Positions 1 through 64,000 of a DNA stretch of 64,000 bases are shown here, in pieces. The notes under the pieces were generated by a model, which saw only the letters and a list, made by a program, of their open reading frames with translations, made no database searches and was not told the DNA's origin. This DNA is from Asterias amurensis (taxonomy: Eukaryota; Echinodermata; Asteroidea; Forcipulatida; Asteriidae), in the NCBI RefSeq assembly GCF_032118995.1, contig NC_092656.1:22774965-22838964 (forward strand), given 5' to 3'. How positions within the stretch are numbered: position 1 is the stretch's first letter; every line of letters starts with the position of its first letter. Made by a program: the position numbers and the translations under genes.

Positions 1-2414
1 TCACAGACCAAATGCATATCATCTTTGATTGATCATGCAGCGAACAGCTCAGCAATCCACAGCAGTGACCCTTTATACCATGAAAAGTCATAGAGTTAAG
101 GATCCGCGGTGATGCTTGAAACGATTGGTAGTGCCTCTGTTACGTCCCACCGTGAACTCCTCAGGGGTAGACCTAGATAATCGAGCTTTCTCCCCGGCCG
201 GTTATCGGCTCTCGGCTCTCGGCTCTCGGCTCTCGGACTTGGCTCGTCACTGCTGTTAAAGATGGCGAAACAAATGAAATAATAATCCATCTGGGGTTGG
301 AGCGATTTTCTCTTTTCCCATATGCAATGTGAAACAGTGTTCCAAAGCGTCTGCCACAATGTGCTTAGCACACGCTACGTATAATAACCACGCATCCTAC
401 GCCTTTGTGATGATTCCTGGGGCGCAACCCCTGTTTGCTTTAAAATTGAAATTATCATTGCAGTTTTCCGTCGTGCACAAAATATGCCCTTTTTTAATCA
501 ACAAGTTTTGAGTTTTTGTCGAGTATGTCAAACAAGCACATGGCGTTACCGTAAACTTGGCAGCCATAGAAAGTAATAAAGGCTCGCTTGCTGGCTGGCG
601 GCACAAATTAGGACGCAAAAATATGCCATCACAAACTGTGGATCTTGTGAGCAAACTAGACTGGCTAGTGCGACGTGCGACATGCTTGGGGTCATGTTCG
701 GGCATAGAGAGTGTGTGACAGACTTTCTGTGGACAGTCATGACAGGGAATCAATAACTGGGGTGTATAATACATCTGTTTCCATAATTCATTAAACATAA
801 GGTTACCGTTTCAGTTATCTGCGTGAATCTACACCTCTAAAACTCGAATCATTACTTATTAAGCCTACCTTGTATTCACACAAGCACTTTGAACCCACAC
901 TGTAGGCCGCCTAATCTCCACAGGTAAATTGCAGAGGTGCCTTTTTTCTTTCCCTATACCGGTCTCGTTGAAGGTACAAGCATGGAGGATGTATAAAACA
1001 ACACAGTGAGTCTCAGTGTGCAAGAAGAATATCAGTCTTAAACAACAGTTGATTGCAGCTGCAATTCCACCAACGTCAGTGTGAATGGCTTGGCAATTAG
1101 CAGTCCGTCTGAGATGTGGAGAATGCAGGCAAACGGTGCGCCATACCGTGCACTCCCTTTAACATAATTGCACCGGGAGGAGGGAAAACCGAGCTGGAAA
1201 CATTAGAACCTGTTGCACCCGAAGCCAAGACCCGAACATCTAGGTCTCTTTTCCCCTCTCTTTTCTCTCCACGGTACGGTAACTTACCGCGGGATCTAAC
1301 ATGACACACGCACTAATTAAAACTCTGCCACATTCTAAGCGTCACACTTTTTTCCACGCTCTTTCTTTTTGCGTGTTCTAACTGGACTAATTGAATATCA
1401 ATTCGTCGTTGCACTCGCTGATGAGCGGGTACCAGTGACCAAACTCTCGGAGATCTGCTTGTGCATTATAATAATGCTAGACTACATGTCCTAGTGTTCT
1501 AAAATAAAAAAAACTTGAACTTTTATTGTTTGTTTTTTTATTTTATATTTGCTGGTAGTACAACTGGGCCTGTAAAAGCTGATGTCCTCTCTGCTCAAAC
1601 TGTCTGTCCGACCACAACATATACACCGTACAGTACCGCCCGACAAACTGCACCGTTCATTCCGTGTTGAGCGCACGGTCGAGATGAGCACATCGGAAAC
1701 AAACTGGCCCTGATGCTGCGGTCCAAACCTAATTTCGATCGGTTTTTATAAACGATTCGGCATCGGCGAAAGAACTTCCCGTCGATGTCAGATGCATCCG
1801 GCAATAAAAACAAGAAGACGACATAATTATACTCCTCTTCTCGCCACCCCAGCTACGAAACCCTAACAAACAATAAAACAATGTTTTAATGGCAGCAGAT
1901 GGAAGGAACTTCACGCGTGCTTAACCTTTATCCCAGTCAGTGGGCGTCTTGGCATGCGATAGGCCCCTAGAAAAATCCAAAAGGTTGTGCTTCATAAAAA
2001 TGGTATATCCTCGTCACCGTGACCATTCCCACACAGATGCTGTTATGATAAATAAATAGTCACACAGTGTATAGGGTCTCTCAAGACAAATGTCTGCGCT
2101 CCATCCTTCTACACCTATTAATATTCTCCCTAATCGAGTTTCTACACCGGGTGGGTGTCGAGCTCTCCACTCGGGTATCGCCCCATGCAGTGGGTGCGTG
2201 GACGGCATGCACAGCAATATAACGAATTGTACGCATTGCCCTACGGTGGGGGTTGGGTGGGGGTGGGGTGGGGTATTTACCCTTTGCGTGTATGGCGTAA
2301 CCAAGTGCAAAGTGATAGTTTCAATGAGCTGTCTTAACCAGTTAACGTACAAATACACACAGGTCACCGTAAATTTATAAGTAATAGCATGCATATTTAG
2401 CATAATATTATTGC
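1..2414. other. Gene-free left flank
   Basis: I see no convincing coding exon here. Open frames are short, overlap on both strands and match no family I know. A five-fold run of a 7-bp GGCTCTC-type unit lies near 203-238. A TATAAA-like string followed by an ordinary-looking leader occurs at about 989-995 on the plus strand. Another, GGTATAAAGG, lies on the minus strand near 71-80 and could belong to a gene leaving the window to the left. Both TATA calls are weak. A G-rich run sits near 2247-2275. Confidence 0.5.
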
Positions 2415-2805
2415 TTAAAGGCAGTGGACACTATTGGTATTACTCAAAATAATTATTTGCGTAAAACCTTACTTGGTGACGAGTAATGGGGAGAGGTTGA
2501 TGGTATAAAACATTGTGAGAACGGCTCCCTCTGAAGTGCCATAGTTCTAGAGAAAGACGTAATTTTCCACGAATTTGATTTTGAAACCTCAGATTTAGAA
2601 CTTGAATTGAGGTCTCGAAGTCAACCATCTAAACGCACACAACTTCGTGTGACAATGGTGTTTTGTTTTCGTTCATTATTATCTCGCAAGTCCGATGACC
2701 GATTGAGCTCAAATTTTCACAGGTTTGTTATTTTATGCTTATGTTGAGATACACCAACTGTGGAGGCTAGTCTTTGACAATTACCAATAGTGTCCACTGC
2801 CTTAC
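2415..2805. mobile_element. MITE family A, full copy
   Basis: About 390 bp with inverted ends that read AGGCAGTGGACAC on the left and its complement on the right, preceded by TTAA. The interior holds an imperfect palindrome around a GAGGTCTCGAA core. There is no coding capacity. At least eight full or partial relatives occur in this window, so the boundaries are supported by comparison. TTAA at both ends suggests a TTAA-targeting (piggyBac-type) origin; this is inference from the end pattern. Confidence 0.85.
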
Positions 2806-2937
2806 AAATTGGACTGTTATGTCAGGTAGGAATTAAGGGTTAACATCAGAAGACAAAGTTCTGATGATGTAAATTGAACAAAAATAACCAGCTGGTTTCG
2901 ATTTGAAGTGGATTTTTTTCCCCCGATCCATTAGAGA

Positions 2938-3304
2938 TTAAAGACAGTGGACACTATAATTGGTCATTGTCAAAGACTAGTCTTCTCAGCTCACTTGCTG
3001 TATCTCAACATATGCATAAAATGACAAACCTGTGCAAATTTGAGCTCAATTTGTCGTCCAAGTTGCGAGATAAAATAATGAAAGAAAAAAAACCTTGTCA
3101 CACGGAGTTGTGTGCTTTCAGATGCTTTATCTCGAAATCCAATTCGTGGAAAATTACTTCTTTTTTGAAAACTACGTCACTTCAGAGGGAGCCGTTTCTC
3201 ACAATGTTTTATATAACCAACCTCTCCCCATTACTCGTTACCAAGTAAGGTTTAGTGCTAATAATTGTTTTTGAGTAATTACCAATAGTGTCCACTGCCT
3301 TTAA
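2938..3304. mobile_element. MITE family A, full copy, inverted
   Basis: Second copy of the TTAA-flanked family A MITE, in the opposite orientation to the copy at 2415-2805 and 130 bp from it. It is bounded by TTAA on both sides and ends in GTGTCCACTGCC. The two copies form a long imperfect inverted pair. Confidence 0.85.
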
Positions 3305-4099
3305 ATCATTGTAAAGGCTATATGAGAATCTGCGATACCTCCTGAAAATAAATTATTGCTATAAATGCCGAAGTCTTTTTCACTAAAAACGAGATCACCA
3401 AATTCATTTGACTTGTTTAATGAGCAGATGAGTTGGATGATGGGTTTATTTATAGGCCTACAATGAGATGGACAAATTAATAATAATCAACACTTTATAG
3501 TTTGTTTGTTGTTCAACCTGACACTAAGTTTCTTTCGTTTTCCCCGATGCAACAATAATAAACATTTATTAACTCTTCCATAAAACCAATGATGTAATGA
3601 TATTGTTGTTATTTGTTTACTGTAAAAAGTATAGGCCTGTTATAGTTTTGATAAAGAAAACAATGGTCACATTGTTGGGAAGGAAAGTTTAACAGAAATT
3701 GTATTACTAGTTGTTTTTGCTTAGATTTTGATAGGCTTTGCTGATAATTAAAAAGTAATGTAGAACCACCCTCCCACCCCATCCCACCCAATAAAAGACA
3801 GGTGTTTGTTCAGAAAGGGATATCCTTCTACGAGGTGTCGCTGGCGGAAATGTACGCGCATGTACATACGTCACTGCTGTGGACAAACAATAACATGGAG
3901 ACACAACGACTCGTTCAAACTCAAGTATGACAACATGTTTTGGAACTGGGGGTGGGTGGGGAGGGGGTCAATAACCCCAGATTGCATACGCACCCGAGGT
4001 GGGTGTTCTGATGAGCCCCCCCCCCCCCCCCCCCCAAGTGTTGGCGTAAATTGTTGTCCTGGCTTGAAGTTGCATGAGTGAGAGTGGATGGGTTCTTTT
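3305..4099. other. AT-rich spacer with poly-C tract
   Basis: No gene seen. A run of 18 C residues lies at about 4019-4036 and a G-rich stretch just before it at 3948-3968. The remainder is ordinary AT-rich sequence. Confidence 0.5.
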
Positions 4100-4445
4100 C
4101 AGTAGAGCGTGTTGGTTTAGTGAGGTGGGTTTCCCAGTTTAAATAGACGAGGTTGTAGGATGCGAAACATCATAGAGAGAGGCGACAACCCTCAAGCTGG
4201 TGCCAGTTGAGTTTGGTAATCATTTTTGAGACACTATATTATAGCCTCCCTTGAGTAGTTGAAACGTAGTCTCGCTGCAGACGCTGAATCATATTTAGAG
4301 TATGTTTTTCTTCTTTGGTTTTGGGGTACCATGCTGTAGTGCCGTAATCTAATTTCGGTTGGATGAGGGATGAATATACTCGTGATTTCAGTTTTTGCGA
4401 CGTCACAAATTGCATGGAAATTGTGACACCGTACATTGTTGCATG
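4100..4445 (-). mobile_element. LINE fragment, end of reverse transcriptase ORF
   Basis: On the minus strand, 4239-4436 encodes a stretch containing YSSLIQPKLDYGTTAW followed by MIQRLQR. This is the pattern (A-Y-x-x-L-v-R-P-x-L-E-Y ... W ... I-x-x-V-Q-R-R) found near the C terminus of CR1/Jockey-type non-LTR retrotransposon polymerases. A further in-family stretch, MITKLNWHQLE, lies downstream on the same strand. No ends or endonuclease were seen, so this is a decayed 5'-truncated scrap. Confidence 0.65.
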
Positions 4446-4799
4446 TTACAAACGGATTCTTCACTACTGTAGGCCTTTAGGCCCTATAGCCATTAGCAAA
4501 CTCAGTGATTGCAATTAATTGCTACAACAAAAGCACATGATTACTTATTCGAAGGTCTGTAAAATGGTCAAAACCTATGATACAGTTGAAAAGAAAGGAA
4601 ACCAAAAAGTTTACATGAGAAACGCCCTCTATTGGCATAATCGAGATAATGCAAAGCATACACTTCGTATTAGTCATTCTTTTGTTGGGTAATAATAATA
4701 ATATGGGCAGAGAAAATAATTAACTCTTTGACAAGTCAAATTAATGTGCAGGCCTAATTGATTTGAAGCGATTCTTTTTGTAACTACACCTGTCACCAC

Positions 4800-4910
4800 A
4801 CGGTACTTTCCAACGGGATTGGTTGTCTAGCCAACGCGACGCTGCACAAAATGTGTAATGTTATTCCTACGCTTCCTGGTCAACCCGATGGAACCTGCAC
4901 GGTCCGCAAG
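4800..4910 (+). other. ECT2L: ECT2L 5' untranslated exon 1 (probable)
   Basis: The sequence ends in CCGCAAG followed by a strong donor, GTAAGTAGG, at 4911. The start is unknown and given only roughly; a CCAAT-type GATTGG sits near 4816. CG dinucleotides become more frequent here than upstream. It is assigned to ECT2L by position and donor quality only. Comparison with a transcript would settle it. Confidence 0.45.
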
Positions 4911-5055
4911 GTAAGTAGGAAATGAAATTATTGTTAAGAGGTCACCAATGTGTAGGTCAAATCTTGAAAATAATGCAATGATGGACTGTGTGTGATCGTT
5001 GCTTGCAACGGTTAACGGTTTGTGTTACTCTATTGTAATTATGGTGTGTTTTCAG

Positions 5056-5105
5056 ACGGATCTCTCCTGATCTAGAGGAAACGGCTATCACAAGATCAGT
5101 AGATG
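5056..5105 (+). other. ECT2L: ECT2L 5' untranslated exon 2 (probable)
   Basis: A 50-bp segment between a good acceptor (GTGTTTTCAG) and a consensus donor (GTAAGTGAC). It has no ATG that would open a long frame, and it lies between the putative first exon and the coding start exon at 5557. Confidence 0.5.
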
Positions 5106-5573
5106 GTAAGTGACAAATCAGACGTATGCTGATCATTTTGTAAATGCAAAATTGCAAGGCTCAATTCTCGAAATAGCCACTGGCACTGCCCACTGCCCAC
5201 TACTGGAACTGCACCGCTGGCACTGCTTGTGTGTGTTGTCAATCATGGTGGTTGTGTGGTGTAATAATTATATAAAAAATGGGTGCATACGTGAAGTATC
5301 AGAAAGACCTGCCATCCTGCCACCACCTTTTCACTGATGTATTTTATCCTAAAGGACGTATCTCTTAAGCTGATGGTGAATTAGAATATAGGGGGCCTTC
5401 TATAACTAGTTTATTTCATAACATATTGAATGTAAAAGTGGTGGTACAAGATACAAAATGTTTCCGTTAGGGTTAGGCTTATTGAACAAAAAGAGCTATA
5501 TTTTACTTGTAGGTTATTTACTTGTAGGTTATTAGCCTTATTTTTCTTTTCCTTAGAGAGCAAGAGACGATAA

Positions 5574-8500
5574 ATGGCAACAAATACTAAAGATTTCAGA
5601 AGCAATGGGGCCCCCAACAACCGGGCCAACATTGCGCCTCTTGCATCCCTTCGGGAGCCAGTGTACCCCACCATGCGGGCTGCCAAATCCGCCAAGAAAA
5701 CTGCCATGGTCGTCCCATCAGCCAGCGAGGGAAACTTCCAGACACTGAAGATGAAAACCAACCAGAGTCAGTGGACACCGCTCTCAAATAAACCCTCCAA
5801 TGAGCAGGTACAACGTATGATCAATGTTGTACAATACATCATAGAGAAGCTTTTTGTTAAGTTTATTTTTCTTATTTTGTTTTGCTGCATAATACTATCT
5901 ATAGTTGTTCTCTTGTAGAGCAGCGCCATGACCAGCGGCGGATACCGGCGCTTTAAAAGTGTCCATTGTTATAATTACTAATGTATCTTTAAATGAGGTA
6001 GGGTCATAGTAGACCCAGTATCAAGGGCGCTGCACTCTTTTTAAAGCATCTGTTGACGCCAGCTGTCAATTTGTTTTGAAAGGAATACATCGCCCCAGTC
6101 CGGGTCTAGGGTCATAGTACACGGAAGGCTCCCCTGTGAGCCTATAGGAGTGAAAAATGTTCAGCCTCTGTAACACTGACTTTTTCAAAATGGTAGCCTA
6201 ATTGATATTTAAGTTCATAATTTGTTTTCTTTAGCCAGTTAACTTAACAGTTTCCTTTGTACTAAACACTCTTTCCCAACACTTTGTACACTACACAATA
6301 CTTGTAAGGCCATTTTGCCGAGTTATATGTATGCAATATATCTTTCTACTCATTCCTTTCCTTAGTTTGCTAAGCAGCTACTTGTTATAAACGGCCTTAT
6401 TTTGGACGCTTTATTTTAACTTTTAAAGTCAACACTTGAAGGTAAGAAAATATGACAGGACTCATGTAGCTTGACCATGGCTCAACAAAGCTTTTGACCC
6501 TACTACAAACATCCACAAGATTTGTGCACCAACCACTCACTATGGTAAAGTAATAACAAAAAGGAATGTAGAATTTAGAAACTATCTGTCTCAATAACAA
6601 CAGGTACACTCAGCTCTCCTAACTTTCTCTGACACAAATTATTGTTTTTTTGACTTGTGAAGAGCCTGGTTCATACTTGACAATAATTTGCCATGTGCTC
6701 AACTGGTGCAAAACTTTTGCAGCGAAAGCTATGTGTGACGTGTGATGTATGAACCAGGCTTAAAATGTTACAATGCAAATTCTGTTGCTGCTATTTTATG
6801 TAGTTAAATACCATTTCCGAATTTCAACAATTTATAGGGCCTACTACATTGCGTAAGTTTCTTTTTGCCAAATCTCCTCGTCAGTATGCCGACCTGGTAT
6901 GTCAATGCAATGTTTTATTGCTTTTGTGCAGAATCAAAGGATAACCATTCCTGTCAAATGACCTCGCTAATGAAAAAAGAAACCTGCAGGCTTTACAGAG
7001 ACAAAAGAGGCCACTTTACTGCTGGTCATTGCCTTGATGCCCCTGTAACAGTCGTCAAAAGTGACCAATCCCTCATAGATTGCCCTTTTTTATAGCAGAG
7101 GGGTACAGCAAGTAATATGAATAATTGCCTTTTGCCTTTTCAAGAACAAAGTATCAGGCTATTATTAGACTGTAGTCAAAACTCAATTTTTATAAACCAA
7201 GCAGTTAAAAAAAACTAAGATTGGCAAGGTGCTGATTTTTCTGTTTTGTTGGGGCAATGGTAGGAAATGCAAAAAAGGAACGGATGCCTATACCGGCACG
7301 TTACACAAGCATTAAGACAGACCTGGGTCCAATTTCATAGAGCTGCTAAGCACAAGAATTTGCTTAGCATGAAATGTTTGCCTTGATAAAAACAGGATTT
7401 CCCAACCAAATTTCTACGTGATTTTCAAGATAACCATACAACAGCTGAATACCAGTAACTAGGAAATGCAACAAAATGGAAATTTGGTTGGTAATCCTGT
7501 TTTTATCAAGGAAGAAACTTCATGCTAAGCAAATTTTCCTGCTTAGCAGCTCTATGAAATTGGGCCCTGATATAACACTCGACAAAATGACAAAACAAAA
7601 CAAAAATTCAGAAATTGGCTGAAGGTTTTTGAGGCCAGAATAATTGCAGCTGATGTGACTGGGGAAATCTGATTTTCAAATTGCCCCCAAGAGGAAGTTA
7701 TTATAACGCAGTATTGAGAGTAATGTTTCCACCTTGTTTTCCCTCGACAGATGTTTGTAGAAAGAAGAGAACTAATTGGCCATTGGGTAAGCTTTGTAAA
7801 CTAACAAGCCGCAGCTTCTTTTAACACTAAGGGAATAAGGGTAGCGACGAGTTCTTACACAGCCGTTTAAAGCCGACAGGGTCGAATTGTCGAGTGATAA
7901 AGGCCGAGCCGAAGGCGAGGGCCTCAAGCACAATGCAACGACCCTGCAAGGTTTTAAACGGACATTTAAGAACGAGTCACTACTCTGTTATTCCCATTCA
8001 TAAATGCCCTTTTGTTAAAAAACGTTAAAAAATTCAATTACAGACACTTTGACAGTTGATATTTTTTTTTATAAAAACTTTGTGAAGAGTCTGTTGCGCA
8101 TTGTTTGTGTTTACGCTTGCGCGCCTCAGAAATAGATTATGCGCGCACGCTTAGAAGTAGATTGCGCGCTGTTTCTAATAGCTATGAAATGCGCTCTCCG
8201 CCAATAGGAGTAGAGAAACTGTCGGGGGTATTTATGAATGCATATTGAATTCACTTTCTATCCAAATTAGCTATTAAACGAGAGAAATATCAAAGCATCC
8301 ATCCTAACTAACTGCTTCAGAACTTAACTACATGTAGCATTAACAATGTTTTGGCTTAGTTTTGGGACACGTTGCCTAGGATCGGGCAAGTTGGTCTTTG
8401 AAAAGCCATTGAAATCATTTGTTATGAAATGCATTATGAGAAAGATGTTTTAAAAGTAGAATATATAATGATCCACAGAAATATGGCTTGAAAATTGCAC

Positions 8501-11500
8501 TGTTTCCCTTTTTAGTCGCAAAGTAACACGGTCTGCCATTTTATGGAGTCAAAATTTTTGGGCCGACTTGTTAGATCACAATGTAAAATGAAAACCGAGC
8601 AGTTTTGAGGCATATTTATCATACTGTATGTAACCATATGCATTTCATAACAAATGGTTTCAAACGCTTTTTAAACACCAACTCACCTGATCCAAGGCAA
8701 CATGTCTCTTGAAAAAATGGTTGTTTTAACACATTCCAGTTGCAAATTCACATAATTTGATCTACTTTTCAAATCCTACTTTTAAATAAACATGTTTTTT
8801 TTTAAACAAGTTTAGTACCTAACGAACAGACAAATAATTTTTTGCGGACACAATTAATTGGGGTGATTTGACCACACCTCTGTTTGCATAACACCACCCA
8901 ATTTAATCACATAATCTTTGTATATGGACATTCCAATTTTATCAACCTATGCAATGAAGTTTGACCTCTGGACTGATGCCCAGAGGAAGCGATTCCTCCA
9001 GTACATCCTTGTGCGTTGTCGGCGAGCGCAGCTACTCTACCTCTACAACTGGTTTGACGGACATGTTCCTGTGGAGCATCTAAACTTTGCTACGGTGCTG
9101 CCACGTTTCCTGTCTTTATACATCCTATCCTTCTTGGATCCTCGTAGTCTCAGCAAAGCTGCTATGGTCTGCTGGCATTGGAAGTTTATGGCAGAGCAGG
9201 TTAGTGATGTCAAAGATCAGATTCTGAGGTCAGAATATGAGGTCAGATTCTGAGGTCACATTCTGAGGTCAGATTCAGGGGTCAGATTCTGAGGTCAGAT
9301 TCAAGGTCAACTTATTCTTCTGGACCAATGCTTTTTTTCCCCTAAAATATTTAAAGAACTTTTCAATAATGATAAAGTGGCAAGAAAAACCTATTGTAGT
9401 ACATGTTATCTCAATTTGCTTTCCCTGTAACTATTTTCAATGTTTGAAATCACTACACAAGAAAATACTGTAATAATTTATAAGACATTGACTTAATTGT
9501 GAGAAAGTTCAAGAGGTTTGCAATAAGTTTCTAAGGGGTATTGTGCCCACTGAAATGAGCTACATTAGAACAACACAATCACATTCCAATGATTGTGGGT
9601 TTTGAATGGATCACATTTTGTGCCTGATCACACTTAAACTATTATCTTTTCATAATCTGTCCAAACTCTGGATACATAATGGCCTCACCATACAGTTACA
9701 ATCTGAGCTGAATTCTATGTTGGTATGTTGGTGTAAACAAATTTTCTTTAAAAAACAGACAAAATACCACATATGTACAATATACACTGCTAAATTTGCT
9801 TTTAACTTCCAAACTTTTAAAAAACAAACTGTTGCCCAATGCAATGAGCGCTACAAGTGATCATTCAAGAAGTACTGTTGCTTGAGTGACAATGGACCTG
9901 TCTTTATTTTTTAAGATGTCATTTAGTTTGATAACTCTTTGCGCCTTCTATTTTCAGGACGTTTTGTGGATGCCAAAGTGTCTGAAGCTAGGCTGGTTCC
10001 TGCCGTACAAGCCAAAACATAACGAATATGGAGCTTGGAAGCATCATTACATTCACTGTCTCAGGACACTAGATGTTCAAGCTTCCAAAGATGTGAGTGT
10101 TATATCGGCCCTTTTCTAAACTTTGGCTTTGGTTTCGGCTTGAGGCTCCGTTCTCTCATCCGAAACCCTGAGCGCGTATACATGTACCTAAAGCACTCAC
10201 AACAGTCAAAACAAACAAAGCCAAATCCAGTCGTTTCGAAAACGGCCGTAGATGGATTGCAATAGATGTCATCGACCGCCATATTTGATGAGTTGTGCTC
10301 GCATAATGAAAAGTTACCATTGGCTGAGAGTCACGCACAGCATGTACTTGATGCGTGCACTTTACCATTGTTTTACATCAAAGATGCCAGTCAATGACGC
10401 ATATTGAGCAAATGGTTTACTAAAATGCTTTCTACATTGGCTAAAAGCTGTCAGGGCAAAAATAATAAAATATTGCATATCATTGACTGGGTGATTGTTA
10501 CCTAAACTATTCGCAGGCAGTCATGGTAATTATCTGTGAAACAGTGAGGGTTGGGGAGGGGCAAGGAGACACATGGTGCTGTTTATTGGGTCTTATGTGG
10601 CGATTGGGAGAGTGTTTAGGAGAGGGTGAAACCCAGCTCCTTTATCATGAGCCTGCATCATGCATCCCCAAAAAAACTTTGTATACTGAGCAGGGTCAGT
10701 ACAATTGCAATCTTCATGTTCGCTGTTTTTGTTTTGGGTTTTTGTCGTTATTATTTGTTGCTCATGAATTGTGTATTTTGCATTTGTTGTTTATCACCGC
10801 AAGTCTGTCTGTTGTTTGTTAGTTTGGTTTGTACGGCCGAATGGGTGACGGCACTGGCTTAGATGATGCTGCAGCCAATAAGAAGAAGAAACAGAATCAG
10901 ACTTCTGATGTGGTGATGTCAAGCAGTTGTGAGTTAACACCAACCATCCCTTCCTTTCTTCATTCCCTTTAATACATTTTGATCCAGGGGAGTGTTTTTT
11001 TTATGTGCCATCTTACATCATCTGCATTAAGCCCGGTTCATACATGCAAATTTTGACATGGCTGTTTCTGCAGTGAATGTTTGGCAGGAGTTGAGCACAG
11101 TTAAACTTTTCCGAATTATTACATTACATTACATGTAGGACTTTCAAAGAAACAGTCTTGGCAACTCTAGTTGCTATGACTACATGTATGTATAGTATGG
11201 CCTATCAGAAAATGGTGCACATACCATAAAACACTGAGCCCCTTTCCCAAGAAGACTATGAATTCAGAGGGAAGTCTATTCCATGAATCACTATAAACAT
11301 ACTTTCTCTGCAATGTAACACAAAATGTGTTATAAAGGAGGTGCCAGGTAGAAGCATAATGAGTTAATAGGTTACCCTTGTATTTGTATGTCTGCTACCA
11401 CCACCACTACTTGACATGAAAGTTAAGTTTTCACGCAGCTGAACAGGCTGAACAGTGTGTCGAAGACAAGTACAATTTTGTCCAGCTTAGTTGTGTTGAT

Positions 11501-14500
11501 ATTATAGATTGACTGAAGAAATTGATGACAAATGAATCATCTTGACTGATAGTATTATCTTGCAGATGATTCATTCAATCTGTCTTCCCTCGTTACAGTG
11601 GACAGCAGACCAGTGTGGCTGGACCCTGACCACAACCCTCAGGACCTTGAGAGGGCCTACCAGAGTATGGTACATTCTGGAAACCCTAACCAGCCAGGTG
11701 TGCCACTGTCCACGCTGCAACATTCCAAGTCTGTTCCGTCATCACCACGCAAACACACAAGGTCGTGGACCGAACCAGCGAGGGCGTTTGAGTACGGTCT
11801 CACATCCAAAGACAGAAAAGGACATCATAGAGCTCAAGGGGTCAGTATTTATTTCAGATGTATATTTTTAAAATAATTATTAAACATGTTGAAAGCAATA
11901 ATAATAAATTATGAATGAACAGTTTCATAGCGTGTAGTGGCTGAGCGTAAAAGCATTACAATACAATACAATACAATACAGTACAATACAATGGGCTTTT
12001 GTATAGCGCCATTTCATTTAGACCACAGATGCTTGAACTCAAGTTTTGATGGTGAGTCATCAGAGTGTGGGTTCGAATCCCGGTCCTGGCATTTTTCCAA
12101 GGAGTTAACCACTGTGTAGTGCACATTAATGCACTTGTTTGTATGCGCAACGTATCTTTACTTTCAATGTGATCGCCGGATGGCAGACCTTAGGCAGAGG
12201 CCGTAGCTTGACCACTGTGGAAGGGCTCTAAAGCATAGTAATTGCAATAGTACATTAGGCGATGTTTTTTAGAAAAAGAGATTAAAAGTTAATTGCATGG
12301 ATTGTTGACAGCAGTGTATCAAACTAGTACTGGTACAGTTCTGCAGTGTGGCTGGCAAATCACAATTGATGGTACACTTTGAACAATGTTGTTTTTAGTG
12401 AAAAGGATATGCTAAGTTTTCGCAATGAAAAAGGAAGGCTTTGAAAGTCTCCACAACACCACATGAACACATGATCACGTGACCATCAGGGCCCAATTTC
12501 ATAGAGCTGCTAAGCACACCAATTTGCTTATCATGAAATTACTTTGTTGCTAAAATCAGGATTACCAACCAAATTTTCATTTAATGCACATTGCTTGTGT
12601 CTGGTATCAGCTGTTGTTTGCAAGGAAATTTGGTTGGTGATCCTGTTTTTATCAAGGAAGAAATTTCATGCTTAGCAAATTTTTGTGCTTTGCAGCTCTA
12701 TGACATTGGGCCCTGATGATATGACCACCTGATGACCACCTGACCATTTAATAATGTTTTGCTGTTTGGACAGCAAGTAAGGCATGGTAGACAATGAATG
12801 CAGCTAAAAGTTCACATGTGACTTTTAATGTATCTTTCTTTGAATTCTTTATAATTGTGCCTATAAATCAGCATTACGATGACAAAAAAACAATAATTAT
12901 TAATAATAAATATTCATGGCCCTACCTTTGAAGTTTATACATCCCCAATTTGGCACTGCTTTAAAACTACATCATACATTACACATTCAAGTATTCTTCA
13001 GGGAAAGTACCGAGTATACAGTAAAAACCAAAAAACCAAAATCAATATTCTTCAGCTTGTTAGCAATAAATTCAAGTTGAAGGTGTTTTTTTAGTCTTCC
13101 TTTTTTGTTTGTTTTGTTATTTGTGGCGGGTAGCATCTGCACTTATAAAAATGACAGCATGTTTCTGTCTTGTTTGAGTTCCGATCTCCATTATGGTTTA
13201 TAGGCTAGTCTTTTTATGGCTGTAATGCGCAACCATTCGATGCTGTAATAAAACCATGCTATAAAAGTTCCCTATTAAAAGCAAAGCAACCAGCAGAATT
13301 ACAAAGTCAGTTTTTTTTTTTTCTGAATTTCAATCTTCTCTGAAGTGTTCCGACTGAGGGTAATATAACATTACTGTAGGTTTTCCAGGTAATTTTTAGT
13401 AGAGAAAAAGTAACCGATTTTACTTTCATGTATCAAAGCAATTTTTTCTCTTGAAATCATCTATTCAAGTTCACTTTGAGGCATGCACATTTTTAAAGTC
13501 TTGTTTTCAATTAAACTTTATGAGGCTTTCATTTAAGCCGCGTACTTGTAGGTGCCTAGAGATTGCAGCGGCTGCGAATTTCGAGTGCTGTGTGAGTGGA
13601 TAATTAAATTGAATAGTTATCTTTTAAATTGCATTCTGCAAAAGGACATTTGCTTTCAGAGTAAATGAAAAATGAATGAATGTTTTTGTGAGCTAATTAC
13701 GGCAACAAATATTAATAATAGTAGCTTTTAATTTAGCGCTTATATTCGTCACTAAGTCGAGCTCAAGGCACTTCAACACTCAGTGTTTTGCTGCAATTTT
13801 TTTGTGGAACTGCTTTTTTTAAAGTATATGTATGAGACCTTTTCCTTCATAAAGCACAATATAATGAATATTGATTTTTGTTTTTACCCATACACCGAGT
13901 CCTGTGAACAAATATCACAGGCATGTTACTCGGGTGGGATTCGAACCCACGACCCTTGCAATTCTAGAGCAGTGTCTTACCAACTTGACTACCGAGGTTA
14001 CAAATTTAACATCTGTCTTACAATATAATGGTTGGTTAACAATGTGCTGTGGTACAATGTATAAAGCCAATCAAAGTAGGATCACACGAGGCAAACCCCT
14101 TCTCTTTTTGATAAGTGCACTGGGTCCGCTTACATGCAACACACAACACACAGTACAGACGGCTTTACATCCCATCCAAAGGATTCAACAATATTGGTAA
14201 AAGCGTCTTGCTTCAGGACACAATTGTCACGACTGGGACTCAAACCCACACTCTACTGAACAGAAACTCAAGAGCTTGAGTCCGGTGCTCTTCTCTGCTT
14301 GACCATGACATGCCACAATGAGGTTTTTGAGTAGCAACTAGTTACATTTTGTGCAGCATTTTACTGGGCTATAGATTGAACATGGCGTCATAGGACGCCA
14401 TCGCTGATGAAATGTGCGTGCATTAAAGACTATCATTGGCAGAGATTTGTGCGACACGCTTCCATATTGCAGTCGGTGACGCTTTGTGCAATCCATCCAC

Positions 14501-17500
14501 GCAACTCATCCACACAAGGGATATCGTTCACTGACTTTTGGTAACCTGTTTGGATTTGCTTCATCACAGATTGATGATGTTGAATTGTCAGGCGCTTCAC
14601 TAGAAGCAGTCACCCTATCGGCTAGTATGGCAATGGAGATGGGCCAAACCGTTGGGTCTGCCCTACAACAAGCCATCAGACATGAAACTAAGAAACCGGT
14701 ATCTCGCAGGTAAGGTTTGCTGCAGTTACAAGCAATGCCCTCATCTGATAATAAATTGTAATAATATACTAGATATTAATTGTGAAAACAAACACAGAGG
14801 GTTTGCGGGTGGTGTTACAAAAAGATATTCACATTGTCTAAATCATATAAATTGTTTGGTACAAGTACATTACTCATCATGACACTAAAGCAACGAGATT
14901 TACAATGCTTATGACGAAAGCTAATACAGTTTCTTAAAAACTAGACACGGTATGCTTGTGTAAACTGTTTTGAAAGTTTCCAGAGAGTCGGTTGATTCCA
15001 GATTCCAGAGAGTCGGTTGATTCCAGAGAGTCGGTTGATTCCAGAGCAGAAACAATGTGTGAAAAGCCCTGCGGTCACAACAGCATAATGTCCTGGGCCC
15101 AATTCTATAAAGCCTGTAAGCACAAAGTCTTGCTAAGCACAGACAGAATTGGTGCAAATAAATTTGAGTTCAACTGTGATGTGTGACCCTTGTTGCCATT
15201 TGAACAATTAATTTGAGATATGACCACCAAACATGTGTATAGGAATAACAATACTGTATGTTGAGGCACAGGTATATTACAATTCAAGTCCTGCAGAGAA
15301 AGGTTAAAATCAAAAATCCAAGTTGCATTGAAAAATAAATTAAAAGGCTGCAATTTTACAGTTTCCAATTTTGAATTATTTTTTTGATTTTCCGATGTTC
15401 CTTTGTTCAGCTTTCCAAAAACTTTAATTCCTTCCCAACCTCAGGAAAGACTTATCAGCAGGAGGTGATTACCCAGGAGGCATTGCATCAAATTCCCATC
15501 ATGCACCTGATAAAACCCTCATCAGGTCAACACACCGCCCTCGTCTGCTGGTCGTCTCATCGCAGATAACAGCAATGCAGGTTTGTATTTTATCCCCATT
15601 CAAGAAAAAATGATGTAATGTTAGTGCTGTAAAACATTTGCACCAGTTGTGATTCAACATTCTCAACAAAATATGGGGTTGAACAAAGACAAATTTACTA
15701 CCGTACTACCGTAACGTGCCAACGCTTTACAAACCGAGCAATCTAGCCCTAGATAGGTTGGCGATCTCCATAGTTTATCAATATCTTTGTACGGTAACTG
15801 CAGTTTAGCCAGGGATCACACCCAAATTAACGATACAACATGGGAAGCGGCAACGGGGAATCACGTGGATCACCTTAAGGGAATGTCACATTTTAATTTC
15901 AGATATCAAGGAACTGACTAAGTAAATTTGATCTGATATTGACATATTGCCTGACACACAGTGCACTTTCACTCACCTACATGTATCCTCTCCACCAAAC
16001 TGTACTAAAAAAGAATTGACTCTCAAAATAGACACTAATGGTAACAGTAAATTCTTATTTGAAGGAACATTTTACACATAGGTTTTATTCCTGTTATCTT
16101 GCAGCTTGTCTCATCGGCAATCAAGCCAGATGTCCTGGTTGTTGCCTATGAGTACATCGGAACGACTCTAGAGTCTCTCCTGTATAGGATAGAAGAAACT
16201 CTAGCTGGATCCTCTGCAAGGTATATATACTTTAGATTCAGGCATATGACAGCACCTCTGCTTTATTGATGAACAGGTTTCAAATGGTTTACAATCCGCA
16301 GCCTTTCTAGAAGCACTGCTGCCAAACTATGCAAGCAGATACAATTCCCATCCACTTAACATACCAAAACGCATTTTGTATTAGAGAAATACTAAAGCCT
16401 ACATTTTCGGACCAGTGTTAACAAACTTTACTACGCCTCCAAACTCTCCAAGATCCTATAGCACCTGGTTTTGCTTGGCCATAAAAATGTGATGGATTCG
16501 CAATACACACACAGCCCACACTTATGACAAACAACAAACCTAAAGCATCTGCCAGAGGTCTTTATGTACCATTATTTATGCCGAGTATACTGATGGACAA
16601 AGTTTATTAACTAGGATCAAGACGAAATGGTTTGAGGGGTGTAGATGATTTTTTTTGACAAAGTGTCGTGTCCCTCTTTGGGTTTGTTGACTCACCAAGA
16701 TTTAAAATGATTTTGTATTTTTCTGTGGCAAAAATCAGCCACAGAGAAGATGTTCCCCTTAATGTAAGAGCTAACAGTGATGATCAACCCAAAAATGTAT
16801 TGCCTTAAACTGACACAAATAAGCTATGCCCATACCCCTTAAACACCCACTCAGAAATACACTCTATCCCATGTCCACCTGCGCCAGCCACCTCACTAAG
16901 ATTTCATCAGGTGTCATATTCTTCATGCCCCTATCCAAGTCTAACAGCGTGTAAGCTGCTACGTGATGATCAACCCAATACAATCACGCCAAAAGTGTAC
17001 TGCCTTAAAACTGACAAAATAAAAACTATACCCATCAATATACCCCTAAAACACCCACCCAGAAATACCCTCTATCCCATGTCCACCCACACCAGCCACC
17101 TGTCCAAGATAATTAATTGGCTAGTAATCCACCCCGCAGTCTCCCTAGGACAAACACTGCTCAAGCATCGTTTGATATCTTGCCACATTGAAACCATAAT
17201 CACTGCGTCTCCTCGTCCCAGTGAAGACAAAACCAAGTATTAAGAGTTTCACCCCGAAGCTTTGAAATTCAATGTCGGACAGGGGGATGAATTACACTCG
17301 TCATACTCCTACTGTCAGCTTATTTTTGCATGGCTACTGAAACGTCATCATTTTCAGAAGTGAAGAATGAGTTTCGTCTCGTAATACTAGGAGTTTTCAG
17401 GTAGTTAGTTTGGATTTGAGGATATTTTCTAAACATTTTTTAAGAAGTTGTAGTTTAAGACCCTGGGGGAGTGATTGGGACAGCTTCTTATATAGTGCAA

Positions 17501-20500
17501 ACTGCTCATTTCTTGACAGTGTCTAACACTAAGGTTGTGTGAGTTAAGAAGAGACTGATGAGGGGTTGAATGGAAATCACTAGATTGAGGAGAGGTTTGT
17601 CAAACCTTGAATCAATGGGGTTAAAGTAAAGTGATGACCCTTGTGTTTAAACAAATTGTACTTTTACTGAATTTGTAGTGAGATTAATTGAAATTAATAG
17701 TCAAAAGTGCACTGCTTTCCTTTAGGGCCATGAAATGAAAGTTTAAGAAAAAAAGTCAAACCTAATTTAAGTAAACATAAAATAAGGAGTAAATACAAGT
17801 ACATGTATGTCACCGTGAACAAATACCCCCCCCCCCATTGACAAACACAAAACAAGAGCAACAAAACCAAATATAAAAATCACTTAAACAATCACTGCTC
17901 AAAACGCACCTCAAAACACAAGGGGCTGATTGCAAAGATTGATCTTTACTGCAAATCAATTGTAGCTGCCAATTAAAGTGTGTTGTCACAATACAAATTA
18001 GTGAAATCAGCCCCAGGGTGGAGGACCTAAGAAATCAATCGCAATTCTCAAAATCTGTAAATTTATAATAGTAATTATAAAGACATTTGTAAAGCGCCTA
18101 TCGTAAAAAGAGGGCCTATTGCATAAAGAGAATAATAAAATATAAATTGAGTGTAAGATGAAATTAAACATAAGCAGATTACAAATAAGCAGCTTCAAAC
18201 AAATGAGACATTGTAGAGAACTAGCCTGGTAAATATGCACAGGAATACTATTTTTGACGGAAATACTCCATTTTGTCCGAATCGCATATACCAGGAGCAT
18301 TGGCATAATGGTGGAGGGATCTGATGAAATCCAACTAGTGGGTTCCATGGCAACCAGCACTACATCACTGGAGAAACCAGAGCTCAAACATTTTTGGGAG
18401 AAGTTGTGCGGAAACATCTTACCGGGAGCAGAGGGTGGCCACCTAGATCTCTTTGTACCCTTAGCCGCTTCTGGTAAGTCAGTGACTATAGAAAAAACTC
18501 TGTTTTTGTACAGATCATTGACTCAGGATTAAAAAGGCTGTTAGTGTAGTTTGTATGGGGTTCATAAAACTGCTTTAATTTGTATATTTTGGAGATCCTG
18601 GTATATGGAGGCATGATCAAGAGTGAGCTCCAAAGTAGTTGTTGGCAAAATAAACATTCAGTTTCTAAGAAAAACATTTACTTGTGGATTTCTTCAAACT
18701 TATACACATTTTTCACTAAAAAACCTGATTGAATATTGCAATATGAAATTGCAATCAACGACCATAGAATTGAACCGACTAGATGCGATTTTCATTGGAA
18801 AATATTTAAGACTGGCGATAAGCCACATTACCCAAAAGTGAAGCTTTTTACCTTTCATCAGAATGAATGAATGAATGAATGAATGAATCATGATCAGATA
18901 AGGATGCCCACAAATTTAATAGATTTCGGTCATCAAGTAATTTTACACATGGCTTTCAAGTACTATTTATGTGCAAAGTAACCAGTACCAGTACTACAAA
19001 GTTAAAGATAGCATTGGTTTTACAGGTAACAAGTAAGATAAAGAATATAATTTATTTTTCCCCATCACCTTTGTGTATTAAGCACTGTATTGCTCAGTAC
19101 TTTCCTGAGTTCTGTGAAGAAGAAAAAAACAGTTGGGATTTAAAGCCATGACCTACATGTATGAGTTGCTAGAGCAGACATCTAACCACTAGACCACCGA
19201 GCTAGCCCGATGGCTAGAGGTACATGTAGTTTGAATCCTATACACTGTACGTCAGCAGTTGTTTCATTATAATGAACAAAATGTTGCACGCTGAGCACTT
19301 GCTTAATGATTTACATGTATGTACGTAACGTTAAACACCAACAATTACATATATGTATCTGTAATTCACGGTTTGATTTTTGTTTATTTAGCACAAAGTA
19401 TTTAAAGATATTAATACATTTTCCTCAGATGCGGGATGTGATCTTCTACAACAGATGAGTAATCTGACTGGTGTCGTTATTACAACACCATGTACATTAT
19501 CCGACTCCAAATATGGGCATAGTAAGTACCATTCTAGTCACATTTTGTATCGGAAGAACGCAATGTTTGCCCCAACTTGTTTGAAACAAAAGCTTTGAAA
19601 CTCAATGCATCGCGAACCTTGTTACCTTTCTTTTAAAAAACTAATTAACATGGTCTGTAACAATGCACATGTAGGTCCAGTAATAAAGCACATTACACTG
19701 TAAATACCATATTTTTGTATACTATAAGCACAACTCTACATGTAATTAGCTACTAATGTTGAGTTTTTCTACAAACCTTTCAGTTAAAAATATAAAACAA
19801 ACATTAATTTGGTTTTGGTTTTGGTTTAAAAAGAATTTGTTAACATGAGGCACATGAGACTTACTTGTTTAATATTTCTCCATGAGCCACAGTGTTGATA
19901 AGACTTGTGCATTCTTCAAAGCAGTAGACTGCCAGCACATGCATGAAATGGTTGCTTGAAGTCCCATGTACATGGGTCAAACAATGGGCTTGCTTGAACA
20001 ATGTAACTGCCAAACTGGACTGTTGCACATTCTGCTTAGGGGTCTGTGTTGAATGTTTGGAGGGACAGTTAGGGTGTAATGGGCTGGTCAGGCAACTTGT
20101 ATGTGATGGCTGGGTGTGGCAACTTGTATGTGATGGGTGGGTGTGGCAACTTGGATGTGATGGGTGGGTGTGGCAACTTGGATGTGATGGATGGGTGTGG
20201 CAACTTGGCTTCGATGGATTGGTGTGGCAACTTGGATGTGGTGGGTGGGTGTGGCAACTTGGATGTGATGGATAAGTGTGGCAACTTGGATGTGATGTGG
20301 ATGTGATGGGTGGGTGTGGCAACTTGGATGTGATGGGTGGGTGGGACAACTGTTATAATAGCTTTCTCGGGGAAGGGGTGGTACATGTGTATTTGTGTGA
20401 TTTCTTTATTCTCTTGCAATTGCCTCACACCAAGCTTCTTGCCCCCCCCTCCCCAATCTAAACAAGACAACAACTTTAGTAATTTAAAAAATAAAAAATA

Positions 20501-23500
20501 AGTTAATAGTTCAGGGCCTACCCGTCTCATTTTTGTAACTTCTCAATATATTTGAAATTACTTTAATTTGTCTTGTAAATTACTTTCAAAATGCCAAATG
20601 ATCATTCTAAGACTGCTTTTACTTTCACAGTCTTGGGTGAATGGCACAACTGGGGTAAGTCAACCAGCCCAGCATCATTGTATTTAGAATATGATAAGCT
20701 AAAGGGTTGGCTCGCATCTTCAGATAGGGTCATCGAGGCGGCCACCTCCTGCCAGAAGGTTCTAAGAAGCTTCTTGAAAGACTCCAAAGAGGACCTGGTT
20801 GCTAAATTGACTGGTAAGGGGATACAACAAGTTCTAGAGGCAGAAAATAAGATAAATCTTTAACTTACTTTTCTGAAGGGAAGGGCTCAAAATGAATACT
20901 AGGCCACAAACCCGAGGCCATTAGTTCAGTGCTGGACCAGAAATAGGCTTTTGTGAAATGTTGGTTTCAGACAGGCAAACTTAACATAACATTTACATTG
21001 GTTCAGTTCAAAATCGACGTCTGAAAACCAGGTGCCCCAGAGTCATTTTCGTACAGTGTGACTTCTAGCGTGCCACTCGCTCCCAACTGTTTCAGAGGTC
21101 AAACTTTTCATGTACACTGTACTTAATTCAGGATTTGGTTTTGTGCAAGTGGAGTGCCTTTCTGAAATGGTTCTAACTGTTTCACTATTTTTGTCTGTTC
21201 TATTACAGTATGTACCGGTAGTTGAATGTAAACTGAATTTTGATTTGCAATTAGTTCGTTTGACCCACCCAAAAAAACATTGATTATTATTATGAATGTC
21301 CCCTAAAACCTTGTTTTACACATTGATTGGTAGTGTATAAGAAGGTTTGAATATTTAATAGAATACCTGTTGTACTAGAGAGAAAATCCAGGTACATTTT
21401 ACATGTGTACATGTGCTATTTGTGGTGTTTTGTACCTAGAAAGGATTTTAACGTTATTTAATAGTCTGTGTTCTTTATTGCAGGTGATATTGTATTTAAG
21501 AGTCTTGGTATTCAGGACACCAGACTTCATCAGATAGCTCCGTCATTGGTCGAAGCCCTCTCTGCATTAACATCGCAGTCAATGGAGGTAAACACTTGAT
21601 AATATTAATACTAATAATAAATGCATTGAACAATTCAAAACAACAAGCCCGTGACAGTCATAGAATTTAAACCAATTCTCCAGTTCACACAAAGTTCTTT
21701 GGTCAAGGTTCCTTCAAATATGCTTCACCTAGACTCTCTTCCCAACAATCTCAAAGACTGTTCCACGCTACAACAAAACCCATTGTTTTAATCACAGAAG
21801 CCCTTATATACTTTTTTTTGTAATATGCGCTTTATAAGAACTGCTTATTATCATTATTATTATTATTACTGTGAAAGCTCAATCATGTCAACGGTAAGAC
21901 ATCAGGGCCCAATTTCATTTCTCTGCTGACCAGCGATTTTTGTACTTATGACATTCTTCACTTACAAGGCAAGCACCAAATTTCTGTGGTGGCTGTGATT
22001 AAAGCCTACAGACATGACAGAGTACTGTAGACATTGAGTGCACCCAGAAGAGATTTCCTGCCATCCTGTGGGATCTAATTTTTTTCTTTCTGAAATTCGC
22101 CAAGAAAACCTCCATTTATTGAATGTTTAACTGTTTTTGTTTGATGCAGGTAAATTCCTTGGCCTTTGTTGGCAACCAACTCCTACAAGCCAGTGGTCAA
22201 AGTGTCTCCCAGACTCATCCTAATAAGACACAAGCAACAAAAATCAGTCCAGCTAAGGTATCTTTAACATTGAATTCACTTTTTTACTGATTATCTGTCC
22301 TTGATTTCTGTCTTTAAGAAGTAGAATGAGGCCCCATGTCCACAGTAGGTAACACTGGTGCCTTGTTGTGTGGGTCTGTTAACCATAGCATTGTCTCCGC
22401 AATATTTGAAGAGTAGAGTTGTACATATTCAGTTATTTTCCTAAACAGTTTTGTAATGGAACCTGTAACTTCTGTTTGACTGTCTCTACTGATTCCAATC
22501 GGAACCATGAGTCCATCTGTAAATGTTTGCCCCACAGTTTGAATTGTTTTTTTGTTTCAGCAACGACTGAAAAGGATGTCCAGTTTAAACAGTGACATCA
22601 ACAGTGAAATCTCTGAAGAAATAGAAGAGGAGATCACAGACTTTGACAGCGAGGTTGAAAATATCAACCGCAATGCTCTCTACTCATCCATCTCGGAGCT
22701 CAGACCAGCTGAGGTACCAGTTACAACGGGTACCAGGCAACTATCAACATTCAAAGTGACCCAGGTAAAACAGATCTGGGATTTACAGTTTTGGTTTCAC
22801 TCAGCAAAGGGGATTGGTGGACAAATACGGAAGCCCAACTAAAGAGTATAAATCTATATTCATCATGACCAGAATGGACTCCCTGGTTCCCATAACTGCT
22901 TCAGAAGTTAGGAGCTTAAACTCATTAAATAATACTATTTAAAAATCATTGTTGTAAAGCGCATTCTGTCCATTATGTCCATGACAAGACCCTTAACTTA
23001 CTTAACAACCTAATGAACAAGAGCTTTACATATACCAAACGTTGCATGACAAACTTTCACTAAATAGTGTGAACCAAGATTTGGTAGGAGAAATATTTGA
23101 AAATCACATTTGAACCAGATGGGTTTTAAGTGAACTCTTCAATAGATCTTCTAGTGAGTACGCATTTTTCACAAGTTGGAAGCTGGTTCCTGAGTTTGAA
23201 AACTATTAAAGCGGCCAACTGTGCAATAGTTGTTTGCTAGTTACTCAATTCTGATAGGCACTTTCGGAATTGTAAACTCAAGCAAATGTCCTGTTAAAAA
23301 CTGCAGAGTTCTCTTTAAACCCAACAGGGTCGAAATGAAACTCATTTTCCAGTCATCTTTTTATTTACACCGTATGGCGTACTATCCTCTCTATTCAGTT
23401 ACCAACTGGTGACAGCAGGCAAAACACAGCCTTTCAGATTCTATCATCGGAGTTCTCCTACATGCAGAATCTCGTCATTATAGAGGACGTCTATCGCAAA

Positions 23501-26500
23501 CCACTACTAGCAGCTCTCAAGTCAAACAACGCAATAATCAGCCAGGCTAATGTACACATGATCTTCACAGACGTTAACATCATTCTAGCAATTACACGGT
23601 GAGTATAAGTTACCAGGGCGTCCAGAGTTTATATCCCCCTCACTAATAATTGTGACACTTTTGTCTTTAAGCAAGACACATAACCATTGCTTCGTCCTTC
23701 GGATGGGACATAAAGCCGTTGGTCCCATGTGTGTTGTGTATTGAATGTAAAAGAACCCAGTGCACTTATCGAAAAGAGAAGTGGTTCGCCCCGTCGTCCT
23801 GGCTGTGGCTGCTGTATGCGCTGTAGCGCCTTGTAAACCCTTATAAGTGCTACATAATTGGGTCTCAGAATTCATATCTGCAACAAACCTATCTTTCTGA
23901 AAGTTTGTATATACTCAGCGCCTTGAGTACCTTGCTTGGTAGATACGTGCGCTATATAAGACTTTAATTATAAAGTGATAAACTTTGATATTATTATTTA
24001 TTATATTGAATCTTCTTCGACTGCAAAAACTGATGACCAGTGTACTGTCGCCAGGTAGTTTTTCAGTGGTTTACATAAATCCATGGAAGTAATCAGTAAG
24101 TCGGTGTACTTTCACATGGTATAAAGAAAGTCATGGAGGAAAACTTGCCTTTGAATATTATTGCTTGAAAAATTAGCACAAAAAAACCCATTTATTTGTT
24201 TTAAAGTAAAAACCCCATAATCAGATATTTGAACAGTGAATGCTTAGAAACATAGTGTATACACATGCACACACACAATGTTCCCTTTGCTTGCTTTAAT
24301 GTATGTTTTTCCTCTTCCTTTTTTATCCACACAGTGAGATCACAGAGGACCTGAGTGATCGCTTAGAGCAATGGGGACCAGAACAATGCATCGGTGATTG
24401 CTTCATTAAGTTCCAGGCCAAACTCAAGGCATACACCAACTTCCATAAGAACTACCAGATTGTACTTGCTACCATAGATAAGGTATTTGTTTGTGTTACA
24501 AGTGGCAACTGTATCGACATGTACATGTACACTTGATAGCATAAATGAACAGTCACGACAAGCAATGTTTCAATTTTTTTTTCAAACTTCCAGTGTCGTC
24601 AGCAGTACCCAGCTTTCCGTGCCTTCCTCAAACATAACAACATATCCCCAGAGTCTAACATGATGTCCCTGTCGGAGCTGTTCCTACTCCCAGCTAGGCG
24701 TATCGGGCTATACATCCAGATGCTACTCGCCCAGCAGGGCGTAACGCCCGATGAGCACCCAGACAACCAGGATCTAGGGGTGGCTATTGGGATGTTCAGA
24801 CAACTTCAGACTTTTGTGGAAGAGGTAAGAGCATGATTGCACTGCAGTTGTATATTTATTGATTTCCAGTATTATGAAACAAGGGATCCTCAAAAGTACC
24901 TTGCACTAAAGACAGTGTGCCTTGACACCTTGAGGTCAGAGGGCACAGTGTATTTAGCTCCAAAGAAACCTGAGTTGAGGAGCTGATGAAGAAATGTTTA
25001 GTTTAAAGGCAGTGGACACTATTGGTAATTACTCAAAATAATTATTAGCATAAAACCTCACTTGGTAACGAGTAATGGGGAGAGGTTGATAGTAAAAAAC
25101 ATTGTGAGAAATACACAGAGCATCAGCGCTAACATGGACATATTTTCCCTCTTGGTTTTCAGTGTAATGAGAGAGCAGAGAGAGAGAGGCAGATGCAAGA
25201 TTTACAGCGACGCATCAAGAAATGTCCAACACTTCTTGAGTCCAATCGCTTCCTCATCAAGGAACAAGTTGTTGCTAACATGGAGCAGGCAGAGAAAAGC
25301 GGGTAAGCTTTGTTCATTCTTACTCAGAGTGGGACTCTCAAAAGTATCTTAGAAGCCGAGTGATTAAGAGCAACATACTCAAGCTCTGTGCAGAGTGTGG
25401 GTTCAAGTCCTGGTCATGGCAACTGTGTACTTGAGCAAGTTAAAATCAATTCATATACACATTTATTTCCATACTTCCTTGAAAAATATCAACAATTACA
25501 TGTATAATACAGATTGCACAAATGTGGACCTGTTTCGCTAATGATTTGTTCAAAATTACTCATCTCAATATGAACATCTATTGATTTGTACTTTGGATGG
25601 GACATTAAGTTGTTGGTGCTGTGTACTAGGATTAGTAGTGCACGTAAAGAACCCAGGGATCGATTTCACAAACTCTTCCTAACTTAGGATCGATCCTAGG
25701 GTTCAAAATGAGTCCCAGCCTTAAGACTATCCTAAGTAAGACCTGTCCTAGGATTGATTTCACAAAAACCCATCTTAAGCAGGATGAGTCGCAAGTGATA
25801 TAACGGACCAATAATACGCAGATGTGGAAAGCTTACGTGACTCCATGTGTATCCAATGAAATGACTGGGCCTGTAAGACCAGTGCCGGTCTTTGCGGATA
25901 AAGACAGGACTAGGAGACAAGTCTAATCCCCACTCTGCATTCAACCTTATTTCATTCACTATACTTTCTCAATTTAGGTTGTATGAACATATTCAAGATC
26001 TTGGCCTGTTCCTATTCAACGATGCATTAATGGTGACTATACAAACTATCAAGACGATGCCATACACAAGACAGACAGAGACCCTGTATCACTTCCACTC
26101 CTCCGTTGGTCTCCCCAAACTTGAAATCCAGGAATTACCCGACTCCAAATGTAAGTTTAGTACCTAGATGAGTAGATTAGTACCTAGACAAAAATATTGG
26201 GCTAGACTGTTTGCCACAATTGTTCACTTCAGGAAAATCCTCATAAGCATATTTCAAAGGTTAGCAAGGAATATTTGCTTGTGTGGGATCGTTCTTTCTG
26301 ATACTAAGCATTCTTTGCTAACACAGCTAGAGCATAAATTTGGTGGAGAATGGTGGCGGTGTGCACATGGTCAGCAGAACCATGAAATTGTGCAGAGGTA
26401 CATGTAGATACTCTGTCCATTAATGCTCGGGTCAATTAATAAGAAGAAATAATAAAAACTGGTGCTTATGTAGCGCACTTGTTCTAGTATACTTTCATAC

Positions 26501-26759
26501 GGCATACTTTTGGAAAGCATGAAACTTGAAGCTACAATGTACTTAAATTAGCACAAAGGGGTTAATCCAACACACTAATACTGTCCCTAACAAAATAATA
26601 TTTGTCCATTCGGTTTGTTATGTTACAGATATGAAGCATGCATTCATCCTACAGACTCCTAAACGTCGCTGGGTTTGTGCAACAGATGATGAGAGCGATA
26701 AGATAGCCATTATGTCAGCTATAGAAACAGCTATACAGGCCTCGCTAGATGAAACATAG
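5574..26759 (+). CDS. ECT2L: ECT2L: F-box and RhoGEF (DH-PH) protein, 21 coding exons
   Basis: Predicted guanine-nucleotide exchange factor for a Rho-family GTPase, with an F-box that could link it to SCF ubiquitin ligase. Coding exons: 5574-5807, 7751-7786, 8960-9199, 9958-10092, 10823-10928, 11599-11840, 14570-14709, 15445-15580, 16105-16220, 18295-18473, 19429-19521, 20631-20813, 21484-21587, 22150-22257, 22561-22764, 23399-23598, 24335-24482, 24594-24824, 25163-25302, 25978-26150, 26629-26759. All introns are GT-AG, phases agree, and the total is 1,092 residues. An F-box ([18 protein letters not shown]) lies at about residues 136-180, followed by [14 protein letters not shown], as in vertebrate ECT2L. 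A middle domain (about 405-620; [15 protein letters not shown]) resembles DUF4347. A Dbl-homology domain spans about 760-950 and a PH domain about 965-1085. The protein is longer than vertebrate ECT2L (about 900), mostly in a low-complexity linker at 216-400. The ATG at 5574 is the only plausible start after the acceptor at 5556. Confidence 0.93.
7324..7570. mobile_element. MITE family C (GGGCCCAATTTCATAGAG ends)
   Basis: About 245 bp with inverted ends around CCAATTTCATAGAGCTGCT. The arms extend about 110 bp inward (TGCTTAGCATGAAA..., TTGATAAAAACAGGATT...), so one strand can fold into a long hairpin. It lies in ECT2L intron 1. Close relatives occur at 12489, 29128 and 37346. Confidence 0.85.
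7829..8240. mobile_element. Nested palindromic element
   Basis: An imperfect inverted repeat joins GGGAATAAGGGTAGCGACGA at 7829 with its complement ending in GTTATTCCC near 7995. A second pair, ATTCATAAATGCCC at about 7985 and GGGTATTTATGAATG at 8226-8240, encloses the right part. The CG content (GGCCGAGCCGAAGGCGAGGGCC) is above its surroundings. There is no coding potential. It lies in ECT2L intron 2. Confidence 0.6.
8361..8710. mobile_element. MITE family B, old copy
   Basis: A diverged copy of the palindromic family B MITE. It starts GGGACACGTTGCC, carries the family's internal blocks (GAAAGATGTTTTAAAAGTAGA, AAATGCATT, ATCCAAGGCAAC), and ends near 8710. It is more diverged than the copies at 45866 and 58857. 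It lies in ECT2L intron 2, about 250 bp before the F-box exon. Confidence 0.8.
9226..9312 (+). repeat. Short tandem repeat next to ECT2L exon 3
   Basis: Five to six imperfect copies of a 13-16-bp unit of the form GAGGTCAGATTCT. The array starts 26 bp past the exon 3 donor at 9200. Confidence 0.8.
10255..10375. repeat. Interspersed repeat, family D
   Basis: Contains CATTGGCTGAGAGT followed by a CACGCA / GCATGCACTTT-like block. The same order of blocks recurs at about 14395-14505 and 34195-34320, so this is a dispersed family. The class is unknown; no tRNA head or inverted ends were recognised. Confidence 0.55.
11936..12250 (+). mobile_element. SINE copy, broken
   Basis: It begins GTGGCTGAGCGTAAAAGC and later contains AGAGTGTGGGTTCGAATCCC, the A-box-like and B-box-like parts of the tRNA-headed SINE family seen in full at 32671. 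An insertion rich in an ACAAT/ATACA pentamer (about 11956-11990) splits the head. It lies in ECT2L intron 6. Confidence 0.6.
12489..12716. mobile_element. MITE family C copy
   Basis: Same inverted ends as at 7324 (GGGCCCAATTTCATAGAGCT and its complement), about 228 bp, with hairpin-forming arms. It lies in ECT2L intron 6. Confidence 0.85.
13870..14005 (-). mobile_element. tRNA-headed SINE, second head type
   Basis: Read on the minus strand it shows AACCTCGGTAGTCAAGTTGG ... GGGTCGTGGGTTCGAATCCC, a tRNA-like A box and B box. It is followed by a body containing CCTGTGATATTTGTTCACAG. The body recurs at about 42280-42390 and, in pieces, at 19085 and 46660. No clean acceptor stem closes it, so it is a SINE and not a tRNA gene. 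Confidence 0.65.
14050..14315 (-). mobile_element. SINE copy, reverse strand
   Basis: The minus strand reads AGAGCACCGGACTCAAGCTC ... GTGTGGGTTTGAGTCCCAGT and then a body with GTGTCC...AAGCAAGAC. These are the head and body of the SINE at 32671. The right end carries a GAGAAGGGG block also seen at 28170 and 63825. It lies in ECT2L intron 6. Confidence 0.7.
14395..14505. repeat. Interspersed repeat, family D
   Basis: Shares the ATTGGC...GAGA...TGTGCG block and the ending GTGACGCTTTGTGCAATCCA with the copy at 34195-34320. It ends 65 bp before ECT2L exon 7. Confidence 0.6.
14980..15045 (+). repeat. 18-bp tandem repeat, three copies
   Basis: Three near-identical copies of CAGAGAGTCGGTTGATTC, the first two separated by 7 bp, in ECT2L intron 7. 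A partial family C MITE end (GGGCCCAATTCTATAAAGC) follows at about 15095. Confidence 0.85.
16765..17115 (+). repeat. Imperfect tandem duplication, about 190-bp period
   Basis: The block GTGATGATCAACCC ... TGCCTTAAACTGAC ... CCCATGTCCACC at about 16777-16900 is repeated with small changes at 16962-17105. It lies in ECT2L intron 9, the neighbourhood of the longest gene-free stretch of that gene (16221-18294). Confidence 0.75.
17922..18014. mobile_element. Small hairpin MITE, 93 bp
   Basis: Inverted ends GGGGCTGATTGCAAA and GTGAAATCAGCCCC enclose an AT-rich centre that is itself partly palindromic (GATTGATCTTTACTGCAAATC). A non-coding miniature element in ECT2L intron 9. Confidence 0.65.
18860..18890 (+). 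repeat. (GAAT)n microsatellite
   Basis: Seven uninterrupted GAAT units in ECT2L intron 10. Confidence 0.95.
19085..19210 (-). mobile_element. tRNA-headed SINE fragment
   Basis: The minus strand gives GCTCGGTGGTCTAGTGGTTA followed by a degraded B box (GTCATGGCTTTAAATCCC). The left part shares CCTGAGTTCTGTGAA with the copies at 13870 and 42300. It lies in ECT2L intron 10. Confidence 0.55.
20060..20347 (+). repeat. 27-bp minisatellite
   Basis: About ten copies of a 27-bp unit, TGTGGCAACTTGGATGTGAT plus GGGTGGG, with point variants. The unit length is a multiple of three, so open frames run through both strands; they are repeat artefacts. It lies in ECT2L intron 11, about 280 bp upstream of exon 12. 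Confidence 0.95.
23640..23985 (+). mobile_element. SINE body and tail
   Basis: Begins at TGTGACACTTTTGTCTTTAA and runs through CTTCGTCCTTCGGATGGGAC to a tail with CAGCGCCTTGAGTACC and GTGCGCTATATAAGACTT. The tail is the 3' end typical of this SINE family. The tRNA-like head is missing. It lies just 40 bp inside ECT2L intron 16. Confidence 0.7.
25003..25112 (+). mobile_element. MITE family A, left half
   Basis: Starts TTAAAGGCAGTGGACACTAT and runs to ATTGTGAGAAA, then stops. This is the outer third of the family A element. Its truncated end is about 50 bp before the acceptor of ECT2L exon 19 (25163). Confidence 0.85.
25350..25660 (+). mobile_element. SINE copy, degraded
   Basis: AGCCGAGTGATTAAGAGCA ... 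CAGAGTGTGGGTTCAAGTCC is a tRNA-like head. The body TACTTTGGATGGGACATTAA and AAAGAACCCAGG follows after a gap at 25440-25560. It lies in ECT2L intron 19. Confidence 0.6.
25660..25800. repeat. Palindromic repeat, TTAGGATCGATCCTA type
   Basis: CTTAGGATCGATCCTAGG forms a local perfect palindrome. Blocks GATTTCACAAA and CCTAAC/CTTAAG recur in inverted order, ending near 25800. A relative with GTTAGGAAGAGTTTGGTGAAA lies at about 49945-50070. Probably a MITE; the ends were not resolved. Confidence 0.5.
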
Positions 26760-27030
26760 CAATGTAAGCCAACATGAAAGACTTTCTTGATAAAGCATTT
26801 ATGACACTGGCCAAGAAGCCAGCCAAACAGGCCATGGAGACTACCAAAATGGCCTCACTGGATCAAACATACCGATGTCAACTATAGAGACACCCATGGT
26901 CTCACTGGACCAAACAAAGTGATATAACAGCCATACAGCAGCAATCCAAGCATGCAGGCTTTACTGGACAAGGTTTCTACCTGTACATGTACAATATACT
27001 GGCCTCAAACAAAGCAATGTAAGCCATAGA
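26700..27030 (+). repeat. Degenerate tandem copies of the ECT2L C-terminal codons
   Basis: The last codons of ECT2L (GCCTCGCTAGATGAAACATA) recur in decayed form after the stop: GCCTCACTGGATCAAACATA at about 26850, GTCTCACTGGACCAAACAAA at about 26905 and GGCCTCAAACAAAGCAATGT at about 27001. The spacing is uneven (55-110 bp). This looks like an old tandem duplication spanning the stop codon, now mostly 3' untranslated sequence. Confidence 0.55.
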
Positions 27031-27969
27031 ACCAACCCAACTACGCTGGCCTTGAAGCAGAAATTGGCCTCTTTGAGGTACATGTACATGTACCAGACAT
27101 TGTTGAGCGAAACCACCAGTTATCAAGCAGGATTGAATTGATTTCAAACTTGTACAAAATACAACACTCACACCAAAATATTACAAACATGTACTTTATG
27201 CTACAAGGTTTTAAAAAACACAAATGCTGCAAAAGTGGATTTAAAAAGACTCATCGAAATAATGAACTTTGTATGATGCTGTTGAGACAGGGCACAAGCT
27301 TGTTTTCCTTTTTTTTCTCTCTTTGCACCTTACACCGTCCACCACTGACGTCACCAACGCACCATTCAAGTTTAGCTTCCTACATGAGCTTCATAGGGAT
27401 TATTTTACTCTAGACTCAAGAGACAACTTTTACATCCAGAAGTGAGCTTTGCCGAGTACCAGCGTAGATGTAGATGTAGAAAACAAAAGATAGATCAGCT
27501 TGCTGAAATCAGTGTGCTATCATGGTTGCCAGTGTTGCGTAGAATCCGATTTTCACAACAAATCTGTTTTGCTTGCCGATCGTGCACATTGGGGCGCGTG
27601 GCGCGCATATGAGGGTGCAAACATATTAGAACTCCCCTAGTTTGGGAGTGGTTTGAAAAGCTTTTTTACACAGATACACATGTACTTTAAATTAATAATA
27701 TCAAGGCTACTAACATGTTTAATCTAATCGATTGCAAAGCAATAATTTTGTGACTTTTTTTAGAGTATTTTTCTACTAGAGTATTTTGCACAGAACGATT
27801 TTCTATGATGACTTTTATTTTTTGCACACAGTGTGGTTTCACTGTTACTCTGAGAACACATACTTTTCTATGGTAGTACTTTTGCAAACTAATTTTCTAC
27901 TTGAACTTTTTAAAAATTTGGCAAACAGAGGTTCATGGAAAAAGTTTCACACAAATGTAGCAGAGGTTA

Positions 27970-28120
27970 ATAATAATAATAACAGTCGGTATTTATATAG
28001 CGCTTTATATGCAAGAGGGGGCATCTCAAAGTGCTTTAACATACAGTATTTTATGCAACGTATGGGACTAAGATTGAATTATGAGATCTACTCCTTTTGC
28101 ATAGCACCATGTAATGGTTT
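27970..28120 (-). mobile_element. SINE tail with (AAT)n
   Basis: TAATAATAATAATAACAG followed by TATTTATATAGCGCTTTATA is the complement of the AGCGC...TATATAA...TTATTATT tail seen in the SINE family. A body piece of the next SINE starts directly after it. Confidence 0.55.
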
Positions 28121-28405
28121 ACAAGGTGCTGTGGCGCAATATGCTGCAAATCCAACCAGGAACTATGGGGCGAACCCCTTCTCTTTTTGACAAGTGCAGT
28201 GGGTTATTTTTGTGTTTGTGCGTTACACAACACACAGGACCAGCGGCTTTACTATCCAATCGAAAGACAAAGCAATGGTTAAGTGTCTTGCTTAAGGACA
28301 CAAGTGACACAAGTGTCACGACTGGGATTCAAACCCACACTCTGCTGATCCGAAACACCAGAGTTTGAATTTGGTGCTCTTAACAGCTCAGCCACGACAC
28401 TTCCG
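28120..28405 (-). mobile_element. SINE copy, reverse strand
   Basis: The minus strand has GTCGTGGCTGAGCTGTTAAG (A-box-like) and GTGTGGGTTTGAATCCCAGT (B-box-like), followed by GTGTCCTTAAGCAAGACACT and the GAGAAGGGG block. A nearly complete head and body copy between ECT2L and VPS33B. Confidence 0.75.
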
Positions 28406-29127
28406 CGATCATCGGCGACCAACGACTATCTTCCCTAATACGGCACCCACCCTTTTACAAATTATCTGCCCAATAATTGGGCATTTCTTATATGCCATTT
28501 TTTTAAGATTTGTAAATTCATCACTTATTTAAAAACATTCTATGCACACCAGTCTTTCACTTTTCAGTACTTTTTTTGTAGCAAAACATGTACTTTAATA
28601 ATGCATGAATTGGAAATCAAACCAATACAATTATTAATTGAATTAAACTGATAAAATAATGTAAAATAATATATTTAAGTACTGTTGATTTGATTTGAAT
28701 TGAATTAATGATGCCGAATGTCCAGATAATTCAGTTTGTTAGTGGTCAGATGTAAATAATGTGTGCTTTAAAACGATTTAATTAATAATTAGTATTATTA
28801 ATATTTTAATCTTGAAATTTTAATATTTATTTTCAAGCAAACTTTAATCCATGATTTTGATTTTGATTTTGATTGGGCAATCCATAGCAACAAGATCTAG
28901 TACTTAGAAGCGTAGAGGTAAAGTATGGCAGAATATAACCTAGGTGAGATCTGGACTGTTCCAATCAATGAACACAATACTCAACAAAAACTGTAACTGT
29001 ACAATCATGCTGTTTTAACTATGTGTAAAGCTTTGCATCAAGTTTGCTTGAAGATAAATTCATGATCACAAGCATGCTCGTGAAATAGGGAGAAATGTTG
29101 AACATCTGTGTATCCCATCTCCAACCT

Positions 29128-29461
29128 GGGGCCAATTACATGTACATAAAGCTGCTCAAGCACAAGTGTCTAAGCACATTAAAAATATGCAGTTCAGAAT
29201 AAAGTTACCAGCCTAAGTACCTTCTCGCATTTACAATCAGTGACTGCTTTTTTTGCTTAGCAGATTAGCAGAAAGTTGCTAAGCATTATACTCTCTTAAG
29301 CACAAAACAGCTCAGCCCTATATAATTAACCAGAATATGGTTACCAGCCAAAATACTATGTCACCTGTACAATTTGTACCTAGTATCCTGCTCATGTCTG
29401 CTTAGCACACAATTGATAAGCAATATTCTTAGCTTAAGCAGCTGTATGAAGTTGAGCCCTG
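29128..29461. mobile_element. MITE family C, long variant
   Basis: Ends GGGGCCAATTACATG...AAGCTGCTCAAGCACA and CTTAAGCAGCTGTATGAAGT...GAGCCCT pair as inverted repeats. The inside is longer (about 330 bp) than in other copies and holds extra GCTTAGCA blocks. Confidence 0.6.
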
Positions 29462-30049
29462 ACCTTTAGAAACATTGGTATGAGATGCAGAAACGTTTCT
29501 GTTTCTCCATATTTCACTCGCTTGCGCTTGTGTGATAATTAATGATTGATTAATGTTTTTTTTCCAATTTAAAGTCATGGTACACCCCAACGCTCAACCC
29601 CAAATATTGTTACTTGTGAGGACAATGCAGTTTTCAAAGGAAAATGAATTTTTGTATTGGAACATTTCAAAAGGCACCAAGGCAATAAAAAGAGGCTTGA
29701 AGGTGATCACCTTTAAATGATTGAAAATTATCAATGGTCCTTTTGCAAACCCCAACCTGCAATGTGTACCATGACTTTAAAACACTGTTTGCCAAACTGA
29801 AATAATAATATTTGTGATAAATTTTTGTGTACATGATTAAATAAATTTGTATACAAATAATTACCATCTCTATCATTTTGTGTGTCTCGGTACAAAATAA
29901 TATACATGTATCCATCAAGGTTTTTATAACATTTAATATATACACTGGCTTTTTGTTGTGATATAGATTTTATACAACAGCCGATTATATTAAATATTGC
30001 ACATATATTTCTTGCCTTGTGTGTTTATTGATTAGTATTTTGGGGATGA

Positions 30050-30240
30050 AAAAAGAAAAATGACTTGAGCAGGATTTAAACATGCGACCTCCAGATTAAC
30101 ATGAGGGTACTGCACTGCTCTAACTGAGCTACAGCATCTAGCTCTATGTTGTTTTCCAGTGTTGACAACATCTCTGTGCACAAGTTCAATTCTCACTCTT
30201 GTCAATTTTACTTTGATCGACCCCAATTGAACAAAAAGTT
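30050..30240 (-). mobile_element. SINE family 2 copy, reverse
   Basis: The minus strand reads GATGCTGTAGCTCAGTTAGA ... GAGGTCGCATGTTTAAATCC and then TCATTTTTCTTTTTTCATCC. It has the same tRNA-like head as at 63540. Confidence 0.65.
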
Positions 30241-30654
30241 ACGTTAGTTTCCCTTGTGTTTTTTTTACTTGATTGGTATTAGTATTACAATCAAAATGGT
30301 GTGCACTGTGCACTCCCACAGGTAACAGTGTGTGCATTCAATATTTGTGCCTTCGTTCTTAGTACAAATTTCGGAATGGAAATTAGTGCTAAAAATAATC
30401 ATACACAGTATTTTGCTGTACATGTAGATCGATCTATGTAGAAGACCAAAATATTAACCGAATTCATCTGACATTATCATCACAATATACATGGTTAAAC
30501 CATTATGTGGGTATTTAATTACCCTGACTGTGTTTTACATCTCTCCATGGCATGCATGGAAAACCTGTGTAGTCTGTATTTTAGGTGATGCAACAATTAC
30601 ATGCTTACCATCAATTTTGAATGAAATTTGACTTTCAAACTGGACCACAATACT

Positions 30655-30765
30655 AACTCTACTCATTGGGATATCAGTGGTTAGCCTGGCTGGATTTGAA
30701 CCCACAACCTTGAGATTGCAAGCCTTACATTCTAACAATTTCACCAGAGCGACAAGTGACATGGC
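30655..30765 (-). mobile_element. tRNA-like SINE head, reverse
   Basis: The minus strand shows GTCGCTCTGGTGAAATTGTT ... CAAGGTTGTGGGTTCAAATC, matching A-box and B-box spacing. It has no folded acceptor stem and no 3' CCA-adjacent discriminator pattern that would make it a tRNA gene. Confidence 0.55.
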
Positions 30766-30786
30766 CTGAAATGACCTTGGTTGTTC

Positions 30787-31045
30787 ACACGCTTGGTTGT
30801 TCCTCGCACCTATAAAAAGGCTGGAGACAATCTATTTTTCAATGCAGCTCCTAAGCTTTGGAACCAACTGCCCTAAGACGTCGGAGAAGCAGTGTCTACT
30901 TCGATCTTCAAGCGGTCTCTCAAAACGTTTTTGTTTCCCCACTTAGAACCTCTAGTATTTTTCTTTTGTTTCGTTTTCTACTTATGTTATTTTGTTTTTC
31001 TTATGAGGCGCTGTGTTAATTGTAGAGTGCCATAGAAATGTTTAT
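30787..31045 (+). mobile_element. LINE 3' end fragment
   Basis: The plus strand translates to a stretch with FNAAPKLWNQLP ... FKRSLKTFLF. This is the conserved WNxLP ... FKxxLKTxLF ending of CR1/L2-like non-LTR retrotransposon ORF2 proteins. It is followed by a short 3' region (TGAGGCGCTGTGTTAATTGT) and a TTATTATTATTA tail, as expected for a 5'-truncated insertion. Confidence 0.75.
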
Positions 31046-31474
31046 TATTATTAATAACCTGAAAGTCATAACATGTGTTTCGGCCCAAAGATGGTGGGAG
31101 GAACAAGTACAGGACCGGGTAAGGCTGTTGAATTTTCAGGCACATGTAGGTAGAGTTTGATATTTTGAGACTGTACCACTACCTCAGCACAGGATTTGAA
31201 GGTCGATCTATATCATGTCCTTTTTTTCCCCTGATGAACAAACTTGTATCAAAATGACATTCCACAAAACAAATTGTAGCTGTGCAAACTTTGTATGGAG
31301 TATTTACCAATGTTTGTATCCTCCATCGAGAAACTGTTCCTGGACGGATACTTTGAGCCTTCATCACCAAAGCAAGTCTTGAAGAACTTGTCTCTCAAAC
31401 CTGATTGGTGACGACTTCTCTGAGGCGGCATGGATATTTGTTTAGTCTCGCAGTCCTGGCAATTTCAACAGAGT

Positions 31475-34400
31475 TCATTTTTTGCCATCATTGAGAGATC
31501 CGACAAGTTCAGCGCCATTTGTGATTGCTGTCATTGCAAATATAAAGTGGTAACCTAAAAGGAAGACAATATAAAGTGACATGACACAAGTTAATATTGC
31601 ACGACCCAATTTTTCGTCATTTCACTTCATTTATTCTGGTTGTGAAGCCAAGGACTCTCAGAAAAGTGAACTTAATCACTGTACTAGCCAAACGCCAAAT
31701 GGAAAGAAGACAAGAAAGCTAGTTTCAGTTCTAGTGGGAGGAAAAGCCCAGAGAACTATTACAGGAAAAAAACACGCAATCAGGAGGGGACTGAAAGCCC
31801 AATCCAAATAGTGCCTCCCCTTTGAACAAGGTTTATTAACCCAATTAACCCGAGGACATCGTCAGAATAATCTTGGAACCGCCATACTGTAGGGCAATGT
31901 AACTGTGCGTTATACAGTGAAATGCGCATTTAAGACGTTTACATGTAAACCTATTGACCACCAACATGGTGAGCGTGACACAGCCACGGCGTGTGTTGTG
32001 CGTGCAAGGGGTCAATAATGTAGGTAGAAGGTAAGGAAAGATACCAGTACCACTACACAACCCAACCACCGACGCTAACCTGACTAACCTCACAGAAAGT
32101 GAACAACATTCTGAAATGTTTTCTCTGAACAAAATGTGACAGATGCTTCAAAAAGAAAACACATAGAGTTGGGGAGGTAGTGCTTTCTGCTCTACCGGCC
32201 AGGCTTCAGACTGATGATACTCAAGCCTACATGTACATCCGTATGGACTGTAAAAGGGGTAACCCTGTTTCAGCCCTAGGAATAGGTGGCAATGGCCTCT
32301 GGAAAAAAACAGTTGTAGCCTACACCTTGAAGTGGCCTTAAGGCCTTGTGTGTCTGGCGACTTAAATAAAAAAATATATAAAAAATAGAGCCACTGTTGC
32401 ATGTTCCAAGCGCATTGCAGAAAACACCTGCAAAATGCAAAATGTATAAAGTTTTTGTAAACATGGCACACTCATTAACGAATATTACGGAAACTCACCC
32501 TTTATTTTGCCAAGCAACCTGAGTGCTGCCATCTCTGCGTATGTGCATCCGCCAAGAAAGTAGACCAGCACTACTTTTTCTGACGGCGTATCAGGCTGAT
32601 GACTGTTACTCGTACGGCCTTGCATAAGGAAAAATAAAGAATACATGATGGCCTTTGACGCAAGTAGGGTGTTGTGGCTGAGCGGATAAGAGCACCGAAC
32701 TCAAGCTATGGTGCTTCTGTTCAGCAGAGTGTGGGTTTGAATCCCGGTCGTGACACTTGTGTCCCTGAGCAAGATAATTAACTATAATTGCTTCTCTCCA
32801 CCCTGGGGTAAATGGGTACCTGTGAGGGCAGAGATGGTTCGTGTGATTGATTTAGCCGAGTAGCACATATTAATGTTGCACAGGCTGCATACTCTGAGAT
32901 GGTTTAAGGAGTGATTTTAGGCCCAGTGACCAGAGGTAATAATGTGAAGCGCTTTGGGACGCCCTCCGGGTGTGAAAAGCGCTATCTGGAAACGGGTTAT
33001 TGTTATTAAGTCGCCATTAGCACTGAAGCATTTCATACATATAGTGCACAGTCAATTGAAGTGCCATTGGGGCTGATGAAAGGGTTAAATATGTGAATGA
33101 AATATTTGCTACACAGGTGTGCATTTCAAAAAGAAATTTTACAAAAACAAAGTTAAACAAACTAAATAAGTTTTATCAACACATGTTGTGGTCAACAAAT
33201 CAGAAAGTGAAAGTGTTTTGCATTCTTGACAAATAAAATTTGTAGTTGATTTAAAATGTGTATTTTCATCATAAAATTGCCTGACTCCAGTGAAAAGTTC
33301 TAAATTTATCATCACTGATTTAGACGAATTAAACTTGCAAGCATTAATCATCTTAAAAGATATACCTTTTACAGACTGTGCTTTGTGTTCAGCAAACGCT
33401 GGTCCTGGTAGCAGTTTAGTGATGTCATCTAACCCGGCCCAACCTCCTTTAGCTAAGACCTGGAAGATTAAAGAATAATGATATGCACTTTCTTTTACAG
33501 CACTTTATCGCACAAAAGGGCATCTCAAAGCGCTCATTTATTTTTTCTACAAGGTATATGCATAGCCAGTTTTCAAATCTCAGACCCATTTATATACACT
33601 CAAGTTTATTCATAAACCATTATGGCTTGCTTCATAAACCGTGCATTTTGTGCAAAACAAGATGGTGGCTCCATGATAAACATACCTGCTCAACCAGTTT
33701 ACATGTAAGTGGAGTGAAGGCACCGCTGAAAACATAAGACATATCCTCTGGATTGCGTAGATTCACGTCTCCTGATTTTGGAATCTACAACAGAAGAAAT
33801 TAACACTCTTGTTATCACATTGGTTTGACATAATCAACTGCTGGTGCCCACATTGTTGTTTGACCCTTTAAGCATAACTACATGTACCTCCTGGGGCTGG
33901 AACAGGGTTACCCACTCAAAAGTCCCTCAAAGGATGAAGGCATGGGTATCATCCACTGAGAGCCTGGCTAGTAGTAGAGCAGAATGCACTACCTTCCCAA
34001 CTTTTTACGAAATTAAGGTTAAGTGCCTTGCGCAAGAGCACAAGTGTCATGACCAGGATTCGAACCCATACTCAGCTGCTGACTTCACCAGAGCTTGGGC
34101 TCGGTGAACTAGACTGCTCAGCCACTACAAGATATGACTTCCCCAGCCTAAATTTAAACACTCCTCACCCAATTTAGATAAACTGTCCTGAGTAAAGATG
34201 GGTTGCACATGGGCAAGGCTTTCATTGGCTGAGAGTTGTGCGCAACGTGTACACGCATGCACTTTGTCATTCTTTATCTTCAAATATTGCGGTTGGTAGC
34301 GTTTTGTGCAATCCATCTATTCATTACATAGTAGTGTAGCAATCCACATGATCTTTCTTACCAGATTGAGTTTCTTGCACAGCATACGGAACGTGGTCTT

Positions 34401-37400
34401 CTTCATCATCGCCTTGTCCGTAATCTTAGTCTTGACGTCAGTCACGGTCAGTTTACTGACCTCCACGGAGGGCTGCTCTGTGTACAAACCAAGTTTACGC
34501 AGATTGGAAAATGTGAGTAGATGTTTGTGGCCGTGGCTCTGTAGGAAGTGAGTCTGGAGGGTTTGATAGTCCCTGCTGGACAGACCTGAGGAATAATCAA
34601 AGCGAGAACGAGTTACAGACAAGAAAGAGCACTGGTCAGGTTGGCATTTTCAAGAAAATACATAGCCTCCAACGCAGCCTAAAAAGTTTAACTGTTTTTA
34701 ATTTTGGTTTGAAAAAAGACAAATTTACTAGAGTGAGATTTTAACCTTTGGCCTCCGGATTAATGTGCCTGCACTCTACCACCTAAGTGACCTATCCCTA
34801 TGTGGGAGATCTTCCTATTTTGTCAGTATCTTTGTTCAGGGGTGCCAGTCACAAGCCATTCTACGTGTAACTGCTGTATAGCTGGAGATCACACCCTCAT
34901 TTTTGTTACACTACAACCTAGCAAGTGGTAGCAGAGGGATCACTAAAATGGATGGGACTATTTTGTTTTTTATTTTTATTATCAATTTCTTTTGCAAAAA
35001 ATAGTTATTGGCCTGATGTTTCGACCCTAGCAGAGTCTTTCTCGAAGGCTAAATGACAACACAACCGTTAATTTCTTTTAATGGAAAATGATAGAACAGA
35101 GGCTTAACACTTAATACAATAAATGTAAAAATAAAATAAAACATGACCTCAAAAAGCTAAAAAAAAGTTCTTTGTTCATCAGGGGTGCCTAGAGAAATAA
35201 AGTACTACAGGGATCATAACTACATGTACATGTCTCCTGACGATGACTAGAGCAAGCTAGTCAAAACGTTGAGACCAATTCAAGAACCGACTCCGCGGTT
35301 GTACAGTTAATTACGATCCTATAAGCTTAAGTACGTGTAGAAGTCCCAGCCTATTTCTATACCATTCGCCCAGGTAATAGTTAATAAGCAGGACAGTTCT
35401 TTTCAGAACTGAGAAATCTCTGAACACCCGTACAATCTACTCCGTGGTAGTAGAATAAAGCAAGCTAGTTCTCTAAGAACAAACTCTACCTGGCGAGTAG
35501 ATACACACATGGTGTTACCGCAAACCAAATATATACACATGAGTATGTACATACCATTTTGTGTGAGTGACAACAAGCAGATCAGCCTCAATAGTTTATC
35601 TGGTGGAACCTGTAAAAAAGATAAATTTTTTCTTCTAATTATTGTAATAATTACATGATTCTGGGTTTTGTAGCCAAGAGCTTAACTAAAGTTTTGTTGT
35701 TCAGCAGAGGGTGGGAGTCGAGTACCGGTTTTGGCACTTGTTTCCTTGAGCAAGATACTTTACCATCTTACTTTGTCCTTCGGACGAGCCCAAGTGATAG
35801 GATTAGTACATACATGTAGTTCATGTAAAAGAACCCAGAACACTTTGAAGAGTAGGGGTGAACCTTGGTGTTTCTGGTTCACATACATTTGTAACAAGTA
35901 CCCGTATTTACAGGTTTCCTCGGGTGATTAGGTGCACCTATGAGAGGCATCCATTGTTTCATAACAGAGAAACAAATGATCACCTGAACCAATGCTTTAA
36001 GGTTTGACTAACAATGACATACTTGAAAGGTCATGAGAAATGGCTAATTTGAACAACTAAAATATTGTTTGTTTTTCTTTCTACAAAAAGCAAAAAGAAA
36101 GGCATAATAAAGCACATAAACTGTACAGTAACGCCATCCAAAGGATGTTAACATGTACATAACTAAAACTACCTAAAAGTTAAGAAGCAATTCCAAAATG
36201 GCTAGCAAAACATTTTAAAGCTGGTAAAAAAAAGGCAGACTGAAAAGTGGGGAAAAGCAAATCAAAAAGGGGAACACAACTAAATTGTCATCAAAATGGG
36301 GAATTGTGTACATGCTCTGAACCCCCCAACAAAAAACGGACTAAAACAGATTGGATTGCCAATCTACATCCATAGGGCAATGACTTCAGATCTTGACCAT
36401 TCTTGCCCTTAGTTTGGTTTTATGGACACTGGTAGAGGTGCCGCTTAACTCAAAAGGTAACTTAAGCACTAAACAATTTTGCTTACCGAAAAAGGTTACC
36501 AACCGCAATACCATTTCACATGTACAGCAACAGTCTGTGACTGGTTTCCTGCTAATTTTTGTTAGGAGACCTTTGCTGAGTATCATTTGCTGCTTATTAA
36601 TGCTACCCCACATACTTAGAAGTTTGTTTACTCATTGAAAGTTAATTTGTCCCTTATCAAGAATCAAAAAGTGGTCAAGTGTTAGCAGCTTAGCAACTTT
36701 CTGCTCAGCAAAATTAAGAAGGGTACTAGTCACAAATTATACATATGACATGCTACTTTGCTTGGTAACCTTATTCAGTGGTAAAGTTGATAGCGGAAAG
36801 GGGAAAAAGGTCAACAACATGGCAGACAAAAATTGCACCAGCGGAAAAGCAAAACACATTTTTTTTCATGCATGGAAACGTGTATACATTATAGTGCACA
36901 GTTTTACCTGCAATGGGCCAACCTGTGGGTTACAAGAGTAAGAGGGTAAAACAAGAAATCAACTTGCAGCTGAATTGTGACACAATTTTCCAAACTAAAT
37001 CTTCTTTGAAACTCAAAAATTAACACCTAGTTGCTGTAGCAGTAAAACGACAGAAAGAAAGAGTAACACAAATACACATGGTTTTTTTTGTTTTCAGGGG
37101 AAAAAAGTAAGTAAGAAAGAAATTGTAGCTTTGAACATTTGAAGCGAAACCAAGCAGATATTTTGCATTACTTTTAGAACTTTTGGACTATTTTATAGAC
37201 CCGAGTACTGATGACGCCAAAGTTTGTTTACCACTTTGCAGAAGAACAGGAAATCGTTGTTTCTCTACACAACAGTCAAGAATGCAGGACCCAGTCACAG
37301 CACTCAGGTAATACTGTAAACAAACTATGACGTCATTAATACTCAGGGACCAATTTCATAGAGCTGCTTAAAAGCATGAAAATAGCTGGCTTATTTTACA

Positions 37401-40400
37401 CATGTTACTGGCCCAAATTTCATGCCATGTACATTGCTTGAGACTGGTATTTAGCTGTTGTTTACTTAGCATTACAATTGAGTGGAGTCTTGGCCGGTAA
37501 TCTGATTTTACTAAGCAAGGATTTTTTGGCTTAAGCAAAGTTTTGTGCTTTAAGCAGCTCTATGAAATTGGGCCCAGGTCTATAATGCGCATGTATTTGA
37601 TCATCAAAGTACATGTTTGGATTGAAATAGTGATGGTTGTGGGTTCGAATCCCACTCAATGTGTCCAGGGAATAAATGACAGCATTTCACATAATACATC
37701 AATGATGGGTAAATAAAAAATAAGTGGTTTCAAATTCCAAGAATTGGAGGTTTTATAACAAGATTGGTAGAGTTGACAACTATTGCGCGAGTCAGGGGAA
37801 AATAGTGAAAAACATGCACTCTCTTCCGAATGTTAACACAGTGTCCTTAATTTTAGTTTAAACAACCAATATGAACCGTTGCATTTTATAAGGTTTTCAG
37901 ATACCACAGTGAACGATTACCCTTGTATGGCAGAGCAAAATGCTACACAAAAGGCCTCTGACACTTCTCAAAGATTAATAATCATTTGCTACTCACATAA
38001 AACCGTTCAGTGTGCACAACACATGTTCAGTCCACATGCTTTGCTATAGAAACTTGCTAGATCAATTCATTATTCGCTGTATCAGTTTTCTAGAGCCGGA
38101 CTAGAACCTGCAACCTAGAACCATCACCAAGGTGAATTTGTTGGGTAGTTACAGGATAAACTGATCAACAGAGTTTATTTACTAACCTGTCTGTCAATTT
38201 GTTCCTCTATGTAGGTAGTACACTCCTTCATGTTGATTCCTTCCAGTAAACCTGACAAATAAACAAAGATTTTAACTATTATTATTTACTAGCGAGGCCC
38301 ATACATACATGTAGTGCAGTTTTCCAATTGTTTCATAAGATACACTGCACCCAGTGGCAGTGCTAACAGAGGGAACAATGCCCAGCCCATAACAATGGGC
38401 CATTCAGAAAACTCAATGTTAAAAAATGTTGATTTCTTTTTTTCGCAATTAGTTTGACCCTAACCCTAACCTCAAATTGCAATTTTTAAATAGTAAATGG
38501 CTTCATAACATAATTGATATACTAAAGCACATTTAGAAGCAACACTCAAATGAACCAGATATTTTAGATCAAAGGTTTTCACCATCAGTTCAACTGCTTA
38601 TCCTGGCTTAAACAAACAATTTTGTAGCTTAATCAGGGTTGAACTTTATGATCTTGAGCAGCTGGGTATTTTTTTCTCATTTTGTTGTTGTTTTTTATCA
38701 TACATATTTGTTTTAACAAAAGCTTAATTTTGATTTTCATTTGACCAACCTGCCCACAATTTGGAAAAGACAATCAGTTTGTACACATTGACTATTGTGA
38801 ATGGCCATCAACATTTGTTTTGTTAAATTGCAACAATATCAGAAAACAGGTCAAATTATACAAAGTCAGTTGATCGTCAATGAAACTTTGGTGAAATATC
38901 ACATCTAAAGTCTTATTGTATCCTATCATTTTTATTGTTGATTTATTGAAGCACTATTTTGGAATCTTACTATGCTCTGTCTGAAGCTGTTCCTCAAAGT
39001 TGACCTGCTTATTCTTGAGATCGAGTATCCTCTCACAAGCTCCAATGTCTACAAGAGAAAAAAAATGTGTTAAAGGTGAAGGAAAAGCACTGGCAGATAA
39101 AGACACATGGATACACAAACAATAGAAATTAAAGAGAATTATAGAGATGGGGAACTCATGAAATGAAAAGTGAAATGTTCACAGCAAAATACAGGTATGT
39201 GACGGCATGTTAATCTGGAGGTCGCAGGCTCGAATCCTGCTCAGGTAAATTTGTCCTTGTTCGAATCCCCCCCCCTCCCAAACAATAAACCCAATCAGTT
39301 TGACCTGTGGTTTATAACTTGATGTAATTTATAAGACGCATCTCCTTTAAGTGACCCTTTTAGTGCTGCTTCCCAGGTTGTAACATGAACTTAGGTGTGA
39401 TCCATGGCTACAATACATGGCCTCGACGGCACACCAGGCTTCTTATGAGGGTACAGAACATCTCATGGCAGGATTACAAGACCAAAGAACAGATCTACGG
39501 AGACATTCCACCAATCTCTACTACTGTTGCTCAACACAGAGTCCGCTTTGCAGGTCACTGCCTTCGTGCCAAAGACAAGGTCATTCCTGACGTGTTATAT
39601 TCCTATATTCCTATATTTGTTAAAGGAACACATTGCCTTGGATCGGGGGAGTTGGTCAATAAAAAGGATTTGTAACCATTTGTTGTAAAATGCATATCAG
39701 CCATTCCATGGTATTTGCGCTTCATAGTAAAAAAATCAAAATGGTTATCAGTGAAGTTTTTACATTTATTTTGAAACAAGAACACCTAGTGCTTCTATTT
39801 CTAAAAAGACTTTATAAAAATATTCTTTATTGTTTTTGTGACAGCCTTGGGAGTAAAGGGTAAAAAGTGTACACTGAAGTCTGAAAAATCCTTGAAATTC
39901 AGGTTTTGAAAAAAAAAACATGAAACAATAGGTGTTCAGATTTAATCATTATGTATAAACAACAAAGAGTCATTAGTAAGGACAGCCAAAATTAAATATA
40001 CCTTTTTGAACTATTGACTTTTGAAAAATGGGAGTTAATTTTTACCCTCGTTTTACTGTCACGCGAGTCACAAAAAAAATGATTATAGTATTTTTTCTGT
40101 TATAGACCCTCAACATTTTTTTTCTTCTCTCTCATAATAGTGGTCTTTTCAAAGGGTCTTTCAAGAATTTATTAGTTTTTTTTTACCTAGGCATTCTACT
40201 TTTTAAAAAAAACACCCTCGAGTTTGTCACGCGAGTCACGGCAAATGCACTTAATGCACATGGTTGGCAAAAGCTACCAAATTATTCTGGGGATGATGTC
40301 TACATGGAATGTTAAAAAAGCACCCCAGCCCACTGGAACATACTACTATGCCCCTGAATTTATAAATTTATGTTAGAAAAAGGAATTATTACAGTGTACA

Positions 40401-43400
40401 ATTATGACTTGGCACACTGTCAGCAGATCATGTTGAACTACATGTACCATGTGTACACTGCATACTGCACTGTACAATGTATTCACATCTGCATAATTTA
40501 AATAATACAAGGAATGATAAACTTAAAACAAGAACGAACAAAAATATTTGATGAAACTGTGTATTTTAAGACAGTATTCTTAAGTTAGATTTGGAGGGGG
40601 GCATCAATAAAGAAATTACTTAACAGATGTACATGTACTCAGCCTAACACAGTCTAATGCCATTAGAACTTGACACCAAAATTGGTTGTTTCTTATCAAC
40701 CTACTCTGCCAAGCGTAGTGAGAAAAAAGTCGTTCCCCCAATCACAAAACAATATAATAATTTCTAGTAAGGGTTCTCTCTATGAGTTTGAGTGGTTCTG
40801 AAAAGAACTGGTGGTTTCACAACTCTACGTTTCGACCAGACAGTGTTGTTGAACCACCAATTCTTTTCAGAACCGTCCCAACATTACCATGTTTAAGTCA
40901 AAGCCTCTTCAGATTCTTAATTTTCCTTTAAATGTTGCTTCAGGTGTTTCTTCCTTTGATAAAAAGATTCAACTTCAAGTTCTAAGTGTTCTGAATGAAA
41001 TAAATTATTCTTGTTATGCAGTATCCTGTTTATCTATTGTATATTTTCTCACTTGTCACGCGAGTCACAAACTTCTGTCACGCGAGTCACGTTGCATTTA
41101 ACAAATTTTCAATTTTTTTAAAAGTTTTTATTTTGTACTTTTTATTGGTAAGTATAGTGCTTCTCTTGTACTTAAAAAAAAAGTGATCCGGGACTAAAAA
41201 GTTTCTCTGAGTTCTCACGAATGGCCAACGGCATACAGGGATACAAGACCTTTCATTTTTTGGCAGTCACGCGAGTCACATTTTTGGAACACCTATAAAA
41301 ACATGATACCTACACAATTTGTGTTCGTTTTTTATTTTTTATTATAGGGCTCTTTACTAAGTTTATATAAATTGAGTTACATGAGAGCCACGTTTTATAT
41401 TTTGGAGTATAGATCTTTCAAAAGTTGAAAAACCAGTGAGATTGTCACGCGAGTCACAATGGAATGGCTGACATGGTTAGAAAGATGTTGTACAAGTAGA
41501 ATACAATGATCCACACAAATATGCCTCGAAATTGCACGGTTTTCCTTTTACATTGTGAACCAACACAGTCTGCCATTTATTGCTAGATCTACTTACGTAT
41601 GGTTAGTGACTTGTATTGTTGCTTTAAATCTTTCAGCTCAGTCTGCACAAATGTTTTGACGTCACCAATATTGTTTAGTCCTCTCCCTTTCTGAAAACGG
41701 ATGATACATGAAAAACAGCAAATGAACACGACATGTGAAATGCATGATTGCATGTACATGTGCATCAAGATAAAGTATGATTGCCTTAGGGACCTGGCCA
41801 AAATTAGTCCAGAACAAAAAGCGACAAGATGTGAGGGTTTTTATGTAATTCACTGTACAAGTATCCCTACATAGAATAGTGTGAAACGACCAACTTTTTT
41901 CATTGTACACTTTTAGGGAGAGGGAGGAGGTATTGAAAAAGTGTATGGAATGTACGCTTGTGAAAATGATTATTACTGTATGAACGATCCCTTAATTTAA
42001 GTGACAACAAAATTATAACAAATTCATAGACTATAACAATTTTTGGTTGACAGTGAACTGCCTTACCTGGTAGCCAGATTGGACCATCTTGGCCTGCGCA
42101 CTGAGATATGCAAATACGTGGGAGATATGACGGCCACGAATATCATCAAAAATCTGCAATCAAAGTCAAGATTTTATATGAAATCATGTTAACTGATCAA
42201 AAACCTGCATAATATCATGTTCATTTAAATAGTGCTACCATTGTGTGTATTCAAACATGCAGAATCATATTAATTTTTGGTTTTTACCCATATACACCAA
42301 TGTGTGTAGCACTGTATACTAAGTACTTTCCCGAGTCCTGTGAAAAAAATCACAGGCATTTTACTCAGGTGGGATTCGAACCCACGACCCTTGCAATTAT
42401 GCAGAATCATGTCCTTTACAAGGCACTGTAAGTGCAGAATTCCATAGGACATGTACATGTAACCCCAACAAGCACCTCTCAGAAGCAATCTTGGATATTC
42501 GTATCAAAACACTGGAAAACAACCTGAACAATATTAACGCATATTAATCCAGTGTGAGGGATTCAGTGGTCACATTGCACTAGGTAAACTCTGCCATTTA
42601 CTCAAATAGAAGTAACATAATTAAATTGCAGTCATTGTCGACTACAAAAAGACTACAAAAGAAGTGGCATCATTACAAGGTTAAGAGTAAATGTCACATT
42701 GGCTGACAACCACCCTTTGAATCGGACAAGTAACATGAATACTGCTTTACCTGATCATCACAGTTCAGTAGAAGTCGCAAGCTCCTCTCCGAGCCGGTAA
42801 CCTCTGGTCCAAACTCACAATAACCTGTTGATGGAGTGCACAAGGAGTAGGAATAAGCAACAACAGCAAATTGACAAGAGCAAGACTTGAACCTACAACC
42901 TACGGATTCACATGACGGCGCTTACTAGCTGAGCGAGCTAGCCCCCAACAGTCAGTCTTTTTTGTCATAAAGAATATCTAATCCTTTCCATTTTGCGATG
43001 TGAGAGTGGGTACTGACTGCATCTCTTGTCAGAGCATTAACAAACAGACACCAACATAGCCTTGACTCAAGGCTGTTGGCGTAGTGTGCCCCGGCCCGGC
43101 GCGGCACAATTCGGCAGTCTGCACGCTGTACATACACGAACAACGTACATGTATACAGTACATTGTACAGTAAATTGTACAGCGAGAACAGTATAGCGAA
43201 GTCGTGAGTACGGTCGTGTCTTTCTACTTTCAACCTCGCACACGCGGCTCAAACAACAGCCTTGATGGGTCTGTAACAGCTTTATCGGAATTCCGATAAA
43301 AGGGCGTGCATGATCTGGGCATGTCATTCTAAACATTGGCCAATCACAGGCGCGATTGAGAATGACGTATTACTGCTAGCAATCTTCCCACGTCCGTGTG

Positions 43401-46400
43401 CGTGGTTGTGTAGTGTCTCATTTGAATTGTGTATGGTTGTGTATATTCCCATTGACTTGTGTATGGTTGTGTAGTTTCCCATTGACTTGTGTATGGTTGT
43501 GTAGTTTCCCATTGACTTGTGTATGGTTGTGTAGTTTCCCATTGACTTGTGTATGGTTGTGTAGTTTCCCATTGACTTGTGTATGGTTGTGTAGTTTCCC
43601 ATTGACTTGTGTATGGTTGTGTAGTTTCCCATTGACATGTGTATGGTTGTAAAGTGCCCTACTGACTTGTGTATGGTTGTGTAGTTTCCCATTGACTTGT
43701 GTATGGTTGTGTAGTTTCCCATTGACTTGTGTATGGTTGTGTAGTTTCCCATTGACTTGTGTATGGTTGTGTAGTTTCCCATTGACATGTGTATGGTTGT
43801 GTAGTTTCCCATTGACATGTGTATGGTTGTAAAGTGTCCTATTGACTTGTGTATGGTTGTGTAGTTTCCAATTGACATGTGTATGGTTGTGTAGTTTCCC
43901 ATTGACTTGTGTATGGTTGTGTAGTTTCCCATTGACTTGTGTATGGTTGTGTAGTTTCCCATTGACTTGTGTATGGTTGTGTAGTTTCCCATTGACTTGT
44001 GTATGGTTGTGTAGTTTCCCATTGACATGTGTATGGTTGTAAAGTGTCCTATTGACTTGTGTATGGTTGTGTAGTTTCCAATTGACTTGTGTATGGTTGT
44101 GTAGTTTCCCATTGACTTGTGAATGGTTGTGTAGTTTCCCATTGACTTGTGTGTGTACGCTGTACGCTAGCTGTATGGACATGAGTGGGAATCGCTATGA
44201 TGTATAATGGGTCTGAATGCGCTGCCGGACGGTATACGGGCCACCGATGTGAGCCGGACAACCCTCGTTTGGTCGGTACGGTGTCAAACAACTTCAAAGA
44301 GAGGAGGGGTTCCTTGGCCCCGTTGTATTGTGTTTCATTATAACACGAGGACTAGCATCATAAGTACAATGTAGCTGGTAGATTTGTCCCTGAATGGGAA
44401 GCTGCTTTACTATAAGTGTAACGTTGTAGTGTAGTAGTATGGCAGGAGTTAGTTTATGAAATTGATCTTTACTTGTAGTTGTTGTTAAGCCACACGCCAT
44501 CTTCTACAGTCTGGTATGTTTTCGACCAACACATAATTTATTTTCGATCCCCAAATTTGATTTACCGCGAGAAACGTAACGAATAATATGTCTAGACAAA
44601 ATAAACAGCTGGGTTTCTTATCTCATCTGGTCTGAAATGAGGAAAACAGTAATGTTATTAAATGTTTGTGCTTCAAGGGGATGAGTATGCCCAACATCTA
44701 AGAATTCTAACCAAGTAGCCATTGCCGGAAACCCATGACACCTTCATACTTTTTGAACCTTTCTCAAACACATTTCACACAATGTATGGTCTAATTTTCT
44801 TCCTTCTTATTTCTAAATCCATGATTGGTGCATTAAACCTGGTTGTTTTATTTTGTTGAAAGCTTCTGCAGCTGTGCCACGATGTACTGTTGCAAATTAT
44901 ACACCGTACCATTGATATATAGTACACAACTTTGTTTTAGGGTAGGGATTTCTCCCTCACGCCCGCCGCCATTGCAATTTTTTGCACAGCAGCCACAAGA
45001 CTTGTTGTTTACATGTACGTCTGAGAGCACGTGCGTGTGCTTGCAGAACGTTGTGATTGACATCGCAGCAAGAGTTTATAGGTCAACCAACAACCAATGA
45101 GACCGGGTTGTTAGTAAACTTTAGCATAATGAGCTCCACCCTAAATTTTGGCAGTTACAGAACCATCAAGGCGCTACTTTAGAAATACTCATGTACCGAA
45201 TGTGTACCATATAGATGGTAATGTCTATGTACAGTAGGTATAGGTGTGTACATACGCTGTACACATATTATGCACTGTGTTATGTATGGGGGTGCGCTGG
45301 TGGAATTCAGTGATTTCGGACTGGGATTTTGCGGGTCGCGGCTGGCTGTAGCGCCTTGATCAAGGCTAACACCAACATGACCAAGGAAACTCAAATTTCC
45401 AAAACTCACACTGAGGAGTGGTTTTGTCACTCGGACAAAATAATTGTAATAAAAGAAATTGTAATTATCAATGATTGAAGCTTTTAAAGGGAAGGTACAC
45501 GTTTTCACAGGCTTGTTATTTTATGCTTATGATGGGATACACCTAGTGAGAACACTGGTCTTTGACAATTACCAACTGTGTACAGTACCTTTAAGAGGAT
45601 GCAACTTTTCATTTGAATATTGTTTCTACTGTTACAAAAACAAAGTACCAACCACTTTTGATGCCAAATGTTTCATCCAGTAATCCCTCATACGTTGTCT
45701 GTGTGCACAGCGGGGTCACCAGGTCAGCTTCACGATCAATCAGGAATATATGGCCGATCTCATTCCGGATGGGTGCACGGGGCTCTCCCTGTAGTGACTG
45801 TAGTGTTTTTACAAGATCCCATACCATCTGGAATAAGAACAGCCAATGCAATTTAAAACCCAGGTTTAAAGGAACACGTTGCCTTGGATCGGTCGAGTTG
45901 GTCTTTGAAAAGCGTTTGTAACCGTTTTTTATAAAATGCATATTGGTAGAAAGATGTTGTAAAAGTAGAATACAATGATCCACACAAACATGCCTCGAAA
46001 TTGCGTAGTTTTCCTTTTACCTTGTCGACTAACACGTCGGCCATTTATGAGGGTCAAAATTTTGACTCCCATAAATGGCCGACCATGTTAGTTCGCACAG
46101 TAGAAGGAAAACCACGCAATTTCGAGGCAAACTTGTGTGGATCATTGTATTCTACTTTTAAAACATCTTTCCAACCATATGCATTTTATAAAAAACGGTT
46201 ACAAACGCTTTTGTTTTGACCAACTCGTCCGATCCAAGGCAACGTGTTCCTTTAAGACCAAATTACTTAATTGTGTAGTATTGTCCATGTTCACGCCTCC
46301 ATACCAACACTTACCATCATAAGAAATAGAAAGATCGGATCTTTCCAACGATGGTAAAATGAAATCAGGTTATTACACAATCCCTTCAAATTGGGCTTTA

Positions 46401-46928
46401 TTTGCTCATCGAGTAGTTCGCTAAAAAGAGCGCTCAAGTAACAAAATGAACGCTCTCATTACCCAAATGTTTCGAACATAAACAAATGCTAGCGCCCACA
46501 TTCTCACACAAAAGAAAGCCGTGTTTAAATGTCAATTTTACAATTGTATTACCTTGACGATTTCATTTTATAGTACCGGTAGAGCATAATCAGCAGATAA
46601 GTAATATCGAATGTCCTATTTATCCTTTCAAATGTCAAATAAAATTAAGAACTGTATTACTTTCCCCGAGTTCCCTGAAAAAAATGCCACAGGCAATTCA
46701 TATAATATATTATTATAAAGTTAGTGTAGCTTTTTTACCTTAGCACATCTGCCTAGACCATACACATGAGGTATGGTACCAAAAAGAGACTGCAGGTTGA
46801 CTATGGAGGTGGCTATGGTATGTAGTAAAGACTGCTCACCATGCTGCAAGATATCAAAGTCACATTAGTATTATTATATCAAGTAATAAACCGCAAGAGA
46901 AACTGGCTATTTAGAGTAAAAATTATTC

Positions 46929-46967
<39 letters not shown>

Positions 46968-49900
46968 GTGGCTTCTTATATAGCGCTCAGGTCCGTCACG
47001 CAGTGACGCTCATGGCGCTTCAACATTATTACCCCTGGTCGCTTGGCCTTAAATCATTCCTTAAACCATCTCAGCTCCCTGAGTATACAGTCTGTGCCGC
47101 CAAACATGTAGCGGAATCAAGGCTAATCAATCACAAGAACCAAGTCTGCTCTCACAGGTTCCCATTTACCCCTTGGTGGAGAGAAGCAACTTTAGTGATG
47201 TGTCTTGCTCAAGCGACACAAGTGTCACAACCGGGATTCAAACCCACACTTCGCTGGTTGAACAAAGAAAGCTCGACTAGAGAGAGACTTGAACCTCCGG
47301 ATTTACATGCCGGAGGTTCAAACAACTGACATTCCTACTTGTACAATATTTCACAGGTTATATCCATGTCTATCCTTACCAGAAAATAGTCTCTGAAAAA
47401 ACTTGGAAGCTCCAACGACAAGATGTCTCTATCTAAAGCAATGAGGTCTAGCCGGAAGTCTTCCATTTCAACATCTGCAAAAGACAACAACACATTCATG
47501 ACTTACACAGATTAAATGTGGTTGCTTTCTGTTCTACTGCTATGCCTCAGTATGTACATCATAGAACTCTATGTGATTTTAGACGTAATTTTTAGCTGCT
47601 TTTGTTTTGAATTCTCGTGTATTTTACTGTACAAATGTATGTATATATAGGGCACCAGTGAGAACAGTTCATTGACAACTGATGGGGCTACTTTAAGACA
47701 ACATAAATAAATCAACAAATCAAAATAATATATTGTGATAAATCAAGGATATTTATTATGACAAATCAAAGATCTACTATCATATTGAAATTTCTTAATA
47801 AATCTTCAACAAAAATCCATGCTATTAAAACTTACCTCCATATACTCCTTCTTGTTCAAGTAACATTTCACAAACATATAACTGAAAGATGAAGTGAAGA
47901 AAAAGAAGGTGGGAAAAATGTTCTTATATAAATCTCGCAAGTTAACTCAATCTTTGCAGAAAAGCCATAGAACAATGGATTACTCCATGTAGACATCAGC
48001 CTAGTCTACTGTCCGTAGCATGACCTTGCCTCAATGGGTCAAACAAGTGGGGATGATTATTTTGGAAATGACACTACAAACTGCACATACATCCTATAAT
48101 TATCCGTATTGGACTCCAATATATAATGATATGTGCTCCACCCAGCAAATGACAAGGATTGGTGTACGCAGCATATAGGGCTACAACATGTTAAAGATAT
48201 TTGATTAATTGGCTTACCTTTCTAGGCACAAACAAAATCTTGTACTTCTTTTTTCTGAAGTTCTCCTTGTCACTTTTTATTTGATCTGAAAATAAAAACG
48301 TAATTTTATTTTTATCAGCCCAGTAAAGCTTTATTATCGCACATGTTCATGATCTAACAAAATACAAACTTTTAATTTGCAATATCAAACTGTTATGAAT
48401 TGATATTTGTGCTGATGGTCGTGATTTTTCTCTAGTGTGTTAATGTATAATACAATACAATACAATTGTGAACTGTTTATCTGAACTTTTTTTTCGAGTT
48501 GTCACAGGCAGTAACATGTGTGCGCAAAACACACAACTACTTTTCAGTATTAAGAGGTTTGACATGAATGCATGTTGGAGACACAACATACATGTAATGT
48601 GCTTAAATGAAAATCTCTGAAGCCAAGCGGTTCTATATAATGACCCGGTAGTGGTGCCCCAACCTGGTCAGTGCGATTTGGCCGGCTTCAGGAGAAAGCT
48701 GAACAAAAATCTTTAATAGATTTTTGTTTCAACTTTTTATTTATTACCAACATCAAACGTAACACCTATAACAAGATGAATATAACACAAGAAAAAACTG
48801 TTCAGATTTAGATGTGAGAGGGAAAACCCCAATGGGGAAAGACCATGGAATCAGGATTGGACTGAAAATCTAATCCACATGCAAGGCTCTGTACTAAGGT
48901 TGTATTCCAACCAGGGTCCACAGAGGTGTTTGGCAGGGAAAGCAACCACTGAAATTGCCAAAACTATAAAATAAAAAAAAATAAAAGCTTACAACTTTTA
49001 AAGCACCCAGTTTGAACTACAACAAGCTTGTTTGGATGAATGAAGAAGGTTACAACTTACTTGATATATTCCTGATGTTATCAACACTGGGTCGAACTAA
49101 GTACATGCGCCTATTGTGAAGAGATACAGAAACAGTAGTGAAAAAAACATTAAACAGTTAACCAAAAAGCTGTTGTAAACTTTTGACTGCTCCTAGGTTC
49201 TAGATCAAGGGGCTGTGAAGATGGAACATGCGTTAAAATTGTTATCAAGTTAGTTCTAAGCAACTTCCTTTATGCAGCAGCTGAGGTAGGCGAGCAGATA
49301 TTGTAGGGAAGATTGTTCAAAAGGTAGGGGCAAATTTAACCAAAAGCACCAACAGATTTGGTGCAAGTAGGAGTATTAAATGTGAGTTGATAATAAATTA
49401 ATCATAGTCTACAAAGATAAAATCAGCAGTCAGCTTGCAGGGTGCGAACCTACAACCTTGTGCATCAAGCTAAATAAATTAACCACAAGAACCATCTCAG
49501 CCCTCACAGGCACCCATTTCAGAAGAGAATCAATATTAGAGTCAAGTGTCTTGCTCAAGGACAAAAGTGTTATGACCAAGAATCGAACCGGGTTCTAACC
49601 CACATCCCAATGACTCGACCACAAGAACTCCAGTACAAAGCACTTAACTGATTGGCCATGACACGCCACAATAACAAAATTTGAGGAGCAGTTTTACTTA
49701 CGAGTCTCCGCTGACCTCCAATTTGTTGCTCTCCAGCTTGAATATCTTGTCAACTCCATGTCTCTATTTATTAAGACAATTATAGAAGATGAGTTAACAT
49801 TTTGGGTAAATTGGGTCTTTTTCTTACTTGACAGGAATGTGCAAGTTTATCGATAGCAAATAATCATTTCTATACAGTAAGACCTACAATGTATACTACA

Positions 49901-52724
49901 CACACATATCCTGGTCATTTGATTGGCAGAACACTTGACTTGTCTCATCTTTTGTAATCCGTCCTAACTTAAGATGAGTTCAATGCGTCCTAACATCCTC
50001 AAATACGGAACTGAACTCGTCTGCATTCCTAAGATTAATCCCAAGTTAGGAAGAGTTTGGTGAAATTGACAGCTGTTATGAATAACTCATGAGTGAGGTC
50101 GCTTTTGTTTTCAAAGTAGATTTTCCAGAGTGTTGGGTGGACAATTTTTGTGTATAATGTATTTTCTGAGCTAAGCCTATAACTGAAATAAGGAGTGAAC
50201 TCATTCATTCGCATGCGCAAGTCATAGTCGATCAATGATGATGATGAGAAACTTGATTGAGGAAATGCTATTTACCTTTAGAAGCTGAGCTCCAGCTATC
50301 CTGTCTAAGGGTCTCATTAATTCAGGATCTATTACTAGGTCCTTCATCTCAGGAATCTGCAAGGTATGATGAGGGGTGAGTGGAGATGATGTGATGTGAT
50401 AATTATCTGATAAGAAATATTGTCCACATGAATATCAAATCCCTAACCCAGAAGTGTCCTTGGCTATAGACACTCCTGACATGCCTGAATCCTGAAAACA
50501 AATTACCCACTATGGTAATGTAAATGATCAGTCCCACATTTACATGATTTGGTACACGTTTGTTTACCTCAGGCTTCCAAGCTTCACTGATTAACTGCAA
50601 AAATGAGTGTATATTGACTCAATCTTTAACAAAACCAGGTGGTTTAGAGGTACATGTAGGTAAGTTCAAAATTACATCAACAAGAGACGGTACATACACG
50701 TACATGTATCCATGCAGGATACATGAATAATATTTTGATACAGGAGGCTCCCGTCATGCCAATGCAAGTCGCCCAATAAAAGTGGGTTCTGTCCCATGCT
50801 CACCATTTTGGCTTTATAAACATGATAAATGTACAAACATTTAACCCCCCCCCCTTGACAAAGTTTCACAAACATTTGCCTCAAAATAATAAATCAGTAT
50901 TGAACTTTTAAAGTACTTAAATACAATGATCCATTTAGACCTTTTTGCGAATCATGCCTGGCTGATTTTTCTCAATGCTTTTCGACAATTGAGAAAAATC
51001 AGCAAGGCGGGATTTGCGATATTCGGTCTATCAATTTATTAAAATAAAGTAACACAAATGAATGGGACAAAAGAGTGAGGAAAATTTCTGTATCCTGCCA
51101 CCACTTTTTATTTGTTATGTAGGTAATAACAAAATATTTGTTTACCAAATGAGATATTACTTTTTGTAAAAAATATTTTAAAAAATTGTGAAAAAGTGCT
51201 GGCAGCATACAATTTGAATCGTGTATTCCACCACTACTGTGACTTTGTCACTCATTTTGTTTTATTAAAACAAACATTGACTAGACACCAAACAAATTTT
51301 GGGGAGGCGGAAAAGTTTCTGTATGGCGCCATCACTTTTTCATGTTGTATCTAATTTATGCAATTATTGATAATGATATGCCTTTTAGTCAAAATTTGTG
51401 AAAAAGTGGTGGCGCCATACGGAAAGTTTATATCCGGGGAGGCTTCAACAATAGTATGCTTTTCAAGTTTCAAAATCAAATGACAAGTCTTTTTTAAGTA
51501 GCAGATCGGGCACTGGTGACTTGTTGGGAGATGACTGTGCGGCCCTACTCCTAGAACTATTTCGGTTTCGTCCGGCTATCGTCTCCCGTAACCTCATAGG
51601 TTTATATCTCTCACGCGTTCAACGACCCATGGTTCAATGAATTTCGGCATCAGGAATCTCTCTTTTTTTTTTTTTTAATCTCGCCAAAATTAGGCTCTAT
51701 GTGTCCTTTGATGTATCAATGTGTATTCTTTTGACCAGAGAATCCACTCCACAATCTCAAAAATTGTTAAAAATGATAAATTCTTACCGTAATTTCAGAT
51801 TCCCTATCTACTGTACGTGTTACTCCTCTGCCAACAATAATTGAAAATTACCCGACCTCGTTTTGCGAAAATGCGTCACGAGAGGGCGGGTACGATCCGT
51901 GATTTGTGTACAAAACATACACGGAACCACGAAGCTCGCACAGGGTACCAGTATGTACACTTTTTGCACACAGCCGTTTACATACTGGTACCCTGTGCGA
52001 GCTTCGTGGTTCCGTGTATGTTTTGTACACAAATCACGGATCGCACCCGCCCTCTCGTGACGCATTTTCGCAAAACGAGGTCGGGTAATTTTCAATTATT
52101 GTTGGCAGAGGAGTAACACGTACAGTAGATAGGGAATCTGAAATTACGGTAAGAATTTATCATTTTTAACAATTTTTGAGATTGTGGAGTGGATTCTCTG
52201 GTCAAAAGAATACACGTTGATACATCAAAGGACACATAGAGCCTAATTTTGGCGAGATTAAAAAAAAAAAAAAGAGAGATTCCTGATGCCGAAATTCATT
52301 GAACCATGGGTCGTTGAACGCGTGAGAGATATAAACCTATGAGGTTACGGGAGACGATAGCCGGACGAAACCGAAATAGTTCTAGGAGTAGTGCGGCCCC
52401 ATCCATCCAGCACAACCAGGCAGAGGACTGCACACAGACCTGACGCAGGCCACGCCCACCCACGTACAGACAGTGCAGAGTTCTGCAGCTAGCAGAAATA
52501 GCAGGTCGACTGATTACTGAATTGTCCGAAAACTGGACAAACATAAGTAAACGGACAGTACTACGCCTAATTCGAGCACAATGTGAATAATATGAAGCTT
52601 GCGTTCAACATGTAGCGCTTTATCAGACTGTTGAACTACTTACAGATTCCAAAAGATGTACCAAATGTTCTTTTGAGAGTTGTTTCAACACGGAGAAATC
52701 CGGAGACTTTATGGTAGTCGCCAT
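31475..52724 (-). CDS. VPS33B: VPS33B: Sec1/Munc18-family vesicle tethering protein, 21 exons
   Basis: SM protein expected to pair with VIPAS39 and control late endosome/lysosome-related organelle trafficking. Exons in coding order: 52644-52724, 50568-50594, 50276-50356, 49702-49763, 49061-49110, 48218-48285, 47836-47881, 47380-47474, 46739-46843, 45653-45827, 42751-42824, 42067-42153, 41597-41690, 38971-39048, 38187-38251, 35555-35609, 34362-34585, 33686-33784, 33366-33459, 32499-32618, 31475-31554. All introns are GT-AG, phases agree, and the total is 619 residues (vertebrate VPS33B about 617). Diagnostic stretches: PEFSVLK-type start (PDFSVLKQLSKEHLVHLLES), MRPLDRIA, LELPSFFRDYFL, NEIGHIFLIDREADLVTPLC, YEGLLDETFGIKSG, HLLTFSNLRKLGLYTEQ, AYVFSGA-like SYVFSGAFTPLTCKL, VYFLGGCTYAEMAALR. 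These fit VPS33B better than VPS33A. It ends GSLNDGKK. The promoter side has a CCAAT box at about 52747. Intron 1 (50595-52643) holds the foldback element, intron 10 the 30-bp minisatellite and intron 13 a nested transposon. Confidence 0.95.
32671..33008 (+). mobile_element. Full-length tRNA-headed SINE
   Basis: The head GTTGTGGCTGAGCGGATAAG ... GAGTGTGGGTTTGAATCCCG has A-box- and B-box-like promoter elements. The large spacing between them fits derivation from a type II (Leu/Ser) tRNA. The body includes CTCTCCACCCTGGGGTAAAT. The 3' end AAGCGCTTTGGGACGCCCTC ... GGTTATTGTTATTAA carries the tail. It is the best copy in the window and served as my reference for the others. It lies just upstream (in VPS33B sense) of exon 20, in intron 19. 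Confidence 0.85.
33985..34135 (-). mobile_element. SINE head, reverse
   Basis: The minus strand gives GTAGTGGCTGAGCAGTCTAG ... GAGTATGGGTTCGAATCCTG and ACACTTGTGCTCTTGCGCAA. It is the head and beginning of the body of the 32671 family, in VPS33B intron 17. Confidence 0.7.
34195..34320. repeat. Interspersed repeat, family D
   Basis: Contains CATTGGCTGAGAGTTGTGCG, CATGCACTTTGTCATTC and GCGTTTTGTGCAATCCATC, each shared with 10255-10375 and/or 14395-14505. It ends about 40 bp from the donor of VPS33B exon 17 (34362). Confidence 0.6.
34715..34925 (-). mobile_element. SINE family 2 copy, reverse
   Basis: The minus strand contains GGTCACTTAGGTGGTAGAGT, CCGGAGGCCAAAGGTTAAAA and the family 2 body. 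It is decayed relative to 63540 and lies in VPS33B intron 16. Confidence 0.55.
35655..35945 (+). mobile_element. SINE copy
   Basis: AGCCAAGAGCTTAACTAAAG ... CAGAGGGTGGGAGTCGAGTA is a decayed head. It is followed by CTTGAGCAAGATACTTTACC, CTTTGTCCTTCGGACG and AAAGAACCCAGAACAC. It starts about 45 bp upstream (in gene sense) of VPS33B exon 16, in intron 15. Confidence 0.65.
37346..37576. mobile_element. MITE family C copy
   Basis: Ends GGGACCAATTTCATAGAGCT and AGCAGCTCTATGAAATTGGG, about 230 bp, with hairpin arms. It lies in VPS33B intron 15. A lone tRNA-like B box (GTGGGTTCGAATCCCACTC) sits 55 bp to its right. Confidence 0.85.
39200..39330 (+). mobile_element. SINE family 2 fragment
   Basis: GGCATGTTAATCTGGAGGTC, GCAGGCTCGAATCCTGCTCA and the body AACCCAATCAGTTTGACCTG match the copy at 63540. 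The A-box end is missing. It lies in VPS33B intron 13. Confidence 0.7.
39385..39605 (+). mobile_element. LINE fragment, post-RT region
   Basis: Open frame with LLMRVQNISWQDYKTKEQIY and VAQHRVRFAGHCLRAKD. This is the conserved region after the reverse transcriptase in RTE-like and related non-LTR elements (pattern L-x-x-x-x-N-x-S-W-x-D-x-x-T-N-x-x-L-Y-G ... R-x-x-F-A-G-H-C). Only about 70 residues remain. It abuts the family B MITE at 39620. Confidence 0.7.
39698..41470. mobile_element. DNA element with six GTCACGCGAGTCAC motifs, nested in a MITE
   Basis: 1,773 bp inserted in the family B MITE. The ends are CAGCCATTCCAT and its exact complement ATGGAATGGCTG, a 12-bp terminal inverted repeat. 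The flanks ATAT (left) and ACAT (right) fit a roughly 4-bp target duplication with one change. Inside are six copies of the 14-mer at 40058, 40226, 41055, 41077, 41266 and 41444, all in the same direction. There is no long coding frame, so it is non-autonomous. I do not recognise the superfamily. Confidence 0.7.
40794..40875. repeat. Hairpin, GGTTCTGAAAAGAA arms
   Basis: Arms GGTTCTGAAAAGAACTGGTG and TTGAACCACCAATTCTTTTC-AGAACC are nearly perfect complements about 80 bp end to end. It lies inside the 39698-41470 element. A single related arm (CAGTTCTTTTCAGAACTG) is at 35392. Confidence 0.75.
42280..42420 (-). mobile_element. tRNA-headed SINE fragment, second head type
   Basis: On the minus strand GGGTCGTGGGTTCGAATCCC is followed by CCTGTGATTTTTTTCACAGG and a body shared with 13870-14005. 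It lies in VPS33B intron 11. Confidence 0.6.
42875..42950 (-). mobile_element. tRNA-like SINE head
   Basis: The minus strand reads GCTAGCTCGCTCAGCTAGTA ... CGTAGGTTGTAGGTTCAAGT. It is a family 2 head lying 50 bp from VPS33B exon 11 (42824). Confidence 0.55.
43050..43404. other. CG-rich block in VPS33B intron 10
   Basis: CG dinucleotides are far denser here than in the surrounding intron (GGCCCGGCGCGGCAC, CTCGCACACGCGGCTC). A CCAAT box (GGCCAATCACAG) lies at about 43339 and GCGCG nearby. TATA-like strings were not convincing. It could be a small CpG island or an inserted sequence; I could not decide. Confidence 0.4.
43405..44150. repeat. 30-bp minisatellite with higher-order pattern
   Basis: About 24 copies of a 30-bp unit (TTGTGTATGGTTGTGTAGTT plus TCCCATTGAC). 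A variant unit with TTGTAAAGTG recurs at 43651, 43831 and 44041, that is 6 and then 7 units apart. The unit after it (TTTCCAATTGAC) recurs at the same 210-bp step, so larger blocks were duplicated. The 272- and 254-codon open frames here exist only because 30 is a multiple of three. It lies in VPS33B intron 10. Confidence 0.97.
44151..45480. other. Intron 10 spacer, no gene seen
   Basis: About 1.3 kb of VPS33B intron 10. Its left 250 bp share the CG-rich composition seen on the other side of the minisatellite. No exon of VPS33B is missing between exons 10 and 11, because protein similarity is continuous across this intron. Confidence 0.5.
45484..45594. mobile_element. MITE family A, internal-deleted half copy
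   Basis: Bounded by TTAA at both ends. It contains TTTTCACAGGCTTGTTATTT, TATGCTTATGATGGGATACA and TTGACAATTACCAACTGTGT, the right arm of family A. It ends 59 bp from VPS33B exon 10 (45653). Confidence 0.75.
45866..46255. mobile_element. MITE family B, near-perfect palindrome
   Basis: 390 bp, TTAA-flanked, with arms reading AGGAACACGTTGCCTTGGAT inward from both ends and meeting near GTCAAAATTTTGAC at about 46055-46068. It lies 39 bp upstream of VPS33B exon 10. It is nearly identical, in inverted orientation, to the copy at 58857-59249. Short open frames on it are not genes. Confidence 0.92.
46925..47275 (-). mobile_element. SINE copy with (AAT)n tail, reverse
   Basis: An (AAT)n run at 46931-46968 is followed by the complement of the AGCGCT...TATATAAGAAG tail. 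The body (GGGTAAATGGGAACCTGTGA, AGCAAGACACAT) follows and then the tRNA-like head GTGTGGGTTTGAATCCCGGT. A nearly complete copy of the 32671 family, in VPS33B intron 8. Confidence 0.8.
49436..49675 (-). mobile_element. SINE copy, reverse
   Basis: The minus strand contains GTGTCATGGCCAATCAGTTA, GATGTGGGTTAGAACCCGGT and TTGTCCTTGAGCAAGACACT with TGAAATGGGTGCCTGTGAGG. It ends about 25 bp from the donor of VPS33B exon 4 (49702). Confidence 0.65.
49930..50070. repeat. Palindromic repeat related to 25660
   Basis: CCTAACTTAAGATGAGTTCA and GTTAGGAAGAGTTTGGTGAA share blocks with 25660-25800. It is probably a MITE relic in VPS33B intron 3. Confidence 0.45.
50936..51030. repeat. Imperfect palindrome, 95 bp
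   Basis: Arms TAGACCTTTTTGCGAATCAT...CTGATTTTTCTCAAT and ATTGAGAAAAATCAG...GCGATATTCGGTCTA pair with a short loop. It lies in VPS33B intron 1. Confidence 0.75.
51085..51215. repeat. Hairpin element, CTGCCACCACTTTTT arms
   Basis: TTTCTGTATCCTGCCACCAC on the left pairs with GTGCTGGCAGCATACAATTT on the right. The centre is AT-rich. Confidence 0.65.
51308..51432. repeat. Hairpin element, GGCGCCA arms
   Basis: TTTCTGTATGGCGCCATCAC pairs with GTGGTGGCGCCATACGGAAA. It is a sibling of the hairpin at 51085 with better preserved arms. A lone arm (CTGCCACCACCTTTTCAC) occurs at about 5318. Confidence 0.75.
51537..52399. mobile_element. Foldback DNA element with 415-bp arms and 9-bp target duplication
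   Basis: Two arms, 51546-51960 and 51976-52390, are inverted copies of equal length that differ at only a handful of bases. They are separated by a 15-bp spacer. The 9-mer GTGCGGCCC lies immediately outside both ends in the same orientation (51537-51545 and 52391-52399). Long inverted repeats with a 9-bp target-site duplication are typical of Mutator-like (MULE/foldback) elements. No transposase is present; the matching 91-codon frames on both strands simply reflect the palindrome. It is inserted in VPS33B intron 1, about 245 bp from exon 1. Confidence 0.88.
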
Positions 52725-52739
52725 CCTTAGAGATGTTTG

Positions 52740-52755
52740 TAACAGCCAATCAAGA
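52740..52755 (-). promoter_or_regulatory. CCAAT box upstream of VPS33B
   Basis: GCCAATCA on the plus strand (GATTGGC in gene sense is the inverted CCAAT) lies about 20-25 bp before the ATG at 52724, followed by GGCGC. It suggests a short leader and a TATA-less promoter. Inference from motif and position only. Confidence 0.35.
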
Positions 52756-53752
52756 GATGGCGCTGTTCACCGAATCTGTACTGGAATTAGAATTGTGAAC
52801 GGTCGCGATGCTGACGAGACCAATTCTGTTCTGAAATTGGAATTTGTGGACGGTCGCGATGCAAGTTCCCCCATCAACATGATAATAACAGTGTTCGTCA
52901 CCAACCTAACCCCCTACCTAAATGACAAAGGTAATGCATGAAACAAACACACCAAAAGAGAAATAACTCGGAAGGCGGCGGCAAAAGGATGAAGGGCGGC
53001 TCCGTGTAGTCTATAAGATTTGGCAACTACCTGTAAGGAGTAGATTCTGTATACCCTGGTGGGGTTCGAAACTACTTCTCATAGCTTTCTCAGTACATGT
53101 TAATTCACATTGGGGACAGAATCTCCTGCTGATAGGTTTCCTTTGGAAACCGGGTATTGGCATATTACACACAGTGGCGGCTGTGTGGTTAGCAGGAGAT
53201 TGAAATTACTCACGAGTTTCTACCGCAGAAACAGCCCGCGAACGCTTCTTTTTGACAGGCTATTGAAATGCAGAAAATTAGCAAAGTGGGCTCACCTGTC
53301 ACAGTGACAGAAATTACATGACCTTATGAGATACAACCAAAAAGTTCTTTACAACCCATACAAAAATTGAAAATTTTATTGGGCTGTTTCTTCGAATTTT
53401 ATACAGACCGACTCTCGCGTATGGAAGCCTACTGGAATCGGTAAACAGCCCGAGCAGAGTCCCACCAAATTGAAGGCATACATCAATTTGGCTAGTAATA
53501 ATGATCATCGATAACAATGGGCGTCAGCGAGGTGGTTAAACTAAATGGGGGTACATCATACGAATGGGTGTATTTCTTTGTAAAGATATTATTTTTATAA
53601 GACGTCCAGCGTTTGCCGAAACCGCGGGCCTCCTAATTAATGTGTACAGAACGTTTCTTTCAACTTGAACGACTGAAAAAAGTAACAGTATGATTAATCA
53701 AGACACATTAATCTTGTTTTAATAGCCTCATATTCTCCGTCAATTAGTTTGT
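52756..53752. other. VPS33B-methyltransferase spacer, left part
   Basis: No gene recognised. A 20-bp block with GGTCGCGATGC is repeated (52801 and 52852), together with TTCTG...AAATT(A/G)GAATT before it, a 60-bp tandem duplication. The rest is unremarkable. Confidence 0.5.
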
Positions 53753-54156
53753 TTAAAGACAATGGACACTTTTGGTAAAAATAATATGCCAAAGACCAGT
53801 CTTCTCACTTGGTGTATCTCAACATACGCATAAAACAACAAACCTATGAAAATTTTGAGCTCGATTAGTCGTCGGAGTTGCGAGATAACTTTGAAAGAAA
53901 AAGAAAAAACCTAATTGAACACGAAGTTGTGTGCTTTCAGATGCTTGATTTCGAGACCTCAAATTAATTCTAAACTTGAGGTCTCGAAATCAAATTCGTG
54001 GAATTACTTCTTTCTCGAAAACTACGTCACTTCAGAGGGAGCCGTTTTTCACAATGTTTTATACTACCAACCCCTCCCAATTGCTCATTACCAAGTGAGG
54101 TTTTTTGCTAATAATAATTTTGAGTAATTATTACCAATAGTGTACACTGCCTTTAA
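53753..54156. mobile_element. MITE family A, full copy
   Basis: TTAA-bounded. It starts AAGACAATGGACACTTTTGG and ends AGTGTACACTGCC. The central palindrome TTTCGAGACCTCAAATTAAT...GAGGTCTCGAAATCAAATTC is well preserved. It ends 118 bp from the methyltransferase stop codon. Confidence 0.88.
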
Positions 54157-54273
54157 TACTCATCAAACACTCCTAAAATAAGGTAATGAAAAGGAAACAA
54201 CAATTATGAGGAAAAAAAAACCACACAGGATTGACTGAAATGCCGACTACCGTATAGCCAGCACACTTTTGAG

Positions 54274-57200
54274 CTATGCCATAGGTTTCACACACATCAA
54301 GTGCACCCCGTCGTTACATGCTTCAGTAACAGACACTACCTGGAACTTGGCCTGTTCAAGTGCTTTCTGCGCCTCCTCCCTGCCCCACAATCCACCCAAG
54401 CCTGCCCCGTCCCCCGGGCAGAGTGAAATAGGCAAACAGGTCACCAAACTATACGAATATGCGAGGACTATGGACTTTCTGTCTTGTCTCTCTAAGTTAT
54501 CCTCCAGATTTGAATACGCATTGATCTCGATCACCGAGAGGGTTCCTCCGGGTTTGAGCACCCGATGCATCTCTCGGAGAGCCTTGGTGGGGTATGAGAG
54601 ATCATGAAGGACGAAATGCACGAAGAGATAGTCGAATTTGTCCGTCCAGTCAGTGGGCATGAGCGAGATATCGGCCTTGATGAACTCGACATTGGAGAGA
54701 CCCATCTCGGCTGCTTTGTATCGAGCTGTTCTGAGAGCGGGTTGAGATATATCCAATCCGTAAAACCTGCTCTTGAAAAAGCGTCTAGCCATTGTGATGG
54801 TGGCTGTACCTTCCCCACACCCGAGATCCAGAACGTGAATTCCAGTCTCTGAAATCAAAGGTATGACACAAAAACATGTTGGATGTACACTGTAGAAACT
54901 CCCGGGTCAAAATTTACCCGGATTGGAGTCATTTTGAGCCTGACCCATTTATGGGTAAGTTTGATCCGGAACCTGTTTCAAAATCGCCAAGATGGTTCAA
55001 ACCGACAACGAATCAAATGCAAAATCACACCTTTTAGCCTGTTTTTCGAATTTTGACCCGGAAATAATGTCAGGCTCAACGGAGAACAGATAAGTCTGAC
55101 CCGGGAATTTTTAGAGTGCAAAGACAAAACAAAACTCGACAAAACACTTTGATCTTCATGCAATTCAACTATTTTTGTATTGTGTTTTTTGGTTGTCTTA
55201 CCAAGACAGCGATGCACCTGAGGCATAGATGGAAGGAATTCTTGAATCAGCTGATCCTGACAGAAACGTCCTTGCGTCAGGTGAATGAGGTCGTCAAGTT
55301 TGTGATACTCTTCAAAAGGAACCCCTTCAAAAATGAAACGAAAAAACAGCGGCAGTTTCGTTATCTTTGTCACATGTTGATATTTTTGGTAATGAAAACA
55401 CAATTGATTGTGCTGACATTATTTTAAGAATTGCGAAAGGATAATGTACGAAATATTTAATAGCACTGCCAAGCACAATTGATTTGCTTCTGCCTATATT
55501 TACCATTGTGCTAAACGTACGCCAAATGCTGTGGTGATCTGCAGTACCATAAAGACTCGGTCCAATTTCCTATGAGCTGCTTTAGCAGAAAATAATGCTT
55601 AAAGGAATACATTGCCTTGGGTCGGTCGAGTTGGTCTTTGAAAAGCGTTCTGTAACCGTTTGTTATAAAATCGGTATGGTAAGAAAGATGTTGTAAAAGT
55701 AGCATACAATGATCTACACAAATATGCCTCGAAATTGCGTGGTTTTCGTTACCTCGTCGACAATCACGTTCGGCCATTTATGGGAGTCAAAAATTTGACT
55801 CCCATAAATGGCCGACCGTGTTAGTTCGCGACGTAAAATGAAAACCGTGCAATTTTGAGTGATACGTGTGTGGCTCATTATATTCTATTTTTAAAACATC
55901 TTTCTAACCATATGCATTTCATAACAAACGGTTTCAAACACTTTTCATAGACCAACTCGTCCGATCCGAGGCAACGTGTTCCTTTAAAGACACTTGACAC
56001 TTTTGGTAATTGTCAAAGACCAGTCTTCTCACTTGGTGTATCTAAACATGCATAAAATAACAACCCTGTGAAAATTTGAGCTCAATTGGTCGTCGAAGTT
56101 GCGAGATAATAATGAAAGAAAATACAACCTTGTCACACGAAGTTGTGTACTTTCAGATGCTTGATTTCGAGACCTCAAAATCTAATTCTGAGGTCTCGAA
56201 ATCAAATTCGTGGAAAATTACTTCTTTCTCGAAAACTAGGTTTATTCAGAGGGAGCCGTGTCTCACAATGTTTTATACCACCAACCTCTCCCCATTACTC
56301 GTTACCAAGTAAGGTTTTATGATAATATTTTTTTTGAGTAATTACCAATAGTGTCCAGTACCTTTAACCTTTATCAGCTGATCAACATAACAGGATAGCG
56401 GTCACAATTGTACACGCAACATTGCAATTTTGTCTGGTTACCTTAAAAAATGGTGGCGTTTGTCTACTTTTCACAATTTAAGCAGCTCTATGATATAGGC
56501 CCGGATGCTCAACATTATCTTCACTTACAATTTTTGTTTTGCTAATTATTTCGAGCCAAACGCCGCTTGACTGTACGAAAACCTTATTTATTCACCTGTT
56601 GGCCCATCCTTTCTGAAGCATTCTGCAACTTTGAAGAATCCTCCATAAAGAATGGGTAACGTCATCACCAGACCTTTTAACTCCATGATGTTTGATCGGT
56701 GGGATGGAAGCCAGAATTTCCCTTCGTTTGGGTCAAAGTTCGTGATGTTTGCGGCGGCCATGTATCCCAACCACTCCCTTACATACCTGTCCAAATACAA
56801 TGTTGAGTAAACATGGCAGTTAATTTTATTGAATTTAAAATCGACTTTATTGCACGAGTCTCATGTTCCGACCATAATATGGGAACCTGTGCACCAGATT
56901 AACAAGTTAATAAACGAAATTTTATTTGCATGTGCACTACCATGCTAAAACAAACTTATGCTTTGATTTTCTAACGGCTCAATGCTGTGTGTTTTCAATC
57001 CATCGGGCGTGTCCACACACCACACACAGCAAGTTGAAAGTAGGGACTACTGGCACTCAGGAATATCTTCAAATTAGCCGCTTTGGGAATGGGTGAACAT
57101 TTTCCCTGAAATGTTTATCACCACCTTTGCAACCAACGATTATTCTGTGAATCAGTTTTGGTTGAATTGTTTGTTAACACCAAGACATTTTGTTTATGTA

Positions 57201-57773
57201 ACGAACAACTCCACACCAAAAATACAAACAAATAACACAACTTATAAATAAACCACGTTCACAAACAAGTTTAAAAAAATGTACATTTGTTTGATACCAT
57301 GCAAAATAATAACAATAATAATCAATAAATAAACAAAATAAATAAATTAAGAGATAAGCGATAAATAAATAAACAAATTAACGATAAATGAATAAATAAA
57401 TAAATCAAGCAATTAATGAATGAATAAATAAATAATTAGTTAAATTAATTTATAGACATAAATAGGTAAATTGAAACAAAAGAATTGTTTTAAATCAAAG
57501 TTAGTTGTGAACAATATTTATTGGTACCCGTTTTTACCTTTCTTTCATGCCAGCCAAGTCTGCAATCTCCTGGCTGGTTTTCTTGTTCTCTCCCATTGAG
57601 ATCATCACATCAAACAGACCCGTCTCCATACCCATGGCTAGCCCAATACCAGCTATACCTCCTACAAGCTGCTGGGTAACCCGACTTGTAAACTCAGTCG
57701 CGGTTTCAGTTTCAGCGCCGGACGCCATTCCTCGCAATTGTTTTTTTGTGAGATTGTTCAATGGTATGACCAT
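54274..57773 (-). CDS. Class I SAM-dependent methyltransferase, Rv2258c-like, 4 exons
   Basis: Exons in coding order: 57538-57773, 56596-56786, 55202-55324, 54274-54848; phases agree, giving 374 residues. The substrate is unknown. The C-terminal half is a Rossmann-type methyltransferase: motif I VLDLGCGEGT (about residues 189-198), FYGLDIS after the second strand, FDYLFVHFVLHDL (motif IV region) and VLKPGGTLSVIE. The N-terminal half (TQQLVGGIAGIGLAMGMETG, IADLAGMKERYVREWLGYMA) is the helical winged-helix-like domain found in small-molecule methyltransferases such as the Rv2258c family, where it shapes the substrate pocket. The second residue block offers an alternative start at Met16 (57728), which would remove 15 residues. 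No targeting signal seen. The stop TAG at 54274 follows VKPMA. The soluble, single-domain character suggests a metabolic enzyme; I cannot name the reaction. Confidence 0.88.
55599..55987. mobile_element. MITE family B copy
   Basis: TTAA-flanked palindrome starting AGGAATACATTGCC, centred on GTCAAAAATTTGACTCCCAT at about 55787. It is moderately diverged between arms. The right TTAA is shared with the next element. It lies in methyltransferase intron 2. Confidence 0.88.
55984..56367. mobile_element. MITE family A copy abutting family B
   Basis: It starts at the same TTAA that ends the family B copy and runs to GTGTCCAGTACCTTTAA. The central palindrome GAGACCTCAAAATCT...GAGGTCTCGAAATC is present. 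It lies in methyltransferase intron 2. Confidence 0.88.
57295..57450 (+). repeat. AT-rich AATAAA-type low-complexity tract
   Basis: Irregular repeats of AATAAATAAACA and AATAAATGAATA over about 150 bp in methyltransferase intron 1. This is simple sequence; the many AATAAA strings should not be read as polyadenylation signals. Confidence 0.85.
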
Positions 57774-57876
57774 GGTACTAATAGTAATACTTCATCGTGT
57801 GGAGTTCCGATATTGATATTCAATTGCAGATAAAAAAATATAAAAAAATTTGTAAATTACCACCATGAAGGCTCGC

Positions 57877-57890
57877 CACGTGTAACCAAT
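57877..57890 (-). promoter_or_regulatory. E-box and CCAAT pair upstream of the methyltransferase
   Basis: CACGTG at 57877-57882 and CCAAT at 57886-57890 lie about 105-115 bp before the start codon at 57773. Such a pair is common in metazoan promoters; function here is inferred from position only. Confidence 0.35.
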
Positions 57891-58015
57891 AAAAGACAAT
57901 GGTTTGAAACCGTTCATAAATAACGGCAAATCAATAACGAATTATAGACGGCACAATAGCCTTATTGTGTACACAGTGATTGTCGGGTTAATGTTAACCG
58001 ATACAATATTGTATT

Positions 58016-58361
58016 TCAAGGCAATGGACACCTATTAATGGCAATTGTCAGGACCAGTGTTTTCACTATTGGTGTGTCCAAACATAACGCCAAAAAATGC
58101 ATGTGAAAATTTGGACTCGATTGGTCATTGAAGTTGCAAGAGAACAATGAACACAAAGCAGCCTTGCTGCACAAAGTGTGTGATTTCAGATGCCTATAAT
58201 AAAAGGTTTCAGACCCAAAGTCTTTTAAATTAAAATTTTACTTCTAAGTGAGCAATTTTCACATTTTTTATACTATCTACAGCTCTCAATTGCTCGTTAC
58301 CAAGTAAGTTCTTATGCTAACAATCAATTTGATTAATTACCAATAGTGTTCAGTTCCTTAA
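58016..58361. mobile_element. MITE family A, diverged copy
   Basis: AAGGCAATGGACACCTATTA on the left and CAATAGTGTTCAGTTCCTTAA on the right, with recognisable but decayed family A blocks (TTGGACTCGATTGGTCATTG, CTCGTTACCAAGTAAG). Confidence 0.8.
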
Positions 58362-58725
58362 AGACACTGGACAGTTGACACAATTGGTAATATCGTCAAA
58401 GACCAGTCTTCTCACTTGGTGTATCTCAACATAATGCATTAAATAACAAACCTGTGGAAATTTGAGCTCAATTGGCCGTCGTAGTTGTATTGGGAGATAA
58501 CTATGAAAGAAAGAAAAACACCCTTGTCACACGAAGGTGTGCTTCATTTAAGGATGCTTGTATCGAAATAAAGTTTTTTGTAAAATTACTTCTTTCTCGA
58601 AAACTACGTTACTCCAGAGGAGCCGTTTCTCACACCGTTTTATACTATCAACCTCTCCCCAATGCTCGTAATGATTTTGCTAATAATTATTTTGAGTAAT
58701 TACCAATAGTGTCCACTGCCTTTAA
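58358..58725. mobile_element. MITE family A, abutting copy
   Basis: Shares its left TTAA with the preceding element. AAGACACTGGACAGTTGACA leads in and GTGTCCACTGCCTTTAA closes. It is less diverged than its neighbour. Confidence 0.85.
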
Positions 58726-58856
58726 ATCGAAACAGGTGAGACGGTGTTATATTTCGTATACCCACCCGGGCTAGTATGAGTATGTTCGAAACGTCGATAC
58801 TCCCCTCCCAAGAACCACCATTCCGCAAGTTTACTGTTTATGTTGTGTGTTGTTGT

Positions 58857-59249
58857 TTAAAGGAACACGTTGCCTTGGATCGGACGAGTTGGTCAAAACA
58901 AAAGCGTTTGTAACCGTTTTTTATAAAATGCATATGGTTGGAAAGATGTTTTAAAAGTAGAATACAATGATCCACACAAGTTTGCCTCGAAATTGCGTGG
59001 TTTTCCTTCTACTGTGCGAACTAACATGGTCGGCCATTTATGGGAGTCAAAATTTTGACCCCCATAAATGGCCGACGTGTTAGTCGACAAGGTAAAAGGA
59101 AAACCACGCAATTTCGAGGCATGTTTGTGTGGATCATTGTATTCTACTTTTACAACATCTTTCTACCCATATGCATTTTATAAAAAAAAACGGTTACAAA
59201 CGCTTTTCAAAGACCAACTCGACCGATCCAAGGCAACGTGTTCCTTTAA
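58857..59249. mobile_element. MITE family B, near-perfect palindrome
   Basis: TTAA-flanked 393-bp palindrome centred near 59054. Read as the reverse complement it is almost the same sequence as 45866-46255, differing at only a few bases plus small homopolymer changes. Its coding-looking frames are the same artefacts as in that copy. Confidence 0.92.
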
Positions 59250-60019
59250 GATTGAAACACCACTTTACGACAAAAACCGTGCATGCTACATAGTACCCGA
59301 TGCCGAATCCGTGAACCATATAAAGGTATCGTGGGAAATCATATCGAGGGATGATGAAATTACAGAAATAAATTCACTTCTACTACTAGCCTTCTTTGTG
59401 CAAGCTGAGTGAACCAGCACCCAGGTATTGTTAGCGAACACGGTTAGCGGGTGAGTGCATTTCAATGTTAAGCCCGAAACCATATTGTTACCAAAAGATG
59501 ATACCCAAAAATATTGACTTCGGCAGCTTTCGATAGTATAACGTTGTTGTTGTTGTTGTTTTTTTTGAAACATTTTTAAGTAATGTTGTTATGTAAAATA
59601 TAATTATTTTACGATTCAGAAATAGAATATGAGAAGCGTTCCCGCTTCTTATAATCTGCTACCCCTCCAAACACGGCGCGTGGTGACGAAAAGGGGAAAA
59701 AATATTTAATAAAAAATGGCCCGGAAAAATCAGCCAATCTCTTCAATAACTCTGGAACTAAAAATGCTAGAGAGACGCCTTTTTTTTTAATGTCCCTGCA
59801 TTCGAATGTAAATTAGGGCGACTTTCACACCTTTTGACTAGTAGGCGGGTAATTGCTCCGAAACGATCTCAACAGCTTCACCAATGGGAATTTTTGTGCA
59901 CAGAGCTGTCGGAGAGAAAATCAAACGTTAAAACGGGTCAATTCGACCCCAGTTTAATGCTCAATCTTAACAAGTTTTGCACCATCGGATGGCCATTTTC
60001 ATACACAAAACTAAATGCT
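59250..60019. other. Spacer downstream of H1, no gene seen
   Basis: A GTT microsatellite lies at about 59543-59558 (TTGTTGTTGTTGTTG). No coding sequence recognised. An inverted CCAAT-type CAATGGGAA occurs at about 59881, but no open frame follows. Confidence 0.45.
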
Positions 60020-60155
60020 GGACAGCAGCCTTTTTCAAGGGTAACCGGTGGCTCCGAGCATGCTCTAAGCAGCCCCTCGGTCCATTCACGCTGCTCAAAA
60101 ACCGGCGACACTCGGCGGTTCGCGTCGAACTGGAAATTACTCTGATTACAGAAGT
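60020..60155 (-). promoter_or_regulatory. Orphan duplicate of the histone H1 promoter block
   Basis: 60060-60150 matches 61861-61950, the sequence upstream of the H1 gene. A 30-bp block around CAGCCCCTCGGTCCATTCAC is identical in both. Flanking blocks (GCAGCCTTTTTCAA versus TCAGCCTTTATCAA, ATTCGGCGG versus ACTCGGCGG, GGAAATTACTCT versus GAAAATTACTCT) are similar. The TATA-like GATAAAGG of the gene copy is GAAAAAGG here. Nothing downstream on the minus strand resembles a histone, so this is an isolated promoter copy or the relic of a lost H1 gene. Confidence 0.65.
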
Positions 60156-60739
60156 GTTTCATTTTCCCTCTGACCTGCCAAACCCTTGTTCAAAATAACA
60201 TACATGACAGACAATCTTCCCATAACTGTAGGTGTGTATGTAAAGTTCTAACCTCTACATACGTTTTACGAGGTCTCATATCAACGTCTACAGCGACGAC
60301 TATGAAATGCTTTTGATTCTGATTGTGACATTTTATTCATTTTTTTTGTCGCATAGATGCTACCTCGCTTTATCATTTATGCCTAATTCTGGCGTCAAAT
60401 AATGATGTTGATGTTCACAAATAAAACTATCTTTTGCTATTTGAGCAGTATTAGTGCTGGACGAGAATCAGGCAGTGAATCGCATGCTAATTGATACTAC
60501 TTCTCGAGTCCGCCATTTTCTTACGTCCCGGCCCACCCCGTGTCTGTATGAGCGCCACCGCCCCCAAGTTTGTACAATTTATTTTATATAAACAAAAGTT
60601 GTTTTTGCCATTATTTGATACATTTTTTTTATTTTTTTATTATTAAAATCACTTATTTATTTACTATGTAATAATCATTTTGGGTTTGTTTATTAATCTA
60701 AACAACAATAATATGCCTAGGTTAGACTAGTGAGTTGAT

Positions 60740-60745
60740 TTTATT
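60740..60745 (-). terminator. Polyadenylation signal of the H1 gene
   Basis: AATAAA on the minus strand, about 86 bp past the H1 stop codon at 60831. No histone 3' stem-loop (GGCTCTTTTCAGAGCC type) was found between the stop and this point. Confidence 0.6.
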
Positions 60746-60830
60746 TGTAATTTCGTAGACAAATGCAGATATAATAGTCTCTTTTGTAATTTGTTTCGCT
60801 TATTTGATTGTTGTCCCGGAATGGGCTTTT

Positions 60831-61758
60831 TCACTTCTTAGGTTTGTTGGTGGTCGATCGGCTTTGCTGCATGCTTTCGGTGACCTTCTTCGCCTTTGGC
60901 TTTGGACTCTTTGCGGCTTTGCTGGGCTTTGTGACTTTCTTGGCGGGCTTGGCCGCTCTTTCTTGGCTGCAACTTTCTTGGTGTGTGTCTTCTTGACGAT
61001 TTTCTTTGGAGACTTCTTTTTTGTTATTATTGGCTTTCTTGGTCTTCTCCTTTTTGACTGCAAATGTCTCCACTCGGATATTAAAAGGTCTCGTTCACTC
61101 AAGTCATTCTCTAGCAAACAGAAACATCACCCCTTGTAGATCGAGTACACACTTTTACAAAGACTGTTGTTTTGATAGTTTAAATTGACTTATCTGGTCT
61201 CATTGACACTGTGTCCTTCGTATGACCAAATCCCTGTCTGTCACAAAAGTAGAATGCTTTATAAAACTTCCCTGCTTGGTTGGCTAGCATGCTTCCTTTC
61301 ACTCGCTGTTATTCACTTTAACTGTCATTGTCACCATCAAAAACAAATGTGCACTGAATTGACTTGGCTTTCTTTGCTTTCAGCTTTGCCTTCTTTGCTT
61401 GCTCCTTCTTTTTCTTCGTGACCTTGTCTCGTTGTTTGACCTTCTTCGCCTTTTCCTTAGCCTTGTCCATTGCTGGGTCCAATTTGAATGAACCGGAAGC
61501 TCCCGTGCCCTTGGTCTGGATAAGAACTCCCTTCTGCACACCGGTATTGAGGGCTTTTCGGATGAAAACGGCCTGCCTGTCCATGTCGACTTGGAATGTG
61601 TCCTTGATGTACTTTCTGATGGCTTGACTGGACGAACCGTTTTTCTCCTTCAGTGCCATGATAGCGGCAACCACCATCTTCATTGCTGGAGGGTGGTCCC
61701 GTACGCGAACTCTTTCGTTCGCGGTCCGTACGGGGGCACACTTTTTCTCGGTAGCCAT
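60831..61758 (-). CDS. Linker histone H1, intron-containing (oocyte/embryonic type)
   Basis: Chromatin linker protein. Exon 1 is 61335-61758 and exon 2 is 60831-61057, joined in phase 1 (donor GTGACA, acceptor CATTTGCAG), giving 216 residues. The start MATEKK was preferred over an ATG three codons earlier (61767). Residues 21-94 are the winged-helix globular domain ([67 protein letters not shown]). The tail is lysine- and alanine-rich and ends TTNKPKK. The intron, the AATAAA signal and the lack of a stem-loop indicate a polyadenylated, replication-independent H1 such as H1.8/H1oo or a cleavage-stage H1; which one is inference. Oddity: residues 156-174 ([14 protein letters not shown]...) are not H1-like, whereas the +1 frame over the same bases reads [20 protein letters not shown]. 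Two compensating indels or two sequence errors are likely. The exon 2 boundary is predicted. Confidence 0.83.
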
Positions 61759-61769
61759 GATGTTCAAGA

Positions 61770-61955
61770 AGTTTGCGGAGATTATTTCCGTACGGAACTC
61801 ACATCAAGCAACTGGCGAGACTCACCCCGGACTGTCGTCAGCCTTTATCAACGGTCACTGATGCTCTGGGCAGCCCCTCGGTCCATTCACGCTGCTCAAT
61901 CAACCGATGACATTCGGCGGTCGGCATGGAGCTGAAAATTACTCTAAATAATTAT
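61770..61955 (-). promoter_or_regulatory. Histone H1 promoter region
   Basis: On the minus strand a TATA-like GATAAAGG lies at 61842-61849, about 85 bp before the start codon. Upstream are TTGATTGAGCAGCGTGAATG and GACCGAGGGGCTGC, the block also found at 60060-60150. Conservation between the two copies supports a functional element. Confidence 0.5.
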
Positions 61956-63314
61956 CTGGTTGGTTTTAAAAGGGCTGAGTTGTTGTTGTGAGCATTCTGG
62001 AATAAAAGTTTATTGTTTAGTGTGACATGTGGCGCATTTTTAACACCCCCTCAATTGACAACAAATGTCCAGCATTTCTTTCATAGACTGGTTCCCCTTT
62101 TTATAACGTCTCGCAATAGGGGAAATACCTTGATGGGCGTATGGGTTTCATGCAGCGCACAAGAAAAGGGGAAAGGTTATATTTTTATCCGAGTTATTAT
62201 TTAGTGACGGACATGGTTACACGTCATTGATCCATTTTTTCCATCTGGAAAGACCAAGACAAAGTCCTCAAACATGCCAACTTGTTAATTGCTGTTTTGT
62301 GAAAGGTTTGTAGTTATTAATCTCTTTTGAATTGAGTTAATGTGTCAGTACCCCAAACAAACCATGGAGGCTCCATGACCATGGTGTGACTGTGATTGTG
62401 AAACTGAAGCGAGTCTGCTGAGCAATGCCAATATAATATAATATTATTTAAAATTGATATTAATATTAATGGTCTGACATGATCATCAGACATGGTCTGA
62501 CCGAGCTGTCTGATAAATTAAGTGAATTAGGTAACCTGGCTGGTAACTAGTAGTATCGCACTAAAAAGTTTGATACGTTTCCGTTATATATGATGGATGT
62601 GCACGCAGTAGCCTCGGCTATATGTCATCTGCAATTATTAATTAAACTGCATGAGTAAACTCTGCGCATGTGGAAATATTTGGATAACTTTCCATATCCA
62701 TATCCTTCCACCACATTATCTCATTGATTGAGGAAAATTATATCCTATAATTATTTCATTTCGAAAGAAAACAAAACAGGTCAACTCATACCCAAGTCTA
62801 CTTGTACCCAAGTCAACTCGTACCCAAGTCAACTTGTAACGTATAACCTACATTGTATGCCGAAAGGAAGAATTTCAGAGTGACATAATTTTATAAACTA
62901 TAGGAAATGATGTTTTACAGCTCGATGCGCTATTATTATTATGGCCATCATTCTACAACTGTCCCTATTTTTATTTCTTTTTCTCCAGATTTTGACTTCA
63001 CAGTGATGACATCAAAACATTGAGAGTGAGACCATTCAATTTCATTTTCCTGACACAATGTTGGCGGGGAGTTCAAACCTTGGCAGGGTTGGTTCAAGAA
63101 GGTGAGAGCCATATATATTATACAAAAAATCCCTCTATTGATTTTCTGGAACTAGAAGTTTATCTTTCATTCATTAACCAACCATTTCAGGACTCGATAG
63201 CTAAGTAAACTGTTGTTATGATTTATGCTTTTTAAGGTGGTCTGTTAGGACATTCCAATACCTACTTACTGCAGTACCAATTGAATGGCTTTTACAGTAT
63301 TGCTGTCCATCCAT
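61956..63314. other. Gene-free right flank
   Basis: No exon recognised. Four copies of a 17-bp unit, ACCCAAGTCAACTCGT with variants, lie at about 62779-62836. AT-rich stretches surround it (62436-62476). Confidence 0.55.
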
Positions 63315-63508
63315 TTAAAGGAACACGTTGCCTTGGATCAGACGAGTTGGTCTATAAAAAGCGTTTGTAACCGTTTGTTATAAAATGCATAATGTTTGGA
63401 AAGATGTTTTAAAAGTAGATTACAATGATCCACACAAATTTGCCTCGAAATTGCGTGGTTTTCCTTTTACTTTGCGAACTAACACGATCGGCCATTTATG
63501 GGTGTCCC
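63315..63508 (+). mobile_element. MITE family B, left half
   Basis: TTAAAGGAACACGTTGCCTT through GCCTCGAAATTGCGTGGTTT to CGGCCATTTATGGG, where it stops at what would be the palindrome centre. The breakpoint at the centre suggests hairpin-mediated deletion of one arm. Confidence 0.88.
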
Positions 63509-63539
63509 TACCACTAATACAGGGCTAGATAGCTACCGC

Positions 63540-63710
63540 CAATATAGGGCTAGATAGCTCAGTTGGTAGAGCGCGGGCACGTTAATCCGGAGGTCATTGG
63601 TTTTAATCCCACTCTAGTCAGTTCTTTGTTCAACCCCCAAAATCACTTCAAAATTTACCTAGTCAGTTTGTTTCCCTTGTGGTTTATATTGATATACAAA
63701 AAAAAGAAGC
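63540..63710 (+). mobile_element. SINE family 2, best copy
   Basis: GGGCTAGATAGCTCAGTTGG (A box), GCACGTTAATCCGGAGGTC and TTTTAATCCCACTCTAG (B box) form a tRNA-like head with GTT at the anticodon position (Asn-like). A body with CCAAAATCACTTCAAAATTT and TTTCCCTTGTGGTTTATA follows. The B box is decayed and a body follows, so this is not a tRNA gene. Confidence 0.75.
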
Positions 63711-63789
63711 GAACAAAATCATTGTTGTAAATACACAATTCTTATTTGAAACTTTATCATTGGCATGACTAGATGAACCTTTTACCTCA

Positions 63790-64000
63790 GGCACGCAATA
63801 TGCGGTTAACCAGCGGGGTGACCCCTTCTCTTTTTGACAAGGGTTCTGTTTTTTGACATGCGTTTTACAGAGCGTACAGGTCCTATGACTTTACGTCTCA
63901 TCCCAAAGGATGAAGAAAAAGTGCCTTGCTAAGGACACAAGCCTCATTACTTGACCTCAGACCCACACTTTGCTGATCAGAATCACTAGAGCTTAGATGT
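63790..64000 (-). mobile_element. SINE copy running off the window
   Basis: GACCCCTTCTCTTTTTGACA, CATCCCAAAGGATGAAG and GTGCCTTGCTAAGGACACAA are followed by a decayed B box (ACCTCAGACCCACACTTTGC). It matches the reverse SINE copies at 14050 and 28120. The head continues past 64000. Confidence 0.7.

Follow-up and report, generated by a model that had tools for sequence, protein, structure and literature searches.

The window analysed here is a stretch of 64,000 nucleotides from Asterias amurensis (contig NC_092656.1, positions 22,774,965–22,838,964). A Pfam scan found a Sec1 match (PF00995) in a minus-strand open frame at 45609–46016. The two exon-like frames in Table 1 gave no Pfam match, and when joined they reached 9.9 bits against the solved Vps33 N terminus, a score that is not significant alone. 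We take these frames to be coding exons 1 and 2, and the gene to be VPS33B rather than VPS33A, from human VPS33B. The insertion described below thus probably lies in VPS33B intron 1, which the earlier note had named outright.

Table 1. Features of the inserted element and its surroundings (window positions)
Feature	Position	Strand	Remark
Open frame, probable VPS33 exon 2	50222-50434	-	No Pfam match; presumed from human VPS33B
Left target-site duplication GTGCGGCCC	51537-51545		Exact 9-bp direct repeat
Left arm	51546-51960	+	415 bp; starts with the family-wide end TACTCCTAGAACTATTTCGG
Loop TTTTTGCACACAGCC	51961-51975		15 bp
Right arm	51976-52390	-	415 bp; 3 mismatches against left arm
Right target-site duplication GTGCGGCCC	52391-52399		Exact 9-bp direct repeat
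Open frame, probable VPS33 first coding exon	52623-52766	-	No Pfam match; presumed from human VPS33B

The element (51546–52390) is a palindrome of 845 bp that consists almost wholly of its two arms. The arms, the loop and the flanking duplication are as the earlier note had described them, and the arms differ only at arm positions 175, 347 and 413. The mismatch at 413 is common to 23 of 25 aligned copies of the family, and the loop is kept in 24 of these 25 two-armed copies with at most 1–2 changes. The predicted RNA fold of the element has −785 kcal/mol, compared with a mean of −204.9 for 20 shuffled sequences, so the long stem that had been proposed is real and its stability is far beyond chance. 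No direct-repeat family was detected in 51300–52600, so the arms are not built of tandem repeats. The element holds no transposase gene, and no stop-to-stop frame inside it exceeds 91 aa.

With at most one mismatch allowed, the genome contains 641 matches to the 20-bp end and none to its reversed control. A first look gave 567 candidates, of which 40 were scored, yielding 78 matches with 89–100% identity. The copy statistics rest on 40 sampled copies plus 10 further elements. Exact duplications were present within the fetched stretches of 28 copies (27 of 9 bp, one of 10 bp), and a longer read revealed another at copy L047. Thus 29 of the 40 have an exact duplication with two full ends, and 10 show no second full end within the DNA read, a proportion that counts against the interpretation given below. 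Seven of the 10 further elements also have exact duplications. Duplication length was 9 bp in 34 of 35 exact cases and 10 bp in one. The mean difference among 17 young copies was only 0.59%. Mini-hairpins of 73–97 bp and a 975-bp class coexist with the 845-bp class; all share about the first 47 bp of the arm, and the 845-bp and 975-bp classes are only about 76% identical.

Joined flanks of 37 sites were compared with the DNA retrieved, and five matched across the junction. Two of these (L027 and L013) are clean uninterrupted sites with a single copy of the duplicated 9-mer; they are paralogous and lie in related repeats. L033 and L060 are ambiguous, and the fifth is L035. An empty site for the window copy, also suggested earlier as a check, was not found in this genome, where its flanks, once joined, match nothing except the two sides in the window itself.

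We conclude that the family consists of non-autonomous hairpin DNA transposons of foldback or MITE type that were active recently and made Mutator-type duplications, because its copies are many and nearly identical, the duplications are exact, empty sites exist and young copies differ so little. This bears out the recent foldback insertion that had been proposed from the window alone, and the copies found with the arm leave no room for a solitary palindrome. Dispersed copies, inverted ends, exact target duplications, the lack of a transposase gene and the paralogous empty sites of L027 and L013 are all features of a MITE. The short-tandem-repeat arms of classical foldback elements (FB, TU, Tm1) are absent. 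We therefore class the family as a hairpin MITE with foldback-like behaviour.

The two arms were compared in 25 of the 40 copies, all two-armed, with homopolymer columns masked before substitutions were counted. Four copies with large arm deletions (L012, L032, L035 and L038) were left out, as were 11 in which only one end was detected at first, L047 among them. Substitutions present in both arms numbered 13 in at least two copies and nine in a single copy; private one-arm substitutions numbered 78. All 13 of the shared two-arm changes fall at arm positions 69–255. Only five one-arm variants are shared on the same side: three (401, 402 and 413) are no more than 15 bp from the loop, and the other two (29 and 271) belong to older copies and lie far from it. 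The 26 variants of at least two copies fill 56 copy-by-variant cells in both arms and 50 in one arm, of which position 413 alone supplies 23. Shuffling gave a mean of 12.3 two-arm cells and a maximum of 35, and none of 10,000 shuffles reached 56. Position 250 is changed in one arm in L024 and in both arms in L025 and L026. Arm identity is 99.3% in the window copy and 96.3% in the 975-bp L059. It is lower in the old 845-class L048 (94.0%) and the 975-like L062 (89.7%), which speaks against concerted arms in these copies.

The two arms of an element appear to change together, as though one served as the template for the other. We consider it probable that the palindrome is a recent hairpin transposon in a probable VPS33 intron, mobilised in trans by a transposase that is most likely of Mutator type, with arms equalised by copying. 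A transposase supplied in trans would recognise the shared end of about 45 bp and make 9-bp staggered cuts, as the duplications suggest. Copying from arm to arm, by fold-back-primed synthesis or by repair of a folded single strand, would keep the arms equal over the evolution of the element, and therefore inherited mutations would show in both arms. Changes very close to the loop would tend to be spared. Variants 29 and 271 do not follow this tendency, and neither does position 392, which is 23 bp from the loop and changed in both arms of L023. Simple fold-back copying also does not predict that shared two-arm changes stop at position 255. More tentatively, arm copying may be a regular step of the life cycle: a folded single strand would prime from the loop-proximal stem and rewrite one arm, so that the palindrome corrects itself, evolves as a unit and sheds hairpins of varied length.

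Rather than by gene conversion in intact hairpins, the palindrome may be re-formed when one-armed elements copy their surviving arm through the loop. We regard this as somewhat unlikely. Six copies (L014, L029, L030, L031, L034 and L036) break off within the loop region or beyond it, with no second end in the DNA read, and the surviving differences at 401, 402 and 413 are what a primer stem would leave. However, coverage beyond each one-ended copy is only about 1.5 kb, and L014, L030 and L031 may have a distant second end, as L047 did. For L029, L034 and L036, the exact ends listed include no partner nearby either. Moreover, an element with a single end is not expected to transpose, and the partial states at position 250 also fit conversion in intact copies.

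The earlier note called the element Mutator-like. The duplications of 9 bp, rarely 10 bp, and the long inverted repeats agree with this, whereas a transposase with these ends, which it proposed to look for, was not found in the loci inspected. The genome has 24 matches to the MULE domain PF10551. Around 13 of them no family end was detected with up to 4 mismatches, the flanks of three (L049, L051 and L053) being covered to 1.5 kb only; end matches with 5–6 mismatches inside MULE loci were discarded as chance-level. Among the first 100 exact ends listed (C1–C3, and C4 to 13.8 Mb), opposed ends lie within 1.6 kb or far apart. Ends that diverge after position 47 or 20 were found at 8 and 4 places, and no recognised transposase lay in the inner sequence examined for 8 of these. 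One longer pair, in which one end has a mismatch, spans 4,360 bp from C1:7923639 to the L047 end, with an exact 9-bp duplication and a THAP-domain frame inside. We rejected it as the autonomous partner. The second end of L047 is 4.4 kb away, its arm breaks off at CCGTAAC and resumes at CCGTAAC, and the intervening piece has its own inverted ends (TAGGCAGTTTC/TAGGCTGTTTC) and recurs beside L021; we therefore read L047 as a hairpin of the 845 class into which another transposon has inserted. That these searches yielded no autonomous partner weighs against the favoured reading.

The same hairpin transposon may instead be moved by a non-Mutator transposase such as Merlin, whose duplications are 8–9 bp. 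Six Merlin-type PF12762 matches (positions only) exist in the genome, and none of the 13 inspected MULE-domain loci has the family ends. Even so, this mover seems improbable to us, since 9-bp and occasional 10-bp duplications with long inverted repeats fit the 8–11 bp given for MULEs in the account drawn on here (PMC6446971). We still regard a Mutator-superfamily source as the most likely. This label draws on the length of the duplications and on the long inverted repeats, since the MULE-domain loci inspected hold no transposase with the family ends.

Two other accounts concern the likeness of the arms. Youth of the copies, without any copying between arms, would agree with the small difference among young copies. 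It is very doubtful, because youth cannot put the same new base into both arms, as seen in the 13 shared variants; the other state is also found in both arms of L048, an older copy, and of the 975-bp L059 at positions 100, 181, 206 and 255. A palindrome created by the assembly, or one made by simple inverted duplication of local sequence, can be set aside with near certainty: palindromes are liable to mis-assembly and our case is drawn from assembly sequence, but the published assembly was built from PacBio HiFi reads with hifiasm (PMC10625585), separate insertions each have their own duplication, and private one-arm differences show that the assembly kept the two arms apart.

Foldback elements are already known from echinoderms. 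The TU elements of sea urchin have outer tandem repeats and 8-bp duplications. The resident MULE families of the starfish (L050 and L055 types) also have inverted ends, and an L050-type copy on C7 has a 9-bp duplication; their ends are unrelated to the TACTCC ends, beginning GGTGTCAGGACACTTCGTACC in the L050 type and being minisatellite-like in both. Tm1 of root-knot nematodes, as far as described in the source used (PMC3169594), resembles the family in its duplications of 8–10 bp, mostly 9 bp, its non-autonomous MITE-like members and its inverted repeats of variable length; its partner encodes a Phantom-type MULE transposase. Tm1 differs in having ends of 13–15-bp tandem repeats and an average identity of 93.15% between the two ends of one element, whereas the window element has no direct repeats, nearly identical arms and no partner in the loci inspected. 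Tetris/DAIBAM of Drosophila virilis is likewise a foldback with 8–10-bp duplications, long and short forms sharing a terminal sequence, and no autonomous copy in the description consulted (PMC4079207). Tandem repeats inside the element and a middle domain set Tetris apart from our near-complete palindrome with its 15-bp loop. Galileo of Drosophila shares the long inverted repeats, and its secondary structure was proposed to provoke breaks, but it belongs to the P superfamily, and the copies described have ends of about 575 bp separated by a middle segment of roughly 350 bp (PMC2775673).

A long, almost perfect palindrome would be expected to be unstable. The upkeep of equal arms in foldback or hairpin transposons has, to our knowledge, seldom been shown, and the titles and opening parts of abstracts on arm homogenisation in hairpin elements contained nothing on this exact point. 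No Rfam match reached the gathering score in 51000–53000. Intronic hairpins of this kind could feed small-RNA pathways as putative Dicer substrates, which would be an echinoderm case; as the earlier note proposed, siRNAs from them may act in trans on other copies. Small mobile DNA hairpins form a large family in this starfish, and the palindrome found in the gene is a recent member. Young copies, subfamilies, partial states and the loop-proximal exception occur together in one genome, and because these states coexist, gene conversion, fold-back copying and re-formation should be separable once more copies and another individual are compared.

The sequence bore out the equal 415-bp arms, the 15-bp loop and the edge repeat described in the earlier note; the direct repeat GTGCGGCCC abuts the palindrome at both edges. 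Folded as RNA, the element has a predicted energy of −785 kcal/mol, whereas 20 shuffles averaged −204.9 kcal/mol. The proposal that such a transcript may be a Dicer substrate and a source of small RNA is compatible with the modelled stem. Mis-assembly of the palindrome is unlikely because the A. amurensis genome was built from PacBio HiFi reads, according to its published description (PMC10625585), each insertion has its own duplication, and the arms carry private differences.

Coordinates of the window features and of the two resident MULE families (L, locus; C, contig)
Feature	Location	Strand	Description
Near-perfect palindrome, 845 bp	51546-52390		arms 2 × 415 bp, 3 mismatches, loop 15 bp
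Sec1-family match	45609-46016	minus	profile match
MULE family 1	L050/L052/L058/L049/L051/L053 (C7, C17, C15, C4, C3)		minisatellite inverted ends GGTGTCAGGACACTTCGTACC...
MULE family 2	L054/L055 (C9, C11)		minisatellite-like ends

The proposed location in intron 1 of VPS33B is likely. Two frames upstream of the Sec1-family match, candidates for the same gene, gave no domain in a Pfam search and only 9.9 bits to the Vps33 N terminus. Judged by the human VPS33B protein, the insertion site likely lies between coding exons 1 and 2. A short inverted repeat (31-nt arms, 90%) is located at window 51312-51429, about 110 bp from the element, and its relatives form the target of hairpin copy L033 and occur at several other fetched loci. 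Near-identical long frames on opposite strands (window 45950-46219 and 58893-59162, KDVVKVEYNDPHKHASK...) are probably a dispersed repeat on either side of the region.

Other copies were abundant. A search for the 20-bp end, allowing a single mismatch, gave 641 genomic places and none for the reversed control, and the arm search gave 78 matches of 89-100% identity in the 40 scored of 567 first-look candidates. DNA was fetched for these 40 places, which form the sample of copies. Within the fetched stretches, both ends were present in 29 of 40 and the duplication was exact in 28 (27 of 9 bp, one of 10 bp); the second end and exact 9-bp duplication of L047, located beyond its fetched stretch, brought the tally to 30/40 and 29/40. 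The L048 duplication differs by one base between sides, and L010 and L040 have duplications although their second end is reduced to its final 8 bp. Six copies (L014, L029, L030, L031, L034, and L036) stop in or past the loop region, and L037 breaks off near the second end; no duplication was found downstream of these seven break points. L046 is a rearranged copy. Among ten additional elements picked from the end list, seven had exact 9-bp duplications.

With up to three mismatches allowed, the loop region of the 845-bp class was matched at 42 places (control, 0). Mini-hairpins of 73-97 bp, scarcely more than the two ends, are common; one centre 19-mer gave 85 + 91 matches by strand (control, 5 + 6), most sites being counted on both strands since it is near-palindromic. 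There is also a hairpin of 975 bp, and mosaic or nested elements range from 171 to 1595 bp. L063 (C3:21832855-21833025, 171 bp) has one left end followed by three right-hand ends in succession. Another member, L062 (C3:8876800-8877750), sits inside telomere-like CCCTAA repeats. L061 and L044 (C4:7.600-7.605 Mb), of different classes and about 1.9 kb apart, have an almost identical target, with duplications TCACCTGAC and CACCTGACC, and their right flanks resemble each other. The pattern looks like two hits on a duplicated segment or an exchange of elements.

When 37 joined insertion sites were compared with the DNA already read, five (L013, L027, L033, L035 and L060) had junction-spanning matches, and all but that of L035 were inspected. 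Those of L027 and L013 aligned without gaps at the junction to related repeats in which the duplicated 9-mer is single; the L027 target belongs to one of the resident MULE families and lies in its minisatellite end. The matches of L033 and L060 were ambiguous (a gap and a repeat-unit duplication, respectively). The empty sites of L027 and L013 are paralogous ones, and none was found for the window copy in this genome, where its flanks are unique. Mean divergence among 17 young copies was 0.59% (homopolymers excluded), against a reported species heterozygosity of 0.96% (PMC11090083); therefore, many insertions may still be polymorphic in the species. The near-identical young copies, exact duplications and two empty sites support a recent foldback insertion.

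The Mutator-like assignment relies on the length of the duplications and on the long inverted repeats, since no transposase with these ends was found around the loci read. The MULE domain (PF10551) had 24 genomic matches with E ≤ 10, of which 12 exceeded the cut-off. Hairpin ends (≤4 mismatches) were absent around the 13 of 24 matches scanned, three of those to 1.5 kb only, and no exact end lay within 10 kb of the matches at C2:10212584 and C3:21149967. Eight ends with divergent inner sequence enclosed no recognised transposase. The two resident MULE families have minisatellite-like ends that differ from those of the hairpin family. Family 1, whose C7 copy has the 9-bp duplication GGTGAACTC, resembles the Rehavkus/foldback architecture; in the family 2 frame, the MULE match passes the cut-off, and PHD and FLYWCH matches fall below it. 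L057 (C15:2376503-2379790) has a MULE frame of 1045 aa whose C-terminal part seems Ulp1-protease-like; another frame, just as long, lies at C3:21149967. The long frames of L084 (C15, 765 aa) and L085 (C11, 498 aa) match the MULE domain weakly and have no hairpin-family ends; they are possibly domesticated transposases.

The 4,360-bp element at C1:7923639-7927998 (L094 and L047) contains a frame with a THAP domain, a DNA-binding domain type of P-type transposases. It was rejected as the autonomous partner because this frame lies in a 3.5-kb piece inserted in the hairpin arm, with its own inverted ends (TAGGCAGTTTC/TAGGCTGTTTC) and a 7-bp repeat (CCGTAAC). The piece is possibly a P-type transposon, and a shorter relative adjoins L021.

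Both arms of 25 two-armed copies were aligned with homopolymers masked, position 1 being the outer end. A single loop and stem end is common to 24 of them (the L045 loop region is altered), so these copies likely descend from a single hairpin. There were 78 one-arm substitutions private to a copy; 13 two-arm substitutions occurred in two or more copies and 9 in single copies. Five same-side-only substitutions were common to two or more copies, at 401, 402 and 413 (no more than 15 bp from the loop) and at 29 and 271 (in older copies); five more occurred once per side, each side in a different copy. The split of two-arm and same-side changes by position gave Fisher p = 0.012 on small numbers. 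The 26 variants present in at least two copies gave 56 two-arm and 50 one-arm copy-by-variant cells, position 413 accounting for 23 of the latter. Shuffling right arms among copies gave a mean of 12.3 two-arm cells (maximum 35 in 10,000) against the 56 observed; the shuffle ignores relatedness and shows within-copy matching, no rate. Partial states were seen at six variants (69, 76, 100, 250, 255, and 279); for example, L024 carries the change at 250 on a single arm, L025 and L026 on both arms. In the older copy L048 and in L059 (975 bp), both arms have the other base at 100, 181, 206 and 255. Arm identity is about 76% between classes, against 96.3% within L059 and 99.3% within the window copy; the arms of L048 (94.0%) and L062 (89.7%) are less alike.

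The same new base on both arms indicates that one arm served as the template for the other. Differences near the loop survive, which suggests that copying began at the loop-proximal stem, as it would in fold-back-primed synthesis. This boundary is blurred at position 392, which lies 23 bp from the loop and is changed on both arms in L023 and on one in L011. All 13 shared two-arm changes fall at positions 69-255 and none beyond, which argues against simple fold-back copying; repair of a folded single strand is an alternative. A further, rather unlikely alternative is that one-armed copies regain the palindrome by copying the surviving arm through the loop; its probability falls slightly because L047, taken for a half copy, proved whole and three further apparent halves may have far ends.

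The copies form a hairpin transposon family of known kind, recently active, in a sea star. The concerted evolution of its arms is the aspect worth following.
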